Of a stretch of 64,000 bases of DNA, positions 1 to 64,000 are shown piece by piece; the first letter of the stretch is position 1, and the number at the start of each line of letters is the position of its first letter. A program made the position numbers and the translations under genes. The stretch is from Watersipora subatra (lineage: Eukaryota; Bryozoa; Gymnolaemata; Cheilostomatida; Watersiporidae): contig NC_088714.1 in the NCBI RefSeq assembly GCF_963576615.1, positions 34,628,643-34,692,642 on the forward strand. Direction: 5' to 3'. Under the pieces are notes generated by a model, which saw only the letters and a list, made by a program, of their open reading frames with translations, was not told the DNA's origin and made no database searches.

Positions 1-409
1 GTTGCAGAGCTTATCAATACCTGTCAACATTTTGATGCAACAATGCTCTGATATTTACTAATTATTTGCACAGACGAGTGAGCCTTATATAACTTATACC
101 AGAATGCAGTTAAGATTACTATCTGAATTCTTTATATGAATGATTCACCGCCTCAGGTTGGAATATACCGTTATTAATTATATGAAAAATATTTTATTTC
201 TGATTATCTTGTCAGTGTTTGATTACTATACAGATTCTCCTTTCTATCGGAATCAAACGCAAGCACTTACGTTTGTTAAGTTTTAAATCAATTTTACTTC
301 ATTAATAATTTCGTCTGAATAGGTTTCGCCTGATTTTCTATTATTAGTTTTTATCTGACCGATTTTTGGTACAATGAAGAGTTAGTAGAGAAATAATGCT
401 TATTGCAGT

Positions 410-2052
410 TTAGCCTAACTTAATAGGGTTTAGCCTAACTTAATAGGGTTTAGTCTAACTTAATAGGGTTTAGCCTAACTTAATAGGGTTTAGCCTAACT
501 TAAAAGGGTTTAGCCTAACTTAATAGGGTTTAGTTTAACTTAATAAGGTTTAGCCTAACTTAAAAGGGTTTAGCTTAACTTAATAGGGTTTAGTTTAACT
601 TAATAGGGTTTAGTCTAACTTAATAGGGTTTAGCCTAACTTAAAAGGGTTTAGCCTAACTTAATAGGGTTTAGTTTAACTTAATAGGGTTTAGCCTAACT
701 TAAAAGGGTTTAGCCTAACTTAATAGGGTTTAGTTTAACTTAATAGGGTTTAGCCTAACTTAAAAGGGTTTAGCCTAACTTAATAGGGTTTAGTTTAACT
801 TAATAGGGTTTAGTCTAACTTAATAGGGTTTAGCCTAACTTAATAGGGTTTAGTTTAACTTAATAGAGTTTAGCCTAACTTAATAGGGTTTAGCCTAACT
901 TAATAGGGTTTAGCCTAACTTAATAGGGTTTAGCCTAACTTAATAGGGTTTAGCCTAACTTAAAAGGGTTTAGCCTAACCTAATAGGGTTTAGTTTAACT
1001 TAATAGGGTTTAGTCTAACTTAATAGGGTTTAGCCTAACTTAATAGGGTTTAGTTTAACTTAATAGGGTTTAGTCTAACTTAATAGGGTTTAGCCTAACT
1101 TAAAAGGGTTTAGCCTAACTTAATAGGGTTTAGTTTAACTTAATAGGGTTTAGCCTAACTTAAAAGGGTTTAGCCTAACTTAATAGGGTTTAGTTTAACT
1201 TAATAGGGTTTAGCCTAGCTTAAAAGGGTTTAGCCTAACTTAATAGGGTTTAGCCTAACTTAATAGGGTTTAGTCTAACTTAATAGGGTTTAGCCTAACT
1301 TAATAGGGTTTAGCCTAACTTAAAAGGGTTTAGCCTAACTTAATAGGGTTTAGTTTAACTTAATAAGGTTTAGCCTAACTTAAAAGGGTTTAGCTTAACT
1401 TAATAGGGTTTAGTTTAACTTAATAGGGTTTAGTCTAACTTAATAGGGTTTAGCCTAACTTAAAAGGGTTTAGCCTAACTTAATAGGGTTTAGTTTAACT
1501 TAATAGGGTTTAGCCTAACTTAAAAGGGTTTAGCCTAACTTAATAGGGTTTAGTTTAACTTAATAGGGTTTAGCCTAACTTAATAGGGTTTAGTTTAACT
1601 TAATAGGGTTTAGTCTAACTTAATAGGGTTTAGCCTAACTTAATAGGGTTTAGTTTAACTTAATAGAGTTTAGCCTAACTTAATAGGGTTTAGCCTAACT
1701 TAATAGGGTTTAGCCTAACTTAATAGGGTTTAGCCTAACTTAATAGGGTTTAGCCTAACTTAAAAGGGTTTAGCCTAACTTAATAGGGTTTAGTTTAACT
1801 TAATAGGGTTTAGTCTAACTTAATAGGGTTTAGTTTAACTTAATAGAGTTTAGCCTAACTTAATAGGGTTTAGCCTAACTTAATAGGGTTTAGCCTAACT
1901 TAATAGGGTTTAGCCTAACTTAATAGGGTTTAGCCTAACTTAAAAGGGTTTAGCCTAACTTAATAGGGTTTAGCCTAACTTAATAGGGTTTAGCCTAACT
2001 TAATAGGGTTTAGCCTAACTTAATAGGGTTTAGCCTAACTTAATAGGGTTTA
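410..2052. repeat. 20-bp minisatellite with telomere-like core, about 82 copies
   Basis: Near-perfect tandem array of a 20-bp unit (AGGGTTTAGCCTAACTTAAT). Variants at a few positions (tagcct/tagttt/tagtct, taatag/taaaag, taataag, taatagag) form longer blocks. The block starting at 541 recurs at 1361, and the rare variant taatagag sits at 861, 1661 and 1841. Each unit contains AGGGTTTAG, like the TTTAGGG telomere heptamer, and the small inverted repeat TTAGCCTAA. It lies upstream of the first visible CFAP61 exon, probably inside an intron. Confidence 0.97.
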
Positions 2053-3564
2053 ACTGAAGTTAATGAGAATCCACTGAGTTATGTTGATATTTTTAGCGGA
2101 ATCTATTTGATTCTTAACTTTCTGTTGACCATATTTGTAAATATGCTATTTTTCTGTACTTTTTTGCATATTGTATAGTCTTCGTCAAAACCAGTTGGTA
2201 CTTTTTGTTTTAACCTGACTGTCTTATGATCTAATTGCAAATACTATAGCAGGTTGTTTGGTCCACTTCTTGCATTATAACCTGAATCGAGATATTAACT
2301 GTAGCTCAGTCTAGACATTAGTAAAAGTTACAGTGCCTGAAGCTGACATGTTACTCGTCGGTAGTAGCCTTTTACCAATCATTTTTACATCTAAACACGG
2401 TCACTAGTCTGTTGAAATTATTCTTGTTGCCCACACATTTTATAGTACACGTTATATGTCTTCTCAGCTTTTATATGAGTTATCCTCTCTTTTAGTATAA
2501 CCTCTACAAAAAATAAGACAGTCCATACCTTCATGCGATTACATTCTTTCATTTCAGCATTTGAAGAAGGTAGTGTATGACTGCGCATGTTTGTGTTCTT
2601 GAATACCTTCAGCTACTAGACAATATAGCCTTGTTTCATATGCGATTGTTGACAGTTTCTGAAACACTTTTAGGAATTTTAAATTTTAAAGTCATGTATG
2701 TTGAATTATTGAGAAACTTAAGATGAATTGTTGACAGTTTTAAAATTGTTATCCATTCCGATTGCGTTAGAAAAAGTTGCTAAACTTTTATCAAAAATAT
2801 TTTATGCAATGCTCTAATGATATTTACATGTATCTATCAGAAAATAAACCTGATAGATTTTTGCTCTTGATTAATAAATCTGACACGCTCAGACAGGTGT
2901 GTGCAAGTTCCATCCCAACCTCTCAGTCATCATCACAAGCTTTCAGATGGTTGTTTTAAACGTGTTGCGGTGCACACGGTGTTGGTTTATTGATGACGAA
3001 GAGTGACCAGCTTGTGACATAACATTACATTTCATTACTAATACTCAGTCCTTTTTCTCATAGACAAACGCAAAATCTTTCTAAACTTATTTCAAACATT
3101 AGCCTATGTTCTCATAACTTGCATGTGTAATATTGGGAAATAGGTTTCTCTAATAGAGAGTATGGAACATAATCTGTCATACGCTTATGTCATTATAAAT
3201 AGTGACTGAAGTAACTTTTGATAAGTTAAAAAGTTGCAAAAGAAGTTGTTATAGAAATGGCTCAAATTAGTATCATATAAAGTTAATACTCACATAAGCT
3301 GTAATTAGCCTTCTAGTAAATTGCTGAGGTGAGGTCCGAACTTTAGAGTTATGCTAACATGACTCTGTAGCTCAAAAATTGGTAGCTTTAAAAAGGTACA
3401 GCATTTAAAAAAAAGATTATAACTACTAAGCTTAAGGTGATGAGATCATTTTGTTTTTGCATTGATTTATGTCACAACTAATATAGATGGGAATTGTGAC
3501 ATTCAGCACAGGTGAAACTTGTGACATCACACGCTAATAATATTTGCCTTATATTGTTACATAG
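2053..3564. other. Non-coding stretch upstream of first visible CFAP61 exon
   Basis: AT-rich sequence without a supported exon. The N-terminal part of CFAP61 (about 140 residues) must lie to the left, but I could not recognise its exons here or in 1-409. A short open frame at 2777-2959 lacks an ATG start and family resemblance. Confidence 0.5.
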
Positions 3565-3827
3565 AAGCTTCCTTGAGTGGGTTATTCAATCAAATGGAGA
3601 CGGATGGTGATTCATCTCCTGGTTTGGACAACCATGTGCTGTTCGTCTGCGCTCGTGATAAACTAGTGCCTATGCTGCACGTTCGACAGGCCAGGGTACA
3701 AGATCATGATGACCTCACACCTATTTTCGACAGGCAAAGCAACATGTTGAATAATACTTATGGGGATTTCTTTCTCGCCGAGCTAATTGAGGCACAAGAT
3801 GAGTCTATGCAATGTCTTGTTGCTGAG
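3565..3827 (+). CDS. CFAP61: CFAP61 exon (first visible)
   Basis: Acceptor ATAG at 3561-3564 and donor GAG|GTACGG. Two bases complete a codon begun upstream; the exon ends in phase 0. It encodes the end of the first GNAT-like unit, with [18 protein letters not shown] and [14 protein letters not shown], signature segments of CFAP61. The ATG at 3594 is internal, not a start, because in-frame sequence before it still aligns with the family. The 1.25-kb intron after it holds a candidate MITE. Confidence 0.92.
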
Positions 3828-6800
3828 GTACGGCATGTTTCAAAAAGCTTTTAGGAGTTGTCTACTCTTTCATATTTTGAAAAAATCAACCTAGCTTTTC
3901 CCTTTAAACTTGACTGAGTTGAGAAAATATTCTTTGCTTTTAACCCTACCTTGCATGGCTGTGATTTTAATGTTTTAGCTAAAACACTACGGATATTAAA
4001 TCGATGTTTTTTATTGATTGCAAAAATGCATTTTATGTTTGTTAAATGAAAAAATTCAAGATGTTAATTATGTGCTCATTTAAGGACTAAAGCTTTAATT
4101 GTTTTTCAATAAAAAAACTAAAATGTGTCATTATTCATCAAATACTTACGAATAGTTTACTTGTGATTAGCAATGGAAACCCTAACAAATGGCCAAGTTG
4201 AGAAGACAACTCTTTTGTAATGATTACAGTCATACATAGACATATGAGCTTAATGCGTTCCATGACTGAGCTAGTATGTCAATGTTTTCGTATCTCGAAG
4301 CAATATTTCCTGTATAAAATAACTAAATACAAATTAATCTGCTACCAAACGATGAAAAAAACTACCTAAAACAGGAAATTACAATGGAGAAATGTGTTTG
4401 TAATAGTTTTAATTTACTACTTAGGCTCACAAAGTAACAAATACTTATTTAGTTTTTATGATCAGCAGCAAAATGTAACATTACTATGTACAGTACTGCA
4501 TAGAGTTCCTGCCTTCGAGAGAAACACAATGGCTAACGGGGGTGTTAAAGAGATTTGACAGTGATGCGTTCGGTACACTAGACATTTGTGACATTACATA
4601 ACATCAACTTTGAACTTAACTCAAACGAATTTAGCTTATTAAACATGCACTAAAAGCTAAGTTTTATTCTTTTACTAAACTTAGCTCTAATTTTGTCTTC
4701 ATTTTAATTTTTTACGGTCGTTTCCCAGTTGAGTGCTTTTTGCCTCACATTGTATATACATTAATTGTTAGCCAGCCTGTTTACAACTTTCTTCAAACGA
4801 TTTGTATGCTTGTATCTCAAGGTAGAAACTTGTATCTCAAGGTGGAAACTTGCTCGAAATTTTGCTTGTATTTCGATTTTCTCGTTTATTGGGCACTCGT
4901 ATGTCAAGGTGTGACTATACTTCGTAAGACATCAATGGTTATTTTTAATAGAAGTCATTTTAATGCCTTCTAAGGAATTTCGGAGTCAATGTTGGATGTC
5001 TTGCGTAGGTGTTGGTACTGAATCATCGTTGATTGACTGACTGACTCCATGTTTACCTCTTGCTTTGACTGGCTGTCTTTAGATTGGTGGAACTGCAATT
5101 GGTTTCATGAGCCTCTGCACCGAAGTGAATCTGGAGCTGCTCAACAAATGCTTTGACCTTGGTCCACTGCACGGACTAAAGAAGCCTCATCCTGAAGATG
5201 TCACTATTCAGCCACCTAAAGCAGGTACTCATGATATATAACTAGCAAAAAATAGAACTTGGCTTGAGTATGCGCAGTTGTGTTACCTCAACAGAAACTG
5301 GTTGGATATTTATTACCATCTAGAGGGCTCCCAATTCTGTTAAGGATAAAACAATGGTAATTCTCAAGTATGTTCAGGCACCAGTGTATCTACAGCTTTA
5401 TCATATCCATAATTGCATATAATGTGCACATATACACATACAGTCAAACATGGATAACTCGCCCACGGATAGCTCGAACACATGGTTAATTCGAACGATT
5501 TCTTTGGTCCGTTCCCATATAATGATAAATTGCTATAGATAACTTGAACTCAACACTGTTAATTCGAACTGTTTTTTTGCCCAACGGCTACCGAAGCGGT
5601 TGTTATCGCTTTAGAAAATCACTTTATTCAAAGCCATAGAGGTAAACCTCATCTTTTCGTAATTCATAAGCGTCGTTATTACCACCATCGGCAAAATATT
5701 TTTGTCAACGACTTTTCTAAAGGTTTGGTGAAATTTGATTTATACTGCTATACGGTGAATAGCACGGGCTAGCCGGGTCACGCGCGCAAGGATTTTTGCC
5801 ACGCACATACAAAACAAAACAGCATGATTGTTTTTGTTTTGTATGTGCGTGGCGAAAATCCTTGAGTGCGTGACCCGGCTAGCCCGTGATGAATAGTTTT
5901 CCGACGTTGATTCCGTGTTGAATCAACGTCGGAATGTTGAATGTTTAAAACGTCTTAAAAATTATTGTAATTAAACGTATACATTGTCTTAGCTAAAAAA
6001 ACTATTCATCGTTTGACCTAAACACAGAATACGTGTGTACATTCAATAAGTATCCATTCAAAAAGCGTGAGTGATATACAATGTAAAGTAAAACCTCGTA
6101 AAACTTCTAATTGAACTGCCTCAGAGTGTTGCTCTTAACGAATCCCAGGTAAAGTAAGGTAATCTTTGCATAAACTTCAAGAAAAATCGGCAAAATTGAT
6201 CGTGGGTAAAACGCTCAAAAGAAAATGATGTCTTTTCTTTTGAGCATTTCAACAACGATCAAGTTTTGCCAATGTCAATCTAAAAAACGTCCTGGCAATA
6301 ACATCACCTCAAACAACAAACCAATCTCAAGTGATAGAAAAATCTCTATACTTTTTGATAAAAACGTTTTAAACTTTACATTAGAAGCATTTAATTTGAA
6401 ACAAGCCATTTGTGCTTTTGATTTATGTTATAGTTTGTATATGTACATGTATCTACTAACAAATAAGTAAATACATGGACTTGTGACAGTGCTCTGATAA
6501 CTTGAACGTTCTGATAATTCGAACACTTTTGCTCGGTCCCATGAAGTTCGAGTTATCCATGTTTGACTGTATATGTAATTGTTTATACAATACAAATATG
6601 TATACAAAATTTCAATTTTGCAGTGATTGAGGAAGATGAACCACTATCAAAACCGACATCTGGCAAGTCTGTGAGGAGTGCCGCGTCTGCATTTGGGGAT
6701 GATCCAGGTGGGCATGCATCAAATGTATGATGTGTCGGTGATATTACAAGTTTTACTAGGCAGTCATTCTGCAGTTGACAATAATGTTTTCTACAATAAT

Positions 6801-9800
6801 GCTAACAAAGGATGCCCTTCACACGGTTTAAACTTACCCTTAACTGTGTTTGTGTTCAAAACTTCATACTTGACCTCCTCTTGACCCCCTCTTGACCCCT
6901 CTTGCGCATGCAGTCAGAATTTCATTTGTTTCGGAACATGCTTCATACCATAAATTTGTCACAAGTTTAATAAATATTTTCATAAAAATACACTTTAATT
7001 TATTTTAGTCATTCTGCATTCTAACTAGCTACAATAACTTAATAAATGCTGCAGATTATTATAGAGGTTTTAAAAAATCACTGAAGCAATAATCAATTAA
7101 AATATACTGTTATTGTTACTTTACCTTATAATCAGACAAACAAAAGTGTAGATTTGGCGAGGCAGAGATGGACAGTGTATAGGTTGAGGAGGTGATAGAG
7201 ATGGACAGTGTATAGGTTGAGGAGGTGATAGGGATGGACAGTGTATAGGTTGAGGAGGTGATAGGGATGGACAGTGTATAGGTTGAGGAGGTGATAGGGA
7301 TGGACAGTGTATAGGTTGAGGAGGTGATAGGGATGGACAGTGTATAGGTTGAGGAGGTGATAGGGATGGACAGTGTATAGGTTGAGGAGGTGATAGGGAT
7401 GGACAGTGTATAGGTTGAGGAGGTGATAGGGATGGACAGTGTATAGGTTGAGGAGGTGATAGGGATGGACAGTGTATAGGTTGAGGAGGTGATAGGGATG
7501 TAGTTTCCTTTAACTAGGCGGTGCTGAAGTTTAGTTTATTCAGCCGTTTATTATTTATATTTTATCATAATGTTTTTTGAACTACACTTTCACTCTCATC
7601 ACTTTTGTTTACAAAACTACAATGCTGTAAAAAACTTTCAACATTGTATCTTAAACATTACTCTGGCTGTAGAGGTACACGTAGGTACATATACGCTCAA
7701 ATATTACAACCGCGTGTTTGGCAATTTGTGTCAAATGTGTTTGCCGTTGAGACAGCGTCAAACAATTGACGTGGTGCCGTTGAGACAGCGTCAAAGAATT
7801 GACGTAGTACCGTTGAAACAACGGCAAACAGAGGTTTGACTGTACTCGAAATTAGCTAGTATTTAATAGATTATATTAGAAGGTGTCGGGCAATGTGACA
7901 TATTGGTTGTGTTTTCAGTGTCCAAGGCTACCAAAGATGCGGGAGAGATAATCATTCAAAGAAAATACAGCGAAGAAATGCTTGACTCTATCTCAGATGT
8001 GAGTAGTCCTCTTTCGAGCAGCAGGGCATCTAGTGTCGTAGAAAAGGTTGATACTCCGGCAGCGGAAGAGCCCGCCACTGCAACTGAACAAGTAAAGAAG
8101 CAACCAACGCTCGCTCTCGCAAACAGTATGTTTGTCCCAGAATTCTATGGCGAATCGAACGCTTTCAGCATTCAGCTCTTCTGCATAGACGAGCAGTATG
8201 AGATGAGGTGAGAGCCGTCTTTATTTCTTATTGCTTTTCTCTAGTCAGTCAGTTGGAAGTCTTTTGCGTAAAGCTATAAAATATGCTATTCTATTAGTAT
8301 AACAGAGCTTCAGGTATAATATAAAGTGCGGGGCCATGGATAGTCGTTGTGAATGAAGATGCATCCTGCCTTCTCCGGGACAGACCCTTGTAGGCCTTTA
8401 CATTTACCTCTCCACATTGACCTCTTCAGCAGACTCATCTAAGTGATAATGACACAAGCTATGTTATCCAATTTGCTACATCCTTTTGTTTGGGCTTGAC
8501 ACCAAACGTAGCATTTTAATATTGTATGTACCTCAAAGTACAAGTGTTGCGTTAAACATTAAAATGTTTTTTATATATAAAGCTCATTTGTATGATTGTC
8601 TCGTCTCTTGGTTTATTTCTTTGACTGTGTTTTAATAATAAAGGGTCTTTTATGTGATATTTTCCAAAGGATGCACAAGGTGGGCCATTTGATAAAAAAT
8701 TACAGCTCAAATACATCCACTCCTTTTTTTCCAGATGCCTACTACATGTTTTTCTTGTATACTGCTTCAACTATAATATGTTTCTGGATTGTAATTTTGT
8801 GGGTTTAGGTGGCAATCGGTACGAAACCCAAGTTTGTTTGCAGGTCTTTGGACCTGCTGAGAGAAGCTTTCAATCGGCTTCCTAATAAAGAATTTGCTGT
8901 TATGACTGTCCCCCACCTCGTGCCTGAGTTTCCACTCTTGCAGAAGTTTCTAAGGGTCACTCCCCGCATCACAAGCAACCTTTCTCACGAGCTTTATGTC
9001 TTTCACAAGATGGGTCTTTCTGAGTAGGTGGTTTCCTGTTGATTAAAGTGTAATTAGTCTTCAGCATTCAACAATGAATAGGTTTGTATTTAGTCAGCAG
9101 AACATGAGCAGGTTTCAGCTTCATATTGAATATCTTCTGATTACATAACATCAAAAAAGTTGGTACTTTTACGGCATTGTTTCTGCAAAACTTTGTGAAA
9201 TCGGACTGGTTAAATTTTGATAGTCATCATAAATGAGAGCATTTTTAAAAGCTTCAGTAGGCAGCAGTTTTGAAATATCAAGTGAAAATCGCATTGGAAA
9301 CTATTGAGAGCCAAAATCTTTTTTCAACAAAATGTGAACTAATTACCTTATTGGTTTGGCTACCAATTGTTTCATCATTTGAGCTACTGTCAAAATCCTA
9401 GCTGTATAGCCAACTAGAGTTCTGTATATATCAGTAGAGTTCCAATGATAGCAGAAGTTATACATATATATTGATAGAGATCTGCTCATAAGAGATGCTA
9501 TCAGAAAAGACAAGGAGTCTGTTGAGTTACTAGTGGCTTCTCTCACTCACAAGGAAAATCTCCTTGCTGACCTCAATCAGTATTTTGCTGTCAGACGGGA
9601 TCAGGTGGGTGGCCGTCATTTTACAGTTTATTCTAGTAACTATCATACTATTTGTAGTACATCAGACTAGAGACTTACAGTGACCAAAAACTAATTACAA
9701 AATTGAGGTATGTATATACTGTATAGCCCTTATATTCGTAGTGAAGTTCTGTTTTTATTACTTCCGCAAAAGGTGTCTGATAGAGTTATCAATAGAGTTA

Positions 9801-12800
9801 TCGCATTGCTAGATTTGCTGATTCTAATAAATAACGATCTATTAATGTCAAAAACTTTGTTATTGATAATACACTCATACATGGATGTATCATTAATTAA
9901 TTCGTTCTGAAATTTACATCATATGTGAAGACAGTCATATGTTGGAGCAAACATTTTCATAGGATTACACAGTATTTTTTTAATTGGTTCCACAGCTCAA
10001 AAACATACAATAATTCTTTAATCAATGCTGTATGTAATTACACATAACATTAGAACTGAAGAAGTATAAAACAACTTTGTAAAAAGTTCACACAGGAAAC
10101 TAACTTATAATTAAATCTTGAGCTTTTTGAAGTAGTAATTAATACAAAAAGGTTCTATAGCTTTTAGCTTTTTAGCACACAGATGATGTCTAGGTTCAGC
10201 GATACATTAATTTAGGATCTGAAGTAGAAGTAGTGATAGAGATACGCTGTGTTATTTACTCTAGCTTAGGGTGAAGCATGTTTGAATGCCTCTAGTTTAT
10301 GTCTGCTATATATTCATTATTGCTATATATTTCATATTTTAGGTTTTATTTTTATCAGGCTCTTTGCCTTTATCTAAAAACTGATATTTTATAAAAAGAA
10401 AGTCAAATGTTGGAAATTATTTTAGGTGTTGAGACTAATACGAAATAAAATATAAAATCAAATTTTATGTTTGCATGTTAAAAAGTTGGTATGGGAAGTA
10501 AGTTGAATCTTTACTATCTTTATATTACTATATATATTACAAGGCAATATTCTTGTTTTAAAAACATTTTTCTGTTTAAAGTTAATATTTTGATTACATT
10601 TTTCTGGTAATATAAAGGTAGAATACTGATTCCTTGAACACTGTTCCATAGGATGGGACAGAAATGAGGGCCTATGTGGCCGAGGTGCATGAGCAAGTAG
10701 TAGGTGTGGCCATCATCCGTGGAGAAGAAGACATCGAGTATATCCGCTCACACTACAACATCGAAGACTTCATATACTTTAATCACCATGGCAGAACTGA
10801 GCACGCCCACCTCCACCACTTCGCGATCAATCCAATTTTTAACCACTTCACTAAACATTTCCTCAAAGAAATCTTGAGGAAATCATACAAGACAAGTCTT
10901 TACTATCCAGTGTTTGGCCCGAGCAGCCTCTCCAAGGTATGGATGGCAACTTCACATGAAATCTAAATGGCATGTTCCACCAATGAGCTGTCAGAATGCA
11001 CCATAATAAATATCATATATGCTAGCACCCTGGCTGGCTCGTGTGCTGTGAGAGGTTGTAAGGTGTGCAGACAAAGCGCAGATAATAAGTAGCTACGCAG
11101 TTATTTAATGATATCCGTTGTGAATGGCTGGTGCAGTTAATAAAGTGTTGTTATACTAAGTTGAAAGTTCAGGAATCCACTTCAAAGCAGTATTTTTTCT
11201 GAGTCTCTAAGTTTAACTTCATACAGATATGGATCTTACAATAGTAAAAACTAATGTTACCCTATGTGACTAATGTTATTAATGTTACCCTATGTGACTA
11301 ATGTTACTAATGTTACCCTATGTGACTAATGTTATTAATGTTACCCTATGTGACTAATGTTATTAATGTTACCCTATATGACTAATGTTATTAATGTTAC
11401 TCTATGTGACTAATGTTATTAATGTTACCCTATGTGACTAATGTTATTAATGTTACCCTATGTGACTAATGTTATTAATGTTACCCTATGTGACTAATGT
11501 TATTAATGTTACCCTATATGACTAATGTTACTAATGTTACCCTATGTTACTAATGTTACCCTATGTTACTAATGCTACCCTATGTTACTAATGTTACCCT
11601 ATGTGACTAATGTTACTAATGTTACCCTATGTGACTAATGTTATTAATGTTACCCTATGTGACTAATGTTACCCTATGTGACTAATGTTATTAATGTTAC
11701 CCTATGTGACTAATGTTACTAATGTTACCCTATGTTACTAATGCTACCCTATGTTACTAATGTTACCCTATGTGACTAATGTTACCCTATGTGACTAATG
11801 TGACTAATGTTACCCTATGTGAGTAATGTTACCCTATGTGAGTAATGTTACCCTATGTGACTAATGTTACCCTATATGACTAATGTTACCCTATGTGACT
11901 AATGTTACTAATGTTACCCTATGTTACTAATGCTACCCTATGTTACTAATGTTACCCTATGTGACTAATGTTACCCTATGTGACTAATGTGACTAATGTT
12001 ACCCTATGTGACTAATGTTACCCTATGTGACTAATGTTACCCTATATGACTAATGTTACCCTATGTGACTAATGTTACCCTATGTGACTAATGTTACTAA
12101 TGTTAATGTTAAAAAGATATCTAAGGCTAGAAATACGTTAGGAGCTTGGGCAATGTTTGAGGAATAACTTTCATCATGTTGATAATGTCGACTCTTCTAT
12201 AATGAGGAAAACTTTACTAATAGGTAACCTTAAAGGAATACAAACGTCTTTCTTCGTAACACTTTAGTAATTGCTAAGGTGCCTTTTACAGACTTGTTCA
12301 TAGACAGCATCTTATGAACAAGTTATTGATTGCCTGATAATTATAATACATGTATTAAGAAAACAAGTCAATATTGTATCAATTGTATCAATAACTCGCT
12401 GCCATTTATCTATTGCTTCACTTGTTTATCTACTGTCAACGTACCGGATATCAGCTGTTCATGTTGTATGTCCGTTGTAGGTAAAATATGTTGTTCATAC
12501 ATATATGTGTACTATACATAAGTGTACTATACATATACGTGTACTATACATGTACTATACATACATGTACTATACATATACATGTACTATACATATACTT
12601 GTACTATACATATACCTGTACTATACATATACCTGTACTATACATATACGTGTACTATGCATATACATGTACTATACATATACGTGTACTATACATATAC
12701 ATGTACTATACATATACGTGTACTATACATATACCTGTACTATACATATACCTGTACTATACATATACGTGTACTATACATATACATGTACTATACATAT

Positions 12801-15800
12801 ACGCGTACTTTACATATACGCGTACTATACATATACGCGTACTATACATATACATGTACTATACATATACGCGTACTATACATATACGGGTACTATACAT
12901 ATACGCGTACTATACATATACGCGTACTATACATATACGCGTACTATACATATACGCGTACTATACATATACGCGTACTATACATATACGCGTACTATAC
13001 ATATACGCGTACTATACATATACATGTACTATACATATACGTGTACTATACATGTACTATACATATGTGTACTATACATACGTGTACTATACATATACTT
13101 GTACTATACATATACATGTACTATACATATACGCGTACTATACATATACGCGTACTATACATATACGCGTACTATACATATACGCGTACTATTCTTATAC
13201 GCGTACTATACATATACGTGTACTATACATATACGCGTACTATACATATATAAGCGTACTATACATAGTACGCGTACTATACATATACGTGTACTTTACA
13301 TTACATGTATACTTACTGTAACGTAAACGTTACAGTAAGTAACATGTAATAATAACGTATATGTGTACTATACGTATACATGTTACTGTATACGTTACAT
13401 TTGGAAGTTTTTAGTGTTTTTGTCTTTGCATTTATACAAGCTTAGCATCTTCTCAAATGTTTTTGCATGAAAATATTTTGTGGCATCCTCATTATTTTCA
13501 TTTATTATTACATCTGGCGCCACTAATAAAGGCTGGTTCACACTATGTCGCCGTAACTCGGCGTTGATGCAACAATACTTCGGTGATTGTCGATGATGAC
13601 AATGTTCACACTAGCACAAAGCCTTCCGCGTTTGTATCAGGGAACAGTCGTCGAGATTACGTTCTCATATATAATGCGGTCACTGGAGCGTCAGCGATGG
13701 GCGTGGCCTAATTAATAACAGACCATTGAGACGCGCGTAAACATTCGCGTTTCGGTTTAGTAGCAAAAGCTAGTACCACGCGCATCGAGTGATCGCTTTT
13801 GTTGAAGATGGATAGAAAATTAAAACTAAGAAAAGTAATTGTCTTAGCATTGCTCAGACGAAGCAACCGACTTAGACAACGGCAGCAGCAGAGCTTTACA
13901 CCTGAAAGAGGCATAAAAGAAGATGGTAGGTGCGTCCAGCCTAGAAGAGAAGAAATCAAGGACAATTTAACGCACTCTATTATACATTGCGCAATGAGAA
14001 CTGTGAAATGTTTTTTTCGGTGAGTAAATATACATAGGCCTTACAAGAATATTTTCATAAACTTATCATAAACAAAACGAGTCAGTATAAAAATGTTGTC
14101 GTGTGTCTCTGGTCCCTGCTAGTCCAACGAGTGTAATATAGTCCTGCAGCAATTATCATAAACAGAAACCACGCTATCCGCGATTGCGAATTGTCTTCGC
14201 CGAAATGGTTCACATTACACGTGCTGTCGTCGATGCTCCGCGAACTATCGGGAAAGTTTGACAGCTACAAACTTTCCCGACGTGTCCGCGATGCTTCGTC
14301 GATGCCATCAATTCACGGTTCACATAATCGACGATGAACGCCGAAAGGGAAACGCCGAGATACGGCGATATAGTGTGAACCGGCCTTAAAGTGCTGTTGC
14401 TGCTTAGTATATATGTAGCAATGAACCATGAAGTCGGCTCGGCAATTAAGGTACAAGGCTATGAGGGCACACAGTTAGAAGGCCACACAGTTAACATAAG
14501 TACACCGTTAGAAGGTCACACATTTAACTTAAGTATACAGTTGAAAGGTCACATGGTCATGCAGTACATTTACATTTGATGTGTAGTCTGATAAACATGA
14601 GTCCAAATGTGATAAAACAAGCATCAAACAACTCTATTATGAAAAATCAGAATGTTTTATTTGCAGGAAGTTGGTAGACACTCAATGGTGACCTGTATGA
14701 ATGAGATGGTGCCAGTTAGGCCAAGGAGACAAATTATTTACCCTCTAGACATCTTGGAAGACCGTGCACCGACTGACAGAGTGTTACAGGTGTCTATAAA
14801 ATGTTTTATCAAACACGAAAGTAGATATAATATCAACACTGTAGAGTATAATAGTTTTAACATTACAACTATTTTGTTTATTTTCATCATTGCTGTTTTG
14901 TAGCGAAAGGAACCATACGCCCTGTGTCACCTTAACAGGAAGCTTACCCTGGAGCTTAAGGTGACGATTAATGCGAGGATCGTGGTGGTTGGAGCCTCAA
15001 CTGCTGCCCTCGCATACCTGGAGACACTCGTTTTCTGGTAATTTTGTTGTTACGTTAGCCACAAGAAGAACACATTTTAAATGTTTTACTAGATCAAATT
15101 TCAAACGTCAAAAAAGAAACTAGGGCGATTTTGACGAGTTTTGACAGCAAAATCTTTTATGGTTCAATCTTATACTCAAGATCAAAGTTCATAGATGTAT
15201 TTCCTTATTTGTTGGGGTTTTTTGTAGGAATTTGCGGGAAATATTTTCTAGTACATGTAAATGTATACCTCGTTTTTCCTCCAATCCAAATGTATGTTTA
15301 GTAATATTGTAATATCTGTAGTTTTTCAACAAATCAAAATATTTTCTAAATCTAGTTTTAATGTTGTTCTTTAAAGAATGTGGATCACCTTTGTAAGCTG
15401 TAATGCTGTTGAAATAAGCAGCATTCCTTCAAATATCTGCTGCTGATGTCACGATTTAAAGATCATAATTGCATAAACATTATCAGTTCCATTACTTATG
15501 CTGCAACTATACTAAAAGGCTAAAATATCACACGTGTAAATGGTATGATTTTTGATATAAAAATAAATAAAAACTTTTTTATAAATTCACGGAGAACGAT
15601 TTTCAAATGCTAATAAAATATAAGCTTTGGCACTAAAAAACTTATATATACTAAAGACTAAAGGTAAATATAAGAAAGTAACAATTTTAAGTTAATAGCA
15701 TACCTACAAAGTGGGGTAGTTGGTAATAAACTTTATGGCTAATTCACATTGTTTCTTGGCTGAATATTATGCATTTTCAGGGAAAGCAATATGAAACATT

Positions 15801-18800
15801 CAATTATAGAGGCCAAAATTAGATGGATGGACTGTAATGCAATTTATTCTTGTAAAAACTGCTGTATATCGCGAACACTTTTGTGCATTAAACCATGCAG
15901 ACTGCTTTTCTAAATGAAACAATAGGAATTCAGAATTAGTTTTTAAATGTTTTACAAATGAAATGCTCAGTACGAAATATGACAGGTCAACCCTAAAAGA
16001 ATTTCAAAGGTACAATTAAGCCCTTTTTGGCTTAATTAAAGCTCCCAGCTACCTTCACTATTACCGTTCAAAAGAATAAACCTGCTCAATAATGAGAGGG
16101 ACAAACAGGAAGCATGACTATTGAAAAACTCATTTTTGAGAAAGTCTGGGCAGGTATTTTGCTTCTGAGCATTTTAACCGCGATACAGTTTTGTCGATTT
16201 TAATCTTGAAACATCCTGGCAGTCAGATCACCTCAAACAACAGCTAAAATCTTAAATGGTAAAAAATATTCATACTTACTGATAAACTCTAGTAGAATGT
16301 GATGTGATCACATATTTAAGAAGTCATATTCAAGTAGTGTCACTGCTAGTTATTTAGGACACAGTTTGACCTTGAAAGCATCTTTATGCCTATATATTTG
16401 TTTCATTTACGCTCTTATATTGCTTGTAGCCCTCATCTGAAGTTCAACAACTTAACTCTAATATCGCCACACGGTTTACCGGGTGAGCTCGGACCCGACC
16501 CATTACGAGAGAACCTACTAGGCACGGAACACTGCTATAATGAGGCTGACTATGCAAAGACCTCTTTAAGGTCATGGGTCACAGTAGTTTATGGGAAAAT
16601 GACCAAAATAGACAGGTGAGTGCTTTGGGTATATTAATGTTGAGTCTTTTTCCTTATGCCAGATAGTTCTTTGCTAAGAAAGGCCACGATTAAATAAAAA
16701 CACAGCATTCACCTTACCGTCGGATGCAGAATACTGCAACCTTACGTTGGCTGTGGACTCTTTTTCTTTGTTAAATTGGCAGGCAAAGGCTCGTTATACA
16801 TTGTTGTGGAGTAAATGATAAATATTGACTTTCATACAAAACAACACGAACACTTCCATGCACAATATTATAGAGTAGAGAAAATGACAGCCTGCTACAA
16901 AATGCATTGTACAGTGTACACAGCATGAGCATGTCATACAGCTACTATTAACACATCATGAGCACTCTATAATCACATCATAAGCACATCAGGAATACAC
17001 TATAAACATAGCATGAGCATTGAGCACACCATTATAAGGACATTATAATAACATAAAAAATTATTAACTCACAATATAAACAACATAAACACACTACAAA
17101 CTCCTTATAAACACTCCATGAACACACCATATATAAACAGGAAACACACCATATACAAATAGTGAACACACCATATATAAACAGGGAACACACCATATAC
17201 AAACAGTGAACACACCATATATAAACAGGGAACACACCATATACAAACAGCAAACACACCATATATAAACAGGGAACACACCATATACAAACAGTGAACA
17301 CACCATATATAAACAGGGAACACACCATATACAAACAGTGAACACACCATATATAAACAGTGAACACACCATATATAAACAGGGAACACACCATATACAA
17401 ACAGTGAACACACCATATATAAACAGGGAACACACCATATACAAACAGTGAACACACCATATATAAACAGAGAACACATCATATGCAAACAGTGAACACA
17501 CTATATATAAACAGGGAACACACCATATACAAACAGTGAACACACCATATATAAACAGGGAACACACCATATACAAACAGGGAACACACCATCATGGACA
17601 TGTTGTAAAAACATATTGAATGCCTCAGAAAGCACACCATAAATGCATAAACATGTCATAGAATATGCCATACCAATGAACCATGGAGCACTCTATAGGA
17701 TGTATCATAGAGCAATAGAAACACACCATAGAGTGCACCATGAATGGTGCAATAGAGTATACTATAGAGCGTGCTGTAAACATAAATATGACACCATATG
17801 AAACTAAGTGTGGCTATACTTCATGCCATTCAATGTTGCTCAAATTCATGCAAGGAAAGAAAAAGAACTATATAATTGCAGATCAAAGAAGCAGGTTTAT
17901 GTAAATGGGGAGAAGTTGGTGTCATATGACCACCTGATTCTATCTACTGGAGAGCAGCATCAGTATCCCATGCCAACTGGCCTTGACCCTAACTCGACTG
18001 TAGAGTTTCCTCCTACCAGCCCAGACAGGTACTGAGCTATTGCTGCTAGCTTTAATTGGAGATGAACTTGTGTGCATTTGATATGTTTGATGCAACCATA
18101 GATATATCTCTAGCTTGTAGTAAACTAACGTCTACTTTATCATTCATAATGGAATGTCTTAGATTTGAGCGTGTGCAAGTAAATTGCAGTCTTTACTATA
18201 ATAAGAGCTGCGTCTGTCCATCGAAGTCACGCTTGGACGTAGAGGAAAGAAGATTGCATCACGTGAGATTCAAACCCAGAATTTTGGTTTAGTAACCTCT
18301 CATGCTACAATGTGCACTACACAACCACCTTGGTGACCACCTTGCTGCATTCTGAAATAATCTCTCATGGCACACCTGACTATCTCTCTATGCACATCTG
18401 ACTATCTCTCATGGCACACCTGACTATCTCTCATGGCACACTTGACTATCTCTCATGTCACACCTGACTATCTCTCTATGCACATCTGACTATCTCTCAT
18501 GGCACACCTGACTATCTCTCTATGCACATCTGACTATCTCTCTATGCACATCTGACTATCTCTCATGGCACACCTGACTATCTCTCATGGCACACCTGAC
18601 TATTTCTTATGGCACACCTGACTGTCAAAATTCTAGTAATTATATTTGGAGCAGCTAAAACATGGTTTTTATGTTTTGTGTGACCTTATTTGATTTTACA
18701 GTACATTGAACATATATAGTGCGATGAAAAAATAAAACCAATTTTTATAATAACCTAGGTATGAATTACATCTTTTTTGCATAAAGCAACAAATTCAACT

Positions 18801-21800
18801 TCATTACTAATTGTAACAATGTATTGCTCAATGTGCTGTTGCCAATGTTAATCGTTAGCCTTACCACAAAAAAATATCAACTTTGTAGCCTTAAGCAATT
18901 CTTGATGGTTTGAGGTAAAGATGAAAACATGGTTGGGCGTATCCGGTTTCCTGACTGCTAAGGAGCATAGCAGCTGAAGCACTCATATTCCAGAAAAATT
19001 GTACCATAGTTGGGTGAGCCCAGCATAGGACCCCACAGAATGAGTTAGGCTTGGGCCCAACAAAATAAGATTAGGGTCGGGCTTCTCAGCTGTATGAAAT
19101 TCAAACTAGGCTTCAATATCGTGAATACCTCAAAAACTTTCCACTCTAATAAACTGTCTATAATCACTTCTATTAGCTGCAATCCTTCTCTCACAGGTGG
19201 TTTGAGGGTGACCCACCGAAGAACCTGTTTGTGGTCAATGATGACTACGATGCAGCTGTTGCACTCTTCTGGATGGAAGAAAATATTGTCAATAGCCAGT
19301 ATAAGGGTATGACTTGTTGTCTGTTTTAAGCAAAATAAGGTTCATGCTTATTTGTACAGCAGTTTTAAAATGTGGCTTTAGGAGCAGTGATAGTAAATCT
19401 AAATTAGAAACACGTGTGTGCCTTTTAGAGCATTGTTATGACTTCACAAGCCAGCTATGTACATTTATATTGCGAGTTAGGAATATATCACTTTTGTTGC
19501 ATTATTTTGATGATGGCAACAATATCAGCCCATAGATTCAAAATGGCTATTTGTTTCAGTGATTGTCACCTTCAATGATGAGACCCATAAATTTACGTGT
19601 ATAGTTGTAGCATTTTTTTTCTATTTCTCATGGTTTTGTTAAGGACTATTAGTTAGAACCTGTGTTTAATAGAAGTAACTTCTAAGTTTGACTGCATATC
19701 ATATCACTGCTTGTGCAAAGAAAAGATTGGTTCTTTATTGGTTCTTGGGAGTCATTTTATACGCTGTAATGTTTATGTGACAAAAAACATAGTTGTACTT
19801 AATGTTTAATTTGAAAAAACAAGTCGTCTCTTATCTTTTAATTTTTACAGTTTTTTGCAAATAATTCTGTAAATAAGTAATTATCTTGGCAATATAATAG
19901 AAATACATAATCTTCTCAACTTTTAAACTGTACATTTTTTTGTGTCACCGATCTGAACACGCTGTTCCGTGTATATGAGATTTAACTGTACACAAAAAAG
20001 AGTTGTCTTTCCCTTTTTTAAGGTTCGAAATTGAAGCAAAATTAATTCCTTGATTTTTGCGCTAGTAATAGAAATACTCTTATTAGAATATATTCTATTA
20101 GTACTAGCTGTTCTAGAAATAATAGAAATGCTCTTACCTCTAGAATGGCTAATTGACCTTGCTAAAAAACATCTTTCTCAAGAATTTAGTCTATGAGTCT
20201 CATATTTCTCAGCCGAAAGGAAGGCTACTACCTTTTGAGTAACGTTTAACCAACTAAAAACTCTTATTTAAAAGCAAGCAAATTCACAAGTTTGCACAGT
20301 ATAAACTGAACTATATAGTTTGTCATAAGTGTATCATCATGGCATCCAGTGAATACTAGAGTATGTAATGGGTACAAACTCTATCTTAGCTTTAGCTCAG
20401 TGAAAAGGAAACTATCTGAGCTTTTGGAAGCTCTGCTAGCTAGCTGTTAACAAAGCATATCCTATGGGTTTGACTGCGGTCGCTCTCCAACTTCTGACTA
20501 ACTACATAAGTACAATATGAACACCGCATGCTTACAATAGCGAGACCATAACATTTGATTGTATTATTAACTAAACATACAGGTAAAGTGGTGGTGCACG
20601 GCAGCTGCCTGAGGAGTTACACTACTATACAGACTCTGATGCAACTTGGAGTTGCTCCTGCTGATATTGTGCATGTAAAGACACCTGTGGAAGGGGTGAG
20701 TGATGCAATTACATGGTAGGATGTGAATGTTGTTGTGTGAGATGTTAGTACATTACATGCATAGATCTGATTGTATCAGAGTGTCAGGTCTACAGGTCAC
20801 TTGATATATCTAGCAAACTGTAAGTACGTAGCTGTCTCTTGTGCACTCAGTTAACTGTAGGTACGTAGCTGTCTCTTTTACACTCAGTTAACTGTAGGTA
20901 TGTAGTTGTCTCTTGTGCACCCAGTTAACTGTAGGTACGTAGCTGTCTCTTGAACACTCAGTTAATTGTAGGTACGTAGCTGTCTCTTGTACACTCAGTT
21001 AATTGTAGGTACGTAGCTGTCTCTTGTACACTCAGTTAACTGTAGGTACGTAGCTGTCTCTTGTGCACCCAGTTAACTGTAGGTATGTAGTTGTCTCTTG
21101 TGCACCCAGTTAACTGTAGGTACATAGCTGTCTCTTGTACACTCAGTTAACTGTAGGTACGTAGCTGTCTTTTGTACACTCAGTTAACTGTAGGTACGTA
21201 GCTGTCTCTTGTACAGTCAGTTAACTGTAGGTACGTAGCTGTCTCTTGTGCACCTAGTTAACTGTAGGTATGTAATTGTCTCTTGTGCACCCAGTTAACT
21301 GTAGGTACATAGCTGTCTTTTGTACACTCAGTTAACTGTAGGTACGTAGCTGTCTCTTGTGCACCCAGTTAACTTTAGGTACGTAGCTGTCTCTTGTGCA
21401 CCCAGTTAACTTTAGGTACATAGCTGTCTCTTGTACACTCAGTTAACTGTAGGTACGTAGCTGTCTCTTGTGCACCCAGTTAACTTTAGGTACGTAGCTG
21501 TCTCTTGTGCACCCAGTTAACTTTAGGTACATAGCTGTCTCTTGTGCACCCAGTTAACTTTAGGTACATAGCTGTCTCTTGTACACTCCGTTAACTGTAG
21601 GTACGTAGCTGTCTCTTGTGCACCCAGTTAACTTTAGATACGTAGCTGTCTCTTGTGCACCCAGTTAACTTTAGGTACATAGCTGTCTCTTGTACACTCA
21701 GTTAACTGTAGGTACGTAGCTGTCTCTTGTGCACCCAGTTAACTTTAGGTACGTAGCTGTCTCTTGTGCACCCAGTTAACTTTAGGTACATAGCTGTCTC

Positions 21801-24800
21801 TTGTGCACCCAGTTAACTTTAGGTACATAGCTGTCTCTTGTACACTCCGTTAACTGTAGGTACGTAGCTGTCTCTTGTGCACCCAGTTAACTTTAGATAC
21901 GTAGCTGTCTCTTGTGCACCCAGTTAACTTTAGGTACATAGCTGTCTCTTGTACACTCAATTAAGATGTTTGGAGATGGAAGCAGAGCAGTTATAAAGCA
22001 GGTTTAAAGTTCAATCCTTGCATCACTGATTTCAGTATCAATATAAATATGTTCATCTTAAATAAAGTTTTCTTGACCTCTCTGGAATACGATTGCAACA
22101 AAAATATTATATTCATGACTGTCAGCGAGCAGCCTAAGATGCAACATGATCATGTACATATTGTACTTTAAGCAGTGATCCAAACTTTGGTTTAAATCTT
22201 CTGGGAACGAGGAATACAGTAATTACAAAAATTCTGGATTGTACATTGGTTTTTTCTTTCTAAAGATTGCTAGTTCTAACACAAGAAACTCTACCTCGCA
22301 AACCTCAGATTCCAAAACTTCCAAAACTTGGATGCTATTATTAAAGCCTTTGAATAAATTTGTCTGTGTGTGAGGATGGGCTAGCAGGAATGTAAGCTTT
22401 GCAAACCAGAAGTAAATACTGATAAGTGAGATGAAGTAAGTGTATAAGTCAGCCTAGTTATAATTTATGTTGTAGATATCGTGTTTCAACAATCCAGTTG
22501 TGGAAGCTGCTGTCAAAGCTGCCATGGTAGAAGAACACGGTATAAAAGTAGAGGAAGAGGCTATTCTTGCTGACTGGCAAGTCAATGCTGGCCAAAATAT
22601 CACGGAGCTGACTTTCCTCACTCCAGACGGGACGTTTACTACTCCTTGTTCCGTAAGCATTTCAAGTTTGTGTTTTTTATTGACAAATTCTTTTTTGACA
22701 GGATCAGATTAACTTAGAACATACTGGGTACATATTAAGTACATATTAAGTACATATTAAGTCAATCTTGATGTAGTTTCTGAGAAACAATGTCAAGTGA
22801 GATAAAAATTATCTCGATGAAGTTTAATCAAAGCTACTTTAATGCTAAAAACTTAACAGTCATGTAAGTTTATAGACATGTAGCTTTTAGCCCATACTCA
22901 AAACTTCAGTTCTAAGTAAATATTTAAATGAATTCACTTTATATATTTAGAGTAAACAAAGAATGCAAACCAGTTTTAAAAAGTACTTATCTTTTTGTTT
23001 CCTCAGTTACTTAAACTTACAATATTTACTCCTGTTCTTTAGGTTTGATGAAAATAAATGTTCTTCACTGTTATTATATATCTAAACTAAAAGGTAAACA
23101 CGCATAAAGAAGGTTGATTAAAAGAATTTCATTGATTCAAGGTTTTATTGATTATGGGTTTCGCTTCAAACCTTGTCAACTCTAAATTTAAAGTTAATCT
23201 ACTTTTTATCGATATGATCTTTAAGCTGAAATACGGTGTCAGGGTGGCCTAGCGGCAGCGTCTTTGCCTGTCAACCATGGGATTGGAGGTTTGATTCCTG
23301 CTTAATGCCGATCTGACAAAAAGCTCTCAGCTAGCTTTCAACCCCAAATTGTTGGGTCTTTCGGACCTAGACCATAACTTGGAGGCCCCATGTACCACAC
23401 TGACAACGTGGGCATGTTAAAGATCTACCTCTGTCCTTTGCACATTGGGCAACTGAAATGGCTACTTGGTTCTGTCAGACTGGACGTGTTGCAAAGGCAT
23501 CCCTTTAGGTTAATCTGACAGTTCCGGAAGTGGTAGATACTGAGAACTGGGTCACCTCTTCTCTACCATACAGCTTGACCCAAGCCTGCATCGCTAAGAT
23601 GCAAGTCATTGTCGATTTCCGACAGACAGCAAGCCAACTGAAAAAACGGCAGCAAAGCAATTTTGATGACTTTCATTTAAAATTAAAATCATGTTAAATT
23701 GATTAATTAAATACTTCATTGCAGGTGTTGTTCAGCTACACGACTAAGAGAGTTGACCTTGATGCCTTCCAGGCAGTCAATAATGCATGCCTTGTCTTTG
23801 ATGGCAAGCTTGTCATAGACTCCACATTTCATACTAATGACATCTCCATAAGGGCTGCTGGTTCCCTGACTAAATATCAACGAAGATATCACGCCGAGCC
23901 TTGGACACATAAAAACTTTAACAGCAAAGAAATAGGAATTGAGGTAAGATAAGCTATCATAAATGAGTGTCATTCTCATGTGTTAAATGATAAATGTTCA
24001 GTGTTGGAGCCTTCAGAACTTACCTCCACTGAGGGGTATGCTAACAGCCTCCTGTAATGTCTATATTGAATATGTAGGGAACTCGAGATATTACCCTTGT
24101 GTGAACTATTGATTGCTCAAGGACTAAATATTTTGTACGATAAGTAATTATAATGATTGAAGGAGCTTATGCACTAACTAGTGTTGGACATCGGTCAAAC
24201 ATTACACTGCACTAACAAGCAATAAAGCAATAGTTATTACTGTTTAAGGAATACACTGCACTAACAAGCAATAATGCAGTAGTTATTGGTTAAGGAATAC
24301 ACTGCACTAACAAGCAATAGTTATTGGTTAAGGAATACATTGCTCTAACAAGCAATAATGCAATAGTTATTGGTTAAGGAATACACTGCACTAACAAGCG
24401 ATAAAGCAATAGTTATTGGTTAAGGAATGCATTGCACTAACAAGCAATAAAACACTGGTTATAGTTAAAGGAACACACTGTACTAACAAGCAATATAGCA
24501 ATAGTTATTAGTTAAGGAATACACTGCACTAATGAGTAATAATGAGTTTTTAGTACAAATAATACACTCCAATGATCTCAGGAATATCTACCGATATCTG
24601 CATTAATTAAAAGAATATGTTATAACAAATTCCTTGGTACAAAAGGGTTTACTGCAATAGTCGACACTGGGCAACATCTACATGTATAGCACTGTTATCT
24701 ACATGTATAGCGCCGTTATCTACATGTATAGCACTGTTATATCTACTGGAACTAAGTACAGCAATTAATTTATTTCAATATTTAGCAGTCAACTCGGTAT

Positions 24801-27800
24801 ATTGTAGCTCTCTATTAATGCCTATGTTATACACAGTCTGTAGAAGCATATAGTTTTGTTATAAGATAGAGACTATCCGATGAAAGTTGGGTTAAGTGCA
24901 ATGTTCTATGTCAAAGTAATAACCATGGATGTTACAGTTAGCTTCTGCGATGCTGCCGTTGTTTGATCCAACCCTAGAGGCACTCAAAGAGGCTGAAGAG
25001 GACCCTCTGAAACTGATGCCTGTGTATAGGTCTCCTAAAGTGCAAGGAGGTTTGTTGCCAGGTAGGTCAGCAGGTTCACCAAGCCACATTAGAGGAAGAT
25101 GTTATTCATAATGTAGGAATGTGACTCCGTGTAAGCGTTGGTTCATAGCTCTCAGACAAGATTTAAGTAATCAAATATTGACAAAACATAGCTGGAGTGT
25201 GCTGACAACTCCAGTTCTCAAGCTAGCCATAATTTACATGTTGTTAGAACTGCATGGTTTTATTTTGAACCTTGTAAGTATCTAACAGGTTTGTCATCTC
25301 TTTCTCTCACGTTGCCAGTATGAACTTACAAGATTGTTTCACAATTACTTGCACAGGCTCCCTGCACTACCTCCACATTGCCAAACCAACTTTAGATGTG
25401 CCCCTAGCCATCCACATGATGAACCCAGAGTATGGCTTGGTACTCTCTACTGGAGAGCCTGTTGGCAAAACTACAGAAGGACCATATGTGGATAACTTCT
25501 TCCGGTTGCATTTCAATATCTACAGCACGGTTGAGACAATCACCTGTCTTTCTAAAAAGGTAAACTATATCTTCATAAACTGCCGTTTCTCAGACCTGCT
25601 GGGTTTTTTTCAAGTTCCCATATAGTAAAATGGTGTAACAAAAGGTTATTGGATTTTTTTTCAATGGCACGTCCAATTAACAAGACATAAAATTAACAAT
25701 TAACGCAATTAACAAGGCCATCATTGATGTACATACAGGACAAGTTAAAGCGAGTCAGGTGAAACAAAGGGTTTGATTGTTGTAAAGGAGTAGCGAGGCT
25801 TTTACAACTATTTCCATTGATGTGGGGTGCTGCAAATTGCGTCTGTGTGTTGAGCATGCAATAATGGAATAGATATATTTGTAGAATAAGGCTCTCACTC
25901 AGGAATTAATCAATAGATGTGTCACCAATATCAATACGTACTGTGGTTTCCCTAATGCGCACATTTTCCTTCATTTGAAAAAATGTTGACATAGAAGTCA
26001 AGTGTTCTTGTAACTTGTTTATCACTGGAAAGTTATAACGACAAAAAATATTTTTGGATCTTCGTTAATGATAATCTTTACACCAGATTTTTCTAGTTTT
26101 CAAGTTGCTTTAAATAAAATTACGAACTTTTTTCAGAAAGACTCGATAAAAACACTACAACAAGACTAAGTGTCATAAAAGTTATGAATGATGTTTAATG
26201 TTTGTGTGAAGCTTACAGATGTATAAATTATATTATATATACGTGTAGATGAAAATTCAATTTGCCAACTATTAGTTTATTATGTTAAAAGTTTTTGCAT
26301 TATTGGATTTTCAAAAGACTCATTTTTGGAGTTAAAAACCTATTTTCCAGTAAAAACTCAGCTTCGTTGAACATATTGCCCCTACTTTAAACTCATGTGA
26401 GACATGCACACATTACGTGATACTTGAGTAGCCATTCAAGCTGATAGACGTGCTCGTTTATGTGCTGCTATGTGAATACTGATAAAGCGCAGAGCCAGCT
26501 AAAATGACCAACTGAATCTTGTGCTCAGAATGTCTTTTAGGACAGTAAAAGCCGTGTGAGCAACTCCATAACAAACATTCATCCTTTGCTATACAATATA
26601 ATGTATGGTACATTATCATTATATACATTGCCATAAGATATATGGTACATGGTGTATGGTACATGGTGTATGGTACATGGTGTATGGTACATGGCATATG
26701 GTACATGGTGTATGGTACTTGGTGTATAGTGCATGGTGTATGGTACATGGTGTATAGTGCATGGTACATGGTGTATGGTACATGGTACACGGTGTACGGT
26801 ACATGGTAACATGGCTGTTCGTACAGGAAATAGAAGTCTCCAACCTTCTCTGTCTCTATGGAGTCCATCAGCGATTCTTGAACAATGCCATGCAGAGATA
26901 CAAGGAGGGTCTCATTACAGACTTCTTCAGGTAAGATATAATCAAATACTAGAAAGATAGTAAAATAAAATTTACAAGAAAATGAACTTTAAAAAGCAAA
27001 TATAAACTAGTAAATAACTCAAACAGTGTTTAAGGAAAGTTCTGATAAGTTGGTTACATACAGTTCCAGACACTGCCAACCTGCTGGCAGTGTCACATTT
27101 GTCATCTGCTGGTGTGCAAGTTGAGCGCATGTCAGTCACTTCAAGGGGTTTGTCTTGTCTCACTAGTTGTCTTTCTAGCTTTTAGTTCTTAACTAATAGA
27201 AACAATGAGCTTGAGTTAATTCAAAAATTTTGAATGCAATATTTATACTTGATAGTAATTGAGAGCAATAATATCCATATATGGTAATTACAATGGTCTT
27301 TGTTGTCCGAGTGAACTCAAGAATAGCTACACAATATATATAATTTCTGCAGTAAAACAGACATCTGAACAGACTGGTTCAGATGTTAATCAAACACAGT
27401 TACCAACTTATTTTTCTAAATTTGACGTCGTTTACTTTATAACAGGAATGTTTTGAGTGAAGTCCTCAATTAAGACTTTGAAAGCATGACACAAATTCAT
27501 GACACAAAGCTACTATATTGCTGTTTGGCTGATTATTTCTCATAGATGTTTTCCCCGCAGGTGTACATAACTCACACTTTGATTATAGACTATAGCAGGA
27601 ACATGCTGTTTATCACTCTTGTCAATAATTCTTACAGCTACTTCAGAGAAGCTTGGGCTCTCGCCATTTATCATGACAGATTCTCTGACTTCAGGGATGA
27701 AATTAGGGAGCTGCTAGTCAACCAGCCGGTAGGTTTACTATTTAATTTAAGTCACAACAGTTCAAATTGATTTCATTTTTGAGTGACTGAACAGGATGCA

Positions 27801-28310
27801 GCCCCACCAAAGCACAGAATAACTTATCATGTATTTGAAAGACTTATCACAATATATGAGATATTGTTGTGAATGTAGAATACTCTTTTAGCATGTCGTC
27901 GCTTAGGTTCCCTTTGAGTCTTTTCCTTTTGAGTCTTTGAATGTCTCCCTTTGAGTAGTGGTGGTTTTGGACACCTCCTACTCAAATCTTGTTTTGTGGT
28001 CTTGCCTGTTGCTGTTAGTTTGACCAATAACATAACTTATGATTTGCTTCATATCTCAGCATAAAAATCATAAAATTAGTCTAACAGCCATATTTCGTGG
28101 TTTGTCTAGGCCCCTGACGTGAGTGCATTAGAGAACAAGGTAAGAACATTGATAGACGAAGACCTACAGTTGAGCGAGGGACAGCGGAAGAATCTGCAGG
28201 AGTTGTATGCTGACACATCAGTGAAGAGGGCTGTAGAGACCAGACTGTTGAGCTACCTCAGCTACAACTATTATCACCTGCCCATGTATGCCAAACCTGG
28301 CATGGTCTGA
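3565..28310 (+). CDS. CFAP61: CFAP61 (cilia- and flagella-associated protein 61), 5'-partial, 20 exons
   Basis: Twenty exons with GT-AG junctions and compatible phases give 3329 nt: two bases of a split codon, 1108 residues and a TGA stop. With about 140 residues missing on the left the total would be near 1250, close to the vertebrate protein of about 1240. Family knowledge: CFAP61 (FAP61 in Chlamydomonas) belongs to the calmodulin- and spoke-associated complex at radial spoke 3 of the axoneme, and its loss impairs sperm flagella. Order of parts: GNAT-like N-terminal segment, a low-complexity acidic/serine linker (exon at 7919-8207), a second GNAT-like segment (8844-10936), a Rossmann-like nucleotide-binding domain starting at [14 protein letters not shown] (14904-15037) and running to about 25061, and the conserved C-terminus [14 protein letters not shown]. 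The introns are full of tandem repeats and MITEs, yet no exon is disrupted. A polyadenylation signal AATAAA is seen at 29077-29082. Bounds cover introns; exons are listed separately. Confidence 0.95.
4227..4918. mobile_element. Candidate MITE in CFAP61 intron
   Basis: The left edge (agtcatacatagacatatgag) and the right edge (ctcgtatgtcaaggtgtgact) are imperfect inverted repeats. Inside, a 20-bp motif containing cttgtatctcaaggt occurs twice near 4810-4850. There is no coding potential. Boundaries are approximate, and a decayed dispersed repeat is the alternative. Confidence 0.4.
5083..5224 (+). CDS. CFAP61: CFAP61 exon
   Basis: Acceptor TTTAG, donor GCAG|GTACTC; phase 0 in, phase 1 out. It encodes [19 protein letters not shown] and [18 protein letters not shown], the end of the N-terminal GNAT-like fold and a highly conserved CFAP61 stretch. 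Confidence 0.94.
5441..6569. mobile_element. pogo/Tc1-type MITE, 1.13 kb, copy 1
   Basis: Terminal inverted repeats begin CAGTCAAACATGGATAACTCG and end with the complement, flanked on both sides by TA (5439-5440 and 6570-6571). It lies in the CFAP61 intron 5225-6623. The interior holds a large hairpin (about 5762-5888) and a second palindrome (around 5899-5931, CGACGTTGATTCC and its complement). A second copy in the other orientation sits at 42226-43346. The CAGT terminus and TA duplication are typical of the Tc1/mariner-pogo group. No transposase gene is present. Its 80-codon open frame is not under visible constraint. Confidence 0.88.
5762..5888. repeat. Hairpin nested inside the MITE
   Basis: Arms begin CACGGGCTAGCCGGGTCACG and end with the complement CGTGACCCGGCTAGCCCGTG around a loop of about 10 bases (cagcatgatt). 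GAATAG occurs on both sides, so it may be a separate palindromic insertion nested in the larger element. The same hairpin is found in the other copy near 42906-43026. Confidence 0.85.
6624..6707 (+). CDS. CFAP61: CFAP61 exon (linker)
   Basis: Acceptor TTTTGCAG, donor CCAG|GTGGGC; phase 1 in and out. It encodes an acidic then serine-rich linker ([16 protein letters not shown]). The sequence is poorly conserved in the family, so the call rests on splice sites and phase with both neighbours. Confidence 0.82.
7164..7500. repeat. 33-bp minisatellite, about 10 copies
   Basis: Nearly identical direct repeats of a 33-bp unit containing GATGGACAGTGTATAGG, in the CFAP61 intron 6708-7918. Confidence 0.96.
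7743..7838. repeat. 33-bp repeat, about 3 copies
   Basis: Units start GCCGTTGAGACAGCGTC; the third copy is degraded. Same intron as the previous array and same unit length, but unrelated sequence. It ends 80 bp before the next exon. Confidence 0.85.
7919..8207 (+). CDS. CFAP61: CFAP61 exon (linker and start of second GNAT-like unit)
   Basis: Acceptor GTTTTCAG, donor GAGATGAG|GTGAGA; phase 1 in, phase 2 out. A serine/acidic linker ([17 protein letters not shown]) is followed by the conserved [17 protein letters not shown] that opens the next folded unit. Confidence 0.92.
8844..9023 (+). CDS. CFAP61: CFAP61 exon
   Basis: Acceptor TTTGCAG|GTCTTTGG, donor TCTGA|GTAGGT; phase 2 in and out. It encodes [20 protein letters not shown] and [16 protein letters not shown]. 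The upstream in-frame sequence from 8809 is intronic: joining AG to the first base restores the arginine expected in the family. Confidence 0.94.
9478..9604 (+). CDS. CFAP61: CFAP61 exon
   Basis: Acceptor TTGATAG, preceded by a weak pyrimidine tract; donor GATCAG|GTGGGT; phase 2 in, 0 out. It encodes [19 protein letters not shown] and [17 protein letters not shown]. The acceptor was chosen among nearby AGs because only this one keeps the frame open and the conserved helix intact. Confidence 0.88.
9605..10651. other. CFAP61 intron, AT-rich
   Basis: Simple AT-rich intron. I see no repeat array, mobile element or exon in it. Confidence 0.6.
10652..10936 (+). CDS. CFAP61: CFAP61 exon (second GNAT-like domain)
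   Basis: Acceptor TTCCATAG, donor TCCAAG|GTATGG; phase 0 both ends, 95 codons. It encodes [39 protein letters not shown] and [20 protein letters not shown]. This is one of the best conserved stretches of CFAP61 and has the strand-helix pattern of an acetyltransferase-like fold. Confidence 0.96.
11250..12111. repeat. Minisatellite of 28-bp and 19-bp units
   Basis: Array built on ACTAATGTTACCCTATGTG (19 bp), often extended to 28 bp by an extra ACTAATGTT/ATTAATGTT block. Order and length vary along the array. It lies in the 3.7-kb CFAP61 intron 10937-14666. Confidence 0.96.
12498..13310. repeat. 17-bp minisatellite, about 48 copies
   Basis: Unit GTACTATACATATACGC with variants cgcg/cgtg/catg/cctg. 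The unit alternates purine and pyrimidine almost throughout. Because 17 is not a multiple of 3 and the cycle has no stop, all three plus frames stay open with the same 17-residue period. These frames are not genes. Confidence 0.97.
13311..13340. repeat. Perfect 14-bp inverted repeat
   Basis: ACTTACTGTAACGT, two bases, then its exact complement, at the right edge of the 17-bp array. Confidence 0.95.
13530..14386 (+). mobile_element. PIF/Harbinger-type element with transposase remnant
   Basis: Terminal inverted repeats AGGCTGGTTCACACTAT and ATAGTGTGAACCGGCCT are flanked by TAA on both sides (13527-13529, 14387-14389), the 3-bp duplication expected of PIF/Harbinger. An open frame from the ATG at 13808 begins [20 protein letters not shown], a basic, leucine-rich start like that of Harbinger transposases. 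It ends soon after, so the element cannot move itself. An internal hairpin lies at about 14250-14280. Related shorter copies are at 33714-34108 and 56036-56445, with fragments in both arms of the large inverted repeat. Confidence 0.8.
14667..14789 (+). CDS. CFAP61: CFAP61 exon
   Basis: Acceptor TTTGCAG, donor TTACAG|GTGTCT; phase 0 both ends. It encodes [18 protein letters not shown], the conserved basic patch between the GNAT-like unit and the Rossmann-like domain. The next intron is only 114 bp. Confidence 0.95.
14904..15037 (+). CDS. CFAP61: CFAP61 exon (start of Rossmann-like domain)
   Basis: Acceptor TTTTGTAG, donor TTCTG|GTAATT; phase 0 in, 2 out. It encodes [20 protein letters not shown] followed by [15 protein letters not shown]. 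The strand-GxS-helix start resembles the dinucleotide-binding motif of FAD/NAD-dependent oxidoreductases. Whether CFAP61 binds a nucleotide cannot be told from sequence. Confidence 0.95.
15038..16429. repeat. CFAP61 intron with one fragment of a dispersed repeat
   Basis: Mostly unique AT-rich sequence. Positions about 16168-16265 resemble the core found in the pogo-like MITE copies (about 6238-6335) and again at 58508-58620: an AGCATTTTAACC-like start, then GATCACCTCAAACAACA. Confidence 0.5.
16430..16615 (+). CDS. CFAP61: CFAP61 exon
   Basis: Acceptor GCTTGTAG, donor GACAG|GTGAGT; phase 2 in and out. It encodes [20 protein letters not shown] and [17 protein letters not shown], a close match to the family. 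The first base completes the cysteine of LVFC. Confidence 0.96.
17100..17590. repeat. 22-bp minisatellite with 44-bp higher-order unit
   Basis: Alternating near-copies GAACACACCATATACAAACA and GAACACACCATATATAAACA give a 44-bp double unit, in the CFAP61 intron 16616-17854. The minus-strand open frames across it are repeat artefacts. Confidence 0.96.
17855..18028 (+). CDS. CFAP61: CFAP61 exon
   Basis: Acceptor CATGCAAG (unusual, few pyrimidines), donor GACAG|GTACTG; phase 2 in and out. It encodes [20 protein letters not shown], a beta-hairpin plus the ATG-like motif typical of FAD-dependent oxidoreductase folds. The acceptor is the least certain junction of the gene. Confidence 0.88.
18195..18333 (-). 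mobile_element. tRNA-derived SINE (minus strand)
   Basis: Read on the minus strand, GGTTGTGTAGTGCACATTGT resembles an A box and GGGTTTGAATCTC (18265-18277) a B box, at tRNA-like spacing. It lies in the CFAP61 intron 18029-19196. A divergent copy is likely and the 3' end is uncertain. Confidence 0.55.
18355..18620. repeat. 22-bp minisatellite, about 12 copies
   Basis: Units TATCTCTCATGGCACACCTG(AC) alternate with TATCTCTCTATGCACATCTG(AC). It directly follows the minus-strand SINE in the same intron. Confidence 0.95.
19197..19306 (+). CDS. CFAP61: CFAP61 exon
   Basis: Acceptor CTCTCACAG, donor AAGG|GTATGA; phase 2 in, 1 out. It encodes [20 protein letters not shown] and [14 protein letters not shown]. 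Confidence 0.92.
19307..20582. other. CFAP61 intron, no recognised element
   Basis: Unique AT-rich sequence. I see nothing else in it. Confidence 0.6.
20583..20695 (+). CDS. CFAP61: CFAP61 exon
   Basis: Acceptor ACATACAG, donor GAAGGG|GTGAGT; phase 1 in, 0 out. It encodes [20 protein letters not shown] and [14 protein letters not shown], a second strand-turn-helix inside the oxidoreductase-like region. Confidence 0.93.
20810..21965. repeat. 37-bp minisatellite, about 31 copies
   Basis: Unit AACTGTAGGTACGTAGCTGT followed by CTCTTGTGCACCCAGTT. Variant classes (gtacactca/gtgcaccca, aactgtagg/aactttagg, acgtag/acatag) follow one another in recurring order in the right half, so blocks of several units have been duplicated. 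It lies in the CFAP61 intron 20696-22475. Confidence 0.97.
22476..22652 (+). CDS. CFAP61: CFAP61 exon
   Basis: Acceptor GTTGTAG, donor TGTTCC|GTAAGC; phase 0 both ends, 59 codons. It encodes [20 protein letters not shown] and [19 protein letters not shown]. Confidence 0.94.
23238..23640 (+). mobile_element. tRNA-derived SINE
   Basis: The head has an A box (GGTGGCCTAGCGGC) and a B box (GGTTTGATTCC, 23288-23298) spaced as in a tRNA gene. A body of about 340 bp follows, with short internal inverted pieces and an A-rich 3' edge. It lies in the CFAP61 intron 22653-23724, ending about 85 bp before the next acceptor. It is not a functional tRNA: there is no acceptor-stem pairing. Confidence 0.8.
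23725..23943 (+). CDS. CFAP61: CFAP61 exon
   Basis: Acceptor CATTGCAG, donor ATTGAG|GTAAGA; phase 0 both ends, 73 codons. It encodes [37 protein letters not shown] and [14 protein letters not shown], among the most conserved segments. It corresponds to the C-terminal FAD-site loop of the oxidoreductase-like fold (DxxF-x-TN-x-x-I-x-AAG). Confidence 0.97.
24190..24530. repeat. Degenerate minisatellite, unit about 46-50 bp
   Basis: About seven imperfect copies of CACTAACAAGCAATAA plus AGTTATTGGTTAAGGAATAC, in the CFAP61 intron 23944-24937. Confidence 0.88.
24665..24745. repeat. 23-bp repeat, 3-4 copies
   Basis: Repeats of TCTACATGTATAGCACTGTTA in the same intron as the preceding array. Confidence 0.88.
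24938..25061 (+). CDS. CFAP61: CFAP61 exon
   Basis: Acceptor TGTTACAG, donor CCAG|GTAGGT; phase 0 in, 1 out. It encodes [20 protein letters not shown] and [13 protein letters not shown], matching the family; the end of the oxidoreductase-like part. Confidence 0.95.
25357..25559 (+). CDS. CFAP61: CFAP61 exon
   Basis: Acceptor TTGCACAG, donor AAAAAG|GTAAAC; phase 1 in, 0 out. It encodes [17 protein letters not shown] and [19 protein letters not shown]. Confidence 0.95.
25560..26639. other. CFAP61 intron, AT-rich
   Basis: No exon or element recognised before the 14-bp array that closes this intron. Confidence 0.55.
26640..26815. repeat. 14-bp minisatellite beside a splice acceptor
   Basis: About 12 copies of GGTACATGGTGTAT with small variants, ending 11 bp before the AG at 26825-26826. 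The array therefore occupies the zone where branch point and pyrimidine tract would be expected. Confidence 0.94.
26827..26930 (+). CDS. CFAP61: CFAP61 exon
   Basis: Acceptor TTCGTACAG, donor TTCAG|GTAAGA; phase 0 in, 2 out. It encodes [20 protein letters not shown] and EGLITDFF, matching the family. Confidence 0.94.
27638..27728 (+). CDS. CFAP61: CFAP61 exon
   Basis: Acceptor TTCTTACAG, donor CAGCCG|GTAGGT; phase 2 in, 0 out. It encodes [20 protein letters not shown] and EIRELLVNQ. Confidence 0.95.
28110..28310 (+). CDS. CFAP61: CFAP61 last coding exon and stop
   Basis: Acceptor TTTGTCTAG; phase 0 in; TGA at 28308-28310. It encodes an acidic helix ([20 protein letters not shown]), then [20 protein letters not shown] and V, the family's hallmark C-terminus. 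The last 51 bases before and including the stop are the first copy of the 63-bp tandem repeat that continues downstream. Confidence 0.97.
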   Translation, partial: APDVSALENKVRTLIDEDLQLSEGQRKNLQELYADTSVKRAVETRLLSYLSYNYYHLPMYAKPGMV

Positions 28311-28571
28311 CACTCCAACCTTAGCTACAACTATTATCATCTGGCCATGTATGCCAAGCCTGGCATGGTCTGACACTCCAACCTTAGCTACAACTATCAT
28401 CACCTGCCCATGTATGTCAAGCCTGGCATGGTCTGACACTCCAACTTTAGTTACAACTATCATCGCCTGCTCATGTATGCCAAGCTTGGCATGGTCTGAC
28501 ACTCCAACCTTAGCTACAACTATTATCACCTGCCCATGTATGTCAAGCCTGATATTGTCTGACACGCCAAC
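28260..28571. repeat. 63-bp tandem repeat spanning the CFAP61 stop codon, 5 copies
   Basis: Copies start at 28260, 28323, 28386, 28449 and 28512. Each repeats the codons for [16 protein letters not shown], the TGA and 12 bases of 3' UTR. Only the first copy is translated; the others keep the frame and the stop but lie in the UTR. Copies differ by a few substitutions (pseudo-peptide variants YHHLPMYVKPGMV and similar). Confidence 0.96.
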
Positions 28572-30392
28572 AGCTTAACGTCAATTCTGGCAGTCTAAAT
28601 CTTCAAAGTTCCTTACATAGTAACTCCTTGGTCGCACATGACTACTTGCTCAGTATGCCATATTCAGATGTGGAATGATTTGACATCGCTGCCAGTGGTT
28701 ATGCTTAGAGAGCATGTCCAAACTTCATACTGTCACAGCCTATCGTTATATAAAAAGACTAGAATTAGTTTAAATATGGTCTACAGCAGTTTTGGATTAA
28801 AATAATGCACTCTGACTTTTTTCAACCATTTCCCAAAATATGAAATTATTCTGTGATGTAATTGTAACATTGTGGCTGTATTTTTCCAGCTCTATTTTAG
28901 AGTGTCTATTGATTGACACTAGCGAACAGAGCATACGATTGACATTATGAGATAAACAGGAAATGGGTGAAAGATGAGTAAATGCTGTAGTTTACAGAGC
29001 TCATAATTTTATTGCCGTAGTATAATCAAATTATCTGTGATACATAAATCTGTATATCTATATATCTTTGTTTGGTAATAAACAGAAAAAATGGTCAAAC
29101 TATTGGTATTCATTATTAGATTTACTTTAAGCGTTGTGGTGCTCATCTCTGTAACCTATATCTGACGACTGGCCAATGAAGGAACAATATTAACTTGTAT
29201 AAAAGCATTATGAAGCCATGGCACCAGCATGCGACTCAAAACTCCCTCACAATGAATTCAATCTATTATTTTTATTTGTGATATTTTATTTCTACTTTCT
29301 TTTCCCAATGCCAGCTTTAAAAACATTTTACCAGGCGTAATACTTCAAAAGTTATCATTTATGCTTTTACGTTGCATGATGGTGATTGGCCAAGGGTTGT
29401 GGATGCTTCACTACCATTGGCTTGCAGTAAAATCGCAAGGGTTTCAAGCAAGGGTAAAGTTCAGTTAGTCAAAAATTATTTTTCTTCGCAGAAAAACTCT
29501 TTGGCGAAAGACATACCTTGTTCAAGAATGCTGTTTGAATTGCTACTTGAACACTAAGATGAATAAAAAATTCCATTTGCTAACTTTTACAGTTTAAGCG
29601 TTGTGCCGGGACATCATTCTGGAGCATTCTGTGGCTGTGTAAGAAGTGTATTTACGAAACAAATATTTTGGTAGACAGAAGAGCCACCCTTGTTCAACAC
29701 CGTTTGAGATTTAAATAGAAATTGGTAAAGAACTGCAATCACAACCATTTAGGAGTTGTATGTACTCTAAATTATAGGGTATGTTTGACATATATGATGA
29801 TGCATGTATATGGATACATTATACTGCATGTTAGTCTTCAAACTTCTGACTTGACCGAGAGGAAGCCAGCATCTGAAGCTCATGTATCTGGTAACACACT
29901 GTGATATTTAGGAAATATTGCGCTACTCTACCATGTAGGCAGCCAAGTGCTTAGTTACACAAGAGTGGGTGTCAATGTTATTGACAACAGCTAGTCTCAT
30001 ACCAGACATTGAGCTCTAGGTTCACAGGCTAGTCCACTACTTATAGAGCTACATGTATAACATCTAATCGCTCATATTCGTATAGTAGTTCTACTAAAAG
30101 GCCTTGTTTGTAGACTGCAGCTAACTAACCTTGGCTAAACCAAATCACGTGACATAACGACAACCGGGAGTGGACTGAATTATACGCTATGAATAGACAG
30201 AAGGTGTACATCTTATATATATATATATAAATATACATATATATTATACATACATGTATGTATCATATATACATACAGAAGGTGTATCCTCACATACCAA
30301 GTATGTGAGGAATCTTAATGCCTCCCAGCTGGCCCACTTAGTCTTACATGGAAAACAGTTGCTCTGAACAACTTTGCTCGCAAAAATATTTA
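28572..30392. other. 3' flank of CFAP61
   Basis: AT-rich, no coding exon recognised. Candidate polyadenylation signals are AATAAA at 29077-29082 and another near 29563. A short AT dinucleotide-rich tract lies at about 30213-30255. Confidence 0.55.
29077..29082 (+). terminator. Candidate polyadenylation signal of CFAP61
   Basis: Canonical AATAAA 767 bp after the stop codon, the first perfect hexamer I find in the 3' flank. Use is inferred, not shown. Confidence 0.4.
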
Positions 30393-31749
30393 CTGTAAAA
30401 CATCTAATTGACCGCCACCCTGAGGGAAAGGTTGAAAAATAGAGCGCCACTCTCTAGTTGAATGCCACCTCCATTTGACTACCACTTTGACATTGTTTGA
30501 TCTTCAGGAGCTCATCATATCAAGTGATCAGTAGAAAAGTGTCCACAAAATCCTATTAATAATAAATCATTCATCATTAACAATTAATTCTTTTTTTAAT
30601 TCCAAAGCTTTTCGTTTTTTTTCGTTAATACTTTGAAAACAACACCATAAGAATAATCAATAACTGTCTTAGGCTAATAGCAGTTTCTTGTTTAATGCAA
30701 TCTTGATACTTCGAAGTACATGTATATAAAAACGGTTTACATTTATGATGGTAGATGAACCACTAGTTTTAGGGTGAAGGTTGCGTTTAGCGGAGCAAAA
30801 CTTTTACGTATTGCATTAGTGCTGAAAGCAGCGCGTAAGAAGTATTGCTCTGCCAAAAAAATTGTTTGAACGCTAAAATCGACTAGTTCAGCAGTGCAGA
30901 AGAACAGTTGAGGTCAGAAGACATTGTGGAAGGTATTGGACAACCAGAAGAAGTTTGTTCCATCGAAAGCAACAATCAGCACGCAGTTATCCGAGCAAAC
31001 GATGCAAATATTTCCTTTTAAAAACGTTAATTTTTGTTTTTGCATGTATCATACATATGGTTCGTTTATGTCACTTGAATATATATTTGTAGCATTTGAT
31101 CGATTATCATTATATAACTTATAAATTTGCTGATTTATAACATATTATATAACTATTAACATAACAACATATTAACTAATAGCATCCTTGCAGTTATCTT
31201 GACATGGCTTACAATGGATCAACACTCCTAACTCTCCTTCTATTGCACATAAAAAGCTAGTTTTGGCTGCAAACTGTAGCAAACATGTTAATGAGTGCAA
31301 TGAGCCTTTATTCAACATTGTTAAATATAGATATAAAATAAAAATATGCCTTTAAACGTAGAATGCAATAAATAATTGAAAGCTCTTGCAAACTGCAAAG
31401 CTATATCATCGCAGATCAATTGCAAGTAATAGATAACAACTGGTAGAGATATCTCTCGGCTTCCCAATGCATATTTTATTTTGAAATCTTTGACAAGATT
31501 TGAACTTAGAGGTAAGTTAGCAGATCTATTGCATCCAAAAAGTTTAACATCGCTCTACCAGAAGATGGTAAAATATAAGCGGCATTCGCTTCGCCCGAAA
31601 AAGGGCTAAATATATCTTCCCAAAATTCTGACGAGTCATTTAAAAAATACTATGCCAGCCTTTATTTGAATGCCACCTCCAATTGACTGTCACTAGAGAG
31701 GAAAAGTCGAAAAATAGAGCGCCATGGCGTCCCATTAGAGGTTTTACGG
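30393..31749. mobile_element. TA-flanked non-autonomous DNA transposon, 1.36 kb, copy 1
   Basis: Ends C(T/C)GTAAAACxTCTAATTG and complement GAGGTTTTACGG, flanked by TA at 30391-30392 and 31750-31751. Terminal regions of over 80 bp are inverted (ATAGAGCGCCA...). No transposase is recognised inside. The second copy, in the opposite orientation, is at 34666-36019. TA duplication suggests the Tc1/mariner superfamily. It lies downstream of the acylphosphatase stop. Confidence 0.85.
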
Positions 31750-32382
31750 TAGTTTGATGAAACCTATTTTACTTTTACATCTATGAGCTGAGCATTCAAC
31801 AGACTATCTGGTTAGAGCTGCGTTAATTCCCACAAATCATTTTAATTCATGACGTTATACTGGGTTTGCATAAAATAATTGAAGATAGGTGTCTATACTA
31901 CCAGGTAACCAAACTTCTAGTTGGCCATCATGGCACAAATTACAACATGGGATCTTCCACACAAGCGGCTTATTAGTCACACCAGTCTAAATCTTTGAAC
32001 CCTGAACGAGTACATTCATTAAGGAATCCTTTGTACAATTCATTCTTCACAATATAAACATAATAGGAAAAGCATATTTTTACACAGTTTTGAGTGTGTG
32101 TTGACACACAGTGATAAACAAAACAGATCAGTAATTTCATTAACATCGAAATTGTAATGCAAAAAACAAAATTTTGATATGGCAAAAAATTAATACCTAC
32201 ACATTCCAATAATGAATTCTATAAATGAATTTCAATGAATTGTAATAATGAATTCTAATAATCTGATATAAGCTCTACTCACTGACTTTCAAAAAATAAG
32301 CATGATTGTGTAGAATCTAAGCGGTATCAGCCTGTATCAGTCTTGTAAATACATAAATAAACTAACATAAGCACTCCATCAC

Positions 32383-32497
32383 TTATACTCGCACTGAGAA
32401 ATCAGAAAATTCTAACGCTGATAGTGTACGTTCATTTTTGATGTCACATTTTGATATCCTTGAGCGCTTGCTTCCGACTTTGGAGAGCCAGTGTTTC
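32383..32497 (-). CDS. ACYP: Acylphosphatase exon 4 and stop
   Basis: Minus-strand acceptor ACTTTAAG|G; one base completes Met61. It encodes [36 protein letters not shown], then TAA at 32385-32383. Confidence 0.95.
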
Positions 32498-35400
32498 CTT
32501 AAAGTAAATTCAAACAGCTTTGTCATATTTGAGCCAAGTGTAGAGTGGATATTTTTAGATTCTAAAAAATCACAGCACCCGAAGTATCACGCTCTAGCAT
32601 AGTGTACAAGTCATATTCTAACAGAGTGTACAAGTCATATTTCAACAGAGTGTACAAGTCATATTCTAGCATAGTGTACAAGTCATATTCTAACAGAATG
32701 TACAAGTCCTATTCTAGCATAGTGTACAAGTCATATTCTAACAGAGCGTACAAGTCATATTCTAACAGAGTGTACAAGTCATATTCTAGCATAGTGTACA
32801 AGTCATATTCTAACAGAGTGTATAAGTCATACATGCAAATGACCAAGCTTCTTTCTATCTACTGATAAACATATTAGCATACATTGTTTAGCTGTATTAT
32901 CTTAAAAGAGCAAACTAGACAATTGGTGAACTTTTTACAAAATGAGCACTTTAGAAGTGTGCAATTTCAAACAAAAACATACATCTGTTGCAGCATTTCC
33001 TTTGATCCCTGGGCTGTACCAACCACTGTCATAGTCTGTGTGTTCATCACCCATCCGCAAACACCTAGCTTTGCTGCCTTCTTTTGTGTTTCCTACAAGC
33101 ATTATCATTATCAAAGAGCTATGTTGAACACCTTTAGAAAAGGTAAGGTCACAACTTACGTAGGAAGAGCTATGTGTAAAGCAAATACTAAATTCTGCAA
33201 TAACTAAAAACTGACCAAAGGATTGGAATTGTCTTCTCGCTGAGGTTTACTAAAGCAAGCTTTGCATTTGAGCTGGTGAAAAGATAATATTATTATAACC
33301 AATGCTATAAGTAATAATGTATATCAGTATACAATATTAAATATATATTAATAAAGTGTGTGAAGCCTGTGCATCATAAAGCTCGTAAAAGCCAACACCG
33401 ACACATGCTGGAAGAGTATTATCAATTCACACAAACAGAAGGACCTTCTTGGGAGTTGAATGAAATCAATGAGTAGTCAAGGATTAGCTAAACCCACATC
33501 CAAAAGAAGACAAAGCCAATGATCATTGCTGAGTAATGAAAGGAGAGGAACAGCGCTACCGTACCCGTCGGAAGAAAACACCTAAAATAAAAAGACGATG
33601 ACAAATAAATCTAAAAGAAAATTATGACGTACAAAAGCTTGTTGTAAGGCTGTCTACAAGTTCTTCTGGTTTTAAGGTTGAAGTATATCAAAATACATAT
33701 GTACGAGTAACCTAGGCTGGTTTACACTATACCGCTGTATGTCGGGGTTGTCCTGTCAGTGACTATTCACTGACTATGCGCACCATAAAACGATGACATT
33801 GCCGAGGCAACGCAGGTATGTCGGGGAATATTGTAGCTATCAAACTTTCCTGATATTTTACTGAGCATCCACAACAGTCAGTACAATGTGCTCCACTTCG
33901 GCGACGATGATTGGCTGTTGTGGATCGCTTAACCTATACTTACTTTCATGATAGTTGCTGCGGGACTAGAATGAAAACACTACGTCGTGGACCATTCGCC
34001 AATATAAATGCGATGGGTTTGTAATAGTGTGAACATTGTTATTATGAACGATCAGTGATGCATTGTGGGATTAACACTGACCTACTGTGATATAGTGTGA
34101 ACCAGCCTTTAGGATCAACTTAACAAAGAGAATAAAACACAGACTGCCCACTTGCAGGTAACGAGAATATTCATAAGTTAATTGGCTCACTTAGTAATAT
34201 AATGACAAATATACTTATCACTCGTCAAAACTTGTTCTGATAAAAAATTAGTAATCTGTGGCAAATGAAGTAATCATCCTCCTCTCATTGAGAAAATATC
34301 TCCTAGAAAAATGAGAGTGAAGTAGGAGTTTTGTTTGCTTTCTCTAGCCTCTGTATGGGTAAGTAATTCCTAGGGGAGCTTACATTCTATTTTTGGACAC
34401 TATTCTTAATGCAAGTTTGTGATGGTGTAGCTTTTATGTCCATGTATGTCCATTTGATATTAACATTTTATGTCTATATTCACTAGAAGGAATATAAATG
34501 ATTCAGATTTTACAGTTATCTACATGTAGCTCTTTTATTTTAACATATGAGCAAACATGTATGAAAACATGATTAAACAGGAAGAACCAAGCTTTTAATG
34601 TAAACGCAACATCTTTTCAAAACTAGTTTTAAAAATCTTAACAAACACGATATGAAAAGAATATACCGTAAAACCTCTAATTGAATGCCATGGCACTCTA
34701 TTTTTCAACTCTTCCTCTCTAGTGGTGGTTAATTGGAGGTGGCGTTCAAATAGAGGCTGGCGGTGTATTTTTCAAATGGCTTATCAGAAGCGAATGTTGC
34801 CTATAACTTGCCTTTTCTTTCTGGTGGAGTGATATTAAACCTTTTGGATGCAATAAATCTGCTAACATACTCTAACTTGTCAGAGATCTCTTAATAAATA
34901 TGCATTGAGAAACCAAGAAATATCTGTACCGGCTTATATATAGTGCTAGCAATAAACCTGCGACAAACCAGCAATAAACCTAGCCTGTGTACTGCTTTGT
35001 AATTTGTTGGAACTTTCAGTTTTTAGTTCATTTTAAATTTGAAGACATATTTTTATTTTATATTTAAACATGTTCAACAATGTTGCATAAAAGCTAATTG
35101 CACTCATTAATAAGTTTGTTACAGTTTGCAGCCAAAACTAGCTTTTTATGTGCAATAGAAGTGAAGTTATGAGCATCGATCTATTGTAAGCCGTGTTAAG
35201 ATAGCCGCAAGGATGCTATTAAATAACATGCTAAAAATCTGCATAATATTATTTATAGTTATATAATGATAATCCATCAAGTGATACAAATATATATTCA
35301 TGATCAAGTGACATAAACTAACCATACTCTTATATTACTGGCAGAGACAAAAATTCTCGTTTTTAAAACAAAATTATTTGCATCATTTGCTCGGATAGCT

Positions 35401-38400
35401 GCGTTCTTATTGTTGCTTTCGATGGAACGAACTTTCTCTGTTTGTCCAACACTTTCCACAATGACTTCTGACCTCAACTTTTTTTCTACACCGCTGAACT
35501 AGTCGATATTAGTGTCCAAACTATTTTTGGCAGAGCAAAAATTTACGCTTTGCATTTAGGACAAATGCAACAGGTAAAGGTTTTGCTCGCTAAACATAAC
35601 CTATGGCTCAAAACTAATTCATCTACTATAAAAAATGTGAACCGTCTTTTATATATGTAGTTCGAAGTATCAAGACCGTGTTAAACAAGGAACTACTATT
35701 AGCCTGAGACAGTTATTAATTATTTTCATGGTATTCTTTCAAAGTTTTAAGAAGAAAGCCGAAAAGCTTTGGAGTTAGAAAACAAAAGAATTAATTGTTA
35801 TTGATTTAAACGATTAACTATTAATACGATTTTGTGGACACTTTCCTACTAATCACATGCTATTATGGGTTCGTGAAGATTGAAGATTGTCACAGTGGCA
35901 GTCAAATAGCGGTAGGGTTGAATTAGAGAGTGGTACTCTATTTTTCAACCTTTCTCTCACAGTTGCGGACAAAGAGGTGACATTCAAATAGAGGTGGCTT
36001 TCAATTAGAGGTTTTATGGTAGGTGTGAAACCAAATAAAATAATAGTAATCAACACAAAGATAATAAGCAAAACAGAGTATAAAAAGCACGAGTATTGAG
36101 TATTTTATATTATTTACGCAATAAACAAGGCTGAGTAAAAACAAACCAACACAATAAGTCAACTAGAATAAACAGATACCAACACTAAGACTCCCAGAAT
36201 GAGATTATCAAATCGTTACAAAGTCTTTCGATATAGCTGGTAACTGATGTTTACACGGACTATGACAAAGACTTGAACCACAATCAGACTGCGATCCTCT
36301 AGACTTTTCAAGACTGGAGTTCAACTCGTTAGCTACTAACACATTACATCTCAACACCTTTATAGGAGTACTCGCACAAACTATGCCTGAACCTTAAACA
36401 CTGACTAACAGATGTGGCTCTGTTCTATAACTAGTGTCCTGCTTGCCTCTATTCACATGCCTCACAGGCATGTGAATAGAGTAAAGATTAAGATCCATTA
36501 AAAAACTATCATAACCCTTTTCGAGTCTTTTTCTTCTGACCTAACAATGCTAAATACCTTAAGAATAGTGCGATTCACCTTCTCTACTTTGCTTGAGGCC
36601 ATAGTGGTGTGGGAAAAATCCCCTTAATACCCCACTTGACAAAAAAACAAAAACCAAATACACGAGAAACGAATATGTTATCTGACCGAAACATCTTTCT
36701 CACTTTCTCAAGAAAGGATATACGTGTAACTTTTTATGTCTTTGTACTTCTCAGAGAATAAAGTGCACGGTAGCGGATTACTTGATTCATACTTTTTATG
36801 ACAGTTGCTGCGGGACTAGTATTGTGTCATGAGATTGCTATTGTATAATGAGAATGCTATGTCGCAACATTTCGCTGATGTAAACGCGAATGGGCTTGTG
36901 ATAGTGTGGCCATTGTTATCACAGACGAGCACAGAAAAATTGCGTGATTAACACTGACATACGGTGATAGATTATGAACCAGCCTTTAGGACCATTCTAA
37001 ATTAGATCACACTCTAGTAAATATGCCAGGATGACAATAAATACTCTCTATTCTAATCAGAGTCCTCATCAAAAACAACTATATCGTTTGCCATGTTCAA
37101 AACAACACTAAGCCCATTGAAAATTTTTTAAATAGTACTGAAAGACCTCTGGTACAGCTGAGATACCGATTCCAAGACTCTTCAAGCAGAACAAACTACA
37201 GCACTGATACCCATAAAAAGTACAAGCTCCTTCTTAGCATTCTCATTACCAACTGCAGTCGAATAACAATCGGGCTTCTCTCTAGGTATGATTCAATTTC
37301 CACCCTTCCTCACAACTAGACATGGCAAGACTGGCAACCATTGTAATTAAATAGAAACACAGATAACAACCTCATCAACTGTTTTATGTAAGTACATTTG
37401 ATGTTAAGATTTTATGTCTATATTCATTAAAGAGAATATAAATAATTCAGATCTTACAGATATTTAGCTCTTACATCACCAACAGGGCATGCTACATACA
37501 AGTAAACATGTGCACACGACTAAACAGGAAACACATATTTTTAATATAAACACAAAAAATAAACACAGTAGAGCATGTAGACACAACAGCAATAGGCTAG
37601 ATGGACTGCATGCTAGCCAGTACTTATCAGGCTAACGGATGGGCAAGGAGCTTAACTTTTCCATTAGAATGGGTCCCAGAATTTAGACGAGCAAAATGTC
37701 TAGAGTGAACTAGAGAGGTGCCATTTTGGCTTTATAAATTATTTCACTGCTCTAAACAGTATAATTAAAAAGAAAACACTTTATTGCTCCTAGAAGGTGA
37801 GTGAATTGATGCTTGATCAGAGCAGAGTCTGTAAAACAAGCCCTGAATAAGGGAGCAAACACACTACTGTGTTTTCCATTTATTTAAACCTACCAAGACA
37901 TTACGGGTGAACAGAGAGTGAGTCGTACAGTGTCTATAAATCCCTCACAGTAATCTAGCAAATAGGGTCTGATTGCTGAAAAAGGTAGGTAGGGCGTCTA
38001 GCCTTAAATTTTTCCATTTCTTCACAAATAGAGTTAACACACAAGTTAAACTACTTGTGTTAATCACAAGTAGTGATTGACATATTTCTCATGTGATGTT
38101 CTATGTAACAGCCCAGCATTGGCTCCTCTTTAGAATGTATTGGCATTGCCTTATCTTTAATACACAAGGAAAACGCTTCGTAAATCCATTGCGTGACCTT
38201 TCACCTAGCAGAGTTATAAATCAATCCTTTTCAGCATGATCGAACACAACAGAAGCTTATTTGAGCCAAAATACTATGCGTAATCATAACACTAAAGGTA
38301 ATTTTGGATGAAATGCGAAATCTCTTTAAAGTGAATTAGCGAGCACTGCATAGCAATTCTGTATTTTCAGCGAGACCTTAGTGCAGTAAAACGCTGTTGT

Positions 38401-38565
38401 ACGAAGATATTAACGAAACAAGATACCAAAATAGAGGAGAGCTTAAACCACCAAAATTGCATACAATACGGGCAATCAGCAAAATATCGGGTGCATTAAA
38501 AGATCCTCAGAAAAAACATTTAAGAAAGAGTATCTGTGTGAGACTGTTAGTAGCTCTACTACCCT

Positions 38566-38623
<58 letters not shown>

Positions 38624-39320
38624 TTGCACATTACAATTTTATATGACTGTTGAATGCAAAAAATATAAGAACCTGCCAAGTTAAAGCATGCACACTACCA
38701 AAACTAAAAAATGAATTCATCAGCATTCTGACGTACAACGCACTACACAGGCTATCTACATAAGCAAACGTGAAAAAAATAAAAGTTATCAAAAAATCGA
38801 TTTAAATAATATACGAAATTCTTTGGAAAAAAAGTCATGAATTCTTTTCCATTTTGTTAGCAATCTAATTATTAAAAAGTACTGTACAACAAAACATATG
38901 ATAATACATTGCTTTTACTCGTATACTTATTAAAATTCTAAGCCACGAAAAGCACCGCGAGAATTAGCTAAATTAAAGACTACGTTTGTATGGCAATTGA
39001 ATTGGCAAATAGATGTTTGTAAGGATATAAACGTTCGTAATTTCCTAAACGCATAAATCTGCGATAACGTCACATAATCTAAAATAAGAACTTCGCAGAG
39101 ATTGTTTGAGAGATATAGTGGTCATTTTTGCTAGTGTTAAACATTTCAATCAAGACCCAGTCCTAAACAAAGAACAATTATGATATAACATAACAAATGG
39201 TTTTGAGTTGAGTCATGACTGTTCACAATTTATGCCTGTAGTTTGACAGATCAACGATCCATTACCTTGGACCTTTCCAAAAACTTCAAAATCAAAGCTA
39301 TGTAGTTTGCTAGTTGCCAT
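32383..39320 (-). CDS. ACYP: Acylphosphatase, complete, four exons
   Basis: Four minus-strand exons (39266-39320, 33565-33581, 32983-33092, 32383-32497) total 297 nt, i.e. 98 residues plus TAA, exactly the length of animal acylphosphatases. The enzyme hydrolyses the carboxyl-phosphate bond of acylphosphates such as 1,3-bisphosphoglycerate in the cytosol. Seen in the sequence: the N-terminal [15 protein letters not shown] motif with catalytic Arg23, GWVMNT with catalytic Asn41, [12 protein letters not shown], and the C-terminal FSDFSVRV strand. Arg23 and Asn41 fall at the family's canonical positions. The ATG at 39320 was chosen because it gives the family length and has A at -3 and G at +4; the open frame upstream is taken as 5' UTR. 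Intron 1 is 5.7 kb and carries two mobile elements and one arm of a large inverted repeat. Whether it matches vertebrate type 1 or type 2 cannot be decided. Confidence 0.96.
32600..32835. repeat. 24-bp minisatellite, about 10 copies
   Basis: Unit GTACAAGTCATATTCTAACAGAGT with variants CTAGCATAGT. It lies in acylphosphatase intron 3, so the plus-strand frame across it (period 8 residues) is not a gene. Confidence 0.95.
32983..33092 (-). CDS. ACYP: Acylphosphatase exon 3
   Basis: Minus-strand acceptor GCTTGTAG|GAAACAC, donor CAGAT|GTATGT; phase 0 in, 2 out. It encodes [20 protein letters not shown], including catalytic Asn41, then [16 protein letters not shown]. Confidence 0.96.
33565..33581 (-). 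CDS. ACYP: Acylphosphatase exon 2, 17-nt microexon
   Basis: Minus-strand sequence TTTTATTTTAG|GTGTTTTCTTCCGACGG|GTACGG. It finishes Gly19 and encodes VFFRR with catalytic Arg23. Without it the exon 1 to exon 3 join shifts frame and the active-site loop is lost. With it the phases fit and the protein is 98 residues. Confidence 0.92.
33714..34108. mobile_element. Short Harbinger-like MITE in acylphosphatase intron 1
   Basis: Ends AGGCTGGTTTACACTAT and ATAGTGTGAACCAGCCT match the termini of the element at 13530-14386. About 395 bp, no coding sequence. The target duplication is not clear. Confidence 0.75.
34666..36019. mobile_element. TA-flanked non-autonomous DNA transposon, 1.35 kb, copy 2
   Basis: Starts CCGTAAAACCTCTAATTGAA, ends with the complement, TA on both sides (34664-34665, 36020-36021). 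Inverted relative to the copy at 30393-31749; for example GTCAGAAGACATTGTGGAA at about 30915 returns as its complement at about 35460. It lies in acylphosphatase intron 1. Confidence 0.87.
36447..36481. repeat. Perfect 16-bp-stem hairpin
   Basis: CTCTATTCACATGCCT, three bases, then the exact complement, 60 bp outside the left arm of the large inverted repeat. Confidence 0.93.
36541..37950. repeat. Left arm of large inverted repeat
   Basis: About 1.4 kb, highly similar to the reverse complement of 45008-46407. Matching landmarks: GTGCGATTCACCT at 36570 and its complement near 46370; TGAATAAGGGAG at 37844 and its complement near 45100. It includes a Harbinger-like fragment (about 36745-36988, ending GAACCAGCCTTTAGG). 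It lies in acylphosphatase intron 1. The edges were judged by eye. Confidence 0.9.
38569..38618. repeat. (AT)n microsatellite
   Basis: About 24 uninterrupted AT dinucleotides in acylphosphatase intron 1. Confidence 0.98.
39266..39320 (-). CDS. ACYP: Acylphosphatase exon 1 with start codon
   Basis: Minus-strand ATG at 39320-39318 in context AACATGG, donor CCAAG|GTAATG; phase 1 out. It encodes [18 protein letters not shown], the first strand and the start of the phosphate-binding loop. The promoter should lie to the right of about 39500; no core element was identified. Confidence 0.94.
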
Positions 39321-39920
39321 GTTGAGCGAGGTGAAGGCCGCGGAATTGTCTTTGGTACAAAAACTAGTAAAATACACAGCAGATATAGTCTGGTAGCCAC
39401 AGGTCATTATCGTGTCAACAGGTGGCAGAAGATGGGGTCTATGGTAGCTTAATACTTTTAGCATGTTCTTAACCTAGTCAATATTAATCTGGCTTACTAT
39501 CGCTATTTTATTCAATAAGCTTAGAGTAATTGGCTATTAAATAGTGAGTGATAATACAAAAATAAAATCTTTCTTAGGCCGTGTGCAATCAGTCGATCTA
39601 GCTAATCAGAGCCGTAGACCAACATTTACGCCATGTTTTAGTACGGGGGTGTTAAATAACCCTGATCAAGATTAGGTTTGTAGGCGGTTTCCGATTTCGC
39701 TGAGCGACTCGTCAGCGTTAGTAATAAGCGATCGCAAACTTTAATTTACTAGTTATACTGATTTCCAAAGCTAGCCGTCATGGATTGCATAACTCAATAT
39801 AATCAACTACTACATTCTAATGGATAAAAACTTGTTCAACGCACTAACACTCTCAACACTGCATCTTTATGGCAAGCCTTATTCTACAAGTCTAGCCGAT
39901 GGCCAGATACTGGTTGTTCT

Positions 39921-40047
39921 AGCCTGTCTTGACAAGCTGTTGTTTTGCGTAGTTGTCCCCCCGTCGAGCGGCGAGCAACAACATGTTGTTGCTCGCCGCT
40001 CGACGGGAGGACAACTACGCAAAAACAACAGCTTGTCAAGACAGGCT
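39921..40047. repeat. 127-bp near-perfect palindrome
   Basis: Two arms of about 63 bp, starting AGCCTGTCTTGACAAGCTGT and meeting at AACAACATGTTGTT with no spacer. There are only two differences: one substitution and one inserted base. GC-rich compared with its surroundings. About 600 bp upstream of the acylphosphatase start codon. The overlapping open frames on both strands are by-products of the symmetry. Confidence 0.95.
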
Positions 40048-40149
40048 ATGGTTGTTCGCATCAAGGGCATCTTATGAAAAAAACCTTCCACCAAGAGGGT
40101 TCTCTCCGTCAGCAATTAATGAGGGTCAATTACTAAGCAGCAATACGGC

Positions 40150-40400
40150 AGTGGGCAATTCAACCATTAATGGTGCCACCAGATCCAACAAAATATGGCT
40201 GGAGTAAATACGATGATGAGATTTCTAGGCAATGCTTTCCTGATGGGCACAGAGCTATTCCCAGGCAGCTTGTCTAATAGACCAGTTGCTCATGCAAAAA
40301 GAGTTTGCAGAAGTCTTTGTGGCTGCAGAGAGTGCAGTAATAAAACGACCGATGAGATTGAGGATGGTAGTCATATAGACAGTGATGATAAGCTTTAAGA
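40150..40400 (+). pseudogene. Possible decayed transposon coding fragment (cysteine-rich tail)
   Basis: One frame reads VPPDPTKYGWSKYDDEISRQ and then stops; a shifted frame reads CRSLCGCRECSNK, then an acidic end DEIEDGSHIDSDD. The PPDPTxxGW and CGCxxCxN pieces resemble, from memory, the ends of repeat-encoded proteins with a CXC-type tail. At least one frameshift separates them. No family is asserted firmly. Confidence 0.3.
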
Positions 40401-42225
40401 TTATAATGATGCAATAGTTTTATTAAATACTTTGCAATATGCTTTTGAGAATCAATTGAAAGTTTTTGATGTATCATGATAAACGGACTATGTACTTTGG
40501 TAAACATGCTATATAATATAATAATCATACAATGTACCAAGATACACATACAAAGACATGATATTAATTAATCATCCCAAAGGTTAGTTGTCATCGAATC
40601 ATACTTAATATACGAGTGATTGCTCACTCATGCCAGAGTATTATTTGCCTTTTAAAGCTATTTAACACATGTTAACAATCTACTATAAGTATAACATGAG
40701 CAACTAACCTCAAGTTACTGTTAAAAAACCTCTTTGTGTATTTATGATCCCACGACTAACCATGAGTGAAGTGATTGTTTGGGAGCTTTATGATAAATGC
40801 ATATGCGCACACAACTCCCGAAAAATTATCCATCAACGGCAGTGACCAAACTCTTGTTCCGAAATCCCATCCAAAAATTTAACCATTTTTGTGTAGAGTC
40901 GTTTAAGTATAATAATGATACAAAACACATATAAACCTATTCAAATATGTTACCAAGTCTTTGAAAGGTTACCGCAACATCATAAAACTAACCCATCTTA
41001 TCGGATTATACATAAATAGACAGATTAATTTGGCCAAAAATCGCGATAAAAACTTGCCAAGCTTTTTCTAATGAAAATTAAGACCGGCCAACGAGACGCC
41101 AATAAGGCCGTGTGACAAATAGAACTATTAAGTCGTGCGCATTTCACGAAAAAAACCGTGCACATTTCACCAGTCTATAGCATTGGCTAATACTCTAATT
41201 GATGAAGGTTTCTGTAATTAACGTAAAAGTTAATTACATTTTACAAAATTAACTCTGACATTTTGGACACTTATAACGAGTACTTTTGTTTTCCAACTGA
41301 TGTCCAAAGCAGTGAAAGTAAAGGAAATGACGATGATATTTTGCTAATAAATCTTACAATATTACTTATAAAATTATTACAATATTTAATTGTAAGAATA
41401 ATTATTCGATTTTATAAGATTTAGTTATAAGAATAATCATTCAAATTTACAAGATCGAAGTATATAGTGACCGATGGTGTGCAATATGTAACTGTTATTA
41501 TTTTTCAAAAGATTTTGTTGATGATACTGCGGCTGTGCCCAATATCGCGGTACTGCCAAGCCATTTTTAATATCTGCAAAATTAAGTAATAGGCTTACAT
41601 TTTCTTGTAGATACACATCTATTTTTATGACAACCAGCTAAAGTCTGTTTAGATTTTTAAATTCAGCATAATTTTTTAGATATAAATACAGAAATCTAGA
41701 TAAACATCACAACTTCTTGATATTGGTTGCTATGACCAATGATATACAGCCCTCCCAGCCTGTGTATATTACACAGCAGCTTGCCATTTTACTTCTAATA
41801 TTGCATTTCTCCTATTGCAGGGAAAAGATATAAACGTATAATCTTTTCCTTTCATTATTGCTGTTTGTTGTACATAATAACACCCAGTACATTACAGCTA
41901 CCATTGCGGTTCTCCTATTGCACTGCAGTGCCATTTGACTGCTAATATTGCATTTTTCAACTAGCAGTACCCTTTTTTTCCAGTATCACTTTGGTCATGG
42001 GCTGTATGACAGGGGAATTTCTAGTCTACTCATGTTACTTAATAAAGATATCGCTCTAATGCCCCGTTATGGGGCGAATGCAATTAATTGATTTGACTTG
42101 ATTATTCGCTCACCATCCCTTCTTATTGCTTTCTCATTTGCCTGCCAGACTCGTTTCATCATCACTCATTCTGGTTATGTTGAAATATTATACGTACCAG
42201 GTTCCTATTGTATAGTTTCCAGATA
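40401..42225. other. AT-rich non-coding sequence
   Basis: I see no exon, array or mobile element in this stretch, which lies between the inverted-repeat arms. Confidence 0.5.
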
Positions 42226-43346
42226 CAGTCAAACATGGATAACTCGAACTTCAAGGGACCGTGCAAAAGTGTTCGAATTATCAGAGCATTCAAGTTATCA
42301 GAGCACTGTCACAAGTCCATATATTTACTTATTTATTAGTAGATACATGTACATATACAAACTATAATATAAATCAAAAGCACAAATGGCTTGTTTCAAA
42401 TTAAATGCTTCTAATGTAAAGTTTAAAACGTTTTCATGAAAAAGTATAGAGATTTTTCTATCACTTGAGATTGGTTTGTTGTTTGAGGTGATGTTATTGC
42501 CAGGACGTTTTTCAGATTGACATTGGCAAAACTTGATCGTTGTTGAAATGCTCAAAAGAAAAGACATTTTTTTCTTTTGGGGTTTTACCCACGATCAATT
42601 TTGCCATTTTTTCTTGAAGTTTATGCAGATTACCTTACTTTACCTGGGATTCGTTAAGAGCAACACTCCGAGGCAGTTCACTTAGAAGTTCTACTAGGTT
42701 TTACGGTACATTCTATATCACTCACGCTTTTTTAATAGATACTTATTAAATGTACACACGTATTCTGTGTTTAGGTCAAACGATGAATAGTTTTTTGTAG
42801 CTCAGACAACGTATACGTTTAATTACAACAATTTTTAAGACGTTTTAAACATTCAACATTCCGACGTTGATTCAACACGGAATCAACGTCGGAAAACTAT
42901 TCATCACGGGCTAGCCGAGTCACGCACTCAAGGATTTTTGCCACGCACATACAAAACAATATGCGATTTTTGTTTTGTATGTGCGTGGCGAAAATTCTTG
43001 CGCGCGTGACCCGGCTAACCCGTGCTATTCATCGTATCGCAGTATAAATCAAATTTCACCAAACTTTTAGAAAAGTCGTTGACAAAAATATTTTGCCGAT
43101 GGTGGTAATAACGACGCTTATGAATTACGAAAAGATGAAGTTTACCTCTATGGCTTATAATAAAGTGATTTTCTAAAGCGAAAACAACCGTTTCGGTAGC
43201 TGTTGGGCAAAAAAACAGTTCGAATTAACAGTGTTGAGTTCGAGTTATCTATAGCAATTTATCATTACGTGGGAACGGACCAAAGGAAGTGTTCGAATTA
43301 ACCATGTGTTCGAGCTATCCGTGGACGAGTTATCCATGTTTGACTG
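42226..43346. mobile_element. pogo/Tc1-type MITE, 1.12 kb, copy 2 (inverted)
   Basis: Same termini as the 5441-6569 copy, TA on both sides (42224-42225, 43347-43348), opposite orientation. It includes the same nested hairpin and the CGACGTTGATTC palindrome. Differences are mostly single bases, so the two copies moved fairly recently or are maintained by conversion. Confidence 0.88.
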
Positions 43347-43597
43347 TACTTTAATGGTGACTTACATGTAGGTTCACTACTCAGGCGAATATCTTATATT
43401 TTGCGGCAATCAGCGAGTCAACTAAGTAACAGGAAATGAGCTTTTTTCTATTACTATACTCTGTTACTATGAAGAACGAACTATACTCTTCTGTTCCTCA
43501 TTATCTCTTCTGCCATTGGCAAACTGCAATTAGCAAATACCAAAAAATGGCGCACCGGTCTTTGATATACACCACCTGTACTACCTGTAGTAGAGGT

Positions 43598-44569
43598 CAG
43601 TGGTAGTATTCGAACCTGAGTAGACACTATAATCGTAAACTCAGATCCGGACCAAAACAGATGTCAAAACCTCTGAAATGGCCAAGGTCATTTGCGAGTA
43701 CAAAAATCTTTCTCATGCCATGTTGAGTTAAGTGTGCAGTAAGTTTCATCACGTTCAATATGAGAAAAGAAATCTCGTTTCTCATTTCACAGTTATGGGA
43801 GATCACGAATACACTGCTAAATAGAAGACTCGGGACTACTGAGACTGCTATTAATAATTTAATCAAGAGAGATGTAGGTACACAGTGCTATTCCATCAAC
43901 TGCAAAAACTGCAGGAATGCACTTTCCAAAGAAAAGTGTGTAACATTTCACAAGTGAGTCACTACCAGTTCTATTACTACTGCTAAAGTTTACTATTACT
44001 AGTTAGTTCTACTACCCTAATCACTGGGGAAGTGAGAGTCGATCAGTGTCACTACTGAGTGCGTTGATAATTTATATTCATTTAGCCATTACTATTTCCA
44101 GCGGTGTCGGGTTGCTTGTCACATAATTATTGAGATTTGGAGTTACCGTTCCATGATTATATAGTTGGCCTAGTGGCAGACAACTCCCACTTGACAAGAC
44201 AGTGTGATAGCAAGTGCATTTCTTTTTCTTAGTGTATATGTACCGAGATACTGAACAGACTACACCTCAGATAACATTATACCTTTACTTACTGTTAACG
44301 ACAACCAAGAACATGTAATTCTGTAATATATAGCGCCCTCTATTTAGCAGTGTATTCGTGATCTCCCATAACCGTGAAATGAGAAACGAAATTTCTTTTC
44401 TCAGTTTGAACGCGTTGAAACTTACTGCACACTTAACTCAACATGGATTTTTGTACTTGCGAATGACCTTGGCCATTTCAGAAGTTTTGAAATCTGTTTT
44501 GGTTCGGATCTGAGTTTACGATTATATGTTCTACTCAGGTTCGGATACTACCACTTACCACTACCACTG
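43598..44569. mobile_element. Foldback element with about 230-bp inverted arms and a THAP-like exon
   Basis: Arms 43598-43824 and 44340-44569 are inverted copies (ATAATCGTAAACTCAGATCC and complement; GGGAGATCACGAATACACTG and complement). A further outer pair, CACCTGTACTACCTG near 43571 and its complement near 44815, may be the true termini. The unique middle (43825-44339) holds a THAP-like coding segment. Size, long inverted repeats and THAP together suggest a P-element-like origin; this is inference. Confidence 0.65.
43760..43953 (+). pseudogene. THAP-like zinc-finger exon fragment
   Basis: Open frame from the ATG at 43760 to a donor CACAA|GTGAGT. Its end reads VGTQCYSINCKNCRNALSKE then KCVTFHK, the C-x4-C plus VxFHK start of a THAP DNA-binding domain. 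The downstream CxxH half and any transposase body were not found nearby, so it is either a first exon of a lost gene or a remnant. The N-terminal 40 residues overlap the inverted arm and are unusual for THAP. Confidence 0.5.
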
Positions 44570-45007
44570 TTGTATAAATCAATGTACTAACATGTACTGA
44601 TGTGAAGAAGACCAAGAAGATCCTCCGTCTTTCATTACACTTCCTCATATCCTCCCCATACTGCCTTATACTACCTAATCTACTAGCTTTACACACTAGC
44701 TTTATCCAGCTTTATCCACTCACCGTAATTACCAAGACCACCTGTACCGCCTTGAGCTCAGACACCAATATAGCCTGAGCCTAACAAATCCCATAATACA
44801 ACAACCGCAGGTAGTACAGGTGGTACAGGTCAGTGAATACTACCAAAGTCCACTTTACTGCTATCTGCTGTGTATTTTATTAGTAATAAAATACACATAG
44901 GTCCTAACTGCAAAGGTCTTTCAGTAGCATTGTACGATGCATGCAGTCAATTATCTCTATCACCCTTGCTAATTCTTGACAGAGGATTGTTTGCAGACTT
45001 GTTACAC

Positions 45008-46407
45008 AGATTTATAGACACTGTACTACTCACTCTTTGTTCACCCGCAATGTCTTGATAGATTTAAATAAATGGGAACACAGTAGTGTGTTTTCTCCCT
45101 TATTCAGGGCTTGTTTTACAGACTCTGCTCTGATCAAGCATCAATGCACTCTCCTTCCAGAAGCAATACAGTGTTTTCTTTTTAATTATCCTGTTTAGAG
45201 CAGTGAAATAATTTATAAAGCCAAAATGGCACCTCTCTAGTTCACTCTAGACATTTTGTTCGTCTAAATTCTGGGACCCATTCTAATGGAAAAGTTAAGC
45301 TCCTTGCCCATCCGTTAGCCTGATAAGTACTGGCTAGCATGCAGTCCATCTGGCCTATTGCTGTTGTGTCTACATGCTCTACTGTCTTTATTGTTTGTGT
45401 TTATATCAAAAACATGTGTTTCCTGTTTAGTCGTGTGCACATGTTTACTTGTATGTAACATGCCCTGTTGGTGATGTAAGAGCTAAATATCTGTAAGATC
45501 TAAATTATTTATATTCTCTTTAGTGAATATAGACGTAAAATCTTAACATCAAATGTACTAACATAAAACAGTTGAGGAGGTTGTTATCTGTGTTTCTATT
45601 TAATTACAATGGTTGCCAGTCTTGCCATGTCTAGTTGTGAGGAAGGGTAGAAATTGAATCATACCGAGAGAGAAGCCCGATTATTATTCGACTGCAGTTG
45701 GTAATGAGAATGCTAAGAAGGAGCTTGTACTTTTTATGGGTATCAGTGCTGTAGTTTGTTCTGCTTGAAGAGTCTTGGAATCGGTATCTCAGCTGTACCA
45801 GAGGTCTTTCAGTACTATTTAAAAAATTTTCAATGGGCTTAGTGTTGTTTTGAACATGGCAAACGATATAGTTGTTTTTGATGAGGACTCTGATTAGAAT
45901 AGAGAGTATTTATTGTCATCCTGGCATATTTACTAGAGTGTGATCTAATTTAGAATGGTCCTAAAGGCTGGTTCATAATCTATCACCGTATGTCAGTGTT
46001 AATCACGCAATTTTTCTGTGCTCATTTGTGATAACAATGGCCACACTATCACAAGCCCATTCGCATTTACACCAGCGAAATGTTGCGACATAGCATTCTC
46101 ATTATACAATAGCAATCTCATGACACAATACTAGTCCCGCAGCAACTGTCATAAAAAGTATGAATCAAGTAATCCGCTACCGTGCACTTTATTCTCTGAG
46201 AAGTACAAAGACATAAAAAGTTACACGTATATCCTTTCTTGAGAAAGTGAGAAAGATGTTTCGGTCAGATAACAGATTCGTTTCTCGTGTATTTGGTTTT
46301 TGTTTTTGTCAAGTGGGGTATTAAGGGGATTTTCTCCACACCACTATGGCCTCAAGCAAAGTAGAGGTGAATCGCACTATTCTGAAGGTACTCAGCATTG
46401 TTAAGCA
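45008..46407. repeat. Right arm of large inverted repeat
   Basis: Reverse complement of 36541-37950. Together the arms bracket about 7 kb. The Harbinger-like fragment appears here at about 45963-46205 in the opposite orientation. Confidence 0.9.
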
Positions 46408-46410
46408 GGG

Positions 46411-46480
46411 TTGGCTTGGTTTAAATCAATGGTTTAAACCGAGCAGTTTAAACCAAGCGGTTTAAACTCGGTTTTTATGG
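46411..46480. repeat. GGTTTAAA-rich short repeat
   Basis: Four imperfect occurrences of GGTTTAAA(C/T) in 70 bp, just outside the right inverted arm. Confidence 0.7.
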
Positions 46481-46970
46481 TTTTTTCATTACTTTTCCTG
46501 AAAAACATAATATTTTAAGCTTTTAGTGGTTCCTGTGCAGTAGAAATGCATTTCTATGTAATATCAGCTGTGGAAGTTTATTTAGGACACAGTAGTTAAG
46601 TGATGGCAGAGCTCAAGTTGAAACTACATAAAATCCTAGCACAACAATGAATTAGTGAATTTCATTTTCAATTGGTTTTATTAAGTGATATGATGATCCT
46701 TTTTACCGATAAATATAAAACCCACGTGAAAGATACTAATCCAATCATCATCTCTAATAATAAATAAATACGCTCTTAAGTCTGGCCAGTGAGAAAGGAT
46801 TGCTTATAATTAGAAATTAAAACAATAAAGCCTTTTGGACAAAAGCTTTGTTTGCAAACTAATATTTTATTTATTGGGCACAAGCCCAAGTAGCTGGATT
46901 GTTAGAATTCAGTTTATCAAGTTTTTTGTGTTTTGAAAAGTAAAAGTTGTGCCTCAAATTTCCCACATAC

Positions 46971-47193
46971 CTCGCAAACAGGATCCCGTTTGGCAGTTTT
47001 TTCAATCGAACTGCAAAAGGCACAGGTTTTAAGGCAAAATGTAATAGGCGTGCTGTCGTAACGCAAGGTCATGCAGATAGGCTTAAGGAGCCCTGGCATG
47101 CATTCCTTTAATACTCTTTCTGGTGACTCGGAAAAACCATTTTTGAACTGCCGGAACAATGTGGAACATGCAAACGTAAGCGAATCATGATGC
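46971..47193 (-). CDS. Possible cysteine-rich (ShKT-like) exon
   Basis: Minus-strand open stretch of 74 codons between an acceptor (CATGTAG|GCATC) and a donor (TGCGAG|GTATGT), phase 1 in, 0 out. It contains eight cysteines. The last four have spacing C-x12-C-x3-C-x2-C (ICMTL...TFCLKTCAFC), which resembles the end of a ShKT domain found in many secreted animal proteins. The first cysteines are spaced more widely than usual. No flanking exons were found, so it may be an isolated exon or a gene fragment. It lies 250 bp from the receptor start on the opposite strand. Confidence 0.35.
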
Positions 47194-47440
47194 CTACATG
47201 AACATTAAGGATTAAATTTTAGAGAAACTCGATGATGTCAGTTTACATCATAAGCCATCCAATGGTCTTCATTAGCATTGCGTAGCTGCATATCTGTGAG
47301 AACAAGGGTTGATTTAGATCATTGATTGACAGATGAAAGAACAGAGAAGTGTTAAATTGTACAGCTTGAGCTTGGCCTCCTCAGTTATCGCAAAGTTCGC
47401 TGTCATACAGCATGAAGTGTTGATTACATAGATTGACATC

Positions 47441-47500
47441 ATGGCTAAACACTCTTTCTTTCTAGCCATTATCCTCCTCATAACAACTCTCTCCATCAAG
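47441..47500 (+). CDS. TLR: Toll-like receptor exon 1 (signal peptide)
   Basis: ATG at 47441 in context ATCATGG (A at -3, G at +4). It encodes MAKHSFFLAIILLITTLSIK, a short basic start and a strongly hydrophobic core, then donor AAG|GTAAGT at 47501, phase 0. Ten further identical donors follow every 36 bp, all in phase 0 with no stop. The exon could therefore end at any of 47500 + 36k for k = 0 to 10. Confidence 0.88.
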
Positions 47501-50500
47501 GTAAGTATCCTCATCATAATTTCCCTCTTCATCAAGGTAAGTATTCTCATCAGAATGACCATTTCCATCAAGGTAAGTGCTCTTGTCATAACTACCCTCC
47601 TCATCAAGGTAAGTATACTCATCATAATGACCATTTTCATCAAGGTAAGTACTCTTGTCACAATGACGCTCTTCATCAAGGTAAGTACTCTTGTCACAAT
47701 GATGCTCTCCATCAAGGTAAGTATTCTTGTCATAATTACCCTCTTCATCAAGGTAAGTATACTCATCATAATGACCATTTCCATCAAGGTAAGTATTCTT
47801 GTCATAATTACCCTCTTCATCAAGGTAAGTATACTCATCATAATGACCATTTCCATCAAGGTAAGTATTCTTGTCATAACAGTCCATCAAGCACAAAGAC
47901 TATATACAATTTCTAATGTGGAATACAATAAGTTTCTATGCATGTCTAAACATTTTTATAGAAGTTGACAGCAAGAATGGGTTATCAACCGTGTATGGTA
48001 GGGAGCTGCTACTGTACAGTACCAGGTGTATTAGACTGTTCAGGACAAAGACTCACCACTTTTCATCCGTCACAAACTGACATGAACAGACTAGGATTGA
48101 TTCGTGTTCTCAAACTCAACAACAATAATCTACAGCAAATACCTACACTGAACATGTTCACGGAGATTCACACCCTCGACCTCTCAAATAACGAGCTTAC
48201 AAATATTCCTGCTGGAGTTTTCTCCTCTCTAGGACAGCTCTTACATTTGGACATTTCCTTCAATAATATAACTTTATCGGAAAGAACCATCAGAAGAGAA
48301 TCATTTCAAGGTTTGACAAATCTTAAAACATTGAGGTGAGTCATATGACCAGGTTACTATCTAATCTAGTACTAGTTACCTGTATGTTTAACTAGCTTTG
48401 ATAAAAGTACGGAGGAGACTTGCCAACAGGTAACTAATATTTACAAACTTGTAAACCTACAGCAACATAGCGCTTCTAAAGAAATATCAAATCCCAATTT
48501 ACCTATCAAGACAAAAGCATGATAGATAATGCAATTTCAAATTTTCAAATGTAATTTCTTTGTATTTCTAAAATTTAAACACTGACATACTGTTAGCCAT
48601 TAGCAGCCAGCTTTGCATATCTTCTCTGAATTGGCACATCTTGAAGTATTATTGACGCTAGAGTGCAATCAATTATGCTCTGATGACCTGAATACTTGGT
48701 TGTTCTTATCGAAAGAGTCTGAGACAAGGTTGGGTGGGGAGGAGAAACAAATGAAAGAAAAAACAGCACATGTTTAATTAGTTGTTTAGCATTTCACCTT
48801 GGAGGAGCATCTACTGTATTTGGTTCATTTTATAGCATTTTAACAATCAAAGTTCATTAATGTCTGACAATACATTTTAAATGGTCTTATTTACTGTGTG
48901 TTTGTACTATTACTTTCAATATATCTTTAAGCTGCGCCACATTCCTGGAGTGAACAAACGCAGCCAGAATGGTTATGATTGGTCAGCTTTAAAACCAATG
49001 AAAAGAGTCGCTGGGCATCACTAAGCTAATAATAGAAGACATCAATCCAATCATATTATCTTGTCTACTTGCCAAAGCCTTTGCATACCATATCTATATG
49101 TGCTGCCATGACATGTATCCTCGTGATGCTTGCCACCAGCTGACCTTTTTATTAGCAGTTTTCTTATGATTGCGCCTGTGCTATTTACTTCCCTTGACAC
49201 CTTTCTGCCATAACTGCCTATATCACTCAGGCTGCTTACTGTTTATTTGTACATTGTGTTATGGACTTGTTAAGTTATAAAGTCATTATGTGATACGTTC
49301 ATTCAGTCATAGAGCTACAAATCATAAAGTCATAGAGCCATCAAGTCAGTATCCTTATTTACTTTCTTGTTATTGCATACATGGCTGCATGCCGGTGCGC
49401 TGTGGCAGTTTATATTTAAAAAACGTCTTATCTTAAGCATATCATTTTCTACTATGTACTTGAGCGGAGTGGCACTAGCAGCGTTTTGAGCTTTTTAAAT
49501 AAATGAATTGCAGTCATACTTCGGCTTGCGAACATTTTTGATCTCGATTCAAGTCGGACTTCAACCAGAAAATTTGAAATTTCTCACTTCAAACTTTGAC
49601 TAAAAGGCTTTTGACTAAACCGAAAAATGCCTTATATGTTTTTACATTACAATCGGTAAAAATGAAGGACAAAATGTTTCCGCTAAGTTTTTTATATTTC
49701 ACGCAATCTTTGCTAGGATACATTACCGTACTCTTGTATTAGATTTGTTTCAGATCGTAACCTTAGCATAGGTTGACCTTCACTACTTAAATGTTTCTGT
49801 TAGAATTGCTAAAGATAAAACTTACGAAATTCTTGTTTTTTTTCAGGATGTTAGGATATTTTTTATAAAATTAAAACACACGTCTATTTCTGTAATTTTT
49901 GATTTATATATCCAGTACACCAAGCACTGAGTACACAAGACTCGGGTATGAGTCGCTACAGATACAGCAGTACAGTAGGCTATGTTCCCCAACCTAGTGT
50001 AGTTTATTAGGCTAACAGATTTTTTGTGAGACAACTGCTGTATTTCACACATTACCCGCTCTCCTATTACACGCATGTATCAGTTTCTGGTATGAAGGTA
50101 AAGGACAGCTTTGAAAACAGAAAAAATAGTTTTAGATATCAAACCGATCACTTTTTAAAGCACATCAATTATATAAGTACTTTTATCATATATTTCAGTA
50201 CATCAGAGTCTTGGCTTTCGAATGAGCCTATACTCTATACGCAAAGAATAATAGAACTATGAAAAACAGGGTGTCTACAGTATGTCCTGCAATAAAAAAA
50301 CCCTTGGTTGTGGTTCCCACAATGCGATGTCATAATTATCATTTAGCTTTAGGTCATCGATCCCTTTCGCTGCCATTGAGGCTGCGCTTTTCTGTAACAA
50401 TCGGTGCTGTTAAACCCAGAGAGCGCTAATCATAAACTAGCATTATAGATAATCAACAATGCCCAGGGATTGTGCTAACGCCCGACCAATACAAACACAT

Positions 50501-53500
50501 GTTCTGGGTTATTAGATTTCGGGTGATTTTTATAGTTTACTTTTTCATTCTTTCGTTCATTTTGAACATTTATAGTAATTATTATTTCATTGTTTTATAT
50601 GATGGCATTGTTTGTCCCATACAAAAATGATTAATAACTTGATTAATAACTAACTAGTAACTAAATATCAAAATGAAAGAAAGTATAAAAATTAAAATAT
50701 TTTTACCGTATTATATTCGAATAAGTTACAGTATATAGAAAATAGAAAATAGGTGTATTGGACAGTTAAATTCATCACTTTCTGTATGATACTAGCTTAT
50801 AGACAGATTAAGTTATTTACAGTATGCTTCTCTACTTTGAACAACCCTCGCACTACTGTGAATCAACCCCAACGATTGATTTAATTCAATTGACTTCTAC
50901 AACAAAATTAAACAAAAACAGAAATGACTACTAAAAACATACCTGGTTGTTAACCACCCATGGTGGTAAAGGTAATAAAATCACATCGATTAATTTGTGA
51001 CCTGTTGTGGCGTGGCCCTGGAACTATATGTAGATTGCACTCTTGCGAGACGAGACGAGACGCATTGCTTGAAATTAATTAGCCTCAGTCATGCCCTTCA
51101 ACATCACAATAAAAAGAGAGGGCTAGTGCATAATATCATCGGGAAAATATAATATGGCACTTGGAATTTAAGTTATTTATCATAGAAATAATCTGTTCAT
51201 GGAGAGCTAATGACACTGATTCCTTTGTCATCTTCATTGGTTCTCTGGAGTTGTCCTACCTTTGCCTGCCACTAACGTCATTATCGTAGTTGACAAATAT
51301 AAGCGGTATGCGATAAAAATAAGTGGTAAAAGCACACAACACCGAATATGAAAATTGTGACGTCACAATTTCTGAGCCTATACCAGTGAACATTTCTGCG
51401 GTAGAGCTTTGGGGAAATCCTATAAGCATCAACCAATGTCTGTCTCACCATGTCAAACAATGGCTCATTTGACAGCCAAGATATTGAAGAACCTGAATAA
51501 GCTGAAACAGTACTTATGTAATTGATGTGCTTTAACTAGCCTTGATGAATGGATTATGGTCGAAAACTGAGGTTTCACCGTAATGTGTTGAAGCTGTCTT
51601 CTGCATATTATCATCAACTACCTGTTCAGTGCGTGTTCAGCATAAACCTTTGAAAATATTTGTCATTTTCTAGTTTTAAATTAGTTGCCCAACGATACAT
51701 TCTGATTTTATGGGAGGGTTAAATTAACTGCTGCCTCTAACTGAATATTACTTGACCCAGTTGGAACTAATCAATTGCTAATATGAATATTGAGAATTGG
51801 ATCAAAAAGTCAGACAAGGCAGTTCATCCTCACTCAAGCATAGGATGATCTGCCTAGAATAAACCTACTTCCTAGCATGTTTGTCCGCTTGTTTTTACGC
51901 TTCTGTTTGATAATTATAAAGAACTATCGCCTGAGGGTTTATTACACCCCGTCACCAAAGGTCAATATATTTTTAAGCTATGCCACATTCCTGTAGCAAA
52001 CAAGCGCAGCCAGGATGGTTGCGATTGGTCAGCTTTAAAACCAATGAGAAGAGTCGCTGGGCATCACTAAGCTAATAATAGAAGACATCAATCTACTCGT
52101 ATAATCTTGTCTACTTGCTTGTGTATCATTATATGTATATACCCGTATGTGCTGCCATGACATGTTTCCTCGTGATGCCTGCCACCAGCTAACGGTTTTT
52201 ATTAGCAGTTTTCCTATGATGACGCCTGTGCTATTCACTTCTCTTGACACTCTTCCACTACAACTGCCTGCTATAGAGTCATTATGTTATAGAATCATAA
52301 ATTCACAAACTCATGAGTTCATAGTCATTAAGTCCTATAATGATATAGCCATTAAATCATAGAGTCATCAAGTCATAGAATCATCAAGCTATTAAGTCTT
52401 TGTCTTGAAGTAATTTAGTTAAAGCTCCATTAAGTCAGAGAGTCAGTCATCAAGTTATATAAAGACATAGAGCTGAAATCATTAACTTATAGAGCCATCT
52501 AGTTACTAAGTAATACATGTAAGTTTCAAGAAACATAAAAAGGAATACCAAGGGTTGAAGAAGGCATCATTATCATTGCGCAAGGAAAATCGTTAAATCG
52601 TTACGCGTAATGATCAATAATGCTAGTTATTAACCAAAAGAAAGCGCTTTCAGCACGAGTGTCTTAACCAATGTAATAACTATTTGCTATTGTATTCCAT
52701 GTATTAATGGTTAGGCTCACCGCCCTTAGTTGTGGAGGTCCCGAGATCAAATCTAGTGGCAGATGGAATTTTCATTGCTAGACTTTAATGATTATAACTG
52801 GACACAGGGTTTAACAAAAGACAAACACTATGATTTATATATAGATATTGTAGTATTTGCAATTCCAATTAAAAGCTATAATATAGCGAACTTGAATTAT
52901 TATATTTTATTTTTTAGTGAAAAGCATTGTTAAGAGCTTTATTAACAGTGGTTTAAATCAGAAATATATTAAGCTCAACATCACTAACAAAGAAATAAAC
53001 AGCTTTATATTTTTGCGTAACTCCTGTTTGCACCCCAGAAACCATAGCTAGGTCTCTGTTACATATCTAAACAGATGCGTATGCTGTTCAGGATGAAGCA
53101 GAACAGGAGACCTACAGAGTTTGACTACGAAGCTGTTACAGCGCTGAATGAGACGCTAGAGGAACTATATATTACAGGCACACCAACATTCAGCACGCAA
53201 CTCTCACATCTCTCTCATCTCCACACCCTCAGCCTCGGTAAGCACTTTCTCTTTGGTTGCCTTCAACAAACCTTCATCAAGGTAAAGTCTATATATGATT
53301 GTAGTGCTATAGAGTAGTCGTAGTTGTACTAGCGACTAGCGATGTGAGTCGGGGTACATGTGCCGTATCAGCTTTAGACTTTTAACATAATTTGACTAAC
53401 ATGAGGTGCTGCAGTTCAGCATCAGCTCATGAAGACATGCCTATATTGTGACTATCATGAGGTGCTGCAGTTCACACATCAGCTCATGAAGAGATGCCTA

Positions 53501-56500
53501 TATTGTGACTATCACGAGGTGCTGCAGTTCACGCATCAGCTCATGAAGAGATGCCTATATTGTGACTATCATGAGGTGCTGCAGTTCACGCATCAGCTCA
53601 TGAAGAGATGCCTATATTGTGACTATCATGAGGTGCTGCAGTTCATGCATCAGCTCATGAAGAGATGCCTATATTGTGAATCATGCGAAACTTTCAATGT
53701 CAGTAACCTCAGTTAGGAGAATTTGCACTAGTAACCAAAGCATGAAAAATCAGGTCATGGTCAATCTGGTTGAGCCAACAGCAGTTGAAGCTTGTGTTTA
53801 TTGAACAACATATATTTAGCAAATGTAATATTTACTTTACCTCTTCACAAATGGCCGATCCAGTTATGATGCTAAAAACAACAAATATAATAGTATGACC
53901 AAAGTACAGAAAATACTTGGAATAAAAATGCTTTTTTGAGCTCGGGTCTGATCTGTGTAGCTGGTCTTTACTAGCTTTGGTCGTTTCAGGCAAGATATGT
54001 TCATTTCAGAAACTTCTGTTTGATTGCCATGAAACCAACTTTGTAGAGACTGACCACACACTACCATGAAACCAACTTTGTAGAGACTGACCACACACTA
54101 CCATGAAACCAACCTTGTAGAGACTGACCACACACTACCATGAAACCAACCTTGTAGAGACTGACTACACGCTACCATGAAACCAACCTTGTAGAGACTG
54201 ACCACACGCTACCATGAAACCAACCTTGTAGAGAATGACCACACACTACCATGAAACCAACCTTGTAGAGACTGACCACACACTACCATGAAACCAACCT
54301 TGTAGAGACTGACCACACACTACCATGAAACCAACCTTGTAGAGACTGACCACACACTACCATGAAACCAACCTTGTAGAGACTGAGTACACGCTACCAT
54401 GAAACCAACCTTGTAGAGACTGACCACACGCTACCATGAAACCAACCTTGTAGAGACTGACCACACGCTACCATGAAACCAAAATTGTAGAGACTGACTA
54501 CACACTACCATGAAACCAACATTGTAGAGACTGACCACACACTACCATGAAACCAACCTTGTAGAGACTGACCACACACTACCATGAAACCAACCTTGTA
54601 GAGACTGACCACACGCTACCATGAAACCAACCTTGTAGAGACTGACCACACGCTACCATGAAACCAACATTGTAGAGACTGACTACACACTACCATGAAA
54701 CCAACATTGTAGAGACTGACCACACACTACCATGAAACCAACCTTGTAGAGACTGACTACACACTACCATGAAACCAACCTTGTAGAGACTGACCACACA
54801 CTACCATGAAACCAACCTTGTAGAGACTGACCACACACTACCATGAAACCAACCTTGTAGAGACTGACCACACACTGCCATGAAACCAACCTTGTAGAGA
54901 CTGACCACAGGCTACCATGAAACCAACCTTGTAGAGACTGACCACACACTGCCATGAAACCAACCTTGTAGAGACTGACCACATGCTACCATGAAACCAA
55001 CCTTGTAGAGACTGACCACACACTACTAGTTCATATCAAACTAAGCTGTCCTAGTAAACCTTCAAAAACTTAAATATTTTATCTATATGAATACAAATAC
55101 CGTGAGACAAATATTTAAAATAATAAGGAAAATGATGACCTGCTAATCAAATGTTCGAACAGAAACGGTTTTCAGAATGTTGATTCAAACAAGCGTTCAT
55201 GTAACATTGACAGAAAGTTGTTTGTTCTTTTTTAATATAAGTCAGTATTAGGGATACTTCCGCACAACCAAATCCACAAATCTCACTCTCTAAGAGCAGT
55301 AGAAGTGATTGATGAACCTAGATTAGATTAGGAAGAAAGGCAAAACAAATCCTTATTTTCACATTTCAATGATACTAATGAATGATTGTTTGTGATATAT
55401 TCATGACCCGCTCACCAAATCGCACTGTAAATTTGCTGACAATATACATTGTCTTTATTGAGCATTTGATGAACAGGTCCAAACTTTCCTAATGTCAAAC
55501 ATGCTCAGATATGCTCATATTCTACAGTGTTGCAGCACTGAGCATCTCCAGAAAACTGGACTTTCCAATAAAAGAAGGATGTGTTCAAGTGAAAGATCTC
55601 ATAGCGTTAAGCACGCTCTTTGCTAATTGAAGCCAGCTCCAAATATACAAATTATTTGGTATTTTGCAAGATGAAAAGAGTGCTGTTAATACTGCCACTT
55701 AACATCCACTATTAATAACATGACAGACGTGCTGCGTTAGACTTTGATTCTTTGAGCACACACTTGCTATAAGCTGTCAGTAAGGCACCTACTAGAAGCT
55801 GTTAGTTAGGCACTTACTAAAAGCTGTCAGTAAGGCACCTACTATAAGCTGTTAGTTAGGCATTTACTATAAGCTGTCAATAAGGCACCTGCTATAAGCT
55901 GTTAGTTAGGCACTTACTATAAGCTGTCAGTAAGGCACCTACTATAAGCTGTCTGTACTGCACCAGCTATAAACTCAGTAAACAAATTAACTTTTGCTAG
56001 TAAAATACAGGTATCACCCTAATTACTATTTCTAGAGGTTGATTCACACTATAACGTCATATGTCAGCAGTATCCTTGTGGATGACATCCCTAAATTGAT
56101 GACATCGTCGAGGCAAGGCGTTTACATTGGAAAACATTGCAGACGTCAAACACTGTCGATACCTTGCTGAACATCCACGACAGCTTGTACAGTATACACT
56201 ACTTTGGCGATAGTGATTGGTTGTCGAGGATAGCTAAATCTATATTTTATTCTATGACAGGTGCTGCCGAACTAGTACTGCATCATTTCCATGTCAGCAT
56301 TGTACAATGAGAATGCTATGCCGAAAACTATTCGCTGATGCAAACGTAGATGGGTTTGTGATAGTGTGAACATTGTTATCACAGACGATCACCAAAGTAT
56401 TATTGGATTAACACTGATATATGGTGATATAGCTTGAACCAGTCTTAAGCCCCTAAACTAACATATCAATAAACCACAGTTACTGTACTAATGCGGTGCT

Positions 56501-59500
56501 ACCTGTAGACCATCACTTGTTGCTCATGTTGCAGGAGGGTATGAATGCAATGTGCCATCTCTAAAAGCCAATGATCAGCCAACCTTGTCTAAATTACCGT
56601 TAAAGCGTTTTTCCGCCAGAAACTGTAAGATCCAAAAGATTGATCGAGCATTTCTGCAGAACTTCTGGACAACTCTAGAAAGGTTGGATCTCTCTTGTAA
56701 TCATTTGACTGATCATTTAATAGAAATCACACTTGGCGTGGGAAACAAACTAGAAACATTAATCCTAGATAATATTAATCGGGACGGAATTGTGTGTCCG
56801 TGGAATGAGACTCTCAACGGGTACGTAGCAAACCTCAAGGGAACACCTCTTCAAACACTTTCCCTCCAAGCCAACCAAGTGAAAGAGGCAACAGGGATAA
56901 ACCTTAGAGAATTGTTTCCTGAATTGAAATATCTTGACCTTAGCCAGAATGACTTTAGCGGAGTTGCATTTTACATTGCGCAAACTGTGCAAGGTCAACC
57001 GGTACCCAAACCAGACCTAACTGTGTTTTACAACAAAGATTTGCAGTTACCAGCTCTCAGGTTTATCGGACTTCAAGCTCTGACTACCGCCTTTGACTGC
57101 GGAGGATATGACGAGAGGATATTAAATTGTAATGAGGACAGCCCTTTATTCCTGGATGACGATTTCTATTGGGATCATAATCACCAACCAGACATTGTGG
57201 ATTTCCAACTTTTGCTTGAAGCTGTTAGCACTCTTTCTCTCCAAGACCAACTATGTTTGGGCTATGGGCTATGCTTCGATAGTGTTGACCCGATAAGCCA
57301 ATTAATTGCTAATATACAGGATATGGCTGAGCCTCACACATCTTACAAAGCTATAAATAATACTATATATTATCTACTTGCAGAATCTCAGCGCTCAAAC
57401 GAAGATATTGTTACCTACATTCAAAATATCAGGTTCTTTCTTGTCAATCTCACTACCGCTGCCATTGGATACAATAATTTCGTAACGGAGTCCAAACAGG
57501 AGATTTCAAGCGATTTATGTTCAAACATTTATTTGTATCCCAACAATGCCGACACGTTGAATTTTTCTTATTCAAATTTTGCTTTTGGCGCATGTAGTCA
57601 GGTGGTTGGATTTAAATATCTAACCACCATTTCCTGTATAGAATGCCGTATGCGAGGTTGGAACATAGATACATTTCAGCATTTACCACTCCAACACCTA
57701 GAAATGTCGAGAAATGAACTAGGACAGTTCTTAAGAGAAGATCTCGAAGCGGAGCGGTTAAGAAGCACCCCTTTATTGAGAAGACTCGATCTTGGAGAGC
57801 AACAAGATGGAGGAATCCTGTACTTTAGCAATCGCATGATTCTCGCTAACCATCCTAATCTCACACATCTAGATTTACATGGAAACCACTTGATTGCTTG
57901 GAACATTTCTATCAGTGAGAACAAAGAGCTTCTTTTTCTTGACCTCCGTGACAATGAGATATTCTACATCGATGAGGTCTTCCGTAATGAGATCGACGAC
58001 CAAAATGAAGAGACTAATCTAGAAGTAAAACTTGCTGGTAATGATGTCCGATGTACAGATTTCACTTCGTTACCATATATTCACTGGCTTATCAACTCTT
58101 CATCGGTGGTAGATACACAAGATATCGTATGCGCTGAAGTTGAAATGACGATTACGCAATATCTCATGTCCGAACAGAAACCCGCAAAGGATGACATGAA
58201 ACCTCATGAAAATTTACCTTTGAACGCGGCATTTATAACTGGAATCGCTGTCTTGACGATTCTTGGGTTACTACTGATAGGCTGGTTCTACCGACATACA
58301 ATCATTTATAAATGGTACCGATGGAGAAGGCCTGCCCACGCGAGTTACCAGACAGGTGATCAAGAGATGGACCAGCTTGCCAACATCAACTCCTACCTTA
58401 GCTACTCAGACAGATACGTAGACGATGTAATTGGTGAGTTAGTTTACCATTTTCTTGTCATACTCATAGCGGTCTCTTTGTAACTATAGACATCATAATC
58501 ACACTTTCGCTTGATCTGAGCGTTATAACCACGATCAAGTTTTCTCAACTTCCGTTTTGAAACATCCCGCCATTTACAGTAGATTACCTCAAACATCAAC
58601 AACAATTACAAATAACAGGAACAAGTCGATACTTTCAGATAAAATCTACTAAAATCTTGTGTACGTTCATCTTTAATGCAAAATCATTTGGTCGGTTTAG
58701 TTTATTGTTAGGTGATGTGTTCGGAAATCATAGAGTTATTATCAATATTAGCTTTAGTTTATTGTCAGATGATGTGTTCAGAAATCATAGAGTTATTATT
58801 AATATTAGGCTTAGTTTATTGTCAGATGATGTGTTCGGAAATCGTAGAGTTATTATTAATATTAGATTTAGTTTATTGTCAGGTGAAAATGTGTTCGAAA
58901 ATCATAGAGTTATTATTAATATTAGATTTAGTTTATTGTCAGGTGAAAATGTGTTCGGAAATCATAGAGTTATTATTAATATTAGGTTTAATTTATCGTC
59001 AGGTGATGTGTTCGGAAATCATAGAGTTATTATTAATATTAGATTTAGTTTATTGTCTGGCGATGTGTTCGGAAATCATAGAGTTATTATTAATATTAGG
59101 TTTAGTTTATCGTCAGGTGATGTGTTCGGAAATCATAGAGTTCTTATTAATATTAGGTTTAGTTTATCGTCAGGTGATATGTTCGGAAATCATAGAGCTA
59201 TTATTAATATTTGAGTGAGCATCCATAATGAAGCATCAGCTGTGTTTTGGTGCTCATTTTATTATATTGCCAACCATTCTAAGTGGCATTCCAAAAGTGA
59301 CAGCTGGCGGTCCTTGAGGAAGCCACTACAGCCTTTCTATTCAATTGACTTAGCTAATGCCAAAAGTCTGAGTATGTCAGCATGTACATCTGGGCTTCCT
59401 GAGTGACCTTTTTGCAGCATTTTTGTATTACAACCTAGCAACAAAAACTGTAGAACAAGTTGCCAGTTTTTAAAAACAGACAATTTTATTCATGCACTTG

Positions 59501-59939
59501 CTTTGACAATTTAAGTTTTGCCTTGTATTTGGCAGCTGTGCAAAAAATACTACAAGAAGATGGAAGTGGTGTGACCGTTATAACCAGAGATCGAGATGCC
59601 ACTCCGGGGCTGATGACACAAGTCTCCGTAGCTAGATTCATCGCGCAGTCGGACAGACCTATCGTGTTTCTCACACCTGATTACCTCAAGGATCCGATCA
59701 CCAAATTCGAATTTGAACTCCTCAAACAAAAGGGCTTCGGGAAGGTGATTCTTGTTACTTTTGGCATGGATTCGGTGAAGCAGCTGGAGCATTTACCAGC
59801 TCTAATAACCGATATCATTTCAAATGAGAAGCATATCGTGTGGCCGAGGGGAATCTGTGCAAGAAATGTATCGGGTGAACAGGCAGCGGCACAAGCGCTG
59901 TTGCAGAAACTAAGAAAGGATTGCGGAGACTGCGCGTGA
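47441..59939 (+). CDS. TLR: Toll-like receptor, complete, five exons
   Basis: Exons 47441-47500, 47962-48335, 53092-53237, 56535-58433 and 59536-59939 join in frame to 960 residues plus TGA. Order: signal peptide (1-20), cysteine-bearing LRR N-cap (about 25-45, CYCTVPGVLDCSG), leucine-rich repeats (LKLNNNNL, LDLSNNEL, LDISFNNI, LDLSCNHL, LDLSQNDF, LDLHGNHL, LDLRDNEI), C-cap with GNDVRC and IHWL (about 690-730), one membrane helix (about 758-779), and a basic stop-transfer (YKWYRWRRP). The TIR domain runs about 811-955, with box 1 like YLSYSDRY (814-821), BB loop RDRDATPG (844-851) and box 3 like HIVWP (926-930). Role by family: membrane sensor of microbial ligands signalling through TIR adaptors such as MyD88. 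Odd: about 200 residues in the middle of the ectodomain show few LRR motifs and are acidic, and the exon 1 donor is repeated eleven times. A weak polyadenylation hexamer ATTAAA is at 60407-60412. Confidence 0.92.
47480..47896. repeat. 36-bp tandem repeat carrying eleven splice donors
   Basis: Each unit has CATCAAG|GTAAGT; the donors start at 47501, 47537, 47573, 47609, 47645, 47681, 47717, 47753, 47789, 47825 and 47861. A twelfth partial copy (to 47896) has TCCATCAAGCAC and has lost the GT. The plus frame reads 12-residue hydrophobic units such as VSILIIMTISIK. The minus strand is also open (acidic DEYTYLDEEGNY-type units), which I regard as incidental. Confidence 0.97.
47962..48335 (+). CDS. 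TLR: Toll-like receptor exon 2 (LRR N-cap and first LRRs)
   Basis: Acceptor TTTTTATAG, donor TTGAG|GTGAGT; phase 0 in, 2 out. It encodes CMVGSCYCTVPGVLDCSG, the N-terminal cap, then three to four leucine-rich repeats including IRVLKLNNNNLQQIP, HTLDLSNNELTNIP and HLDISFNNITL. It ends inside a repeat (FQGLTNLKTL), as is common in LRR genes. Confidence 0.93.
48917..49230. repeat. Duplicated intron segment, copy 1
   Basis: About 310 bp with clear similarity to 51962-52270 in the same orientation (GGTCAGCTTTAAAACCAATG, GTCGCTGGGCATCACTAAGC). Both lie in receptor intron 2, about 3.0 kb apart. Non-coding. Confidence 0.88.
49231..51961. other. Receptor intron 2, middle part
   Basis: AT-rich sequence with a short (GAGAC)n run near 51047. 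No exon is recognised, and the phase match between exons 2 and 3 does not call for one. Confidence 0.5.
51962..52270. repeat. Duplicated intron segment, copy 2
   Basis: Direct repeat of 48917-49230. A degenerate run of TCATAGAGTCATCAAG-like pieces follows to about 52500. Confidence 0.88.
52700..52770 (+). mobile_element. Possible SINE head fragment
   Basis: TGGTTAGGCTCACCGCC, and about 30 bp later GAGATCAAATC, recall A and B boxes of a tRNA-derived SINE. The match is weak. Confidence 0.3.
53092..53237 (+). CDS. TLR: Toll-like receptor exon 3
   Basis: Acceptor GCTGTTCAG|G, donor CTCG|GTAAGC; phase 2 in, 1 out. It encodes MKQNRRPTEFDYEAVTALNE and LEELYIT, then LSHLSHLHTLSLG, completing the repeat begun in exon 2. 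The nearer AG at 53073-53074 was rejected because it gives a stop in the required phase. Confidence 0.87.
53399..53690. repeat. 57-bp tandem repeat, 5 copies
   Basis: Unit CATGAGGTGCTGCAGTTCAC plus GCATCAGCTCATGAAGAGAT plus GCCTATATTGTGACTAT. In receptor intron 3. As 57 is a multiple of 3, one frame reads a 19-residue unit, but it lacks splice and family support. Confidence 0.95.
54030..55025. repeat. 37-bp minisatellite, about 27 copies
   Basis: Unit CTACCATGAAACCAACCTTG plus TAGAGACTGACCACACA, highly homogeneous, in receptor intron 3. The minus-strand frames across it are repeat artefacts. Confidence 0.97.
55755..55975. repeat. 25-bp minisatellite, about 9 copies
   Basis: Alternating units CTATAAGCTGTCAGTAAGGC(ACCTA) and CTATAAGCTGTTAGTTAGGC(ACTTA), in receptor intron 3. 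Confidence 0.93.
56036..56445. mobile_element. Harbinger-like MITE in receptor intron 3
   Basis: Ends AGGTTGATTCACACTAT and ATAGCTTGAACCAGTCT. The interior shares blocks with 33714-34108 and with the fragments in the large inverted repeat (GTGATAGTGTGAACATTGTT, GGATTAACACTGATAT). It ends 89 bp before exon 4. Confidence 0.75.
56535..58433 (+). CDS. TLR: Toll-like receptor exon 4 (ectodomain, membrane helix, TIR start)
   Basis: Acceptor ATGTTGCAG, donor GTAATTG|GTGAGT; phase 1 at both ends, 1899 nt. It encodes LRR units (LERLDLSCNHL, LKYLDLSQNDF), a long acidic stretch with few LRR motifs (around residues 290-500, e.g. DSPLFLDDDFYWDHNHQPD), more LRR units (LTHLDLHGNHL, LLFLDLRDNEI) and a C-cap with GNDVRC and HWLINSS. 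The membrane helix AAFITGIAVLTILGLLLIGW and the opening of the TIR domain (NSYLSYSDRYVDDVI) follow. Several N-glycosylation sequons are visible. Confidence 0.94.
58508..58620. repeat. Fragment of dispersed repeat
   Basis: Shares order and wording with parts of the pogo-like MITE (around 6238-6335) and with 16168-16265: ACGATCAAGTTTT, AACATCC, ATTACCTCAAACA. In receptor intron 4. Confidence 0.5.
58690..59215. repeat. 57/60-bp minisatellite, 9 copies
   Basis: Unit GTGTTCGGAAATCATAGAGT plus TATTATTAATATTAGGTTTA plus GTTTATTGTCAGGTGAT; two copies have three extra bases. In receptor intron 4. Two open frames across it are repeat artefacts. Confidence 0.95.
59536..59939 (+). CDS. TLR: Toll-like receptor exon 5 (TIR domain and stop)
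   Basis: Acceptor TATTTGGCAG, phase 1 in; TGA at 59937-59939. It encodes VQKILQEDGSGVTVITRDRD, ATPGL, FIAQSDRPIVFLTPDYLKDP and ISNEKHIVWPRG. The BB-loop proline-glycine pair and the box 3 tryptophan are present. The serine-rich IAQSDRPIVFLTPDYL strand is typical of TIR. Confidence 0.95.
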
Positions 59940-60025
59940 TAACACCGTTGACTCACACTACTGACTCACATAGATAACTCACACTGATGACTCACACAGT
60001 TGACTCACACAGGTGACTCTGGCAT
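59940..60025. repeat. Short GACTCACAC-type repeat in 3' UTR
   Basis: About six copies of (T)GACTCACAC with 5-9 variable bases between, immediately after the receptor stop codon. Confidence 0.8.
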
Positions 60026-60740
60026 ACTCATCACATCACCCACTGTTCAAATTATGACATGCATATTGGAAATACTATACGGTGGAAGTATTGGATCACG
60101 TGCTCTGTTCTTTACACTGGTACATCTGACATTTTTGGACAAGTTTAAGTGGGTTCACTAACAGGGCAGCAGTGTGCTCTTACATATCAATAGAGTAGAA
60201 GGCTATTTTAGCTCAATAGGGCAGCCACTGTATATCTACCTGCTTGAGTAAGAAATCCAACAGAAAAAGCTTTTATAAATTATACATATCGGGGTATTCA
60301 AGTTTGTATTTGAGACCACATTGTTTTATATACTATATACCGCAATATAGATACGGGCATGCATATGTGCCTTCCATATTATGATAGACCAACTGTAACA
60401 TCAGGTATTAAAAACAAAAAGAGCAATGTTCATGCTGTAGACCTCTCTTCTCGCACTGAGTGTATGGAAGGCCACTCAGGCAGAACACTTGTGTGTCCAT
60501 GTCATAAGACCCACACAACCCTTGTAAAATTTCAGCTTAAGAACTAGTGCTTTTATTTTATATTGGCTAAAGGAATACAGCAGATATGGTCTATTTAGAG
60601 GTATAATTGCCATAGTATAACCATCTCCATGTTAACAGTTTAAGAGATAGCTAATTATCCAATGTAACATTTTATTGAAGCGAAAGCAGCAGTAATATGC
60701 AAACAATTTAGTAAAAATGGTAGTAAATGCTGACAAAACA
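60026..60740. other. Receptor 3' flank
   Basis: No exon recognised. The only polyadenylation-like hexamer noted is ATTAAA at 60407-60412. Confidence 0.45.
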
Positions 60741-60744
60741 TAAT

Positions 60745-61950
60745 TTACACATATGTATTACAGCATACGTATGCATTAGAATATACACATGCATTACAAT
60801 ATACACATGCATGACAGTATACACATGCATTACAATATACACATTCATTACAATATACATATGCATTAAAATATACACATGCATTACAATATACACATGC
60901 ATTACAATATACATATGCATTAAAATATACACATGCATTACAATATACACATGCATTACAATATACATATGCATTAAAATATACACATGCATTACAATAT
61001 ACACATGCATTACAATATACACACGCATTACAATATACACATGCATTACAATATACACATGCATTAGAATATACACACGCATTACAATATACACATGCAT
61101 TACAATATACACATGCATTACAATATACACACACATTACAATATACACATGCATCACAGTGTACGTATGCATTACAGTATACACATGCACTACAGTATAC
61201 ACATGATTTACAATGCACATATGTATTACAGCATACATATGCATTAGAATATACACATGCGTTAGAATATACACATGCATTACAATATACACATGCATTG
61301 CAATATACACACATATTACAATATACACATGCATTACAGTATACACATGCATTGCAATATACACATGCAGTACACTACACATGCATCACAGTGTACGTAT
61401 GCATTGCAGTATACACATGCATTAAAGTGTACAGATGATTTACAATATACACATGCATTACAGTATACACATACATTACAACATACACATGCAATACAGT
61501 ATACACATGCATTACAATATACACATGCATTACAAAATACACACGCATTACAATATACACATACAATACAGTATACACGTGCATTACAATATACACATGC
61601 GTTACAATATACACATGCAATACGGTATACACATGCATGACAGTATACACATGCATTACAATATACACATGCATTACAATATACACATGCACTACAATAT
61701 ACACATGCATTACAATATATACATGCACTACAATATACACATGCAATACGGTATGCACATACATTACAATATACACATGCATTACAATATACACATGCAA
61801 TACAAAATACACATACATTACAATATACACATGCTATACGGTATACACATGCATGACATTATACACATGCATTACAATATACACATGCACTACAATATAC
61901 ACATGCAATATGGTATACACATGCATGACAGTGTATACTGGTATATGCAT
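60745..61950. repeat. 18-bp minisatellite, about 65 copies
   Basis: Unit ATGCATTACAATATACAC with many single-base variants. Because 18 is a multiple of 3, several frames on both strands stay open with 6-residue periods (plus TCITIY, minus VYIVMH). None is a credible gene. Confidence 0.97.
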
Positions 61951-63582
61951 TAGACCTGTCTGAACCAAGAAAGGGATTTATAATGCTAAATGTAGTATTC
62001 AAAAGATATGATAGGCTGAACTAACCAGTCTCATTTTATCAAAAGTGGAAAGGTGGCCTAGTCAGCTGATAAGGTTTATGATGCAAAGGAGCCTCTAGCT
62101 TAATATGCTGAAGGGAAAGTTGCATGACCAGCAACAAGCAACCCGAGTGGTGTATGATCAGAAGAAAGAGACAGCTGGCCAAGTCCTGTATTAAGCACAT
62201 GTAACGCGGTGCCGCTTTATTTAGCACTTGATTGGTGACAAGCTAGTACATAACTAGACTTATACATGTAGTTCACTATCCAATCAGGTCGGTTAGCTTT
62301 AAATTTGCAGCAGTAGTACCCCGTCCTGACACTGTTTTTATCGACACGTCCGTTGCGTCCAACGTTCGGACCATTGAACTTAAAACCCCTAAAATGGCAA
62401 TCACATGACTTTTACATTGATATTACAAAATGCATGTGCCATATTGGAGTGTTAATTGTGTACCAGTTCTGTATGTGAACAAACAGTGAAAAATGACAGA
62501 AACATACATGTTGAATGGTTATTTTCCACTTGTGTGTTAATGAAAACTCCTCATGCACAACATTTAGAGAACTTGATAGAAAAAAACCTATTGATAACAT
62601 ATCGAGTAGAATATAATAAATGATAAGTGGATGTAAAATAGGTTTTAGTGGACCATATTATTCATACAAACTGTTGTATTACAGATGCATAATCCCAGCA
62701 AATGATATATTCAGGCAAATAATAACTGTTCTATTATATTAAAAATTATGTTACATATGCATAAACCATAATGGAGAAACTTAGCACATGAAGTATTTCG
62801 ATAAACACAACACATATGCTGCCAAAACAGAAACCGTTTTCAAGATTTAAGTGATAATAGCTTATGAATGTATGATATGTATAATACAGTATCTGTAAAA
62901 GACGGAACAAACTACTGCAACAACTAAACGGAAATTAGAATCAGTAGTAATAGAGGATAATAAAAATAATGCAAGCAAGGAAATGCAGTAAATAGTGGAA
63001 TCAGATGATTAAACCAATACATACACGTTACAGAAACTGTGTAAAAAGAGATTTGTATATCACTGGATATTAAGCCAAAGTGCATCATAGTTTCTTAGAA
63101 CTAAATCAGATTAGAAATAGCAGTACAACAACAGCTACAGATGAATATTACAGTGATTACATTGTTACTGGCCTTTAAAAATTACTGCTTTAGTATTTTA
63201 TGCCGCAAAGATGCACCTTGCAGGTTGATTTTTTAGCCTAATGATGCTGTCGGAGATCATAAAACGACTGAATGAGGATTTTCATCGACGAAGCACAGTG
63301 GTTGGATATGCCATCTGCTGTGTCCGTAAGGTGTTTCCCAAGGCATAACACATCACTAGATCCTACACTACTGATAACATACACCACTTAATGGAGTGGA
63401 TCTGGCTTGGCATGAATACGAAAGTATCGATCTGCAGTTAGCAGGATTCTGATGACACCGTCTGATAGACGCAGCAATCCTCCATTGTTTTTTTTAGCTC
63501 GAGTAGAGTATAGAGATGTCGCTACTAGATACTTGACTCAGTGGTAATCAGCGACTGAAGGCCAATGTCATGTGACAGCACT
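61951..63582. other. Right-hand AT-rich sequence
   Basis: No supported gene, array or mobile element. The short open frames here have no recognisable content. Confidence 0.5.
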
Positions 63583-63792
63583 TTAGTTAGCTTTCTCACA
63601 ATGTAGCCAGCTATATAGATTACTGTTACCCATAACAGAAGTGTTGACATCTGAAATCATTGTGGGCTCCACAAACTGATCAACTCCTGGAGTAGTCTGT
63701 ATCAAAAGAATTTCGTTTTGAGCAGTAATATTACCTGTCTTACCAGCGTCTGATTCTGCACCACAATTTCTGATAAGTTTGCGAAAGGTAGC
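63583..63792 (-). CDS. Possible 3'-terminal exon of an unknown minus-strand gene
   Basis: On the minus strand, after a possible acceptor TTTAAG|GCTACC, 69 codons run to TAA at 63585-63583 (ATFRKLIRNCGAESDAGKTG ... NLYSWLHCEKAN). Composition looks protein-like and there is no repeat. A second frame over the same start is strongly hydrophobic (VVGIIILLLLSL) after another acceptor at about 63831. No family recognised; any other exons would lie to the right of the window. Confidence 0.25.
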   Translation of the reverse strand, partial: ATFRKLIRNCGAESDAGKTGNITAQNEILLIQTTPGVDQFVEPTMISDVNTSVMGNSNLYSWLHCEKAN

Positions 63793-64000
63793 CTTAAACT
63801 AAGTAACAGTAGGATTATTATTCCAACCACCTAAACAAAAGCATCAATTATAACAATTACATAAAATCAACAAAAATGAACGCCTTATTCACATAAAACA
63901 TAGTACCCTTAAGATACAACAATACAGCTATGATCATGATTACAGCTTTCATCTGTAGTTATGATCCTGAAAATAAAATAGGACAAAATGATACCATACC

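Follow-up and report, generated by a model that had tools for sequence, protein, structure and literature searches.

Background

Splice-donor minisatellites are already known as a kind, from the human interferon-induced gene IFI6 (G1P3, 6-16), in which Turri, Cuin and Porter reportedly described in 1995 a minisatellite supplying multiple splice donor sites. In IFI6 the array, close to the exon 2 end, consists of 26 copies of a 12-nt unit and hence stays in frame. Earlier studies in which a 5' splice site was duplicated reportedly found the intron-proximal copy to be favoured.

The IFI6 isoforms arise from two downstream repeat units, with one predominant product of 130 amino acids, according to the passages of PMC4526556 drawn on here. 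When two tandem donors both match the consensus, the first is predominantly used, and when their strengths are unequal the stronger dominates, as stated in the sections consulted of PMC6783452, which describes a reporter library of designed constructs with two donors in cultured cells and also mentions earlier conflicting evidence. In tandem-site clusters (TASS), where neighbours lie within 30 nt by definition and about 99% of sites are in clusters of 2–5, one site dominates (PMC8055015, in the excerpts used). Another related process is intron gain through the tandem duplication of AGGT segments, for which a 24-bp case in fission yeast is cited in the part of PMC4974935 used here. In the literature searched by title and abstract openings, no case of a splice-donor minisatellite in a Toll-like receptor (TLR) was found.

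The donor array and the gene that carries it

The window, meaning the whole stretch of 64,000 nucleotides that was analysed, corresponds to G000:C7:34628643-34692642 in a genome of 783.7 Mb. It contains five exons with fitting phases that give an intact Toll-like receptor of 960 amino acids (Table 1), and this gene model bears out the original prediction of a TLR with a signal-peptide-like first exon. The LRR ectodomain is recognized by LRR_4 (67.3 bits) and LRR_8 (61.6 bits; Pfam cut-offs 27), a hydrophobic segment with a best 19-residue mean of 2.46 precedes the TIR, and TIR_2 is matched at residues 814–905 with an E of 1.2e-05 and 26.2 bits, just below the Pfam cut-off of 28. An in-frame TAG is present at 47429, 5' of the ATG. 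Tandem repeats make up 17% of the window, several of them in introns of the TLR gene, and their periods include both multiples of 3 and others that are not.

Table 1. Coordinates of the gene, its donor array and comparable arrays (plain numbers are positions in the window; a slash marks the cut point of a donor)
Feature	Position	Strand	Remarks
Exon 1, coding part	47441..47500	+	MAKHSFFLAIILLITTLSIK, signal-peptide-like, phase 0; ATG 47441, 60 nt
Repeat seed: last 30 nt of exon 1 plus GTAAGT	47471..47506	+	consensus match
Ten full 36-nt units, k=0–9	47501..47860	+	donor GTAAGT after AAG opens each unit
Last unit, k=10	47861..47891	+	donor intact; body 31 nt, then CAC in place of GT (lost twelfth donor)
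Acceptor AG, intron 1	47960..47961	+	exon 2 of the C7 paralog begins at the corresponding place
Exon 2, LRR N-terminal part	47962..48335	+	phase match
Exon 3	53092..53237	+	phases join; counterpart exon in the C7 paralog identical at 145/146
Exon 4: LRRs, transmembrane-like segment, start of TIR	56535..58433	+	phases, Pfam, C7 paralog
Exon 5: remainder of TIR and stop codon	59536..59939	+	phases, Pfam, C7 paralog
L052, DNMT1 exon end	G000:C1:1460406-1460538	minus	six identical AAG/GTGAGTTG donors, period 25
L058	G000:C1:1754476-1754719	minus	34-nt units with CTCTACAG/GTAAGTGG after an exon-like open frame (...KTKLAYQGHLYR)
L062	G000:C1:3480598-3483294	minus	28-nt units with CAG/GTAAGT; at least 95 overlapping matches to CAGGTAAGT x3

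A string search of the + strand of the window found AAG/GTAAGT at 47501+36k for k=0–10 and at no other place, exactly as had been predicted, and AAGGTAAGT likewise occurs eleven times, always at 47498+36k (k=0–10), while GTAAGT alone occurs 22 times, 11 of these in the array. The eleven donors all lie in phase 0, and the expectation that every one of them joins exon 2 (47962) in frame and without a stop held for each k from 0 to 10, as did the expected loss of GT from the twelfth copy. Some other parts of the description needed amendment. The array is identical in its donors but not in its units, the ten full ones sharing 25 to 36 of 36 positions pairwise, and although the first donor does lie at the end of exon 1, the repeat itself already starts inside the exon, at 47470 (TRF: period 36, 11.4 copies, 0% indels). 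Each step does add 12 residues, for possible leaders of 20 (k=0) to 140 residues (k=10), but the added residues are not all hydrophobic, as there is an arginine in unit k=1. The best 19-residue hydrophobic window of the leader from k=1 scores 2.65, and the last donor leaves an intron of 101 nt.

Pairing with U1 was calculated with ATACTTACCTG as the U1 5' end, a sequence common to the four U1 loci read among the 42 matches listed. The near-best pairing that had been predicted was found at every one of the 11 array donors, with values of −11.7 to −12.5 kcal/mol, compared with −8.2 to −10.8 for the gene's three remaining donors; outside the array, GT sites reaching −12 on the + strand of the window number 2 out of 3741. 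The U1 snRNA cluster itself lies at G000:C5:45786606-45984104, with 42 above-cut-off matches among those listed, many of them about 1.37 kb apart. Elsewhere in the window, a 14-nt match to the array donor box occurs as CTTCATCAAGGTAAAGT at 53272–53288, about 45 nt past the exon 3 donor.

Seed, paralogs and age of the array

Over its last 30 nt, exon 1 agrees with the array consensus in 24 positions, a match reached by 0 of 100,000 shuffles, whereas the 36 nt upstream (47429–47464) equal the array unit at only 12 of 36. The repeat unit thus corresponds to the exon end plus GTAAGT, and this seed match upholds the earlier claim that a single splice site was expanded by repeat growth.

An inverted paralog is found 72 kb away on C7 (the pair is positioned at G000:C7:34676122 and 34748678), and both genes are intact, with no coding indels and 904 of 960 residues identical. 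This paralog carries an array of 44 units, spaced 36 or 42 nt apart, of which 42 have GTAAG and two ATAAG; copy number thus differs fourfold between the two gene copies (11 vs 44 units). All of its units are in phase 0, there is no stop from the ATG to exon 2, and its shortened last unit matches that of the window array. If its last donor were used, the full repeat leader would be 590 residues long. The first donor of the paralog, AAT/GTAAGTAT (GTAAGT), pairs with U1 at −7.3, and CAA/GTAAGTAT, present in 22 of 42, pairs at −7.5; the first strong donor is the third, AAG/GTAAGTAT, at −12.5, and 28 of the 42 GTAAG donors pair at just −7.3 to −7.5. Alignment of the two C7 genes gave long blocks that are 95–97% identical and some intron blocks at 84–90%, with dN and dS of 0.0276 and 0.0373 (NG86) or 0.0324 and 0.0245 (YN00). 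With dN/dS near 0.74 by one method and 1.3 by the other, selection on the pair may be relaxed or diversifying; these values give no verdict on the array.

The paralog on C10, in which exon 2 is 64% identical, has an apparent exon 1 of 23 codons in phase 0 that ends in one CAG/GTAAGT. An exon-end donor array was not seen in it, and its intron 1 has other minisatellites. One of these, with TTTTGTACAGACAGGAAGTAAT-type units (by eye) at G000:C10:31792937-31793720 (minus), lies near the exon 2 acceptor and possibly contains repeated acceptor-like sites. Since the C10 paralog is apparently array-free, TLR intron 1 seems older than the array, and duplication multiplied a donor that was already there. 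Both C7 genes have arrays ending in a shortened last unit, so the array is most simply older than the C7 gene duplication; in the simplest history, the C10 paralog would have split off first, the array would then have arisen, and the inverted duplication giving the two C7 genes would have followed. The separate 44-unit array in one paralog and the apparently array-free state of the other also mean that chance does not account for the window array and that an assembly artefact is unlikely.

Constraint on the donors and on the encoded peptide

The longest invariant run in the window unit covers 13 positions (CATCAAGGTAAGT), the donor box, with a P of about 0.0015–0.002 under random placement, uncorrected. 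The same test gave P values of 0.20–1.0 (uncorrected) for ten other arrays, hand-picked from the 49 TRF rows of the window and with out-of-register units dropped in three. For the C7 paralog units the longest run is 4 (P 0.59), and it is again 4 for the pooled units of both genes (P 0.22), while in the two C7 arrays together the donor hexamer holds 2 minor alleles and the remaining 30 positions hold 29 (permutation P 0.048). Conservation of this kind goes only part of the way to showing that every donor is under selection; it amounts to mild evidence that the donors may be kept in the window gene. There is no evidence for the encoded repeat peptide being kept, the variable positions of the window units being spread over codon positions 1, 2 and 3 as 5/5/5. 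The lack of stops was rejected as proof of coding, since four of the six frames are open in both C7 arrays.

A donor array in DNMT1 and the genome-wide picture

A genome-wide pattern search with AGGTRAGT x3 led to an exon of DNMT1, whose array unit consists of the last 19 nt of the exon and 6 nt of the intron (GTGAGT) and begins exactly at the exon end. The identity of the gene comes from phmmer (E 3.4e-36), and the genome search gave two matches, both in one gene. Beyond donor 0 the frame runs into a stop at codon five, and an in-frame join of DDVK to YLSNIRR is obtained with donor 0 only. If DNMT1 is functional in this animal, as is assumed, it must be produced by way of the first donor in a row of identical ones.

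Overlapping genome matches to AGGTRAGT x3 numbered 3194+2788, vs 268+350 for the reversed pattern, with 703+671 for the dinucleotide-matched control AAGTRGGT x3 and 544+622 for the reverse of that control. Among the matches listed on C1, there are 8 donor-pattern arrays in the first 3.5 Mb vs 8 control arrays in the first 25.5 Mb. For CAGGTAAGT x3 the counts were 196+252 vs 23+51, and among the matches listed all but 5 rows belong to one array. In 112 kb around the TLR genes, a non-random sample, single AGGTRAGT sites outside tandem repeats outnumber three control words roughly threefold (12 vs 4, 3 and 5), so that a large part of the excess may be due to real donors. A special targeting of donors by minisatellites across the genome is not claimed, as single donor-like sites are themselves in excess. 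Of the eight donor arrays listed on C1, DNMT1 is the one sure exon end. No evident coding exon was seen by eye before the first copy in L036, L042, L059 and L061, and for L060 and L062 the array start was not reached. The units of L058 resemble an acceptor tract plus a donor, and its exon-like frame had no Pfam match at E 0.1.

Which donors are expected to be used

The best explanation, to which a probability of about two in three is given, is a minisatellite whose seed was a splice boundary, with mainly the first donor used and some leakage to the in-frame donors behind it. The 30 nt of signal-peptide coding and 6 intron nt at the junction of exon 1 and intron 1 would have been tandemly duplicated and then amplified, each unit bringing a donor with it. 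As the remaining units are spliced out whenever the first donor is used, such an expansion would leave the main mRNA unchanged, and it would be tolerated in a minisatellite-rich region. In the window gene, most mRNA would come from the k=0 donor, with its 20-residue leader, and leakage would fall off over the next donors at 12 residues more for each. In the C7 paralog, where the first donor is AAT/GTAAGT, use would probably shift to the third, the first strong donor, and yield a 46-residue leader. The longer leaders made by leakage could matter, since from k=1 the leader is more hydrophobic over 19 residues than the transmembrane-like segment of the receptor (2.65 vs 2.46). Against this explanation, the invariant donor box of the window array (P 0.0015, uncorrected) hints at constraint there, and the donor spacings in both C7 paralogs are all divisible by 3.

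A different outcome would be that many donors are used, with a mix of 20 to 140-residue leaders tuning how far the receptor is secreted, anchored or retained, and copy number acting as a heritable dial. All 11 window donors are intact, in phase and well matched to U1, the 42 GTAAG sites of the paralog are all in phase 0 with 36- and 42-nt spacings that preserve the frame, and the hydrophobic leader from k=1 and the invariant donor box of the window gene point the same way. This outcome is nevertheless unlikely, given that the unit changes are unbiased over codon positions, that four of six frames are open, that donors are lost or weakened in the C7 paralog, that the first of equal donors is preferred in what was used of PMC6783452, and that the exon-end donor array of DNMT1 is out of frame. 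The original prediction of a ladder in broad use, or of one that tunes anchoring, accordingly went unsupported: codon positions show no bias, and DNMT1 and the reporter library both favour the first donor. Doubtful too is the wider proposal that minisatellites repeatedly seed on exon ends here (the TLR pair, DNMT1 and possibly more) and that the TLR ladder is kept as an expandable dial of leader length, whose copy number (11 vs 44, perhaps also differing between individuals) sets how much of the receptor bears a membrane-anchoring leader. If the last donor won instead, the mRNA would encode the full repeat leader, of 140 residues in the window gene and 590 in the C7 paralog; the earlier studies of site duplication would lead one to expect this, and the last donor does still leave a 101-nt intron. 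It is very improbable, as equal donors gave the opposite result in the sections consulted of PMC6783452, such a preference could not yield DNMT1, and the unit changes lack a codon-position bias.

Repeats are error-prone, and the gene might normally start at another exon or the array be an assembly error, but the chance of this is slight: the first Met follows an in-frame stop, the C7 paralog has the same exons and phases together with a separate, differently built array, and the C10 paralog has an apparent phase-0 exon 1. The strong pairing at 11 sites 36 nt apart, so rare among the other GT sites of the + strand, could also mean that the donors serve as clustered U1 snRNP sites, which would increase expression or hold back early polyadenylation, with splice choice being secondary. 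This seems highly improbable in view of the weak pairing of 28 of the 42 paralog GTAAG donors. The least credible account is recursive splicing within the array, in which the pyrimidine-rich tract and CAAG/GTAAGT would make each unit boundary an acceptor and a new donor at once. The pyrimidine share before the ten internal AAGs is indeed 0.67–0.87, vs 0.53–0.67 at the four acceptors of the gene, but six of these ten sites stand at 0.67, which in a sample of 2000 AGs is the 90th percentile; the acceptors would moreover be AAG, and with 36 nt between neighbouring units, steps over at least two units would be needed.

Significance and relation to known systems

Together these loci form a natural series of identical, evenly spaced donors, with two paralogs that differ in length and in the order of donor strength, plus an out-of-frame counterpart in DNMT1. 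The disputed rule of choice among equal 5' splice sites would thereby become readable from the ordinary RNA reads of one animal. Tandem growth at a splice boundary could at first be silent and later supply leader variants of an immune receptor.

The TLR array resembles the TASS clusters in having several successive donors of one exon, one of which is expected to dominate, but its 11 donors stand 36 nt apart, beyond the 30 nt that defines such clusters. With AGGT-mediated intron gain it shares short tandem duplications bearing AG/GT, whereas here the duplication did not create the intron, as the C10 paralog apparently has the same phase-0 intron without an array. The DNMT1 array is alike in being made of an exon end and the first 6 intron nt, with identical donors, and differs in its period of 25, in being out of frame and in the stop after donor 0. 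The likeness to IFI6 lies in an array that adjoins the 3' end of an exon, starting in the window gene inside exon 1, in a donor consensus within the units (11 of 11 in the window, and GTAAG in 42 of 44 in the C7 paralog), and in a unit length that keeps the frame in both TLR arrays, as that of IFI6 is understood to do. Unlike IFI6, the TLR arrays, known here from genomic sequence alone, belong to an unrelated gene and animal; their 36/42-nt units combine 30 nt of a signal-peptide exon with 6 nt of intron, each step adds 12 residues, and two paralogs carry 11 and 44 units.
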